A stretch of 64,000 bases of DNA, from NCBI RefSeq assembly GCF_927797785.1, contig NZ_CAKMLL010000099.1, forward strand, positions 1 through 64,000. Direction: 5' to 3'. The notes beneath the pieces are model-generated. The model was not told the DNA's origin, did not search any database, and was given only the letters and a program-made list of their open reading frames with translations. Shown here one piece after another: positions 1 to 64,000 of this stretch. Position 1 is the first letter of the stretch. Every line of letters starts with the position of its first letter. This DNA is from Candidatus Nitrotoga sp. BS. GTDB taxonomy: Bacteria; Pseudomonadota; Gammaproteobacteria; Burkholderiales; Gallionellaceae. The translations under genes were made by a program, and so were the position numbers.

Positions 1-264
1 CAAGTGCATAATTAAAACAAAATTAAATCAATATGTTAAAATTGTTTCTTAAGAGTACTGACCCCGTGCGTTTCGTACGTTTTGCCTTGGCAAGTGAATG
101 ATATTTCGTTTGCCACCAATATCGTTTGGGTTAGACAACTACATGGCATACCTCCGTATCGAACTGCACATTAACCTAGTGGATGCGAGGAATGGCAGTA
201 TCAGATTGGAGTGGGGTGGGCAAATAGGTGATGGAGTAGATGGGGAGCGGCGAAATGTTGAATC

Positions 265-753
265 TTACTTGATGGTTCGAGGCTTTGCGGTTTTAGGTTT
301 TGAGGCAGATTGAGCTGCAGACTCCTTTGTGGCAGCTACCTTAACCAAGAGGCGAGGGCCAGTTATTTCACCCTCCTCCGTCGTTGCCATAAGCCTCAGA
401 ACAGTGGATTTTTCAATAGCAAACGGAGCAAATACGATTGCAGTACTGAGGATTGTTCGCGTGGAGGTTTCATCTAAAATCTGACTTGATACTGTAAGGT
501 TTTCTTTTGGAATATCAACTCGAGCTAATTCAATATCAACGTCCTGCACGACCCGAAGCGTCAATGATTTAAGTGGCCTTTCTTTTGGAGTCAGAATCGA
601 TGCAAACACACATAGCTTTGGCAATGTAATGGGTGCCATTTGAACAACGAGCTCACCTTGGTAACACCCCATAAATGACAACTTGTTACCTACCTCTTGT
701 CGGATATCGTCGCAAAAGATTGCCGTTATCAAACAAGCATCATTCATTTTCAT
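265..753 (-). CDS. DUF6941-like conserved hypothetical protein
   Basis: A 162-residue protein without signal peptide or membrane segment. The N-terminus, with AIFCDDIRQEVGNKLSFMG near residues 11-29, resembles the uncharacterised DUF6941 family as I remember it; no biochemical function is known to me. The C-terminus is a short lysine/alanine/proline tail. Its ATG overlaps the stop codon of the upstream HTH antitoxin gene (ATGA at 750-753), so the two are translationally coupled and it is the third cistron of a toxin-antitoxin cassette. It could be an accessory antitoxin, a target, or cargo; the sequence does not decide. The coding call is firm, the family call moderate. Confidence 0.7.
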   Translation of the reverse strand: MKMNDACLITAIFCDDIRQEVGNKLSFMGCYQGELVVQMAPITLPKLCVFASILTPKERPLKSLTLRVVQDVDIELARVDIPKENLTVSSQILDETSTRTILSTAIVFAPFAIEKSTVLRLMATTEEGEITGPRLLVKVAATKESAAQSASKPKTAKPRTIK

Positions 754-1214
754 TGTTCATCCTCAGGTGAAATTGCTTCCAAAATTACCTCTACTGGCAC
801 TCCAAGCGCCCGAGCAAGTTTTTTTACTGTACTGACCTGTGGATCAACATTGCCGAGTTCAATCCGCGCGATATGAGGCTGGCTTGTACTGGCTCGTTTC
901 GCGAGCTCTACTTGCGACCAGCCTTTTTGAAGGCGAAGCAGTGCAATTGAAGCAGGCTGGTTACTGTAAAAACATTTCGCTACCCATTGCCGACCTTTGG
1001 TAATCGCTTCCGATACCTCGTTGGACTGTTCAAACTCGGCGACTAAATCATCAATGTCGATGGCACCGGGAATTTCTGGGAGCTTTGCAGGAACAGTAAA
1101 TTCCATGCGAATCACATTACATGGTGCTGTACTAGTCGGTTGCTCCTCAAAAACCTTAGTAGGTAGTAATGCTAAGGTCTTTGTAGGCTTTACGGATGCG
1201 GCTTGTAATTTCAT
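750..1214 (-). CDS. HTH (XRE/HigA-like) antitoxin
   Basis: A 154-residue protein with a Cro/C1-type helix-turn-helix at about residues 88-148, recognisable from GWSQVELAKRAST followed by IARIE and a long helix with VKKLARALGV. The N-terminal 80 residues are a linker-like segment that probably contacts the toxin. Its 5' end overlaps the upstream toxin gene by 59 nt and its stop overlaps the next gene, so all three are one transcript. The toxin-first order matches HigBA-type modules. By family analogy it binds the toxin and represses the cassette promoter. A start at the internal Met near residue 36 cannot be excluded, but ATG 1214 is preceded by AAAAAAGA, an acceptable ribosome site. Confidence 0.72.
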   Translation of the reverse strand: MKLQAASVKPTKTLALLPTKVFEEQPTSTAPCNVIRMEFTVPAKLPEIPGAIDIDDLVAEFEQSNEVSEAITKGRQWVAKCFYSNQPASIALLRLQKGWSQVELAKRASTSQPHIARIELGNVDPQVSTVKKLARALGVPVEVILEAISPEDEQ

Positions 1215-1572
1215 GATCTTTTTTGTAGTTAAAATTCCGATTAACGACGGCTAATACATAGTATTGATGCGACTTTGGCGCATATGCGTATATTATGCGA
1301 TAGCGCAAACTACCTTTTGGTTCTGTCCAAATTTTCAATCGCCAAATGTTGAGTCCGGCATTCCAAAACTCATACCACTTGCTCACGTGGTAAGTCGCCG
1401 AGTAGTCAGCCCCAAAATCATGGTCAAGCAACGAGTCAATGATTTTAAGGTCGTATTTGGCCTGTTGCAGTAGAGCGACCACTTTACCAGCAGCAAACCG
1501 ATCACTCACCATCAACTGCCTCAAATCATCAGCAGCATCAGGATGAATCGTCAGCGCGGATACGATACCCAA
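1156..1572 (-). CDS. RelE/ParE-superfamily toxin-like protein
   Basis: A 138-residue protein resembling large RelE/ParE/HigB-type toxins. It has an N-terminal HPDAADDLRQL helix, a central WRLKIW strand, LRYRIIYAY, and a C-terminal YYVLAVVNRNFNY followed by a D-H-E-I helix. Family members are usually mRNA interferases or gyrase poisons; which applies here is not visible. The assumed start is TTG at 1572, because the conserved HPDA segment begins only a few residues later and no upstream ATG is in frame. It lies directly after the stop of a doubtful 45-codon frame. The 3' end overlaps the antitoxin gene by 59 nt, a strong sign of coupled expression. Confidence 0.65.
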   Translation of the reverse strand: MGIVSALTIHPDAADDLRQLMVSDRFAAGKVVALLQQAKYDLKIIDSLLDHDFGADYSATYHVSKWYEFWNAGLNIWRLKIWTEPKGSLRYRIIYAYAPKSHQYYVLAVVNRNFNYKKDHEITSRIRKAYKDLSITTY

Positions 1573-1899
1573 TTAGGTATTGCTCGTCAAGTTGCGAGCT
1601 GGATAGACCGAGAATCCCTGCGTTAGCAGAGTGCTAAAGATGGGTTGAGTCATCGCGTTATGCTGACAGTAGTTGAAGACGCGAGAAAATGCTTCATTAG
1701 TGAATTTCATGTGGCAGAAGGTTAGCATAAATGTGGGTTATCACCTTCATCAATGATGCCGGCCCAGATGTCTTAATTACTCTGTCTAAGGCGCACTTAT
1801 GCATAGAGGGATAGCCAAATTTATATTCCTGCCGCATACCAGTATCTGAAATGAATGCTATTTTACGGTGAACGACCACGATAGAAGACGTTGGCCTCA
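1573..1899. other. Gene-poor spacer between toxin cassette and rsmA
   Basis: Two short minus-strand frames occur here. One of 45 codons (1573-1710) begins MKFTNEAFSRVFNY and stops exactly where the toxin's TTG begins. The other, of 70 codons (1697-1909), runs into the 3' end of rsmA. Neither matches a family I know and neither has a clear ribosome site. The spacer must contain the promoter of the toxin cassette, but I see no convincing -35/-10 pair. Confidence 0.3.
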
Positions 1900-2661
1900 T
1901 CAACCACATTCATCGGTGATGCGCGCGAACTCCACTACTCCCAGGTTTTCCGCGCGCAATTGCGCATCTATTCCCAGCCGGACGAAATCATCTTCAGATA
2001 AATAGGCCTTGAGCGTGTTACGCAGGGTCTTGCGCCGTTGTCCGAAAGCTGCGGCGACAATTTGTGAAAATAATCTTTCGTTTTGCACCAGTACTTCGCT
2101 GGCTGGCAGCGGGATCAAGCGCACAATGGCGGAATCCACTTTGGGTGACGGACGAAAAGATTCCGGCGGGACGTCGAGTAACTTTTCCATGTAAAAACGG
2201 TATTGCAGCATCACCGATAAGCGACCGTAGGCTGGGGTTGATGGTTCGGCCACCATGCGCTCCACGACTTCGTTTTGTAACATAAAGTGCATGTCGTGTA
2301 TGCGGTCGCAGTAACCTGAAAAGTGGAACAACAGCGGCGAAGAAATGTTATAGGGCAGATTGCCGACAATGCGCAAGGGCGCGGGCAATTGCGCCAGATC
2401 AAATTTAAGTGCGTCGCCCGCATGGATGATCAGCTTATCCTGCGGATAGTCTTTTTCCAGGTGCGCGATAATGTCGCGATCAATTTCCACTACGTGCAGT
2501 TGATTAAGCCGCTGCAGCAATGGGCGCGTCAGCGCACCCAGGCCGGGGCCGATTTCCACCATGATATCCGCCGCTTCTGGGCGGATCGCCCGAACGATGT
2601 CGGCGATGATTTGCTCATCCACTAGGAAGTTTTGACCAAACCTTTTACGTGCTTTATGCAT
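1900..2661 (-). CDS. rsmA: 16S rRNA dimethyladenosine transferase RsmA (KsgA)
   Basis: This 253-residue enzyme transfers four methyl groups from SAM to two adjacent adenosines (A1518/A1519 in E. coli numbering) in helix 45 of 16S rRNA, a late step of 30S assembly. The N-terminus KRFGQNFL is the family signature. The SAM-binding loop EIGPGLG lies at residues 36-42, the acidic VVEIDRD at 57-63, and the catalytic NLPYNIS at 101-107. Length is normal. It is the last gene of a minus-strand run lptD-surA-pdxA-rsmA, 53 nt downstream of pdxA. That grouping is widespread in beta- and gammaproteobacteria. No oddities. Confidence 0.97.
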
Positions 2662-2714
2662 GGGAATACCAGGAAACTGTCATTTTTGATTTCGCGAGGA
2701 AAACGACTTCTCGA

Positions 2715-3716
2715 TCAAGGGAGGGCTGGATCATGCAGTCTTTCGTGTTGTGCCATATCGGCCGCCATTTGAATCGCTTCAAGCATGCTGCCTGCCTCGG
2801 CACGCCCACTACCGGCCAGTTCCAGCGCGGTGCCGTGATCCACGGAAGTACGAATGATGGGCAGGCCCAGCGTCACATTCACACCCCGTCCAAAGCTGGC
2901 GTGCTTTAATACCGGCAACCCTTGGTCGTGGTACATGGCCAGCACGCAGTCACATTGGGCAAGCCGTTGCGGGGTGAAAAGTGTGTCGGCGGGTAAGGGT
3001 TCGCTGACATTTATACCTTGCGCACGTAACCGATTCAGCACCGGAATTATGATGTCGATTTCTTCGCGCCCAAGATAGCCGCCCTCACCTGCATGAGGGT
3101 TGAGACCGGCAACCAGAATGCGCGGCTGGGCAATGCCGAAACGCTCTATAAGATCACGTTGAATGACGTGCAGTACATTTTCCAATAGTGCAGGTGTAAT
3201 TGCGTCGGCTACCTGCCGCAAAGAAAGGTGAGTAGTGGCTAGTGCCACACGCAGCCCACCACCCACTAGCATCATGACCTCTTGCTCGGCATGCAATTTT
3301 TCCGCTAGAAATTCAGTGTGTCCCGTGAAAGGAATGCCGGCATCGTTGATGACACCTTTGTGGACAGGCAAGGTGACCATGCCCGCGAATTCGCCCGACT
3401 GACAACCTTGCATCGCGCGGATTAGCAAATTGAGAACATGCGGGCTGTTGGCTGAATTTAGCTGGCCGGCCTGGACGGGTTGTGCCGTCGGCACATGCAG
3501 TACGCTCAAATGGCCGGGTGGCAGAGGCGATATTTGCTGCGGATCATAATCATGCCATTGGATACTTAGCCCAAGCAGAGTCGCGCGCTGTTGCAGCAAA
3601 TTCTTGTCGGCCAGCACCACCAGTGCCTGTTCATGACGAGCCAATTGCAAACATAGGTCAGGGCCAATGCCGGCGGGCTCACCGGCTGTAACAGCCAACA
3701 AGTTGGCCTGCGCCAT
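2715..3716 (-). CDS. pdxA: 4-hydroxythreonine-4-phosphate dehydrogenase PdxA
   Basis: A 333-residue NAD-dependent, metal-dependent dehydrogenase of the DXP-dependent pyridoxal phosphate pathway. It oxidises 4-phosphohydroxy-L-threonine, and the decarboxylated product is condensed by PdxJ. Visible family signatures are [10 protein letters not shown] at residues 11-20, [19 protein letters not shown] at 118-136, and the three metal-binding histidines in THLSL (H163), LNPHAGE (near 208) and MYHDQG (near 263). Its start codon overlaps the surA stop by one base (TAATG), so it is translationally coupled to surA, the standard arrangement. Length is typical. Confidence 0.97.
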
Positions 3717-5263
3717 TAGATCGCTTTTTCAGGGCGATACTCGATGGTAGCCCCGTCGCGTAACTGGCGCAGCCAGTTTTGATAGGCAGCGTCAGATTTA
3801 TCGGCACGTATCGCCAATTGCGCCTGCTGTTTTTTTTGTTTCTCACTTACATCGGCGTTTCGGCGATCTAATACCTGAATCAGATGCCAGCCGAAGGGAG
3901 ACTGCACGGCGCTACTCATCTGTCCGATCTCCAATAGATTCATCGCGGCTTCAAACTCGGGTACCGTGTCGCCGGGTGAAAGCCAGTCCAAAGCGCCACC
4001 CTTCGCAGCACTGCCGTCCTCAGAATATAGTTGAGCCTGCTTGGGAAAAGAAGCACCCTTCTCTATCCGTTGTTTAATAGCTAACAGACGGCTCTTGGCC
4101 TCCTTCTCAGGCACCAGTTCGCTGGTTTTGATCAGGATGTGACGTGCTTGGGTCTGTGTAATGACCACAGAGCCCGCTTTGCTGCGTTTATCAAGTAGTC
4201 TGAGGATGTGAAAACCGTTCGGACTGCGGAATACTGGGCTGGTCTCACCGGGAGCCATTTTTTTCAGTTCGTCCATAAAAATGGAGGGCGTGCGATCAGC
4301 CGATCGCCAGCCGAGATCACCGCCTGTCAAGGCGTCCTGGGCATCAGAAAACCCTGCCGCCACCTGAGCGAATTCCGCACCATCTCGTAATTGTGTCAAG
4401 GCTTGCTCGGCGCGAAGTCGGATAGTCTGGATTGTTTCGGCATTGGCCTGTTCCGGCACCAGTACCAAAATGTGTACCAAATGGAATTCCTCATCCTTAC
4501 CCAGTTTCTTGGCCTGGGTCTTCAGGTAATTTTCGATCTCGCCCTCACTAATCACCAGCTTACTGTCCACTTCGCGATCACGCAGACGAGCATTGATAAT
4601 TTCGCCACGAATCTCCTCTCGGAATTTTTTGAATTCCACACCTTCTTTCTCCAGTTGGGCGCGAAATTCGGTCAACGTGGAGAATTTATTTTCCTTGGCG
4701 ATGCGCTGCATGGTTTTTTCGAGTTGGACATCATCAATTCGTATGCCGGTTTCCCTGGCAAACTGGGCGAGCAACATTTCCGTGATCATCCGATCCAGTA
4801 TCTGTTTTTTCAACATTTCTGTATCGGGTAACGTCGTACCCTGTTTTTTCAACTGGCGCTCTACGATGCTGAGCCGGTCTTCAAGTTCATAGCGGGTAAT
4901 TGCATCGTTGTTTACCACTGCGACAATTTGATCGATCAATTTACGCTGAGTTTGCGACGTGTTTTTTGTCGTTGTATCGGGGGTTTGCAAATCGACGTCC
5001 GACGGTAGGATTTTATTTTGCGACGGTATTTTTTGTGTTATGTCAGGGCCGTGCTCATCAATAGCAGGCAGTGTGGCCTGAGTTTTCGATGTGTTTTTTT
5101 GCGTTACGACTGGTGCGGGCAAATCAGCGACGGGGGGTACGGCTTTAGCTTCCAACTTGTTTGCTTTCGTTGCACCGGAAATTTTCTGCTGATCAGCGGC
5201 GGAGACGTTTGCCGTGCAGGCTAGTGACAAAAGGAGTGCCAGCATCAACTTGATATGCAGCAT
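3716..5263 (-). CDS. surA: Periplasmic chaperone / peptidyl-prolyl isomerase SurA
   Basis: A 515-residue periplasmic chaperone that escorts unfolded outer-membrane proteins to the Bam complex. It has a signal peptide (residues 1-22, ending VSAA), a SurA N-terminal domain from about 108 ([17 protein letters not shown]), two parvulin domains (about 260-355 and 370-470) and a C-terminal helix. It is about 85 residues longer than E. coli SurA. The excess is a low-complexity linker at residues 30-105 with repeated TQKNTS and TTKNTSQTQ units. The gene sits between lptD (upstream, 29 nt) and pdxA (1-nt overlap). Placement next to lptD fits its role, since LptD is a classic SurA client. Confidence 0.95.
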
Positions 5264-5292
5264 AATAATCTTTATTCCTAAGTGAAAATTTG

Positions 5293-7512
5293 TTAACGAA
5301 ATCCCTGCTCTGGACTTACTACTATGGGGGTGTTCAGTTTGGTAAAGCCGGCAATACTCTGACGCAACGCATTCAACGGATCGGAGCCTATCCTGACCAG
5401 GCCACTCAATTCCAATTGCATAAAGATGCCGGTCGAAACCTCATTGGTGGCTGTAGCAAAACGTTGTGCCACCACTCGTGCTGTCCAACAGCAGGCATTA
5501 TACTCGACCCCGGTCAACAGCTCCAAAATACGATTATCCTGTAGGGAATAGTTCCAGCGTGCCATCGCATGCCAACGTTGCGACAATGGCCATTGGGTAG
5601 ATATGTCCACCTGTCTCAGGCTGTTACGCGTAAAACGGTAACCCAGGTTGAGTACTTTTCCACTTTCCGGCTGGTAACGCGCGCCCACGTTTAATTTCTC
5701 TGTGCGCGCTTGGTTGGGGTTGTACTGTAAAGCGCTATTCAGCGACCACGCGGGTGTAACCTGACCTAAAACAGCAAGCAAAATATCCGATTTGCTGTTG
5801 GTGGCTTCTACAGGGCTCACCAGATTTACCAGCGGTGTCTTAAAGCTGAAGCGCTGACCTATGGCTACACGCAACCGTTCCGCACCACTATTCGCATCGA
5901 GCAGACGTGAGGTAAGCGACAGTGTGACTTGTTGGGCATCACCAATACGATCGTTACCGAAAAAACGGTTCTCGGTAAACATCTGAGCAAAGTTGAAGTC
6001 GGCTTGGGCTGTGTCGAAATTCGGCAGTTGGTTCTGATTGCGATATGGAATGTACAAGAAATAAGCGCGCGGCTCCAGCGTCTGCACGTATTCACGCTTC
6101 CCCACTTTCCAATCACGTTCCAGCGCCATGCCGCTATCCAGGCTGACTATCGGCAAGGTGCGGCTTGAATCGGGTAACGCCCCCACATTGTTCGCACCCA
6201 GCGAATAATCAGTGTAGTGCACGCCAAATTTTGGAGTCATATAAAATGAAGGGGCGGTAATCAGCGGGTAGCTCAAGCTAGGGTACATCACCAAACGCCG
6301 CCCATTAACACTAGTGGGATGGCTGAAACTCACCAACTCTCCGGTAAACGCCATATCTCCCCCAGCCAGCGGACGTAGCGCGCCCAGGGTTATTTGTGGC
6401 AAGCGGCGATATGGCTCCGCCACTGGCGCGGCCGGATCTTGCAAGGTTTGATAGCTCTGCATCCGAGCTGTGGCATTCCACCAGCCACCGCCATAGTTCA
6501 GTACGCCTTCACGCACCAGATTGGTTAATGACGTCTCGCTCAATAAGTTCGACATATCACGGAAATATGCATCGTCTGATACGTAGTTGAGATTTGTCGA
6601 TGCGCTCAAGCCATTACCAAAATTATGGGCATGCCTGAGCGATGACCGCAAACGGGTGCTATTCGTAAGCGTATCATTGGGCAGTATGTCCAGATGAGCC
6701 TCGCCGGCATAATTTGTGTCCAGATAGCGAAATTCGTTTTTCACCATCAATCCCCGCTTGGCCATCACGCGCGGTTCTATGGTTGCATCACGGTTGGGCG
6801 CGATATTCCAGTAATAGGGCAGTGACACTTCGCTACCGCTCCTTGCTGTACTTCCGAATATTGGACCCAGAAAACCAGATTGACGCTTGTTGGTGAGCGA
6901 AAAATTCATCCACGGCATATACAAAATAGGTACACCCAAAAACTCCACGCGCGCGTTGCGTGCCACTCCTACTTGGCTGTTACTGTCAATTTCCAGTTGG
7001 CTCGCCTTTAGCAACCAGTCGTCATTGCCTATAGGACACATGGTATATTCCACATTCTGCACGGAGTATTTCTGCTGGCCTTTCATAAGCAGGATGTCGG
7101 CATTCCCACGGGAATTGTTGGCGGCTAACGTGAACACCGGCTTCGTCATTTCACCGATGTTTGTATCCAGATTGAGCTTCACATGCGGGCCTTGCATTTG
7201 CATGCCGTTCTGCTCTAGGCGTACCGCGCCATCGGCAACCAATTCTTGGCTGGTTTGCTGGTACACCACACGATCAGCGAATACCGTCTGGCCGCGCTTG
7301 CGCAACTCGACGTCGCCGCTAGCAACGATCTGATTTTCAGTCTGACCTTCTAAACGCTGTGCCGAAATGTAAGCAGGAGTCTCTTCTGTACCCTTAGGCA
7401 TATTCATGAACGTACGATCGAGCTTCAGCAGCAATGCATCACCTTTGGCATAAACCATAGGCGTAAAAACACTGAGCAGGGAAAGCGCAACGAGGTTAAG
7501 ACGAAGATGCAT
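5293..7512 (-). CDS. lptD: LPS-assembly outer-membrane protein LptD
   Basis: A 739-residue outer-membrane protein that, with LptE, inserts lipopolysaccharide into the outer leaflet. A signal peptide covers residues 1-22 (ending MVYAK). An LptA-like beta-jellyroll follows at about 45-180 (ISAQRLEGQ, VASGDVELRKRG), then a large beta-barrel. Of the cysteines that form inter-domain disulfides in E. coli, I see one after the jellyroll (MCPIGNDD) and the adjacent pair near the C-terminus (NACCW). The counterpart near the mature N-terminus seems absent, so one disulfide may be missing. It is transcribed divergently from amgK and heads the surA-pdxA-rsmA run. Confidence 0.95.
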   Translation of the reverse strand: MHLRLNLVALSLLSVFTPMVYAKGDALLLKLDRTFMNMPKGTEETPAYISAQRLEGQTENQIVASGDVELRKRGQTVFADRVVYQQTSQELVADGAVRLEQNGMQMQGPHVKLNLDTNIGEMTKPVFTLAANNSRGNADILLMKGQQKYSVQNVEYTMCPIGNDDWLLKASQLEIDSNSQVGVARNARVEFLGVPILYMPWMNFSLTNKRQSGFLGPIFGSTARSGSEVSLPYYWNIAPNRDATIEPRVMAKRGLMVKNEFRYLDTNYAGEAHLDILPNDTLTNSTRLRSSLRHAHNFGNGLSASTNLNYVSDDAYFRDMSNLLSETSLTNLVREGVLNYGGGWWNATARMQSYQTLQDPAAPVAEPYRRLPQITLGALRPLAGGDMAFTGELVSFSHPTSVNGRRLVMYPSLSYPLITAPSFYMTPKFGVHYTDYSLGANNVGALPDSSRTLPIVSLDSGMALERDWKVGKREYVQTLEPRAYFLYIPYRNQNQLPNFDTAQADFNFAQMFTENRFFGNDRIGDAQQVTLSLTSRLLDANSGAERLRVAIGQRFSFKTPLVNLVSPVEATNSKSDILLAVLGQVTPAWSLNSALQYNPNQARTEKLNVGARYQPESGKVLNLGYRFTRNSLRQVDISTQWPLSQRWHAMARWNYSLQDNRILELLTGVEYNACCWTARVVAQRFATATNEVSTGIFMQLELSGLVRIGSDPLNALRQSIAGFTKLNTPIVVSPEQGFR

Positions 7513-7582
7513 GGAGCAGGGTCGACAAATTTAAGATGCTAAAATCGCACAAATCCACGATTTAGGCAATCCAAAATCAATA

Positions 7583-8575
7583 ATGAAACGTCAACAACAG
7601 ATTAAAGCATGGCTGCATAGCAAGTTTCCCGATAGTTTATTCAATCTTTCGCCAGCCTCTGCCGATGCCAGCTTCCGCCGCTACTTCCGCGCTACTTTCG
7701 CCGATCGCACGCTGATAGTGATGGATGCGCCGCCTCAAAATGAAGACTGTCGCCCGTTTATTCATGTTGCCCAACTGTTCAGTGCAGCTGGGGTGCATGT
7801 GCCGCAGGTGCTGGCACAGGATCTGGAACAAGGCTTTCTGTTGCTGACTGATTTGGGCAACACCACTTACCTGCAAGCACTTCATACCAGCAATGCACAT
7901 GAACTATACGGCGCCGCCACCGATGCGTTGGTCACTATTCAGCTGGCGAGCCGCGAATTTGAATTGCCGCCTTATGATGAGACACTACTTCTGCGCGAAA
8001 TGAACCTGTTTCCGGAATGGTATGTCGCTAAACATTTGCAGGTCAAGCTGGACGAGAAACAAAACGCGGCGTTAGAAACCGTGTTTCAGCGCATTCTCCA
8101 AAACAACTTGGCACAGCCGCGCGTGTTTGTTCATCGTGATTATCATTCACGTAACTTGATGGTCAGCACACCGAATCCGGGCATTCTGGATTTTCAGGAT
8201 GCAGTCTATGGGCCGATCACTTATGACCTGGCTTCGTTGTTTAAAGATGCTTATATTCACTGGGAAGAAGCTGAAGTACTGGACTGGCTGATCCGCTATT
8301 GGGAAAAAGCGCGCAAGTCTGGTCTACCGGTACACAATTCTTTTTCCGATTTTTTCCGGGATTTTGAATGGATGGGCGTACAGCGGCATTTGAAAGTGCT
8401 GGGTATCTTTGCCCGACTGTATCACCGGGACAACAAGGATGGTTATCTGAAAGACATACCGCTGGTGATGGATTATTTGCGCCGTGCTTGTGAACGCTAC
8501 GTGGATTTAAAACCTCTGCTGCAGATACTGGATACACTGGAGAAAAAACAACCAGTGGTAGGGTACACCTTTTGA
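7583..8575 (+). CDS. amgK: N-acetylmuramate/N-acetylglucosamine kinase AmgK
   Basis: A 330-residue aminoglycoside-phosphotransferase-fold kinase. AmgK phosphorylates MurNAc (and GlcNAc) at the anomeric carbon in the cell-wall recycling shortcut that bypasses de novo UDP-MurNAc synthesis. Motifs seen are the N-terminal nucleotide-binding region with FRRYFRATF, the catalytic loop VHRDYHSRNLM around residues 195-205, and the Mg-binding ILDFQDAVYGP. The family also contains antibiotic kinases, but overlap with murU (TTGA at 8572-8575) identifies it as AmgK. It is transcribed divergently from lptD. Confidence 0.93.
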   Translation: MKRQQQIKAWLHSKFPDSLFNLSPASADASFRRYFRATFADRTLIVMDAPPQNEDCRPFIHVAQLFSAAGVHVPQVLAQDLEQGFLLLTDLGNTTYLQALHTSNAHELYGAATDALVTIQLASREFELPPYDETLLLREMNLFPEWYVAKHLQVKLDEKQNAALETVFQRILQNNLAQPRVFVHRDYHSRNLMVSTPNPGILDFQDAVYGPITYDLASLFKDAYIHWEEAEVLDWLIRYWEKARKSGLPVHNSFSDFFRDFEWMGVQRHLKVLGIFARLYHRDNKDGYLKDIPLVMDYLRRACERYVDLKPLLQILDTLEKKQPVVGYTF

Positions 8576-9270
8576 AAGCCATGCTACTGGCCGCCGGACG
8601 TGGTGAACGCATGCGTCCGCTCACTGACCACACGCCCAAACCTTTATTGCAAGCCGGCGGCAAATCGCTCATTGTGTGGCATATCGAGAATATGGCAAGA
8701 GCGGGCATCTGTGACCTGGTAATCAATCATGCCTATCTCGGCAATCAAATCGAAGCTGCGTTAGGCAATGGCTGCCAGTTCGGCATACGCATTCGCTACT
8801 CAGCGGAAAATCCTGTACTTGAAACAGCGGGAGGCATTGCTAATGCATTACCGTTATTGGGTGATGCGCCGTTTGCCGTTATCAACAGCGACATCTACTG
8901 CGACTATGATTTTGTTCAACTTCCCGAACATGCGGCTGTACTTAAAGCAAGCGGCGATACCGCACATCTGGTGTTAGTCAACAATCCTGCGCATCATCCC
9001 AACGGGGATTTTGGTTTGATCAGTGACAGAGTAGTCAATAACGCACCCGCATTTACTTTCAGTGGCATAGGAATTTATCAGCCCAGCTTGTTCGCCAATA
9101 TCCCGCGTGGCACCGTTGCGCCGCTCGCGCCGCTGCTACGTGCCCAGATTGCGCTTGGCAAGGTGCGCGGCGAACATTATAGAGGCCGCTGGCTGGACGT
9201 GGGGACACCGCAACGCCTTGAAACACTCGACAACGAATTACGTTCACAGCACAATGCCAATCATGTTTAA
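8572..9270 (+). CDS. murU: MurNAc-1-phosphate uridylyltransferase MurU
   Basis: A 232-residue sugar-phosphate nucleotidyltransferase that makes UDP-MurNAc from MurNAc-1-phosphate after AmgK. The N-terminal signature LAAGRGERMRPLTDHTPKP is the nucleotide-binding and catalytic loop. VINSDIYCD carries the metal-binding Asp, and RWLDVGTPQRL is near the C-terminus. The start is TTG at 8572, overlapping the amgK stop by 4 nt. It is preferred over ATG 8581 because the family begins MKAM and the overlap is typical of coupled pairs. Length matches the family. Confidence 0.92.
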   Translation: MKAMLLAAGRGERMRPLTDHTPKPLLQAGGKSLIVWHIENMARAGICDLVINHAYLGNQIEAALGNGCQFGIRIRYSAENPVLETAGGIANALPLLGDAPFAVINSDIYCDYDFVQLPEHAAVLKASGDTAHLVLVNNPAHHPNGDFGLISDRVVNNAPAFTFSGIGIYQPSLFANIPRGTVAPLAPLLRAQIALGKVRGEHYRGRWLDVGTPQRLETLDNELRSQHNANHV

Positions 9271-10567
9271 TACCTCTCTTTATGCCAGCCGCCGTAACCG
9301 CCTTATTAATCAGATGCAGCGGGGTATTGCTGTTATTCCCACCGCACCGGAAGTACTGCGCAATGGCGACGCGTTTTATCCTTATCGCTTTGACAGCCAC
9401 TTTCACTACCTAACCGGCTTTGATGAACCGGAAGCCGTACTCGTACTGATTGCTGGCGCTGTCCCGCAGTCCTTTCTGTTCTGTCGCGCGAAGGATATGG
9501 AGCGCGAAATATGGGATGGTTTTCGCCATGGACCAGATGGTGCAAAAGAAAAATTTGGCTTCGATGCTGCATTTCCCATCGCACAACTGGATGAAAAACT
9601 CACCGAGCTGATGGGCAACCAGTCCGCACTGTTCCATCCGCTTGGCGCTCATGCCCCGTGGGATGATCGCATTCTTGCGCTGCGCGCAAGTGTGCAGGCA
9701 AAGGTGCGTAGCGGCATAACCGCACCAAATGAAATTCATGACATACGCATGCTGCTTGATGAAATGCGTTTAATTAAAGATAGTGACGAGCTTGCCATCA
9801 TGCGGCGCTCCGCCACCATTTCTGCTGCTGCGCATATCCGCGCTATGCGCGCCACTCGCCCCGGCAAAATGGAATATGAACTCGAGGCAGAGCTGTTGCA
9901 CGAATTTCGCAAAAACGGTGCGCAAGCACCCGCCTATACTTCAATAGTTGCCGGCGGCGTCAATGCCTGCGTATTGCACTACATCAGTAACAACGCACAA
10001 TTACAAGACGGCGAGTTATTGCTGATAGATGCGGCGTGCGAAGTCGATGGCTATGCGGCAGACATCACCCGAACCTTTCCGGTAAATGGTCGTTTTAATG
10101 GTACACAAAAAGACGTATATGAGTTGGTATTGACGGCACAGGCCGCCGCAATTGCAGCCGCACGTCCCGGCTCACACTGGAACGAACCGCATGACGCTGC
10201 CGTGCGCGTTCTAGCGCAAGGCTTTGTCGATCTTAAGCTATGCAATGGCAGTGTCGACGCTGTGTTGGAAAGCGGTAGCTACAAACGCTTCTACATGCAT
10301 CGTACCGGCCACTGGCTCGGCATGGATGTGCATGATGTCGGCGCATACAAACTGGACAATCATTGGCGCGCACTGCAGCCAGGCATGACACTTACTGTCG
10401 AGCCGGGCTGTTATATCCGTCCGGCCGATGACGTACCGCAAGCATTCTGGAACATCGGTATCCGCATTGAAGATGATGTAGCCATCACCGCACAGGGCTG
10501 CGAAGTGCTGACCGAATCCGTACCTAAAACTGTAACGGCTATTGAAGACTTGATGAAACAGCCATGA
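9254..10567 (+). CDS. pepP: Xaa-Pro aminopeptidase PepP
   Basis: A 437-residue M24-family metallopeptidase that removes N-terminal residues preceding proline. An AMP-N domain covers about residues 8-140 (GDAFYPYRFDSHFHYLTGF), followed by the pita-bread catalytic domain. Metal ligands lie in LLIDAACEVDGYAADITRTF (two Asp), HRTGHWLGMDVHD (His), TVEPGCY (Glu) and GIRIEDD (Glu). The start is ATG 9254, or 9263, giving the usual length. An upstream in-frame extension to 9107 lies inside murU and is not homologous. It overlaps murU by 17 nt and ubiH by 4 nt, so amgK-murU-pepP-ubiH look like one operon. pepP next to ubiH is a common proteobacterial pairing. Confidence 0.95.
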   Translation: MPIMFNTSLYASRRNRLINQMQRGIAVIPTAPEVLRNGDAFYPYRFDSHFHYLTGFDEPEAVLVLIAGAVPQSFLFCRAKDMEREIWDGFRHGPDGAKEKFGFDAAFPIAQLDEKLTELMGNQSALFHPLGAHAPWDDRILALRASVQAKVRSGITAPNEIHDIRMLLDEMRLIKDSDELAIMRRSATISAAAHIRAMRATRPGKMEYELEAELLHEFRKNGAQAPAYTSIVAGGVNACVLHYISNNAQLQDGELLLIDAACEVDGYAADITRTFPVNGRFNGTQKDVYELVLTAQAAAIAAARPGSHWNEPHDAAVRVLAQGFVDLKLCNGSVDAVLESGSYKRFYMHRTGHWLGMDVHDVGAYKLDNHWRALQPGMTLTVEPGCYIRPADDVPQAFWNIGIRIEDDVAITAQGCEVLTESVPKTVTAIEDLMKQP

Positions 10568-11721
10568 ATGCACATTGCGACATCGCAATAATCGGAGGTG
10601 GCCCGGTTGGCAATGCGTTGATGCTCGCACTGCGCGACAGCGGATTGCGGATTACCATGCTGGAAGCGCGCACCATAGAAAAAGTGAGCACTGACCCGCG
10701 TGCCTTGGCGCTGTCCAGTGGCAGCCGTCAGTTACTGGAGAGACTCGGGGTTTGGGAAGGTATAACGCAAGTTTCGTTGATCAAGACTATCCACGTTTCA
10801 CAGAAAAATTCTTTCGGCCGCACCCTGTTACGCGCCGAAGAACTCGAGGTGTCGGAACTGGGCTACGTGCTGCCCTACACTGCATTGCAAAACGCATTAC
10901 AAAGTGCTTCAAAGGGGAGCACAACAACCTGTCTCACCGGCGCTGCTGTTACTCAACTACAAAGCACAGCGAATGGTGCATCCATCAACTACCACCATGC
11001 TGGGCAGGATCACCAACTTGAAGCGCGCTTAGCGGTGGTAGCCGATGGAGGGAAGTTGCTGGAAGCCACCCATCCGCCGGAAATTCGCGATTACGGCCAA
11101 AGCGCCATCATTGCACATGTCACCTGCACCCATCCGCAGCCGGACACCGCTTTCGAGCGCTTTACGATGCAAGGGCCATTGGCGCTGCTGCCATTCAGGG
11201 ACGGTTACGAACTGGTGTGGACTGCGACACATGAAATGGCGCAGGAAATGCTGCACTGGAATGATGAAACTTTTTTAACCCAACTGCACCAACACTTCGG
11301 TGATCGAGCTGGAAAATTCTTAACTCTTGGGCAACGTACCTGCTTTCCCCTGCGGCTCAAGCGCGCGCCCGAAATCACGCTACCGCACACAGTATTGATC
11401 GGCAATGCAGCACAGACGTTGCATCCCGTGGCCGGACAAGGTTTCAACATGGGGCTGCGCGACGCATGGGAACTAGCGCAAGCGATTCTTGACTGCGAAC
11501 CTGAGGCACTTGGTTCAGATGCAATGCTTGCCAACTATCGCAAACAACGTCAGCTTGATCGCCGTGCCGGCATGCATTTTACCGATGGCTTGGTGCGCCT
11601 TTTCTCCAATGATCTGTTGCTGCTTAAATCAGGGCGCGCGGCTGCACTTACGATACTGGACTGCCTGCCGGGCGCGAAAAAATTCGTAGCAAGACGCATG
11701 ATGTTTGGAACCAATGGGTAG
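10564..11721 (+). CDS. ubiH: FAD-dependent ubiquinone-biosynthesis hydroxylase (UbiH/Coq6 family)
   Basis: A 385-residue flavoprotein monooxygenase of aerobic ubiquinone synthesis. The Rossmann FAD motif IAIIGGGPVGN is at residues 8-18. DPRALALSSGSRQLLERLGVW at about 40-60 is characteristic of the UbiH/UbiF group. LIGNAAQTLHPVAGQGFNMG near 279-298 is the second FAD-binding segment. Family members hydroxylate different ring positions and cannot be told apart with certainty by eye; the pairing with pepP favours UbiH. ATGA overlap with pepP. It is the last gene of the plus-strand operon and converges on rsmE. Confidence 0.9.
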   Translation: MNAHCDIAIIGGGPVGNALMLALRDSGLRITMLEARTIEKVSTDPRALALSSGSRQLLERLGVWEGITQVSLIKTIHVSQKNSFGRTLLRAEELEVSELGYVLPYTALQNALQSASKGSTTTCLTGAAVTQLQSTANGASINYHHAGQDHQLEARLAVVADGGKLLEATHPPEIRDYGQSAIIAHVTCTHPQPDTAFERFTMQGPLALLPFRDGYELVWTATHEMAQEMLHWNDETFLTQLHQHFGDRAGKFLTLGQRTCFPLRLKRAPEITLPHTVLIGNAAQTLHPVAGQGFNMGLRDAWELAQAILDCEPEALGSDAMLANYRKQRQLDRRAGMHFTDGLVRLFSNDLLLLKSGRAAALTILDCLPGAKKFVARRMMFGTNG

Positions 11722-11899
11722 CAAACCATGTCTGCCAATACCAAGTGGTTTGGTTTATGAAATTCATCCAGTAACTGTTTTTATTCAATAAGATAACGGA
11801 TATTTTTTGCTACGGTGGTGTTCATTATTTTTCAAGGTTGCAGTATTTTCTGCCATATGATCGCTTAGGCAAATTTGATTGCACCCTCTGATAACTTCC

Positions 11900-12637
11900 C
11901 TAAATAAAATCCCCCCACAAAGTTTGCAAAGTAGCGATGCCCGCCACAGCAGCCGTCTCGGTACGTAGCAAGCGTGCGCCTAAACGGACAGAAACAAAAC
12001 CCGCCTGCTGAGCAAGCTCCATTTCGTCCGTACTGAAGCCACCTTCCGGTCCAATCAGTAGGATGGCTTTATCTTGCGGTGTCGGCTGCTCATGCAATGT
12101 TGTCAAGGCCTCTGGCAACAGGATAAATTTACTGCCCGGCGCATCGCCCATAGCGGCGATCCAAGAGCGGAACTCCAGTGGAGCGTTAACCTTAGGTAAA
12201 ACGTTTCTGCCACATTGTTCACATGCTGCAATGGTAATGCCATGCCAATGCTGGGTGCGCTTTTCAGCGCGTTCTCCAGCTAGCTTTGTCATGCTACGTT
12301 GAGTCTGCACTGGCTGTATTTCGGTAGCACCGAGTTCAGTGGCCTTTTGTATTACCCAGTCCATTTTTTCGCTACTACACAGCGCCTGCGCTAGCACGAT
12401 ATTTAATGGCGTTTCGCGGTTGACCGTGCAGACCTCCAGTTTTTCCAACACCACACTTTTACCTACGATTTCGCAGATGCGACCATGAAGCTCATTGCCT
12501 ATCCCATCAAATACCCGAACTTCATCAGTCACGCGCAGGCGCAAAACTCGGCTGGCATGATGTGCGGCGGCTTGTGGCAGCTCAAATTTGGTGCTTGCAT
12601 GCAGCGGCGGAGGGCAATAGAAACGCGGTGTAGTCAT
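11900..12637 (-). CDS. rsmE: 16S rRNA (uracil1498-N3)-methyltransferase RsmE
   Basis: A 245-residue SPOUT-class methyltransferase that methylates N3 of U1498 in 16S rRNA. The N-terminal PUA-like part (RFYCPPPL, HHASRVLRLRVTDEVRVFDG) is followed by the trefoil-knot SAM site with LLIGPEGGFSTDE and VRLGARLLRTETA near the C-terminus. The reading frame stays open upstream to 12958, but homology starts at MTTPRFY (ATG 12637). ATG 12652, five codons upstream, is a possible alternative. The longer frame is antisense to the leader of the next gene. It is monocistronic here, convergent with ubiH. Confidence 0.93.
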   Translation of the reverse strand: MTTPRFYCPPPLHASTKFELPQAAAHHASRVLRLRVTDEVRVFDGIGNELHGRICEIVGKSVVLEKLEVCTVNRETPLNIVLAQALCSSEKMDWVIQKATELGATEIQPVQTQRSMTKLAGERAEKRTQHWHGITIAACEQCGRNVLPKVNAPLEFRSWIAAMGDAPGSKFILLPEALTTLHEQPTPQDKAILLIGPEGGFSTDEMELAQQAGFVSVRLGARLLRTETAAVAGIATLQTLWGDFI

Positions 12638-12983
12638 TGATCGATTAGGCATAAATTGTCTGCATGATAATATAACGGCCACACCTAAAAACTCAAATTC
12701 GATATTAAGGTCAAAGTTGCTTATTTCAGACATATGCCATGCACTATAAATATTTTTAGTGCTGTATCTTGTTTGGAGTGGGGAATTCATGATGAGTATT
12801 GCCGTTGAAACCCGGTTTACAACTGCGGGGGCGGCAAGCGCCATGGCTGGCGGCCCGGTTGCTCGATACCGCCACCAAGCACCGGATCGGTTTATAAGTA
12901 TCCTGCACTTGGCAGTTGCCCCGCCCGAGCTGCTACGTAAGCGAATAGACAACACCAATCTAAAATATTCAAACGATATTTAA
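12638..12983. other. Leader region upstream of the TPR/OGT-like gene
   Basis: Divergent spacer between rsmE and the TPR protein. It contains a near-perfect 22-bp palindrome at 12741-12762 (GCACTA, AT-rich centre, TAGTGC) that could be an operator. Downstream lies a plus-strand 64-codon frame that abuts the next gene, described separately. Confidence 0.4.
12789..12983 (+). CDS. Possible small ORF directly upstream of the TPR/OGT-like gene
   Basis: A 64-codon frame starting ATGATG, preceded by GGAGTGGGG at a workable distance for ribosome binding. Its TAA stop is immediately followed by the ATG of the TPR protein. It has no family resemblance, signal peptide or membrane segment that I can recognise; composition is Ala/Arg/Ile mixed. 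The strong ribosome site and zero-gap junction are in favour. The absence of homology and an equally open antisense frame are against. It may act only as a translated leader. Confidence 0.3.
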   Translation: MMSIAVETRFTTAGAASAMAGGPVARYRHQAPDRFISILHLAVAPPELLRKRIDNTNLKYSNDI

Positions 12984-15395
12984 ATGAAAAAAATCGGCCG
13001 AAATGATCCTTGTCCTTGTGGCAGTGGGAAAAAATATAAGCATTGCTGCGAGCCAAATAGCGAAGTTGGTATGGCTAAAACGCAGTCATCGGCTTTATCA
13101 ATCTCCCAAGTCATCCAGGTTGCACGAGAACACCATCAAGCTGGGCGTTTGTCTCAAGCAGAAGCTATATACCAGCAAATACTCCAGGTAGCGCCAAACC
13201 ACCCGGACGCGCTGCATTTATCAGGGTTGATCGCCCTTCGGGGAGGAAAGAACGAGATTGCTATTGGACTAATTAGCAGAGCCATCAGAGTAAATCCATC
13301 TAATCCAATTTATTACATTAACTTGGGGAATGCGCTCAAAGATCAAGGTCGGCTAGAAGAAGCGATCCTTAACTACCGCCAAGCGCTTTCGATCAAGCCA
13401 GATTTTGCAGAAGCGTGCAACAACTTGGGGAGTGCCCTGAAGGAACACGGTGATTTGGAAGCTGCGATTGAAAGTTTCCGTCGGTCAATCGCATTGAAGC
13501 CTAACTTTGCCGAGACGCACAGCAATTTGGGAAATGCGCTCAAAGATCAAGGCCAGCTAGAGGAAGCGATAGCCTGCTACGGCCAGGCACTTCTGCTTAA
13601 GCCTGATTATGCCGAGGCCTACAACAACTTGGGAGCTGCTCTTAAAGCTCAAAACAAGCTGGATGCAGCAATCAAAAGTTACCAGAAGGCGATTTCGCTC
13701 AAGTCAGATTTTTTTGATGCGCATAACAATTTGGGGAATGCGCTCATGGCACAAGGCAAACTGGATGTGGCTGTTGCGAGCTTCTACCAGTCGCTCTTAA
13801 TCAAACCCGATGTTGCCGAAGTGCACAACAATTTGGGGAATGCGCTTAAAGATCAAGGCAAATTGGATGCGGCGATTGAGAGCTTCCAGAGAGCGCTCGA
13901 GATCAAGTCAGATTTTGCCGAGGCGCACAGCAACCTAGGACTTGCGCTACAGAAGCAAAGTAAAATGGACGAGGCGATTGCCCACTACAACAAAGCACTT
14001 TCAATCAAGCCGGATTACGCCGAAGCCTACAACAATTTGGGACTTGCGCTACAGGAACAAGGCAAATTGGATGAGGCGATCGACAGCTACCACAAGGCAC
14101 TTGCGCTCAGGCCAATATATCCCAAGGCACACAGCAACCTGCTTTTTGCACTGAGTTTTTATTCCAAGTGTTTGCCTGATACCTATCTTGCAGAAGCACG
14201 TCATTATGGCAATCAAGTGATGAAGAAGGTCCAACCGTATACAAGTTGGTCCGGTTATCCAGCAAACACAGCAGAACGAGATGGGCAGGCTCTGCGGATT
14301 GGTTTGGTCTCGGGAGACTTTAAAGCGCATCCAGTTGGTTTTTTCCTGGAAAGCATACTCGCGAATTTGAACCCTGCTCGGGTAGAACTGGTTGCATACT
14401 CGATGTCTCCGCAAGAGGACGAACTCACCGCCCGTATCCGGCCTTATTTTGTTGCGTGGAATATTATCGTGGGTCTAAGCGACGAAGCCGCAGCCCGGAA
14501 GATTCACGACGATGGTATTCATATACTCATTGATCTGGCAGGGCATACTGCCAGCAATCGTTTGCCCATGTTTGCACTGAAGCCTGCCCCGGTGCAAGTA
14601 AGTTGGTTGGGCTATTTCGCTACGACCGGGTTACCTGGGATGGATTATCTGCTGGCAGACCCGGTATCGGTGCCAGAATCTCACCGGGAGCATTTTACTG
14701 AAACAGTGTGGTATTTGCCAGAAACCCGGCTTTGCTTTACCCCACCTGCGAATACAACAGGACTGGAAGTAACTCCCTTGCCGGCAGTACCGAATGGCTA
14801 TATCACTTTTGGTTGTTTCCAAAATTTTACCAAGGTGAATAATGCTGTGCTGGCCGCATGGGGACGAATTTTCCTAGCTTTGCCAGAAGCTCGACTACGG
14901 CTGCAAAGCAGTCAGATGAATTGCCCAACCGCGCGCGAATATTTACAGCATCGCTTAGCCCACGCCGGGATAACGCCGGAGCGGGTAACAATGGAAGGAC
15001 ATGTTCCCAGAGCGGATTATCTTGCGGCGTATGCTAACGTGGATATCATTCTGGACACATTCCCTTATCCGGGCGGCACCACAACCTGCGAAGCTTTGTG
15101 GATGGGGGTGCCTACACTGACTCTCGCCGGCAGCACTTTACTCGCCCGCCAAGGTGCAAGCATGCTAGCCTGTGCCGGTCTGGAAGACTGGATTGCCAGC
15201 GATGAGGATGACTACGTAACCCGGACGTTGTTTCACGCCACTGACATTGATCGGTTGGCGAAACTGCGGTCAGGATTACGTCAGAAAGTGCTTGCTTCAC
15301 CACTTTTTAATGCTCCACGTTTTGCCCTGCATCTGGAGGATGCACTGCAAAAAATGTGGGAACAGAAGATGTACGTGGAGTTTGACTTGAAATAA
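12984..15395 (+). CDS. SEC-C / TPR / O-GlcNAc-transferase-like (GT41, SPINDLY-type) protein
   Basis: An 803-residue soluble protein in three parts. Residues 3-22 are a SEC-C zinc motif (NDPCPCGSGKKYKHCC; C10, C12, H20, C21). About 37-395 are some ten 34-residue TPR units, most with NNLGNAL/NNLGLAL cores and DAAIESF or EAIA helices. About 420-790 are a GT41-like catalytic region (HPVGFFLES, DILIDLAGHTASNRL, QVSWLGYFATTGLPGMDY, PYPGGTTTCEALWMGVP). GT41 enzymes add GlcNAc or other sugars to Ser/Thr of proteins. The next two genes are a methyltransferase and a glycosyltransferase, so a role in glycosylating a surface protein is plausible (inference). The repeats are similar at DNA level too, so copy number may vary. 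Confidence 0.9.
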   Translation: MKKIGRNDPCPCGSGKKYKHCCEPNSEVGMAKTQSSALSISQVIQVAREHHQAGRLSQAEAIYQQILQVAPNHPDALHLSGLIALRGGKNEIAIGLISRAIRVNPSNPIYYINLGNALKDQGRLEEAILNYRQALSIKPDFAEACNNLGSALKEHGDLEAAIESFRRSIALKPNFAETHSNLGNALKDQGQLEEAIACYGQALLLKPDYAEAYNNLGAALKAQNKLDAAIKSYQKAISLKSDFFDAHNNLGNALMAQGKLDVAVASFYQSLLIKPDVAEVHNNLGNALKDQGKLDAAIESFQRALEIKSDFAEAHSNLGLALQKQSKMDEAIAHYNKALSIKPDYAEAYNNLGLALQEQGKLDEAIDSYHKALALRPIYPKAHSNLLFALSFYSKCLPDTYLAEARHYGNQVMKKVQPYTSWSGYPANTAERDGQALRIGLVSGDFKAHPVGFFLESILANLNPARVELVAYSMSPQEDELTARIRPYFVAWNIIVGLSDEAAARKIHDDGIHILIDLAGHTASNRLPMFALKPAPVQVSWLGYFATTGLPGMDYLLADPVSVPESHREHFTETVWYLPETRLCFTPPANTTGLEVTPLPAVPNGYITFGCFQNFTKVNNAVLAAWGRIFLALPEARLRLQSSQMNCPTAREYLQHRLAHAGITPERVTMEGHVPRADYLAAYANVDIILDTFPYPGGTTTCEALWMGVPTLTLAGSTLLARQGASMLACAGLEDWIASDEDDYVTRTLFHATDIDRLAKLRSGLRQKVLASPLFNAPRFALHLEDALQKMWEQKMYVEFDLK

Positions 15396-15663
15396 ATTTG
15401 TGGCGTATCTCAAGAGGCATGCATCACACCAATGCTTGAGATTTATGATCTTGCTTGAAACGTTCTCATTCTGATGTTTAATGGGTAGCCCCAATTTGAA
15501 CTTCTTTGCAATGTTGTTGTCTTTGTGCCAAGGGTTGAAAAAGCTTAAAGTTCAATATATTTCAGGACTTAACCTATAGTATTCATAGTCTAAGTAATTT
15601 AATTCAGTGCTGAATTAGTCTAGGTAGCGTGTATAATCTTTTGTTTTTATATGTGTAGAATTT

Positions 15664-16833
15664 GTGAGCCCAACTCCTTCCTTCACCGGTGAGCGTTTTT
15701 TGCCGGAGTGCAGTGGTGAAATCTGGTATGAGCATTGGCACCGCTATGCCTTGGCGCGCCAGTTAAGCCAAGATTGCACAGTTTTGGATGTGGCCTGTGG
15801 TGAAGGCTATGGTGCCGCCATGGTGGCTGAAACTGCATATAAAGTGGTGGGTGTTGATTTATCCGTAGACACAGTTCAGCATGCCAAAAACAACTATCGG
15901 CATCATGCAAACCTGCAATTCGTTTCGGCTTCATGTGAATGTTTGCCATTTTCAGACGCAAGCTTTGACTTTGCAATCTCCTTTGAAACAATAGAGCACA
16001 TTGAGAAACAGAAAGAGTTTATTTCTGAGCTCATGCGTGTTCTGCGCCCGGATGGGGTGTTGATTCTGTCCTCTCCAAACAAGCGCTTGTATTCTGATGC
16101 ACACGATTATCACAATGAATTTCATGTGCGTGAATTGTATCGACATGAGCTGGAAGAATTGCTACATGATCCTTTCCCGCATATATACTGGTTGGGCCAA
16201 AAACTATTGTTTCATTCTGCTATTTGGCCAGAAAATCAAGCCTGCGCTACTGCAGAATATTTGGTTAGCCACGATCAGCAAGTGACTGTATCCAGCCATT
16301 TTTCTGTTGAGCCAATGTATTACATCGCAGTGTGCAGTCGTAACCCAGCTATGTTGCCCACCACGCTCAATAAACTTTCTTTGTTTAGTGACAGTGTCGA
16401 AATGGTATATCAGGATTATGCCAGACAAACGAAGCGTGTCATGGAGCTGGATCAGCTTCTGAAAGATCGCGAGTGTTTGATTGCTGAACGTGATGGTTTC
16501 CTCTCGCTCCGCACTCAACAAATGGCAGAACGTGAAAATCTGATCGCTGAACGAGATGCACTTCTGGACATCCGCACCGAACAATTAAATGAACATACTG
16601 AACTATTAAGTGAACGTACCGCACATTTAAGTGTTTGTACAGAACAATTAAATGAACGCACTGAAGAAATAATCAAACTCAATGCACTTCTGGTGTTACG
16701 CAACGAACAAATTTCTGAACATGAGCGCTTGAATGTTGCCCTCAACCAGCAAATTGATTATCGCGCCAGTCTTGTTTGGTGGCTAAAATCGCCGTTACGC
16801 TTCATTACACGTGCCATCAAAGGGAACTCTTGA
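15664..16833 (+). CDS. Class I SAM-dependent methyltransferase with C-terminal coiled coil
   Basis: 389 residues. The N-terminal half is a Methyltransf_11-like domain: TGERFLPE near residue 8, SAM loop VLDVACGEGYG at 40-50, VVGVDLS, and LRPDGVLILSSP. Residues about 255-365 are a predicted coiled coil made of repeated ERD/RTEQLNE units. The C-terminus ASLVWWLKSPLRFI is a motif I associate with sugar-modifying methyltransferases and glycosyltransferases of cell-surface clusters. The start is GTG 15664, just before the conserved TGERF. The gene lies between the GT41-like protein and a glycosyltransferase (6-nt gap to the latter). The substrate is unknown, plausibly a glycan. Confidence 0.85.
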   Translation: MSPTPSFTGERFLPECSGEIWYEHWHRYALARQLSQDCTVLDVACGEGYGAAMVAETAYKVVGVDLSVDTVQHAKNNYRHHANLQFVSASCECLPFSDASFDFAISFETIEHIEKQKEFISELMRVLRPDGVLILSSPNKRLYSDAHDYHNEFHVRELYRHELEELLHDPFPHIYWLGQKLLFHSAIWPENQACATAEYLVSHDQQVTVSSHFSVEPMYYIAVCSRNPAMLPTTLNKLSLFSDSVEMVYQDYARQTKRVMELDQLLKDRECLIAERDGFLSLRTQQMAERENLIAERDALLDIRTEQLNEHTELLSERTAHLSVCTEQLNERTEEIIKLNALLVLRNEQISEHERLNVALNQQIDYRASLVWWLKSPLRFITRAIKGNS

Positions 16834-16839
16834 ATTAGC

Positions 16840-19104
16840 ATGCTATCCCCAGCAATCGACATCATCATCCCGGTATACAATGCATATGAGGACTTGCAGC
16901 GCTGTCTCGACAGCGTGCTTCGCACCGCCAAGCCCCATCACTGCATCATCATGATCGACGATTGTTCGACGGATAGCCGCATCGCCGATTATTTTGAGAC
17001 ACTGCGCAGCACAGCAGACCCGCGTTTGTGGCTGCTCCAGAACGATACCAATATCGGTTTTGTCAGCACTGTTAACCGTGCTATGGAGCTCAGTCAAAAT
17101 GATGTGGTGTTGCTCAATTCCGATACCATCGTTACCTCAGGCTGGTTGGAAAAATTTTTCAGTTGCGCCAATTCAGACCCGCTTATCGGCACAATCACGC
17201 CGTTTTCTAACAACGCCGAAATTTGCTCGTTCCCGATTTTTTGCCAAGATAACGCGTTGCCGCAAGGAATGAATGCGGAGGACGTCAATTGTGCCATTGA
17301 GGCAGCTTCCCTGCGCGTTTATCCTGACATACCCACCGGGGTCGGATTTTGCATGTTTATTCGGCGCCGTCTGCTTAATAAAATCGGCCTGTTCGATGCG
17401 GTTACTTTCGGTCTCGGCTACGGCGAAGAAAATGATTTTTGTATGCGGGCGCTGGCCGCTGGATGGCGCAACGTGCTATGCGACGACACTTTCGTCCAGC
17501 ATGTTGGAAAATGCTCCTTTAGTACGAAAAAAGAGACGCTGGTTGAAGAAAATATGCAGCGCTTGCTGGCTAAGCATCCCGACTATATGCAGCGTGTCAT
17601 GGCATTCATCGTGGCCGACCCAATCAAGCCGATCCGTCAGTTGGCACAGTCGTTCCTGGCTCTCACCGGAGCGGCTGGCGAAAGGCCTGGCATCCTGCAT
17701 ATCATGCACGGCCGTAGCGGCGGAACCGAGCAGCACACCCGTAGTTTGATGCACAGTGACGGCGGAAACTACCGCCATTATTTGCTGGTAACCATGGATG
17801 ATGTCTGGCAATTGAAGGATGCCAACAGCGGTGAGCTGCTGACTTATCTATTCAACCGGCAACCCGACCAGCTGTGGACGGAGTTTCTGGCCGGCCTGTG
17901 TGCCAATTTTCGTATCCATTTGTGTCACATACATCACCTGGCTGGCTGTCGACCGGGTTTACTGGAAGCGATGCGTAACCTTGAAATTCCATTTGGTTTC
18001 AGTGTGCATGATTTTTTTCTGGCTTGTCCGACCATCAATCTGCTCGACGCTTCAGGTCTATATTGTGGCAGCGAAACTGTAGCATCGCGCTGTCAAAATT
18101 GCCTTAATGCCCAGCCAGACTTTCGCGGCATTGACATTGTCGCTTGGCGCGCAGTGCATGCTGAGTTCATTGAACGGGCAGTATTCGTGATTGCTCCTAG
18201 TGACTTGGCCGCCGAAATGTTTCGCCGCTATTTTCCGCACGGTAATGTTCGCGTTATCCAGCACGGCGTCGATTTTACTGCCAACCAAATTAATGCGCTG
18301 ACATCGGCGCTACTGCTGCCGAAGGATACGGTTCAAAGTATCGGTGTATTGGGTGCCATCGGCCCGGTCAAAGGTGCCCGTCAACTGGAACGCTTAGTGG
18401 CACGCAGCCGCGAACGCAAGCTGCCATTTCGCTGGGTTGTGGTCGGCTACATGGATCGCCAGTTTCAGCCCTATCAGACTGCCGACGCCATATTGACAGT
18501 GCATGGCCAATACACACCGGATCATATGGAAGCCTTGCTCGACCATTATCGAATTAACCTGGTGGTGTTCCCGTCCGCCGGCCCGGAAACCTATTGCTAC
18601 ACTCTGACCGAAGCCTGGATGGCTGGACGACCAGCATTGGTACCACCGATCGGCGCGTTACATGAGCGTGTGCAAACGAATGGTGCCGGCTGGATCATGC
18701 AAGACTGGTGTGATACGGATGCTATTTTAGATGACATCATTTCGATATTACTACCGGAAAACAGTACCGATTTTGCGCTCAAGCAAGCACAGGCGCGGGC
18801 AGTGCCGGTCGCCTCGGTTCGCGACATGGCTAACGCAACCGAGATGGTATACCACGAAGTTTTGTCACACCAAATCGTCAAATTTGCCGCACCGTTGCCG
18901 CAAATTACCCTTTATACCGCGCTGCAAACCGCGCTGGGATTGGCTGCTGCCGACAAGCACCGTGCGCTATCAATCGGTGAGCATTGGTTGCTGCGGCTTG
19001 CACATCTCGGCTTGCGTTTGCGTTATACACTGCTTGGCCGGTGGCTATATCGCATCATCCCAGTTAGATGGCAACAAATCCTTAAGCAACGTCTATTGGC
19101 ATAG
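16840..19104 (+). CDS. Two-domain glycosyltransferase (GT2 + GT4-like)
   Basis: 754 residues. Residues 1-250 are a GT2/GT-A domain: DIIIPVYNAYEDLQRCLDS, MIDDCSTD, LLNSDTIVTSGWL with the DxD-like metal site, and GYGEENDFCMRA. About 285-690 are a GT-B glycosyltransferase: GGTEQHTRSLM near the start, GAIGPVKGARQL, and FPSAGPETYCYTLTEAWMAGRP, the conserved donor-binding segment. Such fusions assemble O-antigen-like or protein-linked glycans on the cytoplasmic side. It follows the methyltransferase by 6 nt and is last in the three-gene glycosylation run. Acceptor and sugar cannot be read from sequence. Confidence 0.88.
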   Translation: MLSPAIDIIIPVYNAYEDLQRCLDSVLRTAKPHHCIIMIDDCSTDSRIADYFETLRSTADPRLWLLQNDTNIGFVSTVNRAMELSQNDVVLLNSDTIVTSGWLEKFFSCANSDPLIGTITPFSNNAEICSFPIFCQDNALPQGMNAEDVNCAIEAASLRVYPDIPTGVGFCMFIRRRLLNKIGLFDAVTFGLGYGEENDFCMRALAAGWRNVLCDDTFVQHVGKCSFSTKKETLVEENMQRLLAKHPDYMQRVMAFIVADPIKPIRQLAQSFLALTGAAGERPGILHIMHGRSGGTEQHTRSLMHSDGGNYRHYLLVTMDDVWQLKDANSGELLTYLFNRQPDQLWTEFLAGLCANFRIHLCHIHHLAGCRPGLLEAMRNLEIPFGFSVHDFFLACPTINLLDASGLYCGSETVASRCQNCLNAQPDFRGIDIVAWRAVHAEFIERAVFVIAPSDLAAEMFRRYFPHGNVRVIQHGVDFTANQINALTSALLLPKDTVQSIGVLGAIGPVKGARQLERLVARSRERKLPFRWVVVGYMDRQFQPYQTADAILTVHGQYTPDHMEALLDHYRINLVVFPSAGPETYCYTLTEAWMAGRPALVPPIGALHERVQTNGAGWIMQDWCDTDAILDDIISILLPENSTDFALKQAQARAVPVASVRDMANATEMVYHEVLSHQIVKFAAPLPQITLYTALQTALGLAAADKHRALSIGEHWLLRLAHLGLRLRYTLLGRWLYRIIPVRWQQILKQRLLA

Positions 19105-19236
19105 GTATCCTTCACCCATCTATCCCTGAACGATTTGGGGAAATGGCGTATTTATTAGCTTTTCTGGATGTTCAAGCCATGTAGAGTACCGATTTCTTAC
19201 AAAATAAAACCACCTAAATTGGAGCGAATTCCTCGT

Positions 19237-20493
19237 TTATTTAACCTCTGAATCAATGGTAATGACGATGTCTTTTTGACCAGTTTTTACCGGTTTCGAA
19301 AAACCCTCCAGATCTTTTGAGCTAGGAGTTGCATTCCCCGACTTTGATATGCGCGCACCGACGATAACACTGGTCACAGACGATATGTTAAAACCTGGCG
19401 CCATCGACATGCTGTCATCCAGCGTAAAATTGAAAGGTAGCTCCTTTGCAGTCTTACGAATAACGGCCAGCGGCGGTTTGCGCCCACCCTCCACAACCCG
19501 GGCGAAAATAAAAACTGTGTCGGTATCTGCGACTCGTGCCTTGAAGGCAGGATCAAGACGTATCGTTCCACTCACCGATCCATTCGCAACTTTTGATTGT
19601 GCCGCAGCTCTGTCTCCAGCCGGAGCAGCGGCTGCCGAGGGCAGCCCAGCCAATCCACGTGCCTCCTTGATGCTGTCGCTGATCGCGGCCACCACAGGAG
19701 AATCTGGTGGCAACAAATTGAGAATCTTTTGCCACCATTTAATGGCATCTTGGTAGTCCTTGCGTTCGAAAGCGGCAGAACCCGCCAGAGATAACGCTTT
19801 TAGGTTATCCGGATCGATTTTCAGCGCCTGCTGGATTATTTTTTCTGGCTCACCCTGTAAGGTCTGCTTGAGCATGGCCAGCATATCGGCGTGATCGGTC
19901 AGCACAGAGGCGTTGCTCGGTTGCAGTGCTACTGCGTGGGAGTATGCCGCACTGGCATCCTGATAGCGCTTGAGAGCGGTGTAGGAGCGAGCAAGCATCA
20001 CCCAGCCATCGGCGTTATCCGGTTCTGCCTTAAGCCGCTCCGCAAGCCACGTCACCATGGACTCAAATTGTTCCGGTGTGGCCGGATGTGCTTCGTCAAC
20101 GGCTGCTGTTGGAATTTGTGGTTTTAATCCGGCTGGGGTACCCAGCATAAAATATAGAGAAATCGCCAACAAAGGTACTGAAATTACCAACGCTGCGATC
20201 GAAGCAATACCCCAGCGGCTATCGGTCGCTGAAGCAGTAGCGATTTCGGCGGTACCGGAATCTTCCAGTACGCGACTCTCCAAGTCGCTCCTCGCATTTT
20301 GATATTGAACCTCATTCAGCACTCCACTTGCCAGATCTGCGTCTAATTCGCGTAACTGATCCCGATAAACAGACAGATTCACCTCTGAGTGTGTGGTGGA
20401 TATTGCGCTATTACCTCGTCTGAGTAGTGGTAGCAAAAGAACCACTAGAGTAACAGCAATCAGAAGCCCCACTATAAGCCAAAACGTTATCAT
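19237..20493 (-). CDS. ccmI: Cytochrome c maturation protein CcmI
   Basis: 418 residues. Two N-terminal membrane segments (residues 3-23 and about 95-117) flank a cytoplasmic loop with the family's YRDQLRELDADLASG. A periplasmic TPR domain follows (about 135-290: NADGWVMLARSYTALKRYQDASAAYSHAV), then a C-terminal beta domain (about 310-418). CcmI binds apocytochrome c C-termini and presents them to CcmF/CcmH for haem ligation. ATGA overlap with ccmH. It is the last gene of ccmF-G-H-I. Confidence 0.93.
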   Translation of the reverse strand: MITFWLIVGLLIAVTLVVLLLPLLRRGNSAISTTHSEVNLSVYRDQLRELDADLASGVLNEVQYQNARSDLESRVLEDSGTAEIATASATDSRWGIASIAALVISVPLLAISLYFMLGTPAGLKPQIPTAAVDEAHPATPEQFESMVTWLAERLKAEPDNADGWVMLARSYTALKRYQDASAAYSHAVALQPSNASVLTDHADMLAMLKQTLQGEPEKIIQQALKIDPDNLKALSLAGSAAFERKDYQDAIKWWQKILNLLPPDSPVVAAISDSIKEARGLAGLPSAAAAPAGDRAAAQSKVANGSVSGTIRLDPAFKARVADTDTVFIFARVVEGGRKPPLAVIRKTAKELPFNFTLDDSMSMAPGFNISSVTSVIVGARISKSGNATPSSKDLEGFSKPVKTGQKDIVITIDSEVK

Positions 20494-20969
20494 GAATGCC
20501 CCTCGCCTCCGTTTCCAGACAGCATCGATGCCGCGCGGGCATGTTCATCTGCGCTCAGGGTGGGCGCCTGCTGCATCAACTTGCGACGCTGGCGCAAAAT
20601 TACGATGAGCACACCCAATCCCAGTAATAGCAGCAAAAGTGGGCCAAACCAGAGCAACCAGGTGGTTGACTTTACCAGTGGCTTGAACAGAACGAATTCA
20701 CCATAGCGTTTTACCATGTAATCCAATATTTCTTGCTCTGTCTGTCCTTGCCGCAGTTTCTCACGCACTTGATTTTTAAGATCAACTGCGAGCTCAGCAT
20801 TTGAATCGGCGATCGTCTGGTTCTGGCAGACGAGACAGCGAAGATGTTCAGACAGAGTCATAACGCGTTTTTCCAGTACAGGATCGTCCTTCTTAATGAC
20901 CGCCTGATCTGCGTGAGCCAGTGGCATTACAAGCAATAGCAAAAGAACAACGAGAAATTTACTACGCAC
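20490..20969 (-). CDS. ccmH: Cytochrome c maturation thiol oxidoreductase CcmH
   Basis: 159 residues with a signal peptide (1-20), the redox motif LRCLVCQNQT (C45, C48), the helical domain with LKNQVREKLRQGQTEQEILDYMV-type residues and one membrane segment (about 101-123). CcmH (CycL) keeps apocytochrome cysteines reduced for haem attachment, working with CcmG, CcmI and CcmF. It overlaps ccmG by 8 nt and ccmI by 4 nt. The short form matches organisms in which CcmI is a separate protein, as here. Confidence 0.94.
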   Translation of the reverse strand: MRSKFLVVLLLLLVMPLAHADQAVIKKDDPVLEKRVMTLSEHLRCLVCQNQTIADSNAELAVDLKNQVREKLRQGQTEQEILDYMVKRYGEFVLFKPLVKSTTWLLWFGPLLLLLLGLGVLIVILRQRRKLMQQAPTLSADEHARAASMLSGNGGEGHS

Positions 20970-21489
20970 CGTTCAACTCCTTAATGAGAGGAATTAGTTT
21001 GTTCTGTATCAGTTCAGGCGTGAGCGCTCCGATAAACTTGTGGCGGATGAGGCCTGATTTATCGATAACGAAAGTTTCCGGAACCCCATAGACGCCCCAG
21101 TCTATGCCAACGTTGCCCTCTCGGTCGTAGGCTGACAGGACATATGGGTCACCCGAGTTTTTTAACAAAGCCAGACCGTCATCGCGATTATCCTTGTAAT
21201 TCAGCCCATAAATCGGCACCAAGTTTTGCCGTCCCATTTCTACCAACAGAGGATGCTCCTGACGGCAAGTCACACACCAAGAGGCCCAAACGTTAAGCAG
21301 CCAAACTTTGCCGCGCAAATCTTCCGGGCCAATGGTTTTAGTGGAGTCTTGCAGTTGTGGCAGTCGGAAAGTCGGTGCTACCTTGTTAATTAAGGGTGAC
21401 GGAACTTCCCTGGGATTGAGTGTGAGTCCGATCCACAAGAAAATAACGAGAACAATAAAAACCCCAAGAGGAAGAAGAAAGCGGTTCAT
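20962..21489 (-). CDS. ccmG: Cytochrome c biogenesis thioredoxin CcmG (DsbE)
   Basis: 175-residue membrane-anchored periplasmic thioredoxin-like protein: membrane anchor at residues 4-23, the conserved PSPLINKVAPTFRLPQL entry, active site WASWCVTCRQEHP (C72, C75), and the cis-Pro segment GVYGVPETFVID. It reduces the disulfide in apocytochrome or CcmH. The start at 21489 is preferred: it has AAAGGGA upstream and matches family length, whereas the frame stays open to 21585 inside ccmF. It lies 11 nt after ccmF and overlaps ccmH by 8 nt. Confidence 0.94.
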   Translation of the reverse strand: MNRFLLPLGVFIVLVIFLWIGLTLNPREVPSPLINKVAPTFRLPQLQDSTKTIGPEDLRGKVWLLNVWASWCVTCRQEHPLLVEMGRQNLVPIYGLNYKDNRDDGLALLKNSGDPYVLSAYDREGNVGIDWGVYGVPETFVIDKSGLIRHKFIGALTPELIQNKLIPLIKELNGA

Positions 21490-21500
21490 CAGATTCCCTT

Positions 21501-23453
21501 TCAGGGCTGCGTGGGTGACTTTAATGGCAGACGATAGCGACGATCGCTCACCGCCAGCAAACCGCCAAGCGCCATGAACAAGCAACCTCCCCAGATCCAG
21601 TTAACCATTGGTTTGTGCTGGATGCGCATAACCCACTCGTCCCTGCTGACTTGTTCGCCTAGCGCAACATAAAGATCGCGGAACAGGCTCGTATAAATGG
21701 CCCCTTCGGTCATGGCTGAATCCTGCATGGTATAAAGGCGCTTCTCAGGATAGAGCGTGTCTATCTTCGCTCCCTTCAGCGTTACCTCCAGAGTGCCACG
21801 AATTCCGCTGTAGTTCGGCCCTTTCATTTTCTCCATGGCAAGCAAGCGAAAGGCGTATCCATCCAGCATAGTCACATCACCCACACGCAGTCGCATTTCA
21901 TTGCTGGTTTCATAACCCTTGACTAAAGTCACACCGAGAATAAACACGCCAATTCCAGCGTGGGCGAGGAGCATGCCGTAATTAGAACGAGACATGCCTC
22001 GCAGCGTTGTCCAAGCGCTTCCACTAGTGGATCCTCGAACCCGAGTGACCAGGTAGGCCATACTTGTGAGTAAGGCCCACATTCCCAAGGACGTCCCGGC
22101 TACCACTGGCGCCGTCCAGCGGCCGAACCATAATGGCACAAGTATGCCTAATGCCACACTGACGATAAACCACGGCAACAGATGCTTTAATATCTTCGCC
22201 AGGTTGGCCTGCTGCCATGGTGCGCGTGGCCCGATGCCCATCAAGAAAACGGCAATCGCCATGATAGGCGCAAACACAGCTTCAAAATAAGGAGGGCCGA
22301 CTGAAATTTTACCCAGATTCAATGCATCCAAAAATAAAGGATAGAGCGTGCCAAGGAATACTGCGCCAGCGGCGGTGACCAGTAGTACATTGTTCATAAG
22401 TAACATCGACTCGCGTGAAATTAATCCGAATCCGCTGCCCAGCCCCACTTTCGGTGCGCGCCACGCAAATAGCACTAGGGAACTACCGATCACCACACTC
22501 AGGAATGCCAAAATGAAAAGTCCACGCGCCGGATCTGTAGCAAAAGAATGAACGGACGTCAGCACTCCGGAACGCACAAGAAAGGTTCCGAGTAGACTTA
22601 ATGAAAAAGCGACAATAGCCAGCAATACGGTCCAGTTTTTGAACGCACCACGTTTTTCCGTTACGGCCAGGGAGTGGATTAGTGCAGTGCCCACCAGCCA
22701 GGGCATGAACGAAGCATTCTCGACCGGATCCCAGAACCACCAACCGCCCCAGCCCAGCTCATAATAGGCCCACCAACTACCGAGCATGATACCCAGTGTA
22801 AGAAACATCCAAGCTACTGTGGTCCAGGGCCGAGACCAACGCGCCCAAGTTGCATCAAGCTTGCCGCCGATCAAGGCTGCAATGGCGAAAGAAAAGGCCA
22901 CCGAGAAACCTACATAACCCATATACAGCAAGGGCGGGTGAAATATCATGCCGGGATCTTGCAGCAGCGGATTCAGGTCACGGCCATCCATTGCGGCTGG
23001 TAGCAACCGTTCGAAGGGGTTGGAAGTGAATAGCGTGAATGAGAGGAAGCCAACACTGATTAGCCCCATTACGCCTAATACGCGTGCCAGCATCTCTTCC
23101 GGCAAACGCTTGCTAAACAGCGTCACCGCTAGCATCCACCCACCGAGCATCAGCATCCATAGCAGCAGGGAACCTTCATGCCCGCCCCATACCGCAGCGA
23201 TGCGATACTGAACCGGTAACAGCGAGTTGGAGTGGGCGGCAACGTATTTAACCGAGAAATCGTTGGTAACAAAAGTGTAAACGAGACAGCCGAAGGCAAT
23301 AGCAATGAAGGCGAGTTGTCCACGAGCTGCCGGGCGGGCGAGCGCCATCAGCCGCCGATTGCCGCGTATACTACCCGCTATAGGCAGCACACCCAGCGTT
23401 AGCGCCAACACGAGCGCCAACATGAGAGAAAAATTACCTATCTCGGGTATCAT
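21501..23453 (-). CDS. ccmF: Haem lyase CcmF
   Basis: 650-residue polytopic membrane protein with about 15 membrane segments. The haem-handling WWD domain is GGWWFWDPVENASFMPWL around residues 235-252, and conserved HEGSLLLW is near 92. CcmF with CcmH/CcmI ligates haem to apocytochrome c. It heads ccmFGHI; its ATG overlaps the stop of a 48-codon frame upstream. The ccmABCDE genes usually located upstream are not in this window, so the system I genes are split or lie elsewhere. Confidence 0.95.
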   Translation of the reverse strand: MIPEIGNFSLMLALVLALTLGVLPIAGSIRGNRRLMALARPAARGQLAFIAIAFGCLVYTFVTNDFSVKYVAAHSNSLLPVQYRIAAVWGGHEGSLLLWMLMLGGWMLAVTLFSKRLPEEMLARVLGVMGLISVGFLSFTLFTSNPFERLLPAAMDGRDLNPLLQDPGMIFHPPLLYMGYVGFSVAFSFAIAALIGGKLDATWARWSRPWTTVAWMFLTLGIMLGSWWAYYELGWGGWWFWDPVENASFMPWLVGTALIHSLAVTEKRGAFKNWTVLLAIVAFSLSLLGTFLVRSGVLTSVHSFATDPARGLFILAFLSVVIGSSLVLFAWRAPKVGLGSGFGLISRESMLLMNNVLLVTAAGAVFLGTLYPLFLDALNLGKISVGPPYFEAVFAPIMAIAVFLMGIGPRAPWQQANLAKILKHLLPWFIVSVALGILVPLWFGRWTAPVVAGTSLGMWALLTSMAYLVTRVRGSTSGSAWTTLRGMSRSNYGMLLAHAGIGVFILGVTLVKGYETSNEMRLRVGDVTMLDGYAFRLLAMEKMKGPNYSGIRGTLEVTLKGAKIDTLYPEKRLYTMQDSAMTEGAIYTSLFRDLYVALGEQVSRDEWVMRIQHKPMVNWIWGGCLFMALGGLLAVSDRRYRLPLKSPTQP

Positions 23454-23596
23454 TTACTGTCCCCTTGTCCGCTATAAACACAACCAACCGCTATCCTTGT
23501 ATTGAATACAGCCTTGTCTGGCGTTGGTAATTTATTCATCAGCTTCATCTTTTCCAATTCCTTCAACTTGCCCTCCAATTCTTTCATCTTGCCCAT
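23450..23596 (-). CDS. Possible 48-residue lysine/glutamate-rich peptide overlapping ccmF
   Basis: A short frame beginning MGKMKELEGKLKELEKMK, strongly amphipathic and coiled-coil-like, followed by a Thr/Val/Gly tail. Its TGA overlaps the ccmF ATG (ATGA), the arrangement seen among all the ccm genes here, which is the main argument that it is translated. No clear ribosome site precedes ATG 23596; an internal ATG (MKLMNKL) has AAGGA upstream. No known ccm subunit matches it. It may be a real small cistron or only a coupling leader. Confidence 0.35.
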   Translation of the reverse strand: MGKMKELEGKLKELEKMKLMNKLPTPDKAVFNTRIAVGCVYSGQGDSK

Positions 23597-23851
23597 ACTT
23601 GAGCCGACGGTGTTCTTTCAAGAAGCCTAGAAATCTCCTTTATCATCGTGAAGGTCATCGTGAAGGTGAGAATGACATATTCAGAATTTTATTAGATGAG
23701 TCCTAAAACACTCGGATCGCATACATCTTACGACTCGACACAACATTTGATTTTAACATGGACACTCTAGTTTTTTAAAAACAACTTTAAGTGAGACCAT
23801 TGTTTAGTGCCATAGACGGAAGTGTCTCTTATGCTATCGCCTGCATAATAT

Positions 23852-24643
23852 TCAAGGAGACCCGCCTCCCTTAAAATTAATATCGTAATCCACCGTCAGC
23901 GGAGCGTGGTCACTAAAGCGCTGATCCATATAGATGCTGGCTGATCGAGCGGACTGTGCAATACCCGGTGTGGCAATGTGGTAGTCAATACGCCAGCCCA
24001 CGTTTTTTGCCCAAGCTTGGCCGCGATTTGACCACCATGTGTAAACTTCCAATTCGGGATGCAGGTGACGGAACACATCTACGAACCCAACTTCATTAAA
24101 TAGTTCAGTAAGCCAGGCACGCTCTTCTGGCAAGAAGCCGGAGTTCTTGCGGTTGCCGCGCCAATTTTTCAAGTCCTTTTCGGTGTGGGCTACATTCCAG
24201 TCGCCACATAACAATACCTCACGTCCACTGGCCTGAAGTTCACGCAGATGCGGCATGAAGGCAGCCATAAATTTGAACTTCACAGCCTGGCGCTCCTCCC
24301 CGCTGGAACCTGAAGGAAGGTAAAGCGACACGACACTTAAGTTGCCGAACCGCGTTTCAATATAACGCCCTTCGCTGTCGAATTCAGGTATGCCCAATCC
24401 TTCCATTACTACTTGAGGCTTTTGCCTGCTATAGATGCCCACGCCGCTATAACCCTTTTTTTCGGCATAGTGGAAATAACCGTGGTAACCGGATGGAGCT
24501 AGCATTTCCGGCGTCATGTCAGCAGCTTGTGCTTTGAGTTCCTGTACGCAGACAATGTCGGCATCTTGCTGCGCCAGCCACGGCAACAATCCTTTGCTAC
24601 AGGCAGAACGAATTCCGTTAAGGTTAATGCTGATGACGCGCAC
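23852..24643 (-). CDS. xthA: Exodeoxyribonuclease III (AP endonuclease) XthA
   Basis: 263-residue EEP-fold nuclease of base-excision repair that cleaves 5' to abasic sites and trims 3' blocks. Motifs seen: SINLNGIRSA near residue 5, VCVQELKAQ with catalytic Glu35, YSGVGIYS, CGDWNVAHTEKDL and the C-terminal FSDHAPLTVDY with the catalytic Asp-His. Length is normal. It is divergent from pyrE, with 67 nt between the start codons. The pyrE/xthA divergent pair is frequent in betaproteobacteria. Confidence 0.96.
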   Translation of the reverse strand: MRVISINLNGIRSACSKGLLPWLAQQDADIVCVQELKAQAADMTPEMLAPSGYHGYFHYAEKKGYSGVGIYSRQKPQVVMEGLGIPEFDSEGRYIETRFGNLSVVSLYLPSGSSGEERQAVKFKFMAAFMPHLRELQASGREVLLCGDWNVAHTEKDLKNWRGNRKNSGFLPEERAWLTELFNEVGFVDVFRHLHPELEVYTWWSNRGQAWAKNVGWRIDYHIATPGIAQSARSASIYMDQRFSDHAPLTVDYDINFKGGGSP

Positions 24644-24710
24644 TAAAATTCTCCATAAGCAAAGCTTGGAATTATAATGGCGGCACGTCTAATTTTTTGA
24701 TCTATTTGCC

Positions 24711-25391
24711 ATGTCTAATTTTCGCCAGGATTTCATCCGTTTCGCTATCAAGCAAGAGGTATTGTGTTTCGGTGAATTCAAAACTAAGGCTGGCCGCTTA
24801 TCGCCCTATTTTTTTAATGCTGGCCTGTTCAACGACGGTGAATCGTTGAAACAGCTTACACAGTTTTACGCACAGGCCATCCTGTTCTCAAAAATCCCCT
24901 TCGATATTCTGTACGGCCCTGCTTATAAAGGTATTCCACTCGCCGCAGGCACAGCCATTGCTCTAGCAGAGGCAGGCCTCAATGTGCCCTACTGCTTTAA
25001 TCGCAAGGAAGCCAAAGACCATGGTGAAGGCGGAAGTACGGTGGGGGCGAAACTGCAGGGACGTGTGCTTATTATCGATGATGTTATTTCCGCTGGTACC
25101 TCAGTACGGGAATCCATAGCCTTGATCCGTGCAGCGGGCGCGACGCCTTGCGGGGTGGTTATTGCTTTGGATCGCATGGAAGTGGGACAACAAACTGAGC
25201 GGAGTGAAGATGAACTTTCCGCAACACAGGAAGTACAGAGTAGTTATGGTATTCCGGTAGTATCAATTGCCACATTGGACGATTTGCTTGGTTTTTTGCA
25301 GGATAATCCCGCGATGGTGCAGAACCTGCAAGCAGTAAAATCCTACCGTGACCGTTATGGGATAAAACATAAACAAGATGAAAATTTTTAG
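24711..25391 (+). CDS. pyrE: Orotate phosphoribosyltransferase PyrE
   Basis: 226 residues. It transfers phosphoribose from PRPP to orotate, making OMP, the fifth step of UMP synthesis. Visible motifs are [14 protein letters not shown] (substrate loop), [26 protein letters not shown] (catalytic flexible loop with Lys and His) and the PRPP loop [16 protein letters not shown]. Length is typical. Its 3' end overlaps the DUF4124 gene by 14 nt. Confidence 0.96.
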
Positions 25392-25992
25392 AGCGAGTCT
25401 AGCGTTGCTTGTTGTTGCTTTCAGTACAACAGCCGAAGCAAAATTGTATAAGTGGGTGGACGACAAGGGCGTAACTCATTACAGCGAAGTCATTCCGCCG
25501 GAACATACAAACAAAAATAATGTGCTATTAAACAATCAGGGACGCTTGATCAAACGAAACGAAAAAATAAATAACATGGAGCAGCGCGCCAATGGGGAAG
25601 ATGAGGCCAATATACGTATTGAAAATGAAGCTAAACTCGAACAAAGTCGCAAAGACAACGCGTTGTTGAACACTTTCAGTAACGAGAAGGAAATTGACTT
25701 GGCTCTTGAACGCAACCTGCATCATTTAGAGTCACATATCAGCAGCATTCAGTCACTGCAGAAAGCAGCTCAGGAAAGCTTGAAAAATTATCAGCAAGAA
25801 GCAGTGGATATCAAGGCCGCTGGCAGAAAGCTTCCCGTTTCAATACAAGCCGATATTACTGAGGGTGAGAATAAATTAGCTAAATTGCAACAAAATTTGG
25901 TCAAGGCTCAGGAAAAGATGGCCGCGGTTAAAGCAAGCTATGAAGCCGACAAGATACGCTTCCGTGAGTTAAATGAAGGCACCAAGAAATAA
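25378..25992 (+). CDS. DUF4124 domain-containing secreted protein
   Basis: 204 residues: signal peptide (about 1-19, ending TTAEA), a DUF4124 domain at about 20-55 ([21 protein letters not shown]), then a long charged helical region likely to be coiled coil. DUF4124 is a small periplasmic domain common in beta- and gammaproteobacteria; its function is unknown to me. It overlaps pyrE by 14 nt and is probably cotranscribed. A possible terminator follows. Confidence 0.85.
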
Positions 25993-26001
25993 GTAAAGGA
26001 C

Positions 26002-26046
26002 GCCTTAAAATTTCTACATTTCCCCCAGCATATTGAATTTTAAGGC
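26002..26046 (+). terminator. Possible terminator after pyrE-DUF4124
   Basis: An 11-bp inverted repeat (26003-26013 with 26036-26046, GCCTTAAAATT-type arms; a twelfth base pair is mismatched) with a 22-nt loop, followed by TTCTTT. The loop is long and the tail weak, so efficiency is doubtful. Confidence 0.35.
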
Positions 26047-26148
26047 TTCTTTAAGATCGAATTGGTTGAGCAGGCTAACGACAAGTAAGACACACTGAAC
26101 ATTCAGGGTAGAAGTTTTTAAAGAACAAGGGAGTCTGGCAGGACCTAA

Positions 26149-27576
26149 TTAGAAAGCCCACTGTGTGCGGAAAGTCAAAACATCAATATTGTCCGGTTGG
26201 TCTCCGTTTAGTTTCGTCACTGGAGAACCTTTAATATCAAAGCTTCTGCTGTAATCAGCCATCAAACGCACGCTTTCACTCATGTACCAGTTCAACGCTA
26301 ATGTAGCTCTTTTCTCACTGCCACCCTTAACGTCTTTGTCAGTCAGGTCATTCTGGTCATATCGAACTGCCAGCTCCAAAGCTCCTAAGCCAGGTTTCCC
26401 TACCTGGAATCTATTCTTAGGTTTAAAGCGTTTGAATTCGCCATCAGAACCTTTATAAGTGCGGGATTCACCTGTCAGAGTCCATCCCGCCTGTACGTAA
26501 AAAGCATTGAAATCAAGTGATGCTAGACTCTTCTCCCGTTGTACCTTAACTTTTGAGTATTCACTTTGAATTGAGAATGGGCCATGCATAGCGGCTAATT
26601 CCAAGCCAACCATCTTGGCTTCTTCGATACCCACAATTGTACCCGTGTCAGTCAATTTCAGATTGGACATGTGCGTTGTTTCATAGCCGAAGCTTGGGCT
26701 GTTGTCATTTAACTCACCCTTGCCATTTGTTGTACGATACCCAGCAAACCCACCAATATGGATTACGTTCTCAGAGGAATTGATTGGCGCGAAGGTCCAA
26801 CGAGTTGAGGCACCAAAGCCTTCATCAGCCTTACCGGAACCTTTATTACTATTACTTCTGTTTGACCTCATAGAGTCACCATAAATCCCGCCTTGCACAG
26901 ACCAGTTCTTATCTGATTTTTTCAAGTTCAAACCGATAGCACGATCAAACAGTGTCCCGGTTAAAGAGTTAACCAACGAGCGCTCAGTGAACATAATATC
27001 GTTTGAACTCTCCTGCAATTCCATACTGATATTCTGCTTTTGATTACCAACAGTAATGTCCGCGAAATCCCAGCCGGTATAGTTCAGAAACAGATCTTTC
27101 ATCCCTACTTCATTGTCTGCGAAATCTGCTTCTGCTTGAAAATTAAAAACACTCCATAACGTGCCTTTAAAATCTATACGAGCACGGCGTATTTCGGTGC
27201 CATCGTTTGCTTCTATACGATCACCACTTTTTAGTAACCTGTCATTACTATGGTAGGTCGCATCTGCATGCAGACGGCCACCAACGCTAAACTTAAACTG
27301 CTCATCCGCAGTTTCAAATTTCAAACCCTTTTGATCCAGCTTTACTTTTACATCTTGGGGATCTACTGCGGTAGCTGATTTTGCAGTAACGGCTTGGAAG
27401 TCTCCTATTTTTACTCGGTTGGGGCCGGGGCCGGAGTAAATCTGCTCAGTTACCGGATCAATATATACCGTCAATATTTGCGCTTTATCCGCAGCAAGGA
27501 CATGAGCGGATGCCGTGAATAGTAATGGAACCATTACAGCAATCAACTTCAGTTTAAATGTATCGGTCTTAGTCAT
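26149..27576 (-). CDS. OprO/OprP-like outer-membrane porin
   Basis: About 475 residues: signal peptide (SAHVLA at its end), a short N-terminal region with YIDPVTEQIYSGPGPNRVKIG, then a beta-barrel with the OprO/P pattern (FSVGGRLHADATYH, RRARIDFKGTLW, FQAEADFADNEVGMKDLFLNY) ending in an aromatic Phe (TQWAF), as outer-membrane porins do. OprP takes up phosphate and OprO pyrophosphate in Pseudomonas, but many homologues have other or unknown substrates and I see no Pho box upstream. ATG 27576 is favoured because GGGA lies at correct distance; ATG 27582 is also possible. It appears to be monocistronic. Confidence 0.85.
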   Translation of the reverse strand: MTKTDTFKLKLIAVMVPLLFTASAHVLAADKAQILTVYIDPVTEQIYSGPGPNRVKIGDFQAVTAKSATAVDPQDVKVKLDQKGLKFETADEQFKFSVGGRLHADATYHSNDRLLKSGDRIEANDGTEIRRARIDFKGTLWSVFNFQAEADFADNEVGMKDLFLNYTGWDFADITVGNQKQNISMELQESSNDIMFTERSLVNSLTGTLFDRAIGLNLKKSDKNWSVQGGIYGDSMRSNRSNSNKGSGKADEGFGASTRWTFAPINSSENVIHIGGFAGYRTTNGKGELNDNSPSFGYETTHMSNLKLTDTGTIVGIEEAKMVGLELAAMHGPFSIQSEYSKVKVQREKSLASLDFNAFYVQAGWTLTGESRTYKGSDGEFKRFKPKNRFQVGKPGLGALELAVRYDQNDLTDKDVKGGSEKRATLALNWYMSESVRLMADYSRSFDIKGSPVTKLNGDQPDNIDVLTFRTQWAF

Positions 27577-27582
27577 TGTCAT

Positions 27583-28343
27583 TTCCCATGCTCCCCTTAA
27601 TTATCAATGCCAAATATTAGTTTGGCGCTCAACTGTGCACGGTGCTCGGATCAAAGCTAGCTTTCAGTCATTCGTGCTAAACACCGATGGGATTATCAAG
27701 ACCAAGTGTTACAGGAATATTAAAAAGAACGGAAAAATTGATGGTTTCGTAAATAAATCTCCGCCAGCCAAAATTTTAGGGAATGCCAGGAGCTCATATT
27801 GAGGTCGGCTTGTGAAGTGCTTCTCCGTAAACGGTTAGCACCTACAACGCCCTGGGCTGAATTGATGCCGTGCAGAGAGCCGAATCGAAGCACCATGCAG
27901 TCTTCTCGCGTAAACCAATTGGTTAGCCTGCGTAAAATGCGTTGTGCCATGCGACGAGCGGCTGCATGGGCCGTTATGCGCTTTATATGCGCCTGCGTGC
28001 GGTTAACCGTGTAAGCACGACTTGTTCCATCCTTTAAGAATGGCTTCAGTCAAGGTAAAATTGATATGCTACGCACAAAATTACAATGGAAGTTCTAATT
28101 TACTATTGGACTGTATTCCCATAGGGAAGCATGGATGGATAGGTGCCATATTTAGTGTGTGGCCTCGTAATATGAGGTCGGTTGGCAATAATGGATTCAA
28201 GAGGTTAAGCAGCGAACTGACTTTAATAATACTGCTACATGTGAACGCAAGCGCCAAGAAAAGAGATTGGTGGTATGCGTTTATTTGTGTCCATTATTTG
28301 GCTATTGGCAACTGGCCTCAAATGAACTGGTATGAAACCATGG
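27583..28343. other. Gene-poor stretch between porin and ArnT-like gene
   Basis: About 760 nt, presumably holding the porin promoter at its left end. Short open frames exist on both strands (27720-27950 minus, 27799-28014 plus, 28022-28354 plus), but none has a recognisable family, a good ribosome site or consistent coding character. It may contain decayed gene remains; I cannot assign them. Confidence 0.3.
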
Positions 28344-30008
28344 CTATGGGATAGCTGACCTTTGTGCAATTTGTTCGATGCGCTGATACAAGCGGAAAGG
28401 TTCCGATTTAACCCCCTTGCGGTTGCCTTCCCATAACATGATCCAAGTTGTTTCGCCTTCGACTAACTTGGCGGCACGTTCTCCTTGCACCAGCAGTAGA
28501 TCGCAAACGAGTAGTGTTTGAGTGTGCGTAGTGATATTTCCCAAGTATTGCAACATGGCGCGTTGGGTAGCGCCTACATCCAGGCTCGCAATGCAGCCAT
28601 GATGTAGGGGCATGGCCTGCTTAAGAGAAGCGACCATGCCGCGATAGCTCTTGCCGTTGTCCAGCCATGGTAGCCATAGCGTCATGGCAAGCACCCACAA
28701 CAGAGTCACTCCGCCGGCCCAGTTAAGCACAGCACGGCGCATGGAGCGTCCAACGCGCCACACCAGTAGCACCCATAACACAGTGAAAGTCACTGCAACC
28801 CAGAATGTTGTAGCATGGAACGCTGGTTCGAAACCAGGCTGATAATCTTTCAGCCAACGCGTGATCTTGGCATGATTATCCTGTAGCAGCCCAGCCCAGC
28901 CCCACCACATCAAGATGGCGACAAAACCGAACATCATGATGCCAAACCAATCTAGCGCGTTGGCTGCCCCCCGGCGCAGGGTGGAAAGGGCTGCAGTAGC
29001 AAGCAAAGCTAGCGGCAGCAATATGGGTAACGCGAACACTTCCTTGATATTGGGCACCACACTCAGCGTAAGCAACATCACAAAGAAACACACCAGCAAC
29101 AGCTGGAACTCTGTTTCATGCAGCACTCTTCCTCGCGCCTCCCAAACTGCCCAAGCAGCCAATGGCAAAGCAGGCCAAGCAAACCAAGGCAATATCTTTA
29201 CGTAATATAACGCCTCTGCATAATCGCCACGTTGAATATAATCAAACCAATGGCCGATATTAAGCGTCCACACCCATTCCATAAATAGCTCTGGTGATCG
29301 TTGGTACAACAAGAAAGGCCAAACGGTTAACCAAGGCAATGCAAACAGTAGTGCGATGCCCAAGCTGGAAAAGAAGGGGCGCATTCGCCATGTACGGAAC
29401 AACAGTAGCGCGGCACTGATAAGCACGAATAGCGTGGGAGCGATAAAACCCTTGGCCATAAAACCGATGCCAATGCCATTGCCAATGAGCATGCCTGCCA
29501 ATAGAATACGGCGCATGCTTAATGTGTAGCCGTATATCATCATGGCGCAGCCAGTGAGTAAAGCAAGATCGGTTATAAGCTCATGTGACCGTACCAACAT
29601 ACCGAGGCACCCGATCAGAATGATCGCCGCACTCCAACCGCGGCCTCTCCCGAATAATTCGCGTCCAGACAGCCCTACAAACAACAGCGTAAAAGCAGTA
29701 TAAAAACCGCTTGCGAGACGCGCGCCATCATGTAGCTCCAGCAAAGGGGAAAATAGCTTGGCGAAAAACGCGGCAGTCACATAAAACAGCGGCGGCTTGT
29801 CCATATGGGGTTCGCCAGCCAAGGTGGGGACTAGCCAGTCGCCACTTTGCAGGATGTGATAGACCAATCCGAAACTATAGGCATCGCTTGAGTGCCACGG
29901 GCCATGCCCTACCAGCCCTGTGCCTAACCACACCGCACACAGTAGTGCCAGCAACCAAGCTTTGGCTTTCGTAATCGGGTGTTCTTGTGTGGGAGGATAG
30001 GAATACAT
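28344..30008 (-). CDS. ArnT-like glycosyltransferase (GT39/PMT family), polytopic
   Basis: 554 residues with about 11-12 membrane segments. The N-terminal region has the GT-C signature (LVGHGPWHSSDAYSFGLVYHI with acidic residue, then GDWLVPTLAGEPHMDKPPL) typical of ArnT/PMT enzymes, which transfer sugars from polyprenyl-phosphate donors to lipid A, proteins or glycans on the periplasmic side. The C-terminal domain is soluble (HHGCIASLDVG). It stands alone, without the arn genes, so aminoarabinose transfer is not implied. Substrate unknown. Confidence 0.85.
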   Translation of the reverse strand: MYSYPPTQEHPITKAKAWLLALLCAVWLGTGLVGHGPWHSSDAYSFGLVYHILQSGDWLVPTLAGEPHMDKPPLFYVTAAFFAKLFSPLLELHDGARLASGFYTAFTLLFVGLSGRELFGRGRGWSAAIILIGCLGMLVRSHELITDLALLTGCAMMIYGYTLSMRRILLAGMLIGNGIGIGFMAKGFIAPTLFVLISAALLLFRTWRMRPFFSSLGIALLFALPWLTVWPFLLYQRSPELFMEWVWTLNIGHWFDYIQRGDYAEALYYVKILPWFAWPALPLAAWAVWEARGRVLHETEFQLLLVCFFVMLLTLSVVPNIKEVFALPILLPLALLATAALSTLRRGAANALDWFGIMMFGFVAILMWWGWAGLLQDNHAKITRWLKDYQPGFEPAFHATTFWVAVTFTVLWVLLVWRVGRSMRRAVLNWAGGVTLLWVLAMTLWLPWLDNGKSYRGMVASLKQAMPLHHGCIASLDVGATQRAMLQYLGNITTHTQTLLVCDLLLVQGERAAKLVEGETTWIMLWEGNRKGVKSEPFRLYQRIEQIAQRSAIP

Positions 30009-30102
30009 GAGATGACGCGCTTATTCCAAGGCTTTGATGCGTTGCCAAGGTGTAAGCTTGTAAAGGATTAGGGAAAGCCCTACCCTGCTTAAAATTAGAA
30101 AC

Positions 30103-30125
30103 AAAAAAAGGCAGCGTCCGCTGCC
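30103..30125 (-). terminator. Intrinsic terminator of rpmE
   Basis: Read on the minus strand: a GGCAGCG/CGCTGCC hairpin (30110-30125) followed directly by seven T (30109-30103). It lies 30 nt beyond the rpmE stop, in the right position and orientation. Confidence 0.85.
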
Positions 30126-30154
30126 TTTCACTTGTTGCTTATCTTTTAATTTCA

Positions 30155-30376
30155 TTATGGTGCAGATTTTTCACCAGGCTTGGCATATTTTTGACGGAAC
30201 CTCTCCACTCGACCAGCGGTATCCACGATTTTTTGCGTACCAGTATAGAATGGGTGGCAGTCCGAGCAGACTTCTATATGCAGCGGTTTACCCATAGTAG
30301 AGTTGGTTTTGAAGGTATTGCCACAACTGCAAGTAACTGCGATCTCATCGTATTGAGGATGAATGTCGGCTTTCAT
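30155..30376 (-). CDS. rpmE: 50S ribosomal protein L31 (zinc-binding form)
   Basis: 73 residues, normal for L31. It has the four-cysteine zinc set: CSC at about residues 16-18 and CSDC at about 37-40, followed by HPFYTG, which marks the zinc-containing C+ paralogue. In many bacteria a zinc-free copy (ykgM type) is induced under zinc starvation; none is visible here. The start at 30376 is preferred because MKADIHP is the family start and AAGGAAG lies upstream; the frame is open to 30439. Intrinsic terminator downstream. Confidence 0.97.
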
Positions 30377-30577
30377 TTTGGCTTCCTTAAAACATGAAAA
30401 TAATATTGAGAATTTAAAAAACCTACTTATTGAGAGCATGAAAAATTACAACAATATGTGCTAATGCACATATTTAAGGGCTCGGATTATCCCTGAAAGG
30501 AACCACCCACGCAACTTTATGTTACATCATTTGCCGTCCACCCCTGTATTCCAGTATAGTTCTACTTGCCGTTTAAA

Positions 30578-30757
30578 CCAATGGAAGAATATGCTGCCTA
30601 GTATACAGTAAGTACAGGCACATTGCCGAAGACGCAACACCCGTAATCGCTCAGGCTCAAGAACTATTGGCACAGGCAAATCTGGAGAGTGCTGTTAACG
30701 CAGCCACCGAAGGGGCACACGGATTTATTCGTAATCTCTCAGGTAAAGAGGACAGAT
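30578..30757 (+). ncRNA. Tandem glycine riboswitch
   Basis: Two glycine aptamers in series before gcvT. Aptamer 1 spans about 30578-30670, closed by CCAAT (30578-30582) and ATTGG (30666-30670), with the core GCCGAAGACGCAA and CGCTCAGGCTCAAGAAC. Aptamer 2 spans 30680-30757, closed by ATCTG and CAGAT, with GGAGAG, CCACCGAAGGGGCA and CTCTCAGGTAAAGAGGACAG, very close to the family consensus. Tandem glycine riboswitches commonly turn on glycine cleavage genes when glycine is abundant. The terminator that follows is the likely expression platform. Confidence 0.92.
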
Positions 30758-30759
30758 GG

Positions 30760-30790
30760 GGCGAGGCAGATATTTTGCCTCGCCTTTTTT
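30760..30790 (+). terminator. Riboswitch-controlled intrinsic terminator upstream of gcvT
   Basis: Nine-bp perfect stem GGCGAGGCA / TGCCTCGCC (30760-30768 with 30776-30784) and a run of six T, placed 3 nt after aptamer 2 and 20 nt before the gcvT ATG. This position makes it the expression platform: without glycine it should form and stop transcription; with glycine read-through is expected. The switching helix was not mapped. Confidence 0.88.
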
Positions 30791-30810
30791 ATTTTTTTGA
30801 AAGATTACTC

Positions 30811-31893
30811 ATGACACTCAAACATACTCCTCTGAATGCAGCACACTGCGCAATGGGCGCGAAAATGGTCGATTTCGGCGGCTGGGATATGCCGTTACAT
30901 TACGGTTCACAACTTGACGAACATCATCAAGTACGTCGCGATGCCGGCATGTTTGATGTCTCGCACATGCGTGTGCTTGATATGAGAGGCGACGGGGTGC
31001 GCGACTTCTTACGTTATCTGTTGGCAAACAACGTGGATAAACTGCAATCTTCTGGGAAAGCGCTGTATTCCTGTCTGTTGCGTCCGGATGGTGGTGTGAT
31101 CGACGATCTCATCGTATATTTTATGAGTGAGTCGTGGTTTCGCATCGTAGTGAATGCGGGCACAGCGGATAATGATATAGCGTGGATGATCGAACAGGCT
31201 GCTGTCCGCGCACCTAAATTGCAGATCTCGTCACGCGATGATCTGGCAATGATAGCTGTGCAAGGACCAAATGCACCGGCAAAGCTATGGTTGGCTCTGC
31301 CCGGATCACAGAAATTGGCGGAAGGGCTCAAGCCCTTCAATGCCGTAGAGTGGGATTCGATGTTTATCGCCCGAACTGGTTATACTGGTGAAGATGGCTT
31401 CGAGATCATACTGCCAGCCACAGCTGCCCCCTCATTCTGGCAGACACTGAATGACGTGGGAGTGAAGCCTATCGGGCTAGGCGCGCGTGACACATTGCGT
31501 CTGGAAGCAGGTATGAATCTGTACGGGCACGACATGGATGAGACCATAAATCCGCTAGAAGCCGGACTGGCGTGGACAGTAGACTTAGTGAGTGAACGCG
31601 ACTTCATAGGTAAAGCCGCACTCGTCACCAAGCCTAAAACTCGAAAATTAATCGGCCTTGTCTTGCAGGATCGCGGAGTGCTGCGTGATCACCAAGTAGT
31701 AAAAAGCAGCCATGGAGATGGTGAAATTACCAGCGGCAGTTTTTCGCCCACGCTGAATCAGTCAATTGCCTTGGCACGCGTACCCTCCGCGGTGCAAATA
31801 GGCGACATGGTGCAAGTGGCAATTCGCGATAAAATGCTGGCGGCTAAGGTAGTGAAATACCCATTCGTACGTAATGGCAAAGGCCTAATCTAA
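30811..31893 (+). CDS. gcvT: Aminomethyltransferase, glycine cleavage T protein
   Basis: 360 residues. T protein moves the aminomethyl carbon from lipoyl-H protein to tetrahydrofolate, releasing ammonia. Motifs seen: [20 protein letters not shown] at the N-terminus, [17 protein letters not shown], and [19 protein letters not shown]. The start at 30811 fits family length; the frame extends upstream to 30667, but that stretch is riboswitch and terminator. First gene of gcvT-gcvH-gcvP; base composition agrees with the window average. Confidence 0.97.
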
Positions 31894-31918
31894 TTTTTTC
31901 TTTTTTAAGGATATAACC

Positions 31919-32320
31919 ATGAGCAATTTAGACAATCTGCCAGGCAACCTGAAGTACACAACATCCCATGAGTGGATCAACAAAGAGACCGACGGTACGA
32001 TCGCAATCGGCATTACCCAACATGCACAGGAACTGCTGGGTGACATGGTGTTCGTGGAAAGTCCAGCGGTTGGCCGTCAACTTAAGGCCAAGGAAGAATG
32101 TGCAGTAGCAGAGTCGGTGAAGGCTGCGGCTGACATATATGCACCGGTTACCGGTGTAGTGGTAGCGATTAACTCTGAGCTCGGCGATACGCCAGAAAAG
32201 ATCAATACTGATCCTTATTCCGCTTGGATATTCAAAATGAAGCCAGATAATGCCGCCGATGTAGACGCATTAATGGATGCTGCAGCGTATCAGACGCTAG
32301 TCGATAGTGAAGCACATTAA
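31919..32320 (+). CDS. gcvH: Glycine cleavage system H protein
   Basis: 133-residue lipoyl carrier that shuttles the aminomethyl group between P, T and L proteins. The lipoylation lysine is K68 in AESVKAA; HEWI near residue 17 and GDMVFVESP near 41 are family marks. AAGGATAT upstream of the ATG is the ribosome site. Between gcvT and gcvP, with base composition like gcvT and unlike gcvP. Confidence 0.97.
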   Translation: MSNLDNLPGNLKYTTSHEWINKETDGTIAIGITQHAQELLGDMVFVESPAVGRQLKAKEECAVAESVKAAADIYAPVTGVVVAINSELGDTPEKINTDPYSAWIFKMKPDNAADVDALMDAAAYQTLVDSEAH

Positions 32321-32391
32321 AACGCTGTAGATGAATACATAATTCCCATTTCTAATACTTGTTTACACTCCTTAAAATTATAAAACCAGCA

Positions 32392-35262
32392 ATGATTACA
32401 ACCGATAAATTTGTAAACCGTCATAACGGTCCGCGCGAAAATGATGTTAAAGCTATGCTAGAAATCATTGGTGCAGGCTCTGTGGATGAATTAATTGATC
32501 ACACAATTCCTGCCGCAATCCGCTTAAAAAAGCCTTTGAATTTACCAGATGGACTGACTGAATATCAGTACCATAAGCATTTACGTGGCGTTGCTGCTAA
32601 AAATAAAGTTTTTAAAACCTATATCGGCTTAGGTTATTACAACACGATAGTTCCGCCTGTCGTCCAGAGAAATGTTTTAGAAAATCCAGGTTGGTACACC
32701 GCTTACACTCCTTATCAGGCTGAAATTTCGCAAGGTCGTCTGGAGGCTTTGTTGAATTTCCAAACCATGATTATGGATTTAACAGGAATGGGAATTACAA
32801 ATGCATCATTGTTGGATGAATCCACTGCAGCAGCTGAAGCAATGGCAATGTTATTCAATAATCGCGGGCGCGAAGCAATTGAAAATGGAGCGAACAAGTT
32901 TTTCGTTTCTAACGAATGTTATCCGCAAACTATCGATTTATTAAAAACACGTTCAACTCCAATGGGAATTGAATTAGTGGTTGGAGACTTTAAAACTGGA
33001 ACGTTAGATAGCAGTATTTACGGCGCATTGCTTCAATATCCAAGTGTTGATGGCAAAGTTCACGATTACGCAGACTTTGTAAAACGAGCAAAAGCAAATG
33101 GAACCACCATTGCTGTAGCAGCCGACATATTAAGTTTAGTATTACTAACCCCTCCAGGCGAATGGGGAGCAGATGTTGTTGTTGGCTCCACACAGCGCTT
33201 TGGTGTCCCAATGGGGTACGGTGGCCCGCACGCCGCTTATTTTGCTTGCCGTGAAGAATATAAACGATCCATTCCAGGCCGCATCATTGGTGTTTCGATT
33301 GATGCAGATGGAAATCAAGCATTACGTATGGCCTTACAAACGCGCGAGCAGCATATTCGTAGAGATAAAGCCACCTCCAATATATGCACCGCACAAGCAT
33401 TATTAGCCATTATGGCGAGTATGTATGCGGTATACCACGGTCCGGAAGGCCTCAAAGGAATTGCTCAGCAGGTACATAGTACTGCTATAGCATTGGCAAC
33501 TGAGTTAAAAAATTTAGGCTATGCTATTGAAGATGGTGTTTATTTCGATACCATTAAAATCAATGGAACAGACAATGCAAAAATTAAACAATTAGCTGAA
33601 ACAGCACAAATTAATTTCCGTTATTCGGATGATGCAATTACTATTTCTGTTGATCAAACTACCGATGCCGATGACTTGAATGCAGTTATTAATGTATTCG
33701 CACAAGCAGTTGGAAAAACCGCTACTAGAATTACTGTAGAACAGATTTTTAATCAAGAATTTTTAATCAATAGCCGTCAATCCTTAATTCTCCAACATCC
33801 TGTATTTAATATTTATCATTCTGAATCTGAGATGATGCGTTATATCAAGCGACTGGAAAATAAGGATTTGTCTTTGACGCATTCAATGATTTCATTAGGC
33901 TCTTGTACTATGAAATTAAATGCCGCATCCGAATTAATTCCGATTACATGGCCTGAATTTGCACATATCCACCCCTTTGTACCCGTTGAACAAGCCGCGG
34001 GTTACCATGAAATCATCGATGATCTGGATAAATCATTAAGTGAAATTACCGGTTTCGAAAAAATGAGTTTTCAGCCCAACAGTGGCGCTCAGGGTGAATA
34101 TGCCGGATTATTGGTCATTCAGGCATACCATCAATCACGTGGCGATGCGCACAGAAATATTGCATTGATTCCTACATCGGCACATGGCACCAATCCTGCC
34201 AGTGCTGCAATGTGTGGCTTAAGAATAGTATTAGTTAAATGTGACAAAGTAGGAAATATTGATGTCAACGAATTGCGTGAAAAAGCAGTTCAGCATAAAG
34301 ATAATCTGGCATGTTTAATGATTACATACCCCAGTACGCATGGTGTTTACGAAGAAAGTATTATCGAGATTACCAACATCATTCATGAAAACGGCGGACA
34401 AGTTTATATGGATGGCGCCAATATGAATGCACAAGTAGGCTTAACCAGCCCGGGAAATATTGGCGCGGATGTTTGCCACTTGAATTTACATAAAACTTTT
34501 GCAATTCCTCACGGTGGTGGTGGCCCAGGCATGGGGCCAATTGGCGTTGCAAAACACCTGGCTCCTTTTTTACCTTCACATCCAGTAGTCAAAACTGGAG
34601 GAGAAAATGGTATCCACGCCGTATCCGCAGCGCCTTACGGCAGTGCTTTAATTTTATTGATTTCTTATGGATATATAAAAATGTTAGGCCGTGATGGCGT
34701 TACAGAAGCAACACGCATCGCAATTTTAAATGCCAACTATATTAAAGAGTCATTAAAAAATTATTTCCCTACCTTATATAGTGGTGCCAATGGACGTTGC
34801 GCGCACGAAATGATTTTAGCTTGTGTTACGTTTAAAAAAGAAGCTGGAATAGAAGTAGGGGACATTGCAAAACGATTAATGGATTATGGATATCATGCAC
34901 CGACAGTTTCATTTCCAGTAGCCGATACATTAATGATTGAGCCAACAGAAAGTGAATCAAAGGAAGAATTGGATCGTTTTTGCTCTGCTATGATTTCTAT
35001 ACGTAAAGAAATTGACGAAATAACTTCAGGCAAAGCGGATAAAGAAGATAACGTAATTAAAAATGCACCGCATACGGCTAAAGCAGTTCTCACGAACAAT
35101 TGGAAACACAGCTATTCGCGCGAAAAAGCAGTCTATCCATTAAAGTGGGTTCAAGACAATAAATTCTGGCCAAGTGTCGCCCGTGTAGACAATGTCCATG
35201 GTGATAAAAACCTGATTTGTAGTTGTCCGCCAATACAATCATATGAAGATGATACACTGTGA
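32392..35262 (+). CDS. gcvP: Glycine dehydrogenase (decarboxylating), full-length P protein
   Basis: 956-residue PLP enzyme that decarboxylates glycine and loads the remainder on lipoyl-H protein. Single-chain type: N half with YIGLGYYNT and [20 protein letters not shown] half with the PLP lysine K701 in [20 protein letters not shown] 32392 ([16 protein letters not shown]) is the homologous start; the frame is open to 32359. Codon use is AT-rich (TTA Leu, GAA, AAA), clearly unlike gcvT and gcvH, and the sequence strongly resembles Bacteroidota P proteins as I remember them, for example at the start and in [13 protein letters not shown] near the end. Horizontal replacement of this one gene is likely. 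Confidence 0.96.
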
Positions 35263-35289
35263 CACGCCTTAAAAAATGAGAGAGCAATC

Positions 35290-35817
35290 ATGACTAATGA
35301 AACTTCAAATAACTCTGCAGTTACCTTGAATGGTTCGCCCATTACTTTGTTCGGCACCTTCCCAACCGTTGGTCAAACAGCCCCTGAATTCGCACTAGTG
35401 GATAAAGACCTGAAAGATGTGGCGTTAAAAGACTTTGCTGGTAAGCGCAAGGTTCTTAATATTGTGCCTAGTTTGGATACCGCCGTGTGCGCCACCTCTA
35501 CGCGCAAATTCAACGAGGAGGCAAGCAAACTTGACAACACAGTGGTGCTGGTAATTTCCGCCGATTTACCATTTGCCATGAGTCGCTTTTGCGTGGCTGA
35601 AGGATTAGACAATGTCACCACGCTGTCTTTGATGCGCGGGCGAGATTTCATGCGAAACTATGGCGTAAAGATTGCTGATTCTATATTACGTGGCTTAACC
35701 GCACGAGCTGTGCTGGTACTGGATGAAAATAACCAAGTGTTGCACGCCGAACTAGTGGACGACATCACGCACGAACCTGACTATCAAGCTGCATTAAACA
35801 CACTAACGCAGCAATAA
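35290..35817 (+). CDS. tpx: Thiol peroxidase Tpx
   Basis: 175-residue atypical two-cysteine peroxiredoxin that reduces lipid and other hydroperoxides with thioredoxin. Peroxidatic C67 lies in [15 protein letters not shown], resolving C101 in SRFCVAEG. The N-terminal [10 protein letters not shown] is typical. Length is normal. It follows gcvP by 27 nt on the same strand but returns to the usual base composition of the window. Confidence 0.96.
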
Positions 35818-36037
35818 TACAACAAAGTTATAATCAAGCTTTTCAGCCAAAACGGGGGGAATGGGGGTAGGCATAAAGTACTCGCCCTCCCAACCACGCT
35901 CTTCTCATCCACTGCAATCTGACACACATTCCACTCGGCGGTATAAAAGTGATCTGTATGCTAATACATCCTGTTGCGCCGTGAAAAACATATTTGAGGC
36001 GTATGGCTAAAGGACATCGCTAAATAGAATTAGGGAT

Positions 36038-36745
36038 TCATTGAGAATTGCGTGCTGAAGTGTCGGCTGCTATTTCAGTAGAAGTCGTCCGAGACAGGGT
36101 TGCCTTCCAGCTCTTGGAAAGTGCCGGACACTCGGCCAGCGCGTGCGCAGCTACGTAATCCTCCTTGCGATGAAGCATTATGTTATTTGCGATCGCGACT
36201 GTCCATTCAGGATAAGGACGGTCCACCAATACCAGTGCCGCTCCAGCTTGAATGTTTCCCTCGCGCAGAACACGGAAATACCAGCCTGTCCTACCTGTTC
36301 GCACAACTCGAGCCACAAAGTCCTGAATCCTCCATCGGCGAGACAGCTTCCAGCATGGTTGGCGAGGTTGAGAAATCTGTACCAATGCACCACCAAGTTC
36401 GAAAATATCACCAATGCAGGCCTTCGCCTCTAGTATCCCTGCCACGGTGAAGTTTTCTCCGAATGCGCCATTGGACAGCTCTTTATTATCGAGCTCGTCG
36501 AGCCAAAATGCATAGTGTTCGAAAGGGTAGACGTTAATCGCTTTATCGGATCCACCATGGACTCGAAGATCGGCTTGCCCATCGCCAGTCAAGTTAGTGG
36601 TTCCGGCCCAAATTGGACCAGACACAGGCTCCTTGAAGAAACCGGTTGACCACTCCTGGTCCATGGGGTCTGAGGCACTAGATGTACCCAGTGTTTTAGG
36701 CAGACCAACCTGAATAGTGAGGAGTTTGATACTTGTATTTTCCAT
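36038..36745 (-). CDS. MOSC domain-containing protein (YiiM-like)
   Basis: 235 residues. MOSC core: GQADLRVHGGSDKAINVYP, FGENFTVAG, CIGDIFELGGALVQISQPRQPCWKLSRR with the conserved Cys near residue 131, and a C-terminal helical YiiM-type extension. YiiM relatives are molybdenum-cofactor proteins that reduce N-hydroxylated bases such as 6-hydroxylaminopurine, protecting against mutagenic base analogues. Length and order fit YiiM. Stand-alone gene. Confidence 0.85.
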   Translation of the reverse strand: MENTSIKLLTIQVGLPKTLGTSSASDPMDQEWSTGFFKEPVSGPIWAGTTNLTGDGQADLRVHGGSDKAINVYPFEHYAFWLDELDNKELSNGAFGENFTVAGILEAKACIGDIFELGGALVQISQPRQPCWKLSRRWRIQDFVARVVRTGRTGWYFRVLREGNIQAGAALVLVDRPYPEWTVAIANNIMLHRKEDYVAAHALAECPALSKSWKATLSRTTSTEIAADTSARNSQ

Positions 36746-37612
36746 TAAGAATCTCCTTGTGTGAAAATCAATCGCCGGACTCAGACGTATTGCAACAACC
36801 TGGGGTTATATCAAGCACGTTATCACCATGGCAAGCACTGCGAGTGCCACCACCACGGTCGTCAAGTCAGCCGGAAATTCGAAGGACGAGGCGTCGTCGC
36901 GAATTGTCCTATAGCATCCAGTCTTGCACTGTTAATACTATCAAGATCAAGATGGGCACCGCAATAACGTCATAGCAACAAAAGCCGTAGAAAACGTATT
37001 TATCGTTATCACTGATAGCTAAGCACAACCTGCCGAGTGCTCCCAACTGCGAGTTGGCAAGTGACATCAAGCATGTCAGACAGATGAAGGTTGGTTGTAT
37101 TTGACGGCAGTTACTTGCTCAGTATAGCCGCCGGTGGCGCAAACGTACAAATATGCAGACCAGCTTGGTGGCAGATGCATGCGAATAGCATGGTTCAGGA
37201 GGTCGCCGGCCGAAGCTGAGTCTGACCTTTCATTCGAACCGTGGTGCCAGTATTGCATCCATGAACTCCAAAAACACTGGTTGAATGCAGTATACAAAGG
37301 TTGATGAATCTCAGAAAACTTCTGGTACACTCAATTTATGAATGCACTTGAACGTCGATCAATCTTACCGTGTAGGGATTGGCGAACCTACCCTTGGTTG
37401 ATCTGTCAGGTTGCGGGCGCCCCCCCAAGCATTGCCGACCTGTTGCCTGTACCTATAGGAGCTTAGTACTGCGCCGTGAGGTCAATTCGCCCGGAGAGAT
37501 GTTTTACGAACAACAGAGAAAATGAATCGTTGAATCTGATTCGTTATATCTAATAATCTTTTGCACAAAGCATTAAGCTTAGTACCACTACGTTTCTTTG
37601 CTTCACCCTCGG
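36746..37612. other. Gene-free stretch before hicAB
   Basis: About 870 nt. Short overlapping frames on both strands (36733-36975 and 36761-36967 plus, 37076-37330 minus) show no recognisable family and no ribosome sites. The part next to hicB (about 37500-37612) can be read as an out-of-frame continuation of hicB. No tRNA, terminator or clear promoter seen. Confidence 0.3.
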
Positions 37613-37882
37613 TTATTTCTTCATAGAAAGCCAGTTCGCAATCATCTTGGCAATTACTACCGCATCGGGCGCGACGGTAGGGCGCCCTGCCGCAATGGAG
37701 GGCAAGGGTAGCTGACGACGATCCCCGATATAAAAATCAAGCGCGGTTTCCAGTGCCTCACTGGCATACTCCAGTGCTTCGTCTTTATCATCGCCTTGGG
37801 TAATAGCTTCCGGAACATCGGGAAAAGTCACGACAAATCCGCCTTCCTTGGCAGAAATCAATTCAACTGGGTATTCGAACAA
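37613..37882 (-). CDS. hicB: HicB-family antitoxin, C-terminally shortened
   Basis: 89 residues with the HicB partial RNase-H-like fold: YPVELISAKEGGFVVTFPDVPEAITQGDDKDEAL and LPLPSIAAGRP. Most HicB proteins continue with a DNA-binding domain to about 130 residues; this one stops soon after AKMIAN. In another frame the DNA continues as ELAFYEEITEGEAKK for some 50 codons, resembling a HicB C-terminal helix, so a frameshift may have removed the DNA-binding part. Shorter HicB proteins also exist naturally. AGGAGG is placed correctly before the start, 10 nt after hicA. Confidence 0.8.
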   Translation of the reverse strand: MFEYPVELISAKEGGFVVTFPDVPEAITQGDDKDEALEYASEALETALDFYIGDRRQLPLPSIAAGRPTVAPDAVVIAKMIANWLSMKK

Positions 37883-37892
37883 TATAAACCTC

Positions 37893-38069
37893 CTAATTCA
37901 ACCCTAGCTGTTTCTTAATGTATTCGATAGCATCTATTTTTAGTTCCGTGCCGTGCATCGGCAGAACTGATTGACGGCCATTTAGATGCACCTTGATATG
38001 AGTGCCTTGACCTGGCTGAAATGTAGCGCCTTGCTCTACAAGCCATTGTTTAAATTGATTGCTATCCAT
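37893..38069 (-). CDS. hicA: HicA-family mRNA interferase toxin
   Basis: 58 residues, the usual HicA length, with a double-stranded-RNA-binding-like fold and the catalytic His in GQGTHIKVHLNG (residue about 24). HicA cleaves mRNA and is neutralised by HicB. The start at 38069 (MDSNQFKQWL) is preferred; the longer frame to 38126 has no homology. Toxin-first order and 10-nt gap to hicB are standard. The left end of an IS1595-family element lies 139 nt upstream. Confidence 0.88.
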   Translation of the reverse strand: MDSNQFKQWLVEQGATFQPGQGTHIKVHLNGRQSVLPMHGTELKIDAIEYIKKQLGLN

Positions 38070-38208
38070 TTTTTGAATATAACAGAAATACTTCTGGCGG
38101 TCAAATTGACCGAACGAAATGAACAAAAACGCCGACGTTTGAGATAGCTAGACAGATTTTAAATAAATCCATATAGCTATTGTTTTACATGGATTCGCTT
38201 GGGGTGAA

Positions 38209-39320
38209 CCGTGCCTATCCGGTTTTCACACCCACCCACTAGATGTAGTGTTTTGTGACTTTTCTGAGTAAAGCTCGGCATAGGTCTGGGCGGTGACATC
38301 GCCCGCGATGCCCAGCAGGGAGCGGAAAGCGTTAAATGGGTAGAAGCGTCGGTTGAAACGGAAGGTGAATTCGTCGAGATAGGCTTGCAGGTGTTGCGGG
38401 CTGACGCCGTGATGGATGCCGCGCAGCCAGGTCTTGAGATTGGAGAATACGAGATGAATAATGGGCAAAAAAGTTTCCGCGACTTCCATGTCGCCTCGCT
38501 CAGCGACGGCGGTATGACGGTACCCGCGTTTCCCAAGCGTCGCATAGCTGCTCCAATCGTCGGTAATAATGGTCGCACCCGTTGCCACGGTGCGCTCGAT
38601 GAAGCCGACCAGCGACTTTGCGCTCCGGTCAGGCACCACGGAGAGGCGGACGCGTCCGGCGTAACGGCCGATCTTTCGCTTGTTGAGGCTGCTGGTGCGT
38701 TTGCGTTGCCGGACTTCGACGGCGCAGGCCACGAGCACCATGTCGTGGACGCCACGACCCTTGCCCCGCGTGCGTCCTCCAATCCATGTTTCGTCGGCTT
38801 CGACGATCTCATCCGGCTTGCTGCCGATCTTGTCCTGGTCGGGGCGCACCATGCCGGCGCGCAGCTTGTGGAGGATCTGGAAAGCAGTTTCGTAACGCGA
38901 TAGCCCGAGCTGGCGCTGGAACTGGACGGCAGATATGCCGGGCGTCTGGCTGGCAACAAGGTACGCTGCCCAGAACCAAACCGAAAGCGGCGTATGGGTG
39001 CGTTCCATGACGGTGCCCGCCGTGAGGCTGGTGTCGCGCCGGCAATGACGGCATCGCAGTACCGAACGGCGCGTAGAAATGTACCGTGGTTCATCGGCCA
39101 CCGCGCAGTGCGGACAGACGAATCCTTCTCTCCATCGAGCACGCTCAAGGTAGGCTGCGCACGCCGCTTCGTCTGGAAACAGGCGCTGAAACTCAGGAAG
39201 CGAGTGAGGGAAAGCCAGTTCGTCTCGATCGAGCACGTCGATAACCATGAACACTCCAGATTGGCACCGATGCTCAACTACTACCTCTAGTAGGTGGGTG
39301 TGACAACCGGATAAGCACGG
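38209..39320 (-). mobile_element. IS1595-family insertion sequence with 41-bp inverted ends
   Basis: About 1.1 kb bounded by imperfect 41-bp inverted repeats at 38209-38249 and 39280-39320, both starting CCGTGC-TATCCGGTT and continuing CACACCCACC-ACTAGA. One transposase gene lies between them. I find no target-site duplication next to the ends (GGGGTGAA left, AATCAATC right), so the insertion may be old or the exact ends may differ by a few bases. The right end stops 2 nt short of the stop codon of the neighbouring protease gene. Confidence 0.88.
38226..39248 (-). CDS. IS1595-family transposase
   Basis: 340 residues. N-terminal zinc-ribbon with CPHC (after EGFV) and CRHC, then TAGTVMERTHTPLSVWFWA and the ISXO2-like DDE/N domain with IVEADETWIGG (first Asp/Glu), TIITDDWSSY (second Asp) and HLVFSNLKTWLRGIHHGVSPQHL. 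Apparently intact. The start at 39248 (MVIDVLDRDELAF) is favoured; the open frame continues upstream through the inverted repeat to 39326, so use of an outer start is possible. A second long frame here (38177-39277) is an out-of-frame shadow. Confidence 0.9.
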   Translation of the reverse strand: MVIDVLDRDELAFPHSLPEFQRLFPDEAACAAYLERARWREGFVCPHCAVADEPRYISTRRSVLRCRHCRRDTSLTAGTVMERTHTPLSVWFWAAYLVASQTPGISAVQFQRQLGLSRYETAFQILHKLRAGMVRPDQDKIGSKPDEIVEADETWIGGRTRGKGRGVHDMVLVACAVEVRQRKRTSSLNKRKIGRYAGRVRLSVVPDRSAKSLVGFIERTVATGATIITDDWSSYATLGKRGYRHTAVAERGDMEVAETFLPIIHLVFSNLKTWLRGIHHGVSPQHLQAYLDEFTFRFNRRFYPFNAFRSLLGIAGDVTAQTYAELYSEKSQNTTSSGWV

Positions 39321-39322
39321 AA

Positions 39323-40624
39323 TCAATCTCCATTTTTTTCATTGCTTACCCAGTTAAGGTTTTCTACAGGAAGTGTACGCTCGGCATAGGTAAAATAGGA
39401 AGGTTTACCTTTTCCACCAGTATCTCTGAAAACAAAGTTAATCGGCTTGTTTTCTTCCTGCGACGTTTTGAGCACTGAGTAGAACAAATCTAGCGTCTCT
39501 ATCTTCTTTCCATTGACGGAATTCAATATGTCCATTTTTTCAATTTCATTGAAATCCCCTACTGAGCCGTCTTCGACGAAATAAACAGCAATTTTTCCCG
39601 GATTGAAATCATCTAGCCCCATATAGGGCGGAGTCTCGCAAAGAAGTACGCCAGAAAACATAATACAAGTTTTGTCGTTAACTTTTCTTACGGGTTCCAG
39701 TTTTCCATTAAGTACAAGCTGTTGCCCCTCACGCTTGATCCGTAAAGCAACATTGCCGAGCCTTCCACGGAGAGCATGAATAAGTTGGGTTTCGTTTTCT
39801 ACGGACTCCATTACACCAGGCACACCGAGTATTTCGTCGCCTGGCCGGAAATCAAATTTGGCAGGGTCAATCAGGCTACGGGCAATTTTGAGCTGCATTC
39901 GCTCGTTGGATGCCTTGAAAAAAACCAGTGGCAAATCAGGGGGAGAAGGGTCTTTCCCTTCGCGCAGGAGTGCTAGCACGCGGCAAGCATATTGCATTGG
40001 CACGGCAAAATTACTATTCTGAGAATTATCCATCCTAGAAGTATTGATCCCAACAATACGACCAGACGACAAACTTATCAACGGCCCTCCCGAATTCCCG
40101 GGATTGATTGGAGCATCGGTCTGCAGCATTTCCGAGTCATACTTAGCTGTATGTCCGGATATGATGCCGCGCGTCCCAGTAAATTTCAGGCCGTTTGGGT
40201 GGCCGAAAGTACCCACCGTACGACCAACTCCAGGCAGATTCGTGCACTCTAATTCAGGTAAGGCTGATGTAGCGTTTTGCATTTCTTCCTTAATACCAAT
40301 AATGGCCAGATCAAGGAAAGGGTCAACATAAATTTTTTTGGCTGGCACGAACTTTCTGCCAAAAAATGCAACTTCCAACCGCGCGGGTGAGCGTGACACC
40401 ACGTGAGCGTTGGTCATAATCCAGCCACGCTTTGTATCTACAACGAATCCGGCTCCGTAAGCGGTACCTTTTTTATCGTTCCCAAATGGAATGGAAACAG
40501 CTTTCCTGATTTGTACTGTGTAGTGCTGTGCCTTTGAGAAGACCTCTTCGTCGTTTTCAGCATGGACAGAAATTACGCTGAGCAGGAGGAAGCTAGCAAT
40601 TATTCCAATCAAGTTAAGTTTCAT
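39323..40624 (-). CDS. Secreted HtrA-like trypsin-fold serine protease with PDZ-like C-terminus
   Basis: 433 residues: signal peptide (1-22), an S1C protease domain with the catalytic triad H74 (TNAHVVS), D105 (FLDLAII) and S178 (INPGNSGGP), and a C-terminal half with PDZ-like segments (FRPGDEILGVPGV; IEKMDILNSVNGKKIETL). HtrA relatives degrade or refold periplasmic proteins, but this one is more divergent than DegP/DegS and may be specialised. The stop codon is 2 nt from the IS element; the C-terminus (NGD) seems unaltered but could have been longer before insertion. Own promoter expected upstream of 40624. Confidence 0.88.
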   Translation of the reverse strand: MKLNLIGIIASFLLLSVISVHAENDEEVFSKAQHYTVQIRKAVSIPFGNDKKGTAYGAGFVVDTKRGWIMTNAHVVSRSPARLEVAFFGRKFVPAKKIYVDPFLDLAIIGIKEEMQNATSALPELECTNLPGVGRTVGTFGHPNGLKFTGTRGIISGHTAKYDSEMLQTDAPINPGNSGGPLISLSSGRIVGINTSRMDNSQNSNFAVPMQYACRVLALLREGKDPSPPDLPLVFFKASNERMQLKIARSLIDPAKFDFRPGDEILGVPGVMESVENETQLIHALRGRLGNVALRIKREGQQLVLNGKLEPVRKVNDKTCIMFSGVLLCETPPYMGLDDFNPGKIAVYFVEDGSVGDFNEIEKMDILNSVNGKKIETLDLFYSVLKTSQEENKPINFVFRDTGGKGKPSYFTYAERTLPVENLNWVSNEKNGD

Positions 40625-40859
40625 TTTGTCTCAATACTAATGAAATGACCAGCTTTACACTATGAATATAAAGCTATTTAGTTTTTTGGACTATATCTAC
40701 AATCGTTTAATGAATAATCCAGCAGCATTTGGATAGTACGAACAAATTCATACTTGAATCTCATCCCACCCATATTGTTTTTCGTCAAACTATAGCAATG
40801 CTTTAGGGAAACGCTGAAAAATTCACCGCGTAGCCTAGGAACTGGTTTCGATTAGAGCG

Positions 40860-40966
40860 ATTATAGAGTCGGCCATTATGGCCATTAAAATAGTACGATT
40901 CGTCATACCCGCGAAGGCCGGAATATGGGTACTCTAATTAATCTATTTAATGACCGACTCTATAAT
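40860..40966. repeat. 107-bp MITE-like element with 19-bp inverted ends
   Basis: Inverted repeats ATTATAGAGTCGGCCATTA (40860-40878) and its near-perfect complement (40948-40966, one mismatch) enclose an AT-rich core containing CGTCATACCCGCGAAGGCC, which resembles the small Correia/dRS3-like repeats of betaproteobacteria. It carries no ORF. Its right end overlaps the last codons and stop of the lipoprotein gene. No clear target duplication. Confidence 0.7.
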
Positions 40967-41588
40967 AAGATGGTGGAGCAGATGAATCGATCTGGGGCGG
41001 GGGTAATATGAAAGCGTCGGGGGGTGCAGGAGGCGGAACACCACCAGGGGGAGGCGGAGGCTCGAAAACACCAGCAGAAGGCGACGAAAGTGAGCTACTA
41101 GGTGTCGGAGACGATACATAATTGCTTTTCTTGACAGGCTGCCTCGAATATTCCATTCGCCCTGACACTGGGACACGATGGCCTTTCGCATACATACACT
41201 GCTGATATCCAAAGTCGTAACGCTGCTGAAGGTTGAACCCCGAACTTTCACCAGTTCCCATTCCCGCCATAGAACCAATAAGCAATCCAGAGCCAGCACC
41301 CACCCCTACGCTATTACGGCCACCAAACAATGCACCCGCCGCCGCACCGACTGCAGTTCCGATAACCGCGCTTCTTACGCCACTATCAGTCGCTGCTGCA
41401 TTCGCCGTGCCGCCGCCTATCTGAGCGCTGGCATATTGCCTGCAATCAGCATCATCCAAGCGGAACCGATCAAAGCTTTTACCCGAACCCGGCAATACAA
41501 GCACGCCTGGACCCGTTGGTACCGAAGTACAGGCATTCAGCATCAACACTGCCGCCAGAACAACTGAGAACCGCAACGTGAGCGTCAT
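40947..41588 (-). CDS. Glycine-zipper lipoprotein with proline-rich C-terminus
   Basis: 213 residues. Lipoprotein signal peptide with lipobox LNAC (lipidated C20). Middle part about 75-115 is a glycine zipper (AVIGTAVGAAAGALFGG, VGVGAGSGLLIGSMAG), a membrane-inserting motif of the Rick/OmpA-associated type. FGYQQCMYAKGHRVP follows, then a serine/proline-rich tail (FEPPPPPGGVPPP). The last six codons (YYRVGH) and stop lie inside a MITE-like repeat. The start overlaps the stop of the glycine-rich protein gene (ATGA), so the two are a pair. Likely outer-membrane lipoprotein; role unknown. Confidence 0.8.
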   Translation of the reverse strand: MTLTLRFSVVLAAVLMLNACTSVPTGPGVLVLPGSGKSFDRFRLDDADCRQYASAQIGGGTANAAATDSGVRSAVIGTAVGAAAGALFGGRNSVGVGAGSGLLIGSMAGMGTGESSGFNLQQRYDFGYQQCMYAKGHRVPVSGRMEYSRQPVKKSNYVSSPTPSSSLSSPSAGVFEPPPPPGGVPPPAPPDAFILPPPQIDSSAPPSYYRVGH

Positions 41589-42364
41589 GGGGCGGGCGAA
41601 TCATTTAAAGCAGGCTGGTCGTCTGAATCAGGCTGGTCGTCTGAATCAGGCTGGTCGTCTGAATCAGTTACAGCTGCGGGTACAGCTGCGGGTACAGCTG
41701 CGGGTTGAGGTGCGGGTTGAGGTGCTACTCGAAGCCATCCTCCTGGGCATTGATTGACATATGGATAATAGGCTTTGGCATCAACGCAGTAATACCACCA
41801 TGATCCCTGAGCATTTTGCGACGAATCATTCGGGGCTGCTTGTGCTTGTGTATCGACCTGTTGTTCGTCACTTCGCTCGATGTAAGTCACCGGCGCAGGC
41901 TGTACTAGCGGGTAATAGGTGGGAGAATAGGGCACCCCATAGTATGGGGTTCCATAGTAAGGAACCCCGTAGTATGAGTACGGATTATATCCATAGCCAA
42001 AACCAATCGGTGCACCCAGGTATATGCCTACTCTCCCACCTCGATTCCAGCCACCTGAGTACCTTCCACCTCCCCCTACGTACCTTCCACCTCCCCCTAC
42101 ATTCCTTCCACCTCCACCTCCGTACCCGCCACCTACGTACCTTCCACCTCCACCGACATGCCTTCCACCTCCACCTGCGTATGCGCCGCCTACGTACCTT
42201 CCACCTCCCCCTACATTCCTTCCACCTCCACCTGCGTATGCGCCACCGCTAAACCCATGTCCCGAGCGCCCGCCGTCTGCCGCAATCGTCACCTCGCTCA
42301 TTAATGTTCCGACCAACAGCATCGCGATTAAGATTAAAAATTGGCAGATTTTTGATGTATTCAT
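41585..42364 (-). CDS. Secreted glycine/tyrosine-rich repeat protein
   Basis: 259 residues: N-terminal signal-like segment (about 8-29), an extended glycine-rich region (about 33-115) built of GGGGRYVGG and GGGGRNVGG units, a tyrosine/proline-rich stretch (YYGVPYYGTPYYGVPYSP), a compact WWYYCVDAKAYYPYVNQCPGGW motif found at the C-terminus of several exported proteins, and an acidic/Pro tail with three SDDQPD repeats. The last is encoded by 18-bp DNA repeats and preceded by 12-bp repeats, so length may vary in frame. Probably surface or matrix protein; coupled to the downstream lipoprotein gene. Confidence 0.7.
   Translation of the reverse strand: MNTSKICQFLILIAMLLVGTLMSEVTIAADGGRSGHGFSGGAYAGGGGRNVGGGGRYVGGAYAGGGGRHVGGGGRYVGGGYGGGGGRNVGGGGRYVGGGGRYSGGWNRGGRVGIYLGAPIGFGYGYNPYSYYGVPYYGTPYYGVPYSPTYYPLVQPAPVTYIERSDEQQVDTQAQAAPNDSSQNAQGSWWYYCVDAKAYYPYVNQCPGGWLRVAPQPAPQPAAVPAAVPAAVTDSDDQPDSDDQPDSDDQPALNDSPAP
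41611..41706. repeat. In-frame 18-bp and 12-bp tandem repeats inside the glycine-rich protein gene
   Basis: Three-plus copies of an 18-bp unit (CAGGCTGGTCGTCTGAAT, 41611-41667) and about three copies of a 12-bp unit (CAGCTGCGGGTA, from about 41670). Both are multiples of three, encoding SDDQPD and AVPA runs, so slippage changes length without breaking the frame. Confidence 0.75.
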
Positions 42365-43001
42365 TATTTCTATACCCCGATCATTCAGTATACGTACGAT
42401 TGAATTTTACGAATTGCTGTCTTATACGCTTAAGGAGCGATACTACTCTGGTTGCCATAAAACACATCTAACCGGCAATTGTAGAAATGACGATCAATAT
42501 TCAATTCCAAGCCACTCCGAAAGAACTCTAAAAATTTAGATTGTATTAATACAAACGTATATCTTCTATCACCGTTGACAAGCGCGCATATTTAACCCTG
42601 TAAACCATTTCGTAACTACTCGCCCCCTCATCTCACCAGCCAAAGCCATTTGGATAGCGATAATGAGACCACCCCCTTGTGAGCTAGTGTTCAGGTACGG
42701 GTGATGCAATAAAACGTGAGCCTAGCAGCCTGTCGGACATAAAGAAAACCGACTACAAATTTAGCTGAACGGTGACTATTTCGTCACTTTTTTGGGTAAA
42801 AGAAGAGCTATTGCCCTAAAAACTGCCAAGTAGAGTAAGCAGGCATTTCGCCGCAAAGTGAAATGCTCGCAAAATCTACTTCGGCTCAGCTAAATTTTCA
42901 CTACGATTCTTTAAGTCCAATAGGCTGCTAGAAACTTGAATTTAAAGAGGCATTATTTAAGATTGATTTCATTATGTTTCCGATTTTGCTAATGTTGAAT
43001 T
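42365..43001. other. Gene-free stretch containing a MITE-like element
   Basis: About 640 nt. It must hold the promoter of the glycine-rich protein gene. The only structured part I see is the 210-bp inverted-repeat element at 42722-42931, listed separately. No gene recognised. Confidence 0.5.
42722..42931. repeat. 210-bp MITE-like element with about 50-bp inverted ends
   Basis: Ends begin CTAGCAGCCT-TCGGAC-TAAAGAA (left, 42722) and mirror at 42931 (right; 22 of the outer 25 positions match), with similarity continuing inward through AAATTTAGCTGA to about 50 nt. The termini resemble those of IS1182-like elements, which often insert at CTAG; the outer CTAG is present on both sides and could be part of the repeat or the duplicated target. 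No ORF inside, so it would be non-autonomous. Confidence 0.7.
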
Positions 43002-43523
43002 TCAGTTTTTCACTGGCTTGGCTGTTATTGGCCTAGCAAGTGGTTGCGTCTGTTGGGATGGAGTTTGAGAATAACCCGCTGTATCCAGCCCACCACCCCA
43101 CTGTTCCGCCTGAAAACCTTTGAACCAGGTTTTTCCAACCGCGAGTGTCGGAACGACATCACTTCCAGATAACTGCTTGAAAGCATCAAGATCTTCTTTG
43201 GTACGCAAGCTATTTTCGGTAAATGGAATAGCGCGCTTATTAAGAAATTCGCGTGCTTGTTTGCACGGATCGCCACAATTCTCAGTTATATACAGAGCGA
43301 CGGGGAAATTTTGTTTGGCGCGACGCGTTGCATATGGTAAATCATTAACATCAACTGTTGGGGCAGCACCGAATTTCTTTTTCTCAACGTCTGCCGCATC
43401 CGCCGCCGGGGCATCGCCGTAATGCACTTTGCCGGATTTATCCAACCAACGGTACAGCCCATCTGCCTGCGCACTGCCACACACTAGCGCTATCAATCCT
43501 GCCCATAACAAACGTTTTCTCAT
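43002..43523 (-). CDS. DUF4124 and glutaredoxin-like periplasmic protein
   Basis: 173 residues: signal peptide (1-22, SAQA), a DUF4124 segment (GLYRWLDKSGKVHYGDAP), then a glutaredoxin-like domain with ALYITENCGDPCKQAREFLNKR (redox motif CGDPC) and VVPTLAVGKTWFKGF near the cis-Pro. Ends with a disordered Gln/Pro tail. The motif differs from classical CPYC, so thiol chemistry is probable but unproven. The start at 43523 has GGGAG upstream; the longer frame to 43607 overlaps prlC. Follows prlC by 28 nt. Confidence 0.82.
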   Translation of the reverse strand: MRKRLLWAGLIALVCGSAQADGLYRWLDKSGKVHYGDAPAADAADVEKKKFGAAPTVDVNDLPYATRRAKQNFPVALYITENCGDPCKQAREFLNKRAIPFTENSLRTKEDLDAFKQLSGSDVVPTLAVGKTWFKGFQAEQWGGGLDTAGYSQTPSQQTQPLARPITAKPVKN

Positions 43524-43551
43524 ATTGCTCTCCCAGAAATCGAACACAAAC

Positions 43552-45612
43552 TTAATTTGCCGCCACCAAACCGCTGTGCCGCAATAGTGCATCAATTGAC
43601 GGCTCACGACCTCGAAATGCTACAAATGATTGCATCGCATCACGGCTGCCTCCCACCGCTAATATCTCTTCGCGGAAGCGGAGACCCGCCGCCAAGTTGA
43701 GCACACCACTTTCCTCAAACAGACTATATGCATCAGCCGATAATACTTCCGCCCACTTGTAGCTGTAATAGCCAGCCGCATAGCCACCAGCAAAAATGTG
43801 CGAAAAGCTATTAGGGAACCGGTTGAATGCGGGCGGGATCAGTACCGCTACTTCGCTACGTACTTCGCCCAGCAATTGCTGGATAGTCATCGAACCCTGC
43901 GGGTCGAAGTCACTATGCAGTCGCATGTCGAACAAGGAGAATTCTATTTGGCGCAAGGTTTGCAAGCCATTCTGAAAATTTTTCGCCGCCTGCATTTTGT
44001 CGAATAATACGCGCGGTAATTTTTGTCCTGTCTCTGCATGCCTCGTCAAGTCTTGCAGTACATTCCATTCCCAGCAGAAGTTTTCCATAAACTGGCTGGG
44101 CAATTCTACCGCGTCCCATTCCACACCGTTGATGCCGGACACATCGAGATCTTCCACTTGCGTTAGCAAATGGTGCAAGCCATGGCCGAATTCATGGAAC
44201 AGGGTAATGACTTCATCGTGCGTGAAGAGCGCGCGTCTGTCTCCTACCGGTGCAGCAAAATTGCAATTGAGGTAAGCGACGGGGGTTTGGATGCCAGCTG
44301 CAACACGGCGACGCGTGATGGCATCATCCATCCACGCACCGCCGCGCTTACTGCTGCGCGCATACAAATCAAGATAAAACTGGCCCACCAACCTGCCATC
44401 ACTGTCCAGTACATCGTAAAAACTCACCGTTAAATGCCACAGTGGTGCTGGCGCAGAGCGAACGGTTAGGCCATATATCGTTTCCACCAACTTGAACATG
44501 CCATCCAGCACTCTATCTTCCGGGAAATATTGCTTCACTTCCTGTTCGGAAAAAGCATAGCGCTGTTGGCGTAAATGTTCACTGACATAGCTGACATCCC
44601 ATGCCTGCATATCTGTTATGTTAAGTTGCACACGGGCAAACTCACGCAGCTCTATCAGATCTTGTTCGGCGAAAGGCCGTGCACGTTGCGCCAATTCACC
44701 CAAGAACTCTTGCACTTGTTGCGGCGTACTCGCCATCTTGGTTGCCAGCGAAAGCTCTGCAAAATTGGAAAATTCCAGTAAATGTGCTTCTTCCTTGCGC
44801 AGCTTTAGAATCTGCTTCATCAGCGGTGTGTTATCCCATTCCGGCTTGGATTGATCTTCGACTGAAGCGTTCGGTGATAGCTCGCTGGCGCGAGTGCTAC
44901 TTGCCGTATACATGCGCTCGCGCAGCGCACGATTATCTGCGTATTGCATAAGCGGGCCATACGAAGGGGCTTTCAGGGTAAACAACCAACCCGTTTTCCC
45001 TTCTTCTTGGGCCGCTTCAACAGCAACTTGGCGTTCATCTGCCGGAATGCCGGACAGCTCTGCTTCGTCTTCAATCAGCCATGTGTAAGCGTTAGTGGCA
45101 TCCAAAATATTATCGGAAAAACGCGAGCTCAACGTGGAAAGTTCTTCCTGAATGGAGAGAAAACGGGCCTTTTGCTCTTCCGGTAATTCAGCCCCGCCGA
45201 GGCGAAAGTCACGTAATTGATTCTCAATAATTTTCTGACGTGCCATACTCAAAGTCGCGAATCCTGCGCTGGCGTGTATAGCTTTCACCTTCTGAAACAG
45301 TGCGAGATTTTGCGCCAGCTCGGCGTAATACTGCGTAATCTTTGGCAAATTGGCGTTATATACTTCGCGCAGCGGAGTCGAGTTCAACACTGCATTTAAG
45401 TGTGAGACCTGTCCCCATGATCGCGACAAACGCTCGTTGGCATCTGCTAACGGCTGTATAAAATTGTCCCAGGTGGGGGCAGACACATCGGCCAATAATC
45501 GCGCACATAGCGCACGATTTTCAGCTAAAAGTTGATCAAGCGCCGGCGCAACATGTTTAGATCGAATTTCCTCAAAACGTGGCAAACCGGAAAAATCAAG
45601 TAATGGATTCAT
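43552..45612 (-). CDS. prlC: Oligopeptidase A (M3 metallopeptidase)
   Basis: 686 residues, close to the E. coli protein (680). Zinc motif HEFGHGLHHLL at about residues 470-480, with downstream Glu ligand in GVEWDAVELPSQF. The N-terminal LPRFEEIRSKHVAPALDQLL is typical of M3 family. It degrades short peptides, including cleaved signal peptides, in the cytoplasm. The glutaredoxin-like gene lies 28 nt downstream and may be cotranscribed. Confidence 0.96.
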   Translation of the reverse strand: MNPLLDFSGLPRFEEIRSKHVAPALDQLLAENRALCARLLADVSAPTWDNFIQPLADANERLSRSWGQVSHLNAVLNSTPLREVYNANLPKITQYYAELAQNLALFQKVKAIHASAGFATLSMARQKIIENQLRDFRLGGAELPEEQKARFLSIQEELSTLSSRFSDNILDATNAYTWLIEDEAELSGIPADERQVAVEAAQEEGKTGWLFTLKAPSYGPLMQYADNRALRERMYTASSTRASELSPNASVEDQSKPEWDNTPLMKQILKLRKEEAHLLEFSNFAELSLATKMASTPQQVQEFLGELAQRARPFAEQDLIELREFARVQLNITDMQAWDVSYVSEHLRQQRYAFSEQEVKQYFPEDRVLDGMFKLVETIYGLTVRSAPAPLWHLTVSFYDVLDSDGRLVGQFYLDLYARSSKRGGAWMDDAITRRRVAAGIQTPVAYLNCNFAAPVGDRRALFTHDEVITLFHEFGHGLHHLLTQVEDLDVSGINGVEWDAVELPSQFMENFCWEWNVLQDLTRHAETGQKLPRVLFDKMQAAKNFQNGLQTLRQIEFSLFDMRLHSDFDPQGSMTIQQLLGEVRSEVAVLIPPAFNRFPNSFSHIFAGGYAAGYYSYKWAEVLSADAYSLFEESGVLNLAAGLRFREEILAVGGSRDAMQSFVAFRGREPSIDALLRHSGLVAAN

Positions 45613-45748
45613 ATCTTAAAAACAACCTTTCACTTATGATTAATTTTAGCCTGTAACAGGCAGATTCAAGTACAGATCGTAGCAGATCAACATTAACTAT
45701 CCCGTTAATGTTTTATGTCGGGATGGAATGACTTAGCCCTGCGCTAAA

Positions 45749-48082
45749 TCAAAGTAACTGCGGTTTCGCCATCGACATGCAGCGCCCCTCCTTGAGCAGA
45801 ATCTCGAATTCCTCGGCGGGGATCGGCTTGCTAAAAAGGTAGCCTTGCATTTCGTCACAATGATGTAAGCACAGGAAGGATTTCTGCTCCTCTGTTTCGA
45901 CTCCCTCTGCGGTTACCCTGAGTCCCAGATCATGTGCCATGGAAATGATGATCTTGGTGATTGTCGCGTCATCTCGGTTGGTGGTGATGTCGCACACGAA
46001 CGACTTGTCTATTTTAAGAAAGCTTATTGGGAAATGCTTGAGGTAATTCAGGCTTGAATAGCCGATACCGAAGTCGTCAATCGCGAACTTCACCCCGATT
46101 GCCCTGAGTTGAGTGAGTGTATCAATAGCTGCTTCTACATTCTGCATGACCATACTCTCGGTCAGCTCCAGCTCAAGATAGGTAGGATCCAGTTCGGTCT
46201 CTTTCAAAATATCGGTAATTACTTTAACTAGATCCTGCTGCTTGAACTGGCGCGCGGAAAGGTTGACAGTGATGCTCACTGGCTTGAGCCCAGCCAGCTG
46301 CCACGCTTTATTCTGTTTGCAAGCGGTGCGCAACACCCATTCCCCAAGCGGCACTATCAGGCCAGACTCCTCTGCCACAGAGATGAATGTGATCGGGTAA
46401 AGCAAGCCTTGGACGGGATGTTGCCAGCGTACCAAAGCCTCCATGCCGGTGATTTCGCCGCTAACCAGATCCACTCTCGGCTGATAATAGAGCAGAAACT
46501 CTTGGCGCTCAATTGCTAGTCTCATGCCGTTTTCCAGCGTTAGCCGCCCCAGTGCTTTGGCATTCATTTCGGCGGTACAGAACTGGGCGTTGTTGCGTCC
46601 TTTACTCTTAGCCAGGTACAAAGCGCCATCGGCACCCTGAAGCACGGCCTTGATGTCCTCACCGTCCTTGGGGTAGAGCGCGATGCCGATACTGCATGTG
46701 ACAATTAGCTCGTGCCCTTCAATGGTGATTGGCTGAGTCATAAGCGTAAGGATTTTCTGCGATACCATCCATGCATCGTCTTCTGATGCGATGCTGTCCA
46801 GAATTACCACGAACTCGTCCCCGCCCAGGCGAGCCACAGTATCGCCCTCTCGCATGCAGGTAGCAAACCTGGCAGCAACCTGTTTCAGTAGAACATCGCC
46901 GGCATGATGGCCCAAGCTGTCGTTTATGTTCTTGAAATGGTCCAGGTCAATAAAAAGCACGCTTAACATTTTCCCGTGACGATGCGAGTTGGTCAGCGCT
47001 TGGACGAGCCGATCCTGGAACAGGGTGCGACTGGGAAGCCCGGTCAGGGCATCGTGGTAAGCCAAGTGATTGAGCTTATCTTCCTTTTTGATGTATTCCA
47101 GTGCATATGAAATATTTGCGCTCAACTCAGTGAGCAGTTTTATTTCTTCCCTATCGAAAAAATTTGGCTCTGAAGCATAAAGGACAAATAAGCCAACTGG
47201 CAGGTCACCACTATCCATCATCAGAGGGAAGATACCCATGGAACGGTAGCCACGCTGTAATGCATCAAAGCGCCAGTGGGCTACTTTTGGGTCGGAATCA
47301 AAATCGTTGCAGAAGATGGGCGTTTTTTCCTGTAGCGCCCGCACTACAAGCAGCAATGAACTTGTCCCCTTGTCCTTGATATATGAGGTCATTTTATCAA
47401 GATACCCTTCGTCAACACCTGACCAGGCCGTGGGTGTCAGCTCCCCTCCGTCGGGGTTCACCAATCCTACCCAGGCCATCCTGAAATGGCCTTGCTCCAC
47501 CGCGATACGGCAAGCGTCGTCAAATAACTCCTGCCGGTTCCGAATACGGACAATAGCAGCATTGATGCCGCTCACAATCGCATAGAGTCGGTTGAGTCGA
47601 ATAACAAGTGCCTCCGCACGTTTGCGCTCTGTAATTTCCTCGTTCCGCTCGCGCACTGCCAGCTCGAGGAGCTGATTATGCTCGGCGAGACAATCGCTGT
47701 ATTCTTTTAAGCGTAACAGGTTGCGCACGCGCACCCACAACTCGGCACGATCAATCGGCTTAGTCAGATAATCTTCTGCCCCAGCGCTCAGCCCAGCCAG
47801 CAGAGAGCTGCGGTCATCCAACGCAGAGAGAATAATGATGGGAAGGTTACGGGTGGCGGAATTGGCTTTAAGCTTGGCCGCCACCTCAAAGCCATTCATG
47901 CCGGGCATCATGACATCGAGCAGAATCAAGTCTGGGGACTTCTCCGCCACCATCGCTAATGCCTCCTCGCCACTGTTAGCTGTAATGGTAAGGTAACCTT
48001 CCGGTTTAAGCATGACCTCCAGCAACCTCCTGTTTTTGGGATCATCTTCCACAATCAGGATTGTTGCTTGACGAGGTTTCAT
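45749..48082 (-). CDS. Response regulator with REC-GAF-GGDEF-EAL domains
   Basis: 777 residues. REC at 5-125 (LIVEDDPKNRR; phospho-Asp D56 in LILLDVMMP; TKPID), GAF at about 180-330, GGDEF at about 340-500 with intact RLGGDEFVVIL, and EAL at about 515-770 with EALVRWQHP and IDDFGIGYSSL. It could make and degrade cyclic di-GMP; which activity dominates is not visible. The I-site RxxD is not obvious to me. It lies 104 nt downstream of a sensor kinase on the same strand, its probable partner. Confidence 0.93.
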   Translation of the reverse strand: MKPRQATILIVEDDPKNRRLLEVMLKPEGYLTITANSGEEALAMVAEKSPDLILLDVMMPGMNGFEVAAKLKANSATRNLPIIILSALDDRSSLLAGLSAGAEDYLTKPIDRAELWVRVRNLLRLKEYSDCLAEHNQLLELAVRERNEEITERKRAEALVIRLNRLYAIVSGINAAIVRIRNRQELFDDACRIAVEQGHFRMAWVGLVNPDGGELTPTAWSGVDEGYLDKMTSYIKDKGTSSLLLVVRALQEKTPIFCNDFDSDPKVAHWRFDALQRGYRSMGIFPLMMDSGDLPVGLFVLYASEPNFFDREEIKLLTELSANISYALEYIKKEDKLNHLAYHDALTGLPSRTLFQDRLVQALTNSHRHGKMLSVLFIDLDHFKNINDSLGHHAGDVLLKQVAARFATCMREGDTVARLGGDEFVVILDSIASEDDAWMVSQKILTLMTQPITIEGHELIVTCSIGIALYPKDGEDIKAVLQGADGALYLAKSKGRNNAQFCTAEMNAKALGRLTLENGMRLAIERQEFLLYYQPRVDLVSGEITGMEALVRWQHPVQGLLYPITFISVAEESGLIVPLGEWVLRTACKQNKAWQLAGLKPVSITVNLSARQFKQQDLVKVITDILKETELDPTYLELELTESMVMQNVEAAIDTLTQLRAIGVKFAIDDFGIGYSSLNYLKHFPISFLKIDKSFVCDITTNRDDATITKIIISMAHDLGLRVTAEGVETEEQKSFLCLHHCDEMQGYLFSKPIPAEEFEILLKEGRCMSMAKPQLL

Positions 48083-48186
48083 GGCGGACTCTCTTCTTTG
48101 TCTGGCTCCGTGAAAGAATATATCAAATAATCACACTTCGCCAACTATGCCTTGATCTTTGCCAACAATTCCAGTCGGATGCAGAT

Positions 48187-50184
48187 TCACTCTGCCGTCC
48201 ATAGCGGCAGCCAAACCGTGAAGCAGGTGCCCTGACCTTCAGCGCTTTCTACCGCCACCGTGCCGCCATGCAGTTCAGCGAGCCCCCTTACTATCGCCAA
48301 ACCTAATCCCGTCCCTTCGAATTTGCGCGTCAGACTGCTATCAATCTGGCTGAAAGGTGTGAATAGTCGCTCGAAATCTTTATTAGCAATGCCGATGCCG
48401 CTGTCGGTGACGCTAATCTCAATGAATTCCAAAATTTTGTTATCACGCCAAGGGAGACTCAGCCCCGCCCATCGACCGGTTAACTGCCCGACTTGGGCAC
48501 GCGACACGCGACGGGCACGCAGGGTGACATCACCGCCTTCTGGAGTAAATTTGACTGCATTTGATAGCAAGTTATAAACGATTTGCTTGACCTTGTGCAC
48601 GTCTGCCTGAATATCGCTCAGTCCATCGGCAATATCCAAATTGAGGTGGGTGTGCTGAGCAGCAGCTTTCTCCCTGACCATAGTTAGGCAGTTGGAGAGT
48701 AGCAAAGCCATATCGACCGGCTCTGGATGGAGGATCATCTTACCGGCGTCCATTTTTGATAGAGTCAGGATTTCGTTGATCAGAGCCAACTGATGGTGGC
48801 CGCTCTCTAGAATGTCACTTATATAGCCACGTTGCTCATCAGTCAGATCACCAATCAGGCCATCCTTGAGCGCTTCAGAAAAACCGATAATGGCATTAAG
48901 CGGCGTTCTCAGCTCGTGTGACATAGTAGACAAAAACTCCGATTTCATCCGGCTAGCCGCCTCCAACTCAACGTTTCTCTGCTGTACCTGCTCATGCTTC
49001 TTCTGCTCTGCCTCCGCCTGCCTGCTGGCGGTCAAATCCCTTGTCACCACTATATAAAGCAGCCCCATATTGAAGTGAATTTCGCGCGTTTTTAATTCAA
49101 GCGGAAAACTTGTGCCGTTCTTGCGCACGCCCACCACTTCCCTGCTCAATCCAGGAGCCGTGGGTTTATTCAATTGCTGATGTCGTTCAAGAGAACCATC
49201 ACACTGACCTCGGCTTGGCTCCCACGTCAACAGGCTGGCATTTTTACCGATAATCTCGTCGCCTTTGTAGCCAAAAATCTGCTCTGCGGCCGGATTGAAA
49301 ATTTCGATCACTCCACCTTCGTTGATTGAAATGATGCCTTCATCCACGTTGTCCAGCACTGCACGGGTATGCGCCTCGCTATCACGTACTTGGCCGATGA
49401 CCTTCACCAAGTGATCGTGAATTTCCTTCAGCGCTTTCATCAGTTGGCCAATTTCATTTGTGGAGCGAATTTCGATCCGCTGCGTCAAATTGCCTGCGGC
49501 AACGCCCCGAGCAATCCTCACTACGTCATTCAGCTGCTGGGAAATGGCACGGACAAGCTTAAAGCCTATCCATACAGCCAACGCCAGGGCAATGATTCCT
49601 GCAGCGATGATGATGTCACGAATGGTATCGTAGCGATTCTGTACATCTTCATACTCTTGCTTGGTCACACTCAATTGCAGCTTGCCAAGTGTCTTAATTC
49701 CCTCCCCAACTGGTTGATAGAGTGGGCGAATTTTTTCAACGAGGATTCGGCTTGCCTGCTTTATTTCGTTTGCCTGCAAAGCTGTTATTGCTGGATTAAG
49801 ACCCTGATTAAAGAATTTTTTACGGTCATCGTCAAATTTAGCCGCCAGTATCTTTTCTTCTGGCGTTAGATAGGTGGCCATGTAGGTTTCCCATATCTTG
49901 TTGATCTTCGCTTCATTTTTTTTAAGTTTTGCAACATTCATACTAATTACGTCGGGCGTTGGCGACTCCAGGCTAGCCGTCAAGGCGATGCGATTAAGTA
50001 ATATCAACGACTCAATGTCCGTCAACTGATCGAGTGCAAGGATGCGATCCTCATAAACAGTTTTCAGACTGTCTCTCGCCTTGCTCATTCCAAACAAAGA
50101 AGCCGACTCAATTCCTAACAGGATAACTGTTATGGAGAAAATGGTAACGATCAAGCGCCATTTAATGGTCGAATGTCTAAACAT
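48187..50184 (-). CDS. Membrane sensor histidine kinase (4HB-like sensor, HAMP, PAS)
   Basis: 665 residues. TM1 at about 9-31, periplasmic four-helix-bundle-like region at about 32-190, TM2 at about 190-210, HAMP at about 212-265, PAS at about 280-400 (GVIEIFNPAAEQIFGY), HisKA with MSHELRTPLNAIIGFSE (phospho-His about 428) and HATPase with SNAVKFTPEGG and [18 protein letters not shown]. It has no receiver domain of its own. The next gene downstream is a REC-GGDEF-EAL protein, so the signal probably feeds cyclic di-GMP turnover. Signal unknown. Confidence 0.93.
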   Translation of the reverse strand: MFRHSTIKWRLIVTIFSITVILLGIESASLFGMSKARDSLKTVYEDRILALDQLTDIESLILLNRIALTASLESPTPDVISMNVAKLKKNEAKINKIWETYMATYLTPEEKILAAKFDDDRKKFFNQGLNPAITALQANEIKQASRILVEKIRPLYQPVGEGIKTLGKLQLSVTKQEYEDVQNRYDTIRDIIIAAGIIALALAVWIGFKLVRAISQQLNDVVRIARGVAAGNLTQRIEIRSTNEIGQLMKALKEIHDHLVKVIGQVRDSEAHTRAVLDNVDEGIISINEGGVIEIFNPAAEQIFGYKGDEIIGKNASLLTWEPSRGQCDGSLERHQQLNKPTAPGLSREVVGVRKNGTSFPLELKTREIHFNMGLLYIVVTRDLTASRQAEAEQKKHEQVQQRNVELEAASRMKSEFLSTMSHELRTPLNAIIGFSEALKDGLIGDLTDEQRGYISDILESGHHQLALINEILTLSKMDAGKMILHPEPVDMALLLSNCLTMVREKAAAQHTHLNLDIADGLSDIQADVHKVKQIVYNLLSNAVKFTPEGGDVTLRARRVSRAQVGQLTGRWAGLSLPWRDNKILEFIEISVTDSGIGIANKDFERLFTPFSQIDSSLTRKFEGTGLGLAIVRGLAELHGGTVAVESAEGQGTCFTVWLPLWTAE

Positions 50185-50428
50185 CTTTTTAAGGATAGTG
50201 GTGTCTGCCGCAGCTAGAATGCTGTTAACTATCTAAATACACTGTTTCCCAATCTCAATTAACTTGTTGCTCAACCGTCTAAATGAAATGTCGAACACTG
50301 AATGATTCAGACATGAATAGCGCTGTGATATTTGTTTTCACACCTCGCTCTGGACGAACTTGAACTATTTTAGAAAAGTTCATTATTGAATTACCACCCT
50401 AAATCTACAGCCCCCCGCGCAACCAAGG

Positions 50429-51718
50429 TTATTGACTAACCTTAGATTGATAAACAAGCTGCCCATTTACCAAGGTATAACGCACGCGCCCCTGCAATTC
50501 CATACCGATGAATGGCGTGTTTTTACCCTGGCTTTTCAATGCCGCAGGTTCAACCTTCCAATACACTTCCGGATCGAACACGCACACATCAGCAGCGGCT
50601 CCGACGGTCAAATGTCCGGCGTCAAGGCCTAATATACGCGCAGGTTGCAGCGTTATCTTGGCTAGTCCATCGGCGAGTGCACGATGGCTCTGCCTCGCCC
50701 ATTTTAGTGCCAGCGGTAGCAGTAATTCCAATCCGGTTGCGCCAGCTTCAGCCTCGGCAAAAGGCAGTTGCTTGGCATCTTCGTCCACCGGTGAGTGATT
50801 GGAACAAATAGCGTCTATTGACCCATCGAGCAAACCGGCATGCAATGCATCGCGATCACGCTGACTACGCAACGGCGGTACCAGATGGCAGTTGGCATCG
50901 AAAAATCCGATATCCATTTCGGACAGGTGTACATGATTGGCAGATACATCGCAGGTAAGCGTCAATCCCTGTTGTTTGGCGGCACGCACCAGTTCCACTC
51001 CGCTTGCACTGGAGATCCGACAGATATGCAGCCGCACGCCGGTCTCATGCGCCAATTGTAAAATAGTGGACAGTGCAATGGTCTCCGCACACACCGGAAT
51101 AGCGGGCAAGCCCAGACGTGTCGCTACTTCGCCATCGTGCGCCACGCCGTCGCGTGTCAGGAAGCTATCTTGGGGGCGCAACCAAACACTGAAACCAAAT
51201 GTGGCAGCGTATTGCATGGCGCGCATCAACACACGAGTGTCAGTAAGTGCAGCATCGGCTTGACTGAATGCAATGCAACCGGCATCGGCCAGTTCTGCCA
51301 TCTCGGTAAGTTCCGCACCATTCAGCCCGCGGGTCAGCGCACCCACAGGATAAAGGCGCGCTTTATTTAATTCACGGGCGCGGTGCTTGAGCATTTCTAC
51401 CAGACCCGGCTCATCCAGCGGCGGATCGGTGTCCGGCGGACATGCCAGTGTCGTAATGCCGCCAGCTACGGCTGCATCCATCTCGGATTCAAGCGTGGCC
51501 CTGTACTCGTAACCCGGTTCGCGCAGACGCGCGGCAAGGTCGATCAAGCCGGGGGCAACAACTAGACCTGTTGCATCAATCACCTGTTGTGCCACAAAAT
51601 CTGCAGGCGCACTGCCAACAGCTGCCACTTTACCCGCCGTGATAAATAAATCGCGGAGACCATCAATCTGATTTTTCGGGTCAATTAAATGCCCATTTTT
51701 AATCTGGATGTTCATCAC
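50429..51718 (-). CDS. pyrC: Dihydroorotase-like protein PyrC-prime (probably non-catalytic)
   Basis: 429 residues of the type I dihydroorotase/amidohydrolase fold. The metal-binding HxH near the start is replaced: the segment is [10 protein letters not shown] with A62 and R64 where two His belong. The later His is replaced in HICRIS, and DHAPH is replaced by SNHSPV. This is the pattern of the pyrC-prime subunits that assemble with aspartate transcarbamoylase in Pseudomonas and other proteobacteria without making dihydroorotate. ATGA overlap with pyrB supports that role. A separate active dihydroorotase must exist elsewhere. Confidence 0.88.
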
Positions 51719-52668
51719 TCAACTCCCGCCAAAGTGCTCATCACTGCCATGCGTACAGCAATGCCAAAAGTGACTTGTGGCAAGATTACTGATTGTGTCC
51801 CGTCCGCAACGCTGGAATCGATCTCAACACCACGATTCATCGGCCCCGGGTGCATGACTATGGCATCCTTTTTGGCTAGCACCAATTTTTCTCGGGTGAG
51901 GCCATAGTACTTAAAATATTCTTGTGCGCTGGGCAACACCGCGCCCTGCATGCGCTCGCCCTGCAAGCGTAACATCATCACCACATCGACATCGCGCAAG
52001 CCTTGCGTCATGTCGTGATAAACCTGCACACCGAGTTTATCGGCGCCGCTTGGCAATAACGTCTTGGGGGCGATGACGCGAACTTCCGGCACACCCAAGG
52101 TAGTCAGCGCATGAATTTGCGAACGTGCCACGCGCGAATGCAGTATATCGCCGACGATGGCCACTCGCAGGTTATGAAATTCTTTCTTGTAATGACGGAT
52201 GGTGAACATGTCGAGCAGCGCTTGTGTCGGGTGTGCATGGCGCCCGTCACCGGCATTAATAACATGAATTTCCGGCGCAACATGCTTGGCGATAAGGTGA
52301 GCTGCGCCACTCTGCGAGTGGCGCACCACGAACATGTCAGCGTGCATGGCGCATAAATTATCGACAGTATCAAGCAAAGTTTCGCCTTTACTAGCAGAGG
52401 AAGAACCAATGTTCAAATTGACTACATCGGCCGAAAGACGCTTGGCAGCAATCTCAAAAGTAGTACGGGTGCGGGTGCTGTTTTCAAAAAACAAGTTGAA
52501 TATTGATTTGCCGTGCAGCAATGGGATTTTTTTAATGTCGCGCCCTTCAGTCACACTCATAAAGGAAGCCGCTCTATCTAAAATACTGCGCAAGATAGGT
52601 GCTGGCAGTCCCTCAGTAGAAAGCAAGTGCTGTAGTTCGCCATGTTTGTTGAGTTGTGGATTATTCAT
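51715..52668 (-). CDS. pyrB: Aspartate carbamoyltransferase catalytic subunit
   Basis: 317 residues. It condenses carbamoyl phosphate with aspartate, the committed step of pyrimidine synthesis. Carbamoyl phosphate site [23 protein letters not shown] loop; [29 protein letters not shown] near the C-terminus. Coupled by ATGA to the ruvX stop upstream and to pyrC-prime downstream. Order algH-ruvX-pyrB-pyrC-prime; pyrR, often found between ruvX and pyrB, is missing. Confidence 0.96.
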
Positions 52669-53123
52669 GCGATTTGTTCTATGGCGGGTTCATCAAAATA
52701 GGCCTGCAGAATTTGCTGCGCCGCAACCTGATCGAGCAGCGGCTTTTGTTTGATGCCACGAATACCCATCTCAGTCAGCTGCGAACTTGCGGCAGTGGAA
52801 GTATATCGTTCGTCCACTAAAAGGGTAGGCAAATCAAAGCGCCCCTTGAGGCGCTGAGCGAAGCGGCGACATAAGCGGGTTAGTTCGTGCGGCGTACCAT
52901 CATCGTGACAAGGTAACCCCACTACCAGCGCAGATGGCTCCCATTCACGAATAAGCTCAGCGATGGCAGCGAAGCGCTGTCCATTATGTTCGCCATGCAG
53001 GGTTGTTAATGGTCGTGCAGTGCAAGAAATTGAATTGCCCACCGCCACGCCGATGCGCTTAGTGCCAAAATCGAAACCCAGCAAAATACCATGTACTGAA
53101 ATAACAATGCTCTCGTCAGGCAT
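52665..53123 (-). CDS. ruvX: Putative Holliday junction resolvase RuvX (YqgF)
   Basis: 152 residues with RNase H-like fold: [16 protein letters not shown] with the first catalytic Asp, [16 protein letters not shown], and [13 protein letters not shown] with Glu. The family is implicated in 16S rRNA 5' maturation and in resolving DNA junctions. The start at 53123 fits family length and overlaps the algH stop by 8 nt; the frame is open to 53246 inside algH. Confidence 0.93.
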
Positions 53124-53676
53124 GTCCCACATACTCTGAGAGCGATGCATAATCCACGCCCAGCAGCGCCATTGCAGCAGGCAAGCGTTCCTCGGGAGGC
53201 AGCTCGAATAAAATGTGCTCTGAGGCCGGCACGGTGAGCCAAGCATTTTCTGTTAACTCATGCTCTAATTGCCCTGGCGCCCAGCCGGAATAGCCCAAGG
53301 TCAGCAGCAAGTTTTTAGGTTCTCGTCCCGCACCTACCGCTAGCAAAATATCTCTGGAGGTAGTCAGACCAAGATTGTCATTGATGGTCAGAGTTGATTG
53401 CCACCGACCTAACGGTTTATGCAACACAAAACCCCGATCAGTCTGCACAGGCCCGCCAAAATACACTGGCATGCCACTTAATTCAAACTCCCCCATCGGA
53501 ATTTTAGTTTGCTCGAACAACTCGCTAAGTGTGAGATTGGTCGGACGGTTCACTATGATGCCCAATGCGCCTTGCTCATTATGTTCACAAATATAAACAA
53601 GAGTTTTGGCAAAAGGCGAATCCACCATGGCTGGCATGGCAATGAGAAAATGATGCCTGAAATCAAGTTGCGACAT
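53116..53676 (-). CDS. yqgE: YqgE/AlgH family protein
   Basis: 186 residues, family length. Marks: [38 protein letters not shown] and [17 protein letters not shown], then [15 protein letters not shown]. Named AlgH for an alginate regulatory phenotype in Pseudomonas, but its molecular role is unsettled. Always next to ruvX, as here, with 8-nt overlap; first gene of the algH-ruvX-pyrB-pyrC-prime group. Confidence 0.93.
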
Positions 53677-53762
53677 GGCTCTTATTGTAATCCATAAAGC
53701 GGCCTCTTAAGTCAAGAGATTAATGTATCGCACATAGAGAGTAGCCCATCACCACAGGGCTG

Positions 53763-54596
53763 TCAAAGCCCCAGACGTTTCCATATTTCCAACGAAGGAG
53801 CGGACTGGTTGAGTGTATAGATATGAAGACCAGGCGCACCGCCGGCGAGCAGACGTTCGCACAGTTGCGTGACAACATCCAGGCCGAATGCCTGCACGGA
53901 TTCGTTGTCATCTCCATAGCTTTCCAACATTTTGCGGATCGAGCGCGGAATTTCTGCGCCACAAGCATCTGAGAAGCGCGCCAGCTGCGAGAATTTAATA
54001 ATGGGCATTATGCCTGGCACGATGGGAAGGGTGACGCCCATCTTGCAACATTCCTCAACAAAGCGGAAGTAGCCGTCGGCGTTATAAAAATATTGAGTGA
54101 TCGCGGAATTTGCTCCAGCCAATACTTTGCGCTTAAAGTTTAACAGGTCGTCGCGTGGCGATTTCGCTTGCGGATGAAATTCTGGATAGGCTGCCACCTC
54201 GATATGAAAGTGTTCGCCAGTCTCAGCGCGGATGAATGATACCAATTCGTTGGCATAGCGGAATTCGCCAGAAGTAGCCATCCCTGAGGGCAGGTCACCA
54301 CGCAGCGCCACGATGCGCCTGACCCCCATGTTTTTGTAGATGTGCAAAATCGCGCGGATATTCTCGCGTGTAGAACCTATGCAAGACAAATGAGGCGCTG
54401 CTTCATCGCCATCGGCCTTGATCTGCTGCACCGTCTCCAAAGTGCGTTCACGCGTAGAGCCACCAGCGCCAAAGGTAACCGAGAAGAATTCGGGCTTGAG
54501 TACTGCCAATTGCTTGCGCGTAACGGAGAGTTTGTTTGCGCCTTCTTGCGTTTGTGGAGGAAAGAATTCAAAACTGAATGATTTAGAGTTTGTCAT
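53763..54596 (-). CDS. metF: 5,10-methylenetetrahydrofolate reductase MetF
   Basis: 277-residue FAD-dependent enzyme that makes 5-methyl-THF for methionine synthesis. Family marks: SFEFFPPQTQEGANKL at the start, FSVTFGAGGSTRE, RGDLPSG, and FFNADGY-like ITQYFYNADGYFRF. ATG 54596 chosen; a TTG two codons upstream is also in frame. It overlaps the holin-family gene by 14 nt and belongs to the ahcY-holin-metF operon under the SAH riboswitch. Confidence 0.95.
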   Translation of the reverse strand: MTNSKSFSFEFFPPQTQEGANKLSVTRKQLAVLKPEFFSVTFGAGGSTRERTLETVQQIKADGDEAAPHLSCIGSTRENIRAILHIYKNMGVRRIVALRGDLPSGMATSGEFRYANELVSFIRAETGEHFHIEVAAYPEFHPQAKSPRDDLLNFKRKVLAGANSAITQYFYNADGYFRFVEECCKMGVTLPIVPGIMPIIKFSQLARFSDACGAEIPRSIRKMLESYGDDNESVQAFGLDVVTQLCERLLAGGAPGLHIYTLNQSAPSLEIWKRLGL

Positions 54597-54966
54597 GATC
54601 AATAGTCACTGGCCCCTGCTGCGAAACTTGTTGCCGCAGGAGCAGCGAGAGTAAAAAAGAAAAAACACTGTATAACAAAGCACCCATCACGCCAGCCCAG
54701 AAGCCATTGACTTCGAAGCCTTTCAGCACTGAACCGGCAAACCAGAATAGCAAGCCGTTGATGACCAGGATAAACAGGCCAAGCGATAGCACGGTGACTG
54801 GCAGCGTAAGCAGAATCAGCAGGGGCCGCAGCAACGTATTAATGAGGCCCAGTAACAATGCTGCAATTAATGCGGATATAAAACCATTTACATGAATAGC
54901 TGGTAACAGATAAGCAACCGCTAGCAGTGCTAGCGCATTGAAAATCCAAATCAGGATGATTCGCAT
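54583..54966 (-). CDS. Phage holin family (YvlD-like) membrane protein
   Basis: 127 residues with four hydrophobic segments (about 3-24, 29-48, 54-76, 88-112), LLLGLINTLLRPLLILLTLPV and LFILVINGLLFWFAGS, typical of the 4-TM holin-like family PF04020. Despite the name it is a widespread cellular protein, often located between ahcY and metF; function unknown. Overlaps metF by 14 nt, follows ahcY by 47 nt. Confidence 0.88.
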   Translation of the reverse strand: MRIILIWIFNALALLAVAYLLPAIHVNGFISALIAALLLGLINTLLRPLLILLTLPVTVLSLGLFILVINGLLFWFAGSVLKGFEVNGFWAGVMGALLYSVFSFLLSLLLRQQVSQQGPVTIDHDKL

Positions 54967-55013
54967 AAAGTTGCCTTTGATGTTGCTTTAAAGATTGTGT
55001 GAAATCTCACATG

Positions 55014-56456
55014 CTAGTAGCGATAATGATCCGACTTGTAAGGGCCTTCCTTAGGCACGCCGATGTAAGCAGCTTGTTGGTCTGTGAGCGTGCTCAGTTG
55101 CGCATTTAGTTTCTTCAATTGCAGTACCGCCACTTTTTCATCCAGATGTTTGGGCAAGGTATACACACCGACTGGATATTTGCTGGTGCTTTTTTCTGCC
55201 TCACTCCACAGCTCGATCTGGGCGATGGTCTGATTGGCAAATGAAGAACTCATCACGTAAGAAGGATGGCCTGTGCCGCAACCCAGATTCACCAAACGGC
55301 CTTCGGCCAGCAAAATGATGCGCTTGCCGGGCTGGCCGTCTACTGCGGGGAAAATTATGTGATCGACTTGTGGCTTAATGTTCTCCCAAACGTAAGCTTT
55401 AAGCGAGGCAACGTCAATTTCATTGTCGAAATGGCCAATATTGCACACGATCGCCTGATTCTTCATTTTTTTCATATGCTCATGAGTAATCACATGATAG
55501 TTACCGGTGCAGGATACGAAAATGTCGCCATGCTCAGCAGCATAATCCATGGTGACGACGCGATAACCTTCCATGGCAGCCTGTAGTGCGCAAATCGGAT
55601 CAATTTCAGTTACCCAAACCTGGGCAGACAGTGCGCGCATTGCTTGTGCCGAGCCCTTCCCCACATCTCCGTAACCGGCAATAACAGCAATCTTTCCCGC
55701 AATCATTACATCGGTTGCACGTTTAATGGCATCAACCAGTGATTCCCGGCAACCGTACAGGTTGTCGAACTTGGATTTGGTGACTGAATCGTTAACGTTA
55801 ATAGCAGGGAATTTCAGTTCATTGCGCGCATGCATTTGGTACAGACGATGCACGCCTGTTGTAGTTTCTTCCGTCACCCCTTTAATTGCCGCCAGGCGTT
55901 TGGAATACCAGCCAGGCTGCGTAGCAAGGCGCTGTTTGATAGCAGCATACAGAAAAGTTTCTTCTTCCGAAGTGGGCTTGCTAATTAGAGACGCATCTTT
56001 TTCGGCACGCGCACCCAGATGCAACAACAAAGTCGCATCGCCACCATCGTCCAGAATCATGTTGGCGTGATTGTCATTAGGCCACTCGAAGATGCGATGG
56101 GTGTAATCCCAATAATCTTCAAGTGATTCACCTTTAATTGCAAATACTGGTGTACCACCCTCGGCTATGGCTGCTGCCGCATGATCCTGGGTGGAATATA
56201 TATTACAGGAAGCCCAGCGAACCTCTGCACCCAAGGCTTTCAGGGTTTCAATCAGCACGGCAGTCTGGATGGTCATATGCAGCGAACCGGCGATGCGTGA
56301 ACCACGCAGCGGTTGTACGGCAGCGTATTCTTCGCGAATCGCCATCAAACCCGGCATTTCAATTTCGGCAATGGCGATTTCCTTGCGTCCCCAAAGAGCA
56401 AGATTGATGTCGGTAATTTTGTAGTCGGTAAATCCAGATTTGGTAACGGCGTTCAT
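55014..56456 (-). CDS. ahcY: S-adenosylhomocysteine hydrolase AhcY
   Basis: 480-residue NAD-dependent enzyme that splits S-adenosylhomocysteine into adenosine and homocysteine. Marks: [34 protein letters not shown], catalytic [12 protein letters not shown]-type segment, NAD motif [17 protein letters not shown], and [18 protein letters not shown]. The start at 56456 has GGAG upstream; in-frame ATG 56471 would lengthen it by 5 residues. First gene of the operon, directly behind the SAH riboswitch, which fits its role of clearing SAH. Confidence 0.96.
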
Positions 56457-56480
56457 ACTTTCTCCATTCAAGTTAATGAA

Positions 56481-56553
56481 TGAGCGCCGTTGCTACAGAT
56501 ACACTCCTGTGCTCCAAGCCTGGCCTTATTCAAGGTCGCAGCGCCCCTCGGAA
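56481..56553 (-). ncRNA. SAH (S-adenosylhomocysteine) riboswitch
   Basis: On the minus strand just before ahcY: CCGAGGGGCGCTGCGACC, then GCCAGGCTTGGA, then CAACGGCGCTC. These three blocks in this order are the conserved core of the SAH riboswitch (pseudoknot included), which switches on ahcY when SAH builds up. The ribosome site GGAG follows about 20 nt after the last block, compatible with translational control; no separate terminator seen. Confidence 0.92.
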
Positions 56554-57076
56554 CTGGAGAAGGTAAAGATTTTTGATAAAATATTCGATATAACGACAGC
56601 TAGGATTTTAACACGATCATAGCGGCTGTTTACAACCTTGGGATTTTAAACTCCTCTTTCCTAGGCTCCCACTCGGTGTGCTTGTGGCCAAAATTTTGAC
56701 GCATACTCGAGCTCGTCTGAACAGGAGCACCACAGCCGCAGCAGGCTGCGGGCAATCCTGGCTCGCGAGCGATGCAGACAACAGACTCACCCGGATTCGA
56801 CTACAGTCTGAATTTGCAAATTGGACTTTGCGCACAGCAGTGGCGATTGCACTGCTGACATGAATCTGGGAAAGATGTCCATGAGCCGTAGCTTGTTCCC
56901 GTCCGATGAGGCATTATTGAAACTCTTTAATATCGAGCGCTACAAAACATTAGCAGAGAATTGACGATGCCCATTTTAAAGTCTGGGCAGCGATGCTTAA
57001 CCGTTTTTCTATTCGTTCGAAAAACGGATACCGCAGTATTAGCAAAATCCATTGACCTAAAATTTAGGATCCTCTC
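56554..57076. other. Divergent region between ahcY and the hybrid kinase, with possible transposase remnant
   Basis: About 520 nt that should contain both promoters. No intact gene. A short segment (56875-57020) reads like the C-terminus of an IS256-type transposase broken by a frameshift, listed separately. The rest shows nothing recognisable. Confidence 0.4.
56875..57020 (+). pseudogene. Possible remnant of an IS256-family transposase 3' end
   Basis: One frame reads SRSLFPSDEALLKLFN and then stops; after a frame change the DNA reads KVWAAMLNRFSI. IS256 transposases end with a similar pair (FPSDEA-LKLLYLA, then a few residues later W-ALN-FAI). The match is short, so this is tentative. No inverted repeat found. 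Confidence 0.35.
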
Positions 57077-60000
57077 ATGCGAACAGCTAACCAATCAGCT
57101 AAATCTTCCGGCTTGTACCAACAATTGACAAGGCTTTGGGCAGCGTGCCTGCTTCTGCTCTGTAAGCACACCATTGTGGTGCTAAGCATTATCTTTTGTA
57201 GCGGTACGCTACTAGCGTTGTGGTATCTATCTCATGCCACTAACACCTTGGTGCAATCTGCCGCACTACAGGGCATGACTCTGCAAGCAGAGACGCTAAT
57301 GGAACTACGTAACGCATACACCTCTGAAGTTGTGGATCGCTTAAGCAGCCACGACATAGAAGTGACACACGACTACCTGCACAAGCCAGGGGCTATCCCG
57401 TTACCTGCAACCTTTACCATGGACCTTGGTAGAAGGATCAGCTCACACAGTTCTGGCATGGTGGTGCGTTTATACAGCGACGCCCCCTTTCCCTGGCGCA
57501 AGGATGGCGGCGCGCATGATGATTTTGAGGTACAAGCTTTGAAAACGTTGCGGGCGAATCCACAACAGCCCTACTACCGCTTTGAGGATTTTCAGGGGCG
57601 TGCATCGCTACGCTACGCTACGGCGGATGTAATGCACGCGGAATGCGTAGGTTGCCACAATTCACGCCCGGATAGCCCCAAGCATGACTGGAAAGTCGGT
57701 GATGTGCGCGGCATTCTAGAGCTTATTCGACCCTTAGACCGTGTGGAGGCGCAAAATCGAGCGGATATGCGCGATACCTTCTTTCTCTTTGGTGCCCTGT
57801 TGACGCTGGGATTGGGGGCGCTCGCACTGGTCATTACGCGCTTACGGCGTGTATCAGTGGAATTAGAGGATCAAGTAACGCAGCGCACCGCTGATCTGGA
57901 GCAAGCCAATGTGGCCATGGCGATCAAGGAAGAAGAAACTCGCTCCGTGGTCGATCACATGGTGGATTGTGTCATCACCATCGACGACAAGGGCATTATC
58001 CGCTCCGCCAACCCGGTAGTGGAAAATCTCTTCGGTTACTCTCGTAATGAAGTGATCGGACAAAACGTTTCTATTCTTATGCCAGAACCTCACAGTAGCG
58101 CCCATGACGGTTATATGGAGAGATATTACCGAACTGGACAGGCTCACATCATCGGCACTGGACGCGAAATCGAAGGGCTGCACAAAAATGGGGAGCGCAT
58201 TGCTGTATATCTTGCAGTCAGCGAATACTTCGTCGGGGGAAAACGCTATTTCACCGGCATTCTGCGCGACATCCGTGAACGAGTACGTGTTATGAAAGAT
58301 CTGGAACAGGCCCGACTTGAGGCCGAACAAGCTAGCCAGGCCAAATCAGCTTTCCTCGCTACCATGAGCCACGAGATCCGGACGCCCATGAACGGTGTAA
58401 TCGGCATGGCCGACGTGCTGCAACAAACCAGCCTTAATAGCTACCAGGAGGAAATGCTCAATCTCATCCGAGAATCAGCTTTTGCTCTGCTGGATATCAT
58501 TGAGGATATTCTCGATTTTTCCAAGATAGAAGCTGGCAAGCTTGAAATCGAACGCGCGCCCATGCATGTGGCGGAAGTGGTAGAGAAAGCTTGCGGAATG
58601 CTGGAACACTTGGCCACAAAGAAAGAAGTGGAGCTCACTCTGTTCATCGACCCAGCGATTCCCGAAGAAGTTCTGGGCGATGCTCTACGCCTGCGTCAAG
58701 TGATAGTCAACCTCACCAACAACGCCATCAAGTTTTCCAGCGGGCAAGAGCGCCCAGGGCAGGTGTCGGTGCGTGCATTAATGGCCAAGCACGACCCAGA
58801 CCAGTCAGTGGTGATGGTTGAGCTTCAGGTAACTGACAACGGCATCGGTATGAATAAGGAGACCCAGTCTCGACTCTTTGCCTCCTTTACCCAAGGCGAT
58901 GCCTCCACCACTCGGCGCTTTGGCGGTACCGGGCTGGGGCTGGCCATCTCCCGCCATCTGGTGGAACTGATGGGTGGAGAAATTGCAGTGCACAGTGAGC
59001 AGGGAAAAGGCTCCACCTTCACCGCACGACTGCCATTTACGCTACTGCCTAACAGTCCCGCCGATGGCGGCAAGACTACCGATCTTACCGGACTTTCCTG
59101 CTTGGTACTAGGCGATGACAACGGATTGAGAGATGATTTGAGCGTCTATCTGAAAGACAGCGGCGCGATTGTTGAACGAGTGCCAAACTTGACCGCAGCC
59201 CGCAATCGAATCAGCACGCTCCCGCCCGGCCGGTGGTTACTAATAATCGACGCCGGGCACGATGCGCCACCGATCGAAGAGTTGCGCGCGGCCTTCCGTG
59301 CCCGATCTGATCTGGATCCACATTTCGTGGTAGTTGCACACGGGAACCAGCAGCCCGATATCGAGCCCCGCTTTGTCGTCATCAGACGTGGACACCGTCG
59401 TCGGGAACGCGTCGAAACGGTGGATATTGTCACCCTGGACGGCGAGGTCATGCATCCTCAATCCTTCCTCCGGGCAGTGGCCATCGCTGCAGGGCGGGCG
59501 CACGAAGAAGAGTCACAACCATCAGACAAGATCGAGGCAGCCATCTCCTCCCCATCGCACGCCATGGCATTGCAGCAAGGCAGATTAGTACTGGTGGCCG
59601 AAGACAACGACATCAACCAGAAAGTAATCCAGCAACAGCTCGCATTGCTCGGTTATGCCGCAGATATCGTCGGCGACGGCCGCGAAGCACTGGAACATTG
59701 GAAGAGCGGTGACTATGCGATACTGCTCACCGATCTGCACATGCCGGAAATGGACGGCTATCAGCTGACCGCAGCCATACGTACCGACGAGGGAAACAAG
59801 GCTGGCAAGCAACGCATCCCGATTGTCGCCCTCACTGCCAACGCCCTCAAGGGTGAGGCCGAGCATTGCCGTGTCGTCGGCATGGACGACTATCTGAGCA
59901 AGCCGGTGCAACTTGTGGATTTGAAAACCACGCTGGCGAAATGGCTGCCGGCCGCTGAGTTGAGTCCGAACTCAACTGTCATGTCCGCTACACTCGCCAC

Positions 60001-60346
60001 TACTCCCATCATAGTGGCAGAGCCGATAGACGTAAGTGTTCTCGAAGGGCTAGTAGGGAAAGATCCGGCGGTGATCAGCGAACTCCTGCTGGATTTCCGT
60101 TCCAGCTTGGCCAAAGTAGCGGCGGAGTTGCGCACTGCATGTCAGGCGGGCCAAGCCACGGCAGTCAGTGCAGCAGCACACAAGCTTAAATCATCGGCTC
60201 GTTCAGTCGGCGCGCTGGCGTTGGGTGAGCTGTGCGCTGAAATGGAAGAAGCGGGAAAGGCGGGCGACACTAAAGCACTGGAGGTGCTATTGCCACGCTT
60301 TAAGGCGGAAATGGCCAGCGTGGATGAATATCTTGGTTCGTTGTAA
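57077..60346 (+). CDS. Hybrid histidine kinase with CxxCH periplasmic sensor and C-terminal HPt
   Basis: 1089 residues. TM1 at about 30-52; periplasmic domain at about 55-233 of the DUF3365/Tll0287-like type carrying CVGCH (C190, C193, H194), a covalent haem-c motif; TM2 at about 235-257; PAS at about 295-405; HisKA with [14 protein letters not shown] (H432); HATPase with NNAIKFSSG and [12 protein letters not shown]; a degenerate receiver (about 675-820); an intact receiver with [12 protein letters not shown] (D886); HPt with [14 protein letters not shown] (His about 1035). Likely senses redox or a gas through haem and phosphorelays to the next gene, a REC-EAL protein 37 nt downstream. Confidence 0.92.
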
Positions 60347-60386
60347 ACACAACACTATGTCGTGAAAAGTTTAGGGAGAAAAAGTG

Positions 60387-61610
60387 ATGATTGATAAACT
60401 CATGGTAAAAATTTTGGTGCTCGACGACGAACCATTCATGCTCAAATTGTTGGACCGCATGTTGATAAACCTGGGTTTCACTTCGGTCTCGCTCTGCGAG
60501 AGCGGTCGAGCCGCGCTGGATCAGTTAGATGGCGTAGGTCCTCGGCCTAACCTGATTCTGCTGGACCTCAATATGCCGGAAATGGACGGAATCGAATTTG
60601 TACGTCACCTGGTAGAACGGAACTATGCCGACAGTCTCATCCTGATCAGCGGTGAAGATGAGCGGATGCTGCTGACGGTCGAGAAACTGGTGCAGGCACA
60701 TAAAATCAATGTGCTTGGACACATAAAAAAGCCGGTCAAACCGGAGATACTGTCCGCACTGCTGGAAAAGTGGGCACCTTCTTCACTGGATAGCCCGAAG
60801 GCGCAGAAAGTTTATGGTGCAGACGAAGTGCGCGCTGCCATCAGCAAAGGCGAGCTTGTCAATTACTACCAACCCAAGGTGTCAGTTTCTACCGGCCAAG
60901 TTGCGGGAGTGGAAACTCTGGTGCGCTGGCGCCATCCTGTTCACGGGATCGTGCTACCTGACCAGTTCATCGGCATTGCTGAAGCGAACAGCCTGATCGA
61001 CGAACTGACCCGAGTGGTGCTCACCAACGCGCTGGCCCAGGCCAAAGCCTGGCAGGATGCAGGGCTGAAGTTGCGGGTAGCCGTCAACGTGTCTATGGAC
61101 AGCCTGGCGTCCTTGGATTTTCTGGATTTTGTTACCGCACTCACCACCAAGATAGGCATACCGCCGCAGAAAATAGTGCTGGAAGTGACGGAAAGCCAGC
61201 TAATGGGAGATGCACGGATTCCGCTCGAAATCCTGACTCGTCTGCGCTTGAAGCGCTTTCGCCTTTCAATCGATGACTTCGGTACCGGACACTCTTCGTT
61301 GGCCCAGTTACGCGACATTCCTTTCGAAGAACTCAAGATTGACCAAGGCTTCGTACACCGCGCTTGGACTGTTGATACATTGCGAGCGATTTATGACGCC
61401 AGCCTGGCTCTGGCAAGACAATTGGGCATGGAGGTCGTGGCCGAAGGGGTCGAAGACCAAGACGACTGGAATCTTTTGCTCAGTACGGGATGCGATCTCG
61501 CTCAGGGAGCTTTCATCTCCCGGCCTATGCTGGCTGAGGATTTGCCCGGTTGGATGAATCTCTGGCAAAAGCGGGTAAGCAGCGGGTTCGCCAATGACAT
61601 TAGTAGATAA
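60387..61610 (+). CDS. REC-EAL response regulator (probable c-di-GMP phosphodiesterase)
   Basis: 407 residues. REC at about 6-125 (ILVLDDEPFMLK; phospho-Asp in LILLDLNMPEMDG; KKPVKPE), EAL at about 145-395 with ETLVRWRHP (E retained, A replaced by T), NVSMDSL, IDDFGTGHSSLAQL, and VVAEGVEDQ. No GGDEF domain, so only breakdown of cyclic di-GMP is expected. Start ATG 60387 preferred with AGGGAG upstream; GTG 60384 and ATG 60402 are in frame. Lies 40 nt downstream of the hybrid kinase and is its probable target. Confidence 0.92.
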   Translation: MIDKLMVKILVLDDEPFMLKLLDRMLINLGFTSVSLCESGRAALDQLDGVGPRPNLILLDLNMPEMDGIEFVRHLVERNYADSLILISGEDERMLLTVEKLVQAHKINVLGHIKKPVKPEILSALLEKWAPSSLDSPKAQKVYGADEVRAAISKGELVNYYQPKVSVSTGQVAGVETLVRWRHPVHGIVLPDQFIGIAEANSLIDELTRVVLTNALAQAKAWQDAGLKLRVAVNVSMDSLASLDFLDFVTALTTKIGIPPQKIVLEVTESQLMGDARIPLEILTRLRLKRFRLSIDDFGTGHSSLAQLRDIPFEELKIDQGFVHRAWTVDTLRAIYDASLALARQLGMEVVAEGVEDQDDWNLLLSTGCDLAQGAFISRPMLAEDLPGWMNLWQKRVSSGFANDISR

Positions 61611-62179
61611 AAATGAAGCTGCACTTTTGGGCTGTCCAAGTTCATGGTGTTGTTGGACGAAGCCGCTACGCGGAGAATACGGTTTTGACGTACCAAGAAT
61701 ATAACCTCATCTCTCTAGCTAGGGATTTTTCCATTACTTACTACGATGTACGTCTTACCTGATGGAAGTATTGTCTGACGCAAATTTCGAACTGAACTGC
61801 CAGCAGTCTCATCTAGATAGAGCACCTGAAGCTCAAAGGCCTGCAGCTTAAAACATTTCCGCCCAAGTCACTAGCCAGACGCTGATTCGACGACCAGTTT
61901 GCTCCCAGCATTTTATGTTCCCAGAGTTAATTTAGAATGAAATTTAACTGTCTCTAATCGGAGACCGTTAATTAAATTTATATTCAGCATGTTATGAGCG
62001 TTTATAAAAAAACGTCCCCGATAAACGACATGAATATTTTTAATATCCGCCAACCACCACTCTTTCTTACTTAACTTATTGTTTTATATTAAAAATAAAT
62101 ATTGGCATTAATTTTGCTTACTAGACAAGCACTGGCACAAGGTCAGTTTTCAATTTACTTTTTTAAAGGAAACTAAACA
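61611..62179. other. Non-coding stretch upstream of the small peptide genes
   Basis: About 570 nt, becoming AT-rich from 61920 on. It contains a GTCCAA/TTGGAC hairpin (61634-61658) without T tail, a GTCTC/GAGAC inverted repeat near 61950, and the sigma-54-type promoter at 62103-62119. No gene recognised. Confidence 0.5.
62103..62119 (+). promoter_or_regulatory. Sigma-54-type promoter upstream of the small peptide genes
   Basis: TGGCAT-TAATT-TTGCTT: the invariant GG (62104-62105) and GC (62116-62117) have exactly 10 nt between them, the sigma-54 spacing. Transcription would start near 62129, about 50 nt before the ATG of the first peptide. The AT-rich region upstream would suit IHF binding. 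An enhancer site was not identified. Confidence 0.55.
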
Positions 62180-62332
62180 ATGAAAAGCTTAATTAATATG
62201 CTGGTTTTTACTTTGGTAGCTGCTGTCAGTTTACCGGCATTTGCAAATGCCCCTCAGACGGTGGAGGAGTGCCAACAGGTTTTTGCTGGTAACGATGCCA
62301 AAATTCAGGCTTGTATTGATGGCTTGAAGTAA
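62180..62332 (+). CDS. Small secreted two-cysteine peptide, copy 1
   Basis: 50 residues: a signal peptide (KSLINMLVFTLVAAVSLPAFANA, predicted cleavage after residue 24), then a mature peptide of about 26 residues, with C31 and C45 (13 residues between) and the ending KIQACIDGLK. AAAGGA lies 9 nt before the ATG. It is a paralogue of the peptide encoded 80 nt downstream and has its own terminator. The conserved Cys spacing suggests a disulfide loop. I know no family that matches; it could be a secreted signal, a bacteriocin-like peptide or a structural periplasmic peptide. Confidence 0.72.
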   Translation: MKSLINMLVFTLVAAVSLPAFANAPQTVEECQQVFAGNDAKIQACIDGLK

Positions 62333-62343
62333 TCATTAGGCGA

Positions 62344-62368
62344 CCCTCGGCAAAGCCGGGGGCTTTTA
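62344..62368 (+). terminator. Intrinsic terminator after peptide copy 1
   Basis: Eight-bp stem CCCTCGGC / GCCGGGGG (62344-62351 with 62355-62362, one T-G pair) with an AAA loop, followed by CTTTT. Located 12 nt after the stop of copy 1; the short T tail suggests partial termination, allowing some read-through to copy 2. Confidence 0.7.
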
Positions 62369-62412
62369 AGTGTGCTCCCTAAAAGAGCTGATATATTAAA
62401 GGAAAATGATTT

Positions 62413-62571
62413 ATGAAAAACTTCATGGACATGCTGGTTTTTGCATTGGCAGTTTTTGTTGCTTTACCTTCATATGCAACAAGTATCCCTCAGTCGGCAG
62501 CGGATTGCCAAAAAGCTCATGCGGGCGATAAGGTCAAAATCCAGGCTTGTATTGATGGCTTGAAAAAGTAA
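62413..62571 (+). CDS. Small secreted two-cysteine peptide, copy 2
   Basis: 52 residues, clearly homologous to copy 1: signal peptide (MDMLVFALAVFVALPSYA), C32 and C46 with the same spacing of 13, and the same ending KIQACIDGLK plus one Lys. AAAGGAAA lies upstream of the ATG. The mature part differs from copy 1 mainly between the signal peptide and the cysteines. Two terminators bracket it, so it may be transcribed by read-through or from its own promoter. Confidence 0.72.
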   Translation: MKNFMDMLVFALAVFVALPSYATSIPQSAADCQKAHAGDKVKIQACIDGLKK

Positions 62572-62575
62572 TAAG

Positions 62576-62608
62576 AAGGCCTCCGGCAAAGCAGGAGGCC
62601 TTGCGTAT
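62576..62608 (+). terminator. Intrinsic terminator after peptide copy 2
   Basis: Nine-bp perfect stem AAGGCCTCC / GGAGGCCTT (62576-62584 with 62594-62602), 9-nt loop, just behind the stop codon of copy 2. The following bases (GCGTAT) are not T-rich, so termination may be weaker on the plus strand. Confidence 0.6.
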
Positions 62609-62653
62609 GACCTCCTCAGAAATCTAATAATCAAGCCTTGTCTCGCAACGCGA

Positions 62654-62708
62654 CAGGGATAGGCCTTACAAATTACACAGCAAATGTAATTTGTAAGGCC
62701 TATCCCTG
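62654..62708. repeat. Perfect 23-bp inverted repeat
   Basis: CAGGGATAGGCCTTACAAATTAC (62654-62676) and its exact complement (62686-62708) with a 9-nt loop ACAGCAAAT. No T tail on either strand, so it is not a standard terminator. It could be a structured RNA, a protein-binding cruciform, the remnant of a mobile element end, or a bidirectional barrier between the peptide genes and rplU. Confidence 0.85.
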
Positions 62709-63011
62709 AACCCCCGACCCTTTGAAACACGAGAATAGACATGACGAACGGATTTTATAATAGTGAAAGAGCTGATACAACAACCCTAAGTTTGCACAAA
62801 ACTAACGGAAGGCAAAAGGTCAAGCAGCTTAACTAATGTTAATAAAGCAAATTGACCCGTTATGTATACGGCTGTTTTTCTACCCCGAACATACCGTCTA
62901 AGCGAATGAACAGGTGATATTCAGCCTAGCCTTTATTATTAACCGAGTGCCATGGGGGGGTAGCCACACATTACATTTCATTGTAGTTAACCCTACTTAT
63001 TAAAAACCATT

Positions 63012-63039
63012 TTGACGGCATGTGCCATTTGTGTATAAT
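63012..63039 (+). promoter_or_regulatory. Sigma-70 promoter of rplU
   Basis: TTGACG (63012-63017), 16-nt spacer, TATAAT (63034-63039), about 38 nt before the rplU ATG. A strong match, as expected for a ribosomal protein operon. Confidence 0.8.
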
Positions 63040-63076
63040 GCGCGATTCTGTAAAACCGCATTCAAGCGAGGTTGTT

Positions 63077-63388
63077 ATGTACGCAGTAATCAAGACTGGT
63101 GGTAAGCAGTATCGTGTTGTTGCAGGCGAAACCCTGAAAATTGAAACAGTTGCTGGTGAAGTTGGCAGCGCTATCGTGCTGGACAAGGTGCTCATGGTCG
63201 GCAATGGTGACACCGTATCGGTTGGACAACCTTTACTGGTCGGCGCTACAGTCACGGCAACGATAGTCTCTAATGGCCGTGGCGAGAAGATTAAAATCTT
63301 CAAGATGCGTCGACGTAAACACTACCAAAAGCATCAAGGTCATCGTCAAAACTTCACAGAGATCCGCATTGACGGCATTTCAGCGTAA
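63077..63388 (+). CDS. rplU: 50S ribosomal protein L21
   Basis: 103 residues, same length as E. coli L21. [14 protein letters not shown] at the start, [23 protein letters not shown] near the end. ATG 63077 is chosen; the frame is open to 63020 upstream but covers the promoter. First gene of rplU-rpmA-obgE, the universal order. Confidence 0.97.
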
Positions 63389-63406
63389 TATTGAGGGGAA
63401 AGAAAA

Positions 63407-63664
63407 ATGGCATCAAAAAAAGGTGGTGGCAGTACCAGTAACGGTCGCGATTCACACTCAAAACGGCTCGGCGTAAAAACTTTTGGCGGCGAAGTAATTA
63501 GCGCTGGCAGCATTATCGTACGTCAGCGCGGTACGCGATTTCACGCTGGTGACAATGTTGGCATGGGCAAGGATCACACCTTGTTTGCGAAGATTGCTGG
63601 CAAGGTAGTGTTCGCCGTTAAAGGAGCACAAAGACGCAAGACTATCTTCGTGGTTCCAGCTTAA
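63407..63664 (+). CDS. rpmA: 50S ribosomal protein L27
   Basis: 85 residues. [24 protein letters not shown] is the flexible N-terminus that reaches the peptidyl-transferase centre; [22 protein letters not shown] follows. Length normal. 18 nt after rplU. Confidence 0.98.
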
Positions 63665-63685
63665 GTACTCCTAGCCAAGTACAAT

Positions 63686-64000
<315 letters not shown>

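Follow-up and report, generated by a model that had tools for sequence, protein, structure and literature searches.

Tandem genes for small exported two-cysteine peptides in Candidatus Nitrotoga behind a putative GlrR/sigma-54 control region

Two tandem ORFs encoding small peptides

The window analyzed here (the whole stretch of 64,000 nucleotides, positions 1 to 64,000 of contig NZ_CAKMLL010000099.1 of Candidatus Nitrotoga sp. BS) harbored two adjacent ORFs on the forward strand, encoding peptides of 50 amino acids (ORF 1, 62180..62332, C31-X13-C45) and 52 amino acids (ORF 2, 62413..62571, C32-X13-C46), both predicted to be exported. A preliminary description, made from the sequence alone, had presented them as tandem paralogs, and the two units indeed formed direct repeats (72% identity over 123 nt and 74% over 84 nt). 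By eye, both peptides start with a signal sequence of the Sec type, which ends in AFA or SYA; they also share the Cys-X13-Cys spacing and an identical KIQACIDGLK segment at the C-terminus, which reads KIQACIDGLK(K), so that each of these described traits was recovered. A ribosome-binding site, AAAGGAAA, was located 7 nt upstream of the ATG in both cases (62165..62172 for ORF 1 and 62398..62405 for ORF 2, both on the + strand), again as described; similar sites were found for ORF 1 in the aligned upstream rows, and that of ORF 2 was read from the sequence.

The preliminary description had also given each ORF a hairpin terminator of its own, which held fully only for ORF 1. The sequence between the ORFs folds into a hairpin with a T-rich tail (62344..62362, + strand), a probable terminator that may be leaky, while the hairpin after ORF 2 (62576..62602, + strand) has a strong stem and no T run. 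ORF 2 had no recognizable promoter of either the sigma-70 or the sigma-54 type ahead of it on the + strand. Between these two genes and a rplU-like gene, positions 62654-62708 hold a perfect 24-bp inverted repeat with a 7-nt loop, whose arm was present, among 201 loci, only in four taken from the same place.

The structure model of the peptide contained two helices (residues 29-35 and 40-51) and was of moderate confidence (pLDDT 72.8, pTM 0.41). A fold search with this model returned nothing significant (best E 6.9, with a small ciliate pheromone fourth at E 9.6).

Distribution of the peptide family and selection

Homologs were searched in a same-family set of 158 genomes, 19 from the genus Candidatus Nitrotoga and 139 from other genera. 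Strong matches (E < 1e-6) were obtained in 10 of the 19 genus genomes and amounted to 21 copies at 15 loci, six of them tandem. The best match in the 139 genomes of other genera reached only E 0.009, and weak matches in two genomes (G148 and G063) were set aside because a pattern scan showed no ORF of this kind there. The genome under study carried three copies, the third lying on contig C74 and being 92% identical to ORF 1; a weak fourth match (contig C107, E 0.7) was discarded on the same ground. Among 399 genomes of the order, one further clear homolog was found in a genome of another family (G173, E 4.2e-13), with C-X13-C kept and 38-47% identity to 11 Nitrotoga copies. The homolog check proposed for related genomes accordingly came out in favor of the ORFs, with the cysteine spacing conserved as far as another family of the order.

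Copies were under purifying selection. All 11 chosen pairs gave dN/dS values below 1, ranging from 0.06 to 0.65; ORF 2 and its counterpart in G100, for example, differed by 16 synonymous and 6 non-synonymous changes. Pooled over 18 of the 21 Nitrotoga copies, pN/pS was 0.29 in the mature part and 0.50 in the signal part, which bears out the earlier suggestion that selection acts on the mature peptide. The three copies excluded from the dN/dS work were one with a stop, one with an altered C-terminus and one of 93 amino acids. Two tandem second copies appeared decayed, through an internal stop in G110 and an altered C-terminus in G101. The ATG, the ribosome site and the cysteine pair were conserved among copies.

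Since homologs with the same cysteine spacing occur in 10 of 19 genus genomes and dN/dS is below 1, the ORFs are more than chance reading frames. Judged by these comparisons of sequence, they are real genes of a family of predicted exported peptides that carries no family name. Searches of Pfam (six peptides) and NCBIfam (four peptides) gave only matches far below curated cut-offs; the commonest weak Pfam match, T4_Spackle (PF25676), scored at best 18.2 bits over the six peptides against a gathering cut-off of 27. No paper on such a peptide was found in literature searches, which does not establish its absence from print.

Control region of the leading ORF

Upstream of ORF 1, a sigma-54 promoter (-24/-12) was found on the + strand at 62103..62117 (TGGCATTAATTTTGC), preceded by two enhancer-like sites on the same strand. 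The far site (61949..61966, TGTCTCTAATCGGAGACC) and the near site (62013..62030, CGTCCCCGATAAACGACA) each match TGTC-N10-GACA with one mismatch and are 64 bp apart. The site of the activator GlrR/QseF has been published as TGTC-N10-GACA (PMC8745638, PMC4987338) and given as TGTN12ACA (PMC6075780).

In the aligned upstream DNA, all 15 leading Nitrotoga copies shared the promoter TGGCAT-N5-TTGC, 58-62 nt before the ATG, and paired TGTC-N10-GACA-like sites 64-65 bp apart. The near site was exact in 11 of the 15 and had one mismatch in 4; no copy had an exact far site, 10 carrying one mismatch there and 5 carrying two. Near sites in the genome under study begin with CGTC. The start of the near site lay 81-83 bp upstream of the -24 element in six copies and 90-92 bp in nine, a difference of about one helical turn. 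The G173 copy was preceded by TGTCACCTCAAGGCGACA and CGTCTGCAATCAACGACA, 67 bp apart, by a GGGC-N7-TTGC promoter whose -24 element is less typical (GGGC in place of TGGC), and by a similar 5' hairpin. Within the window, the enhancer pattern was not above chance (25 matches with at most one mismatch, 21.35 expected). The case for the sites rests on their conservation between genomes.

Near the predicted 5' end of the mRNA, a stem-loop of the 5'UTR (CUGGC-ACAAG-GUCAG, 62132..62146, + strand) kept its five pairs in 16 of 16 sequences, G173 included. Four pairs were invariant and one varied (G-U, A-U, G-C), a weak sign of covariation. Slid versions were at most 36.7% paired, and shuffles equaled the observed pairing in 397 of 500 cases. 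The hairpin pattern alone was unspecific (15 matches in the genome, of which two were cassettes, and two control matches). A further site, at C5:8645 (TGTCTCTAAATGGCGACAT), was rejected as no peptide gene of this kind lies behind it; the pattern that had given it was not enriched in the genome (14 matches against 12 in the control).

In the sequence, the pair of enhancer-like sites is followed by the sigma-54 promoter, the 5' hairpin, the leading ORF and a hairpin, with a second ORF in 6 of 15 loci. Between the two cassettes of the genome under study, similarity runs from about the far site into the terminator. When neighbors were compared across 16 loci, the commonest family occurred at four loci and a few others at two or three. 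Because no neighbor family was found at more than 4 of the 16, the cassette appears to be stand-alone and dispersed.

Sigma-54 activators of the genome

The genome encoded six PF00158 matches above the cut-off, four of them strong: NtrC and PrsR (both over NCBIfam cut-offs, TIGR02915 in the case of PrsR), a PilR-like protein and a GlrR-like protein. The PilR-like protein (L099) is presumably a type IV pilus regulator. The GlrR-like protein shared 57% identity with E. coli GlrR across 429 amino acids; the GlrR model was its best NCBIfam match, but the score of 604 bits was below the equivalog cut-off of 763. The stretch RNRTEFYKLL, taken here to be the recognition helix, was identical in the two proteins. 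The GlrR-like gene shared an operon with genes for a kinase and a lipoprotein. This lipoprotein had no NCBIfam match and no BLAST match to E. coli QseG at E 0.001; it is QseG-like by place and lipobox only.

Within the genus, GlrR (E up to 1e-12) was present in all 10 peptide-bearing genomes and in 3 of 9 peptide-free ones (G104, G107 and G111), and the six genomes without GlrR all lacked the peptide. This co-occurrence gave a Fisher p of 0.003, or 0.022 in the 15 genomes at least 90% complete, values from which shared ancestry is not removed. Three of the six GlrR-free genomes were less than 90% complete. On the evidence of sites and co-occurrence, the cassette promoters look GlrR/sigma-54 controlled.

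Similar control regions in other genera

A combined promoter-and-site pattern matched 15 times in the genus, exactly at the 15 cassettes from which it was built. It matched 14 times in the other 139 genomes, and the control gave two matches in all 158. Of these 14 matches, five were read; one of them, in G017, has a small exported ORF behind it. In G017 and G113, both of other genera, two sites spaced by 66-67 bp come after glrR, then a sigma-54 promoter and a small exported peptide. These were 2 of 30 glrR surroundings; the other 28, including all Nitrotoga ones, displayed no such control region beside glrR within the stretch scanned. The glrR-linked peptides of G017 and G113 are Ala/Lys-rich, without cysteine, and unrelated in sequence to the Nitrotoga peptide.

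Asr is a small Ala/Lys-rich periplasmic stress protein. Asr-type proteins and the G017 and G113 peptides resemble the Nitrotoga peptides in being small and exported, and in G017 and G113 also in having a similar control region. They differ from them in lacking cysteines, and their head part shows no visible similarity. In G110, a tandem second copy (L041:5041-5322) was lengthened to 93 amino acids by a Lys/Ala/Asp-rich repeat tail, which by eye recalls the glrR-linked peptide of G113.

A stricter pattern yielded 60 matches in 50 of 399 genomes of the order, compared to one control match. The genome under study fell outside it because its near sites begin with CGTC. Thirty of the 60 loci were read, one of them a Nitrotoga cassette. 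The second site lay 65-67 bp upstream of the first in 12 of the 30, and eight led to exported proteins of at most 181 amino acids (by eye; two were judged only by how the reading frame begins), including a BON-domain-like protein and a peptide of 66-68 residues (by eye). The remaining loci led to polysaccharide-type genes, sulfide-oxidation-type genes or coding DNA (by eye). This type of site is thus common, and not all matches need be GlrR targets. At three loci (L173, L190 and L191) whose genes are by eye DsrE-like or sulfide:quinone reductase-like, TGTCAATTTGTCATGACA or TGTCAAAATGACATGACA preceded the sigma-54-like promoter; these sites are perhaps used by another activator.

Relation to known regulons

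The closest known system is the GlrK/QseG/GlrR (QseE/QseG/QseF) regulon, with which the Nitrotoga cassettes share TGTC-N10-GACA-like sites upstream of a sigma-54 promoter and, in the same genome, an operon for a kinase, a lipoprotein and a GlrR-like protein. The GlrR/QseF targets named in the literature consulted are glmY, glmZ and rpoE (PMC4987338, PMC6075780), none of which is an exported peptide. Three sites were described at E. coli glmY (PMC6075780), against two at 64-67 bp here, and the Nitrotoga operon lipoprotein has no detectable homology to QseG.

PEP-CTERM genes, which depend on RpoN and probably on PrsK/PrsR (PMC9850573), likewise have exported products behind sigma-54 promoters, and PrsR is encoded in the same genome. 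The Nitrotoga peptides, ending as they do in KIQACIDGLK(K), are unlike these products in having no PEP-CTERM tail. Membership in this regulon was rejected because the motif upstream of three other sigma-54 sites in the genome is a different one (by eye). These three sigma-54-like promoters (L085 9337, L082 3177 and L083 3288, on contigs C74, C43 and C100) share a motif near TGTCG-N7-TTACA, possibly the PrsR site, and one of them precedes a PEP-CTERM-like gene (by eye).

Proposed function and alternatives

The preferred reading, held to be probable, is that the cassettes are dispersed GlrR/sigma-54-controlled genes for a periplasmic helical-hairpin peptide of envelope stress. The preliminary description had offered signaling, antimicrobial or periplasmic stress peptides as options, and the last fits best because the promoters look GlrR/sigma-54 controlled. 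Under envelope stress, the GlrK-like kinase would phosphorylate GlrR, perhaps aided by the operon lipoprotein, and GlrR would bind the paired TGTC-N10-GACA sites and open the sigma-54 promoter. The 5' hairpin might stabilize the mRNA, and partial read-through of the inner hairpin would give less of the second peptide. The resulting burst of small peptide would be exported by Sec and trimmed to about 28-30 residues, and the mature peptide would fold into a small hairpin of helices held together by a single disulfide. In the periplasm it may then buffer or report damage to the envelope. Sequence, together with work on enteric bacteria, is the basis for the steps as far as the promoter; what the peptide would do is deduced only from its regulator and location.

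If this reading holds, the two mini-ORFs of a nitrite oxidizer become a testable regulon, as regards both when the peptides would be made (envelope stress, via GlrR and sigma-54) and where they would be sent (the periplasm). The small exported peptides behind glrR in related genera provide a comparison set, and the finding as a whole suggests that GlrR targets outside enteric bacteria may include exported peptides. A wider proposal, still rather doubtful, is that GlrK/GlrR governs dispersed cassettes of tiny exported peptides in many Burkholderiales-type bacteria, the peptides feeding back on the sensor or patching the envelope. If true, the small-RNA/rpoE switch of enteric bacteria would work elsewhere as a peptide switch.

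Signaling stays a rival, in the form of a ligand that controls GlrK sensor activity by feedback, or of a cell-cell signal. The peptide appears to be expressed in dependence on a system whose sensor faces the periplasm, the compartment in which the lipoprotein QseG of E. coli contacts QseE (PMC6075780). However, the unrelated, cysteine-free peptides linked to glrR in G017 and G113 favor a bulk property over a fitted ligand, which makes this role unlikely.

Sigma-54 control might also be exerted by the PilR-like protein, present in the same genome, in which case the peptide would have a part in surface or pilus physiology. TGTC also occurs in PilR sites, as their half-site. Nevertheless, the near site shares its palindromic form with the published GlrR site, a similar control region follows glrR directly in G017 and G113, and the peptide is confined within the genus to GlrR-bearing genomes, so that PilR control seems distinctly unlikely.

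A secreted antimicrobial (bacteriocin-like) peptide or a toxin would agree with small size, export, two cysteines, several copies per genome and a presence that varies between genomes. The G173 copy gave a weak NCBIfam match to a Shiga toxin B model, signal part included, but at E 0.0044 its 17.1 bits fell far short of the cut-off of 201. Set against this are net charges of -2, +2 and 0 in the three peptides computed, hence close to neutral, and a leader that is by eye of the Sec type and not of the double-glycine type of class II bacteriocins. Neighbors differ at most of the 16 loci, leaving no constant immunity or transporter gene beside the copies. Moreover, no match was obtained in phages searched with the L043 peptide or in plasmids searched with the G173 peptide. 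This role, also among those first offered, is very unlikely.

That the transcript acts mainly as a regulatory RNA with incidental ORFs, as might be thought from the conserved 5' hairpin and from the known GlrR/QseF targets of enteric bacteria (small RNAs such as GlmY, and rpoE; PMC4987338, PMC6075780), is most improbable given dN/dS below 1, the conserved ATG, ribosome site and cysteine pair, and an Rfam search that gave nothing better than E 4.9 in 61900-62700.

The third copy of the genome under study has neighbors that agree with the envelope-stress reading, although they are no test of it: it adjoins a small stress-type gene cluster (L005:185-4674) with CsbD-like, several BON-like, DUF883-like and glycine-zipper-like genes (by eye).
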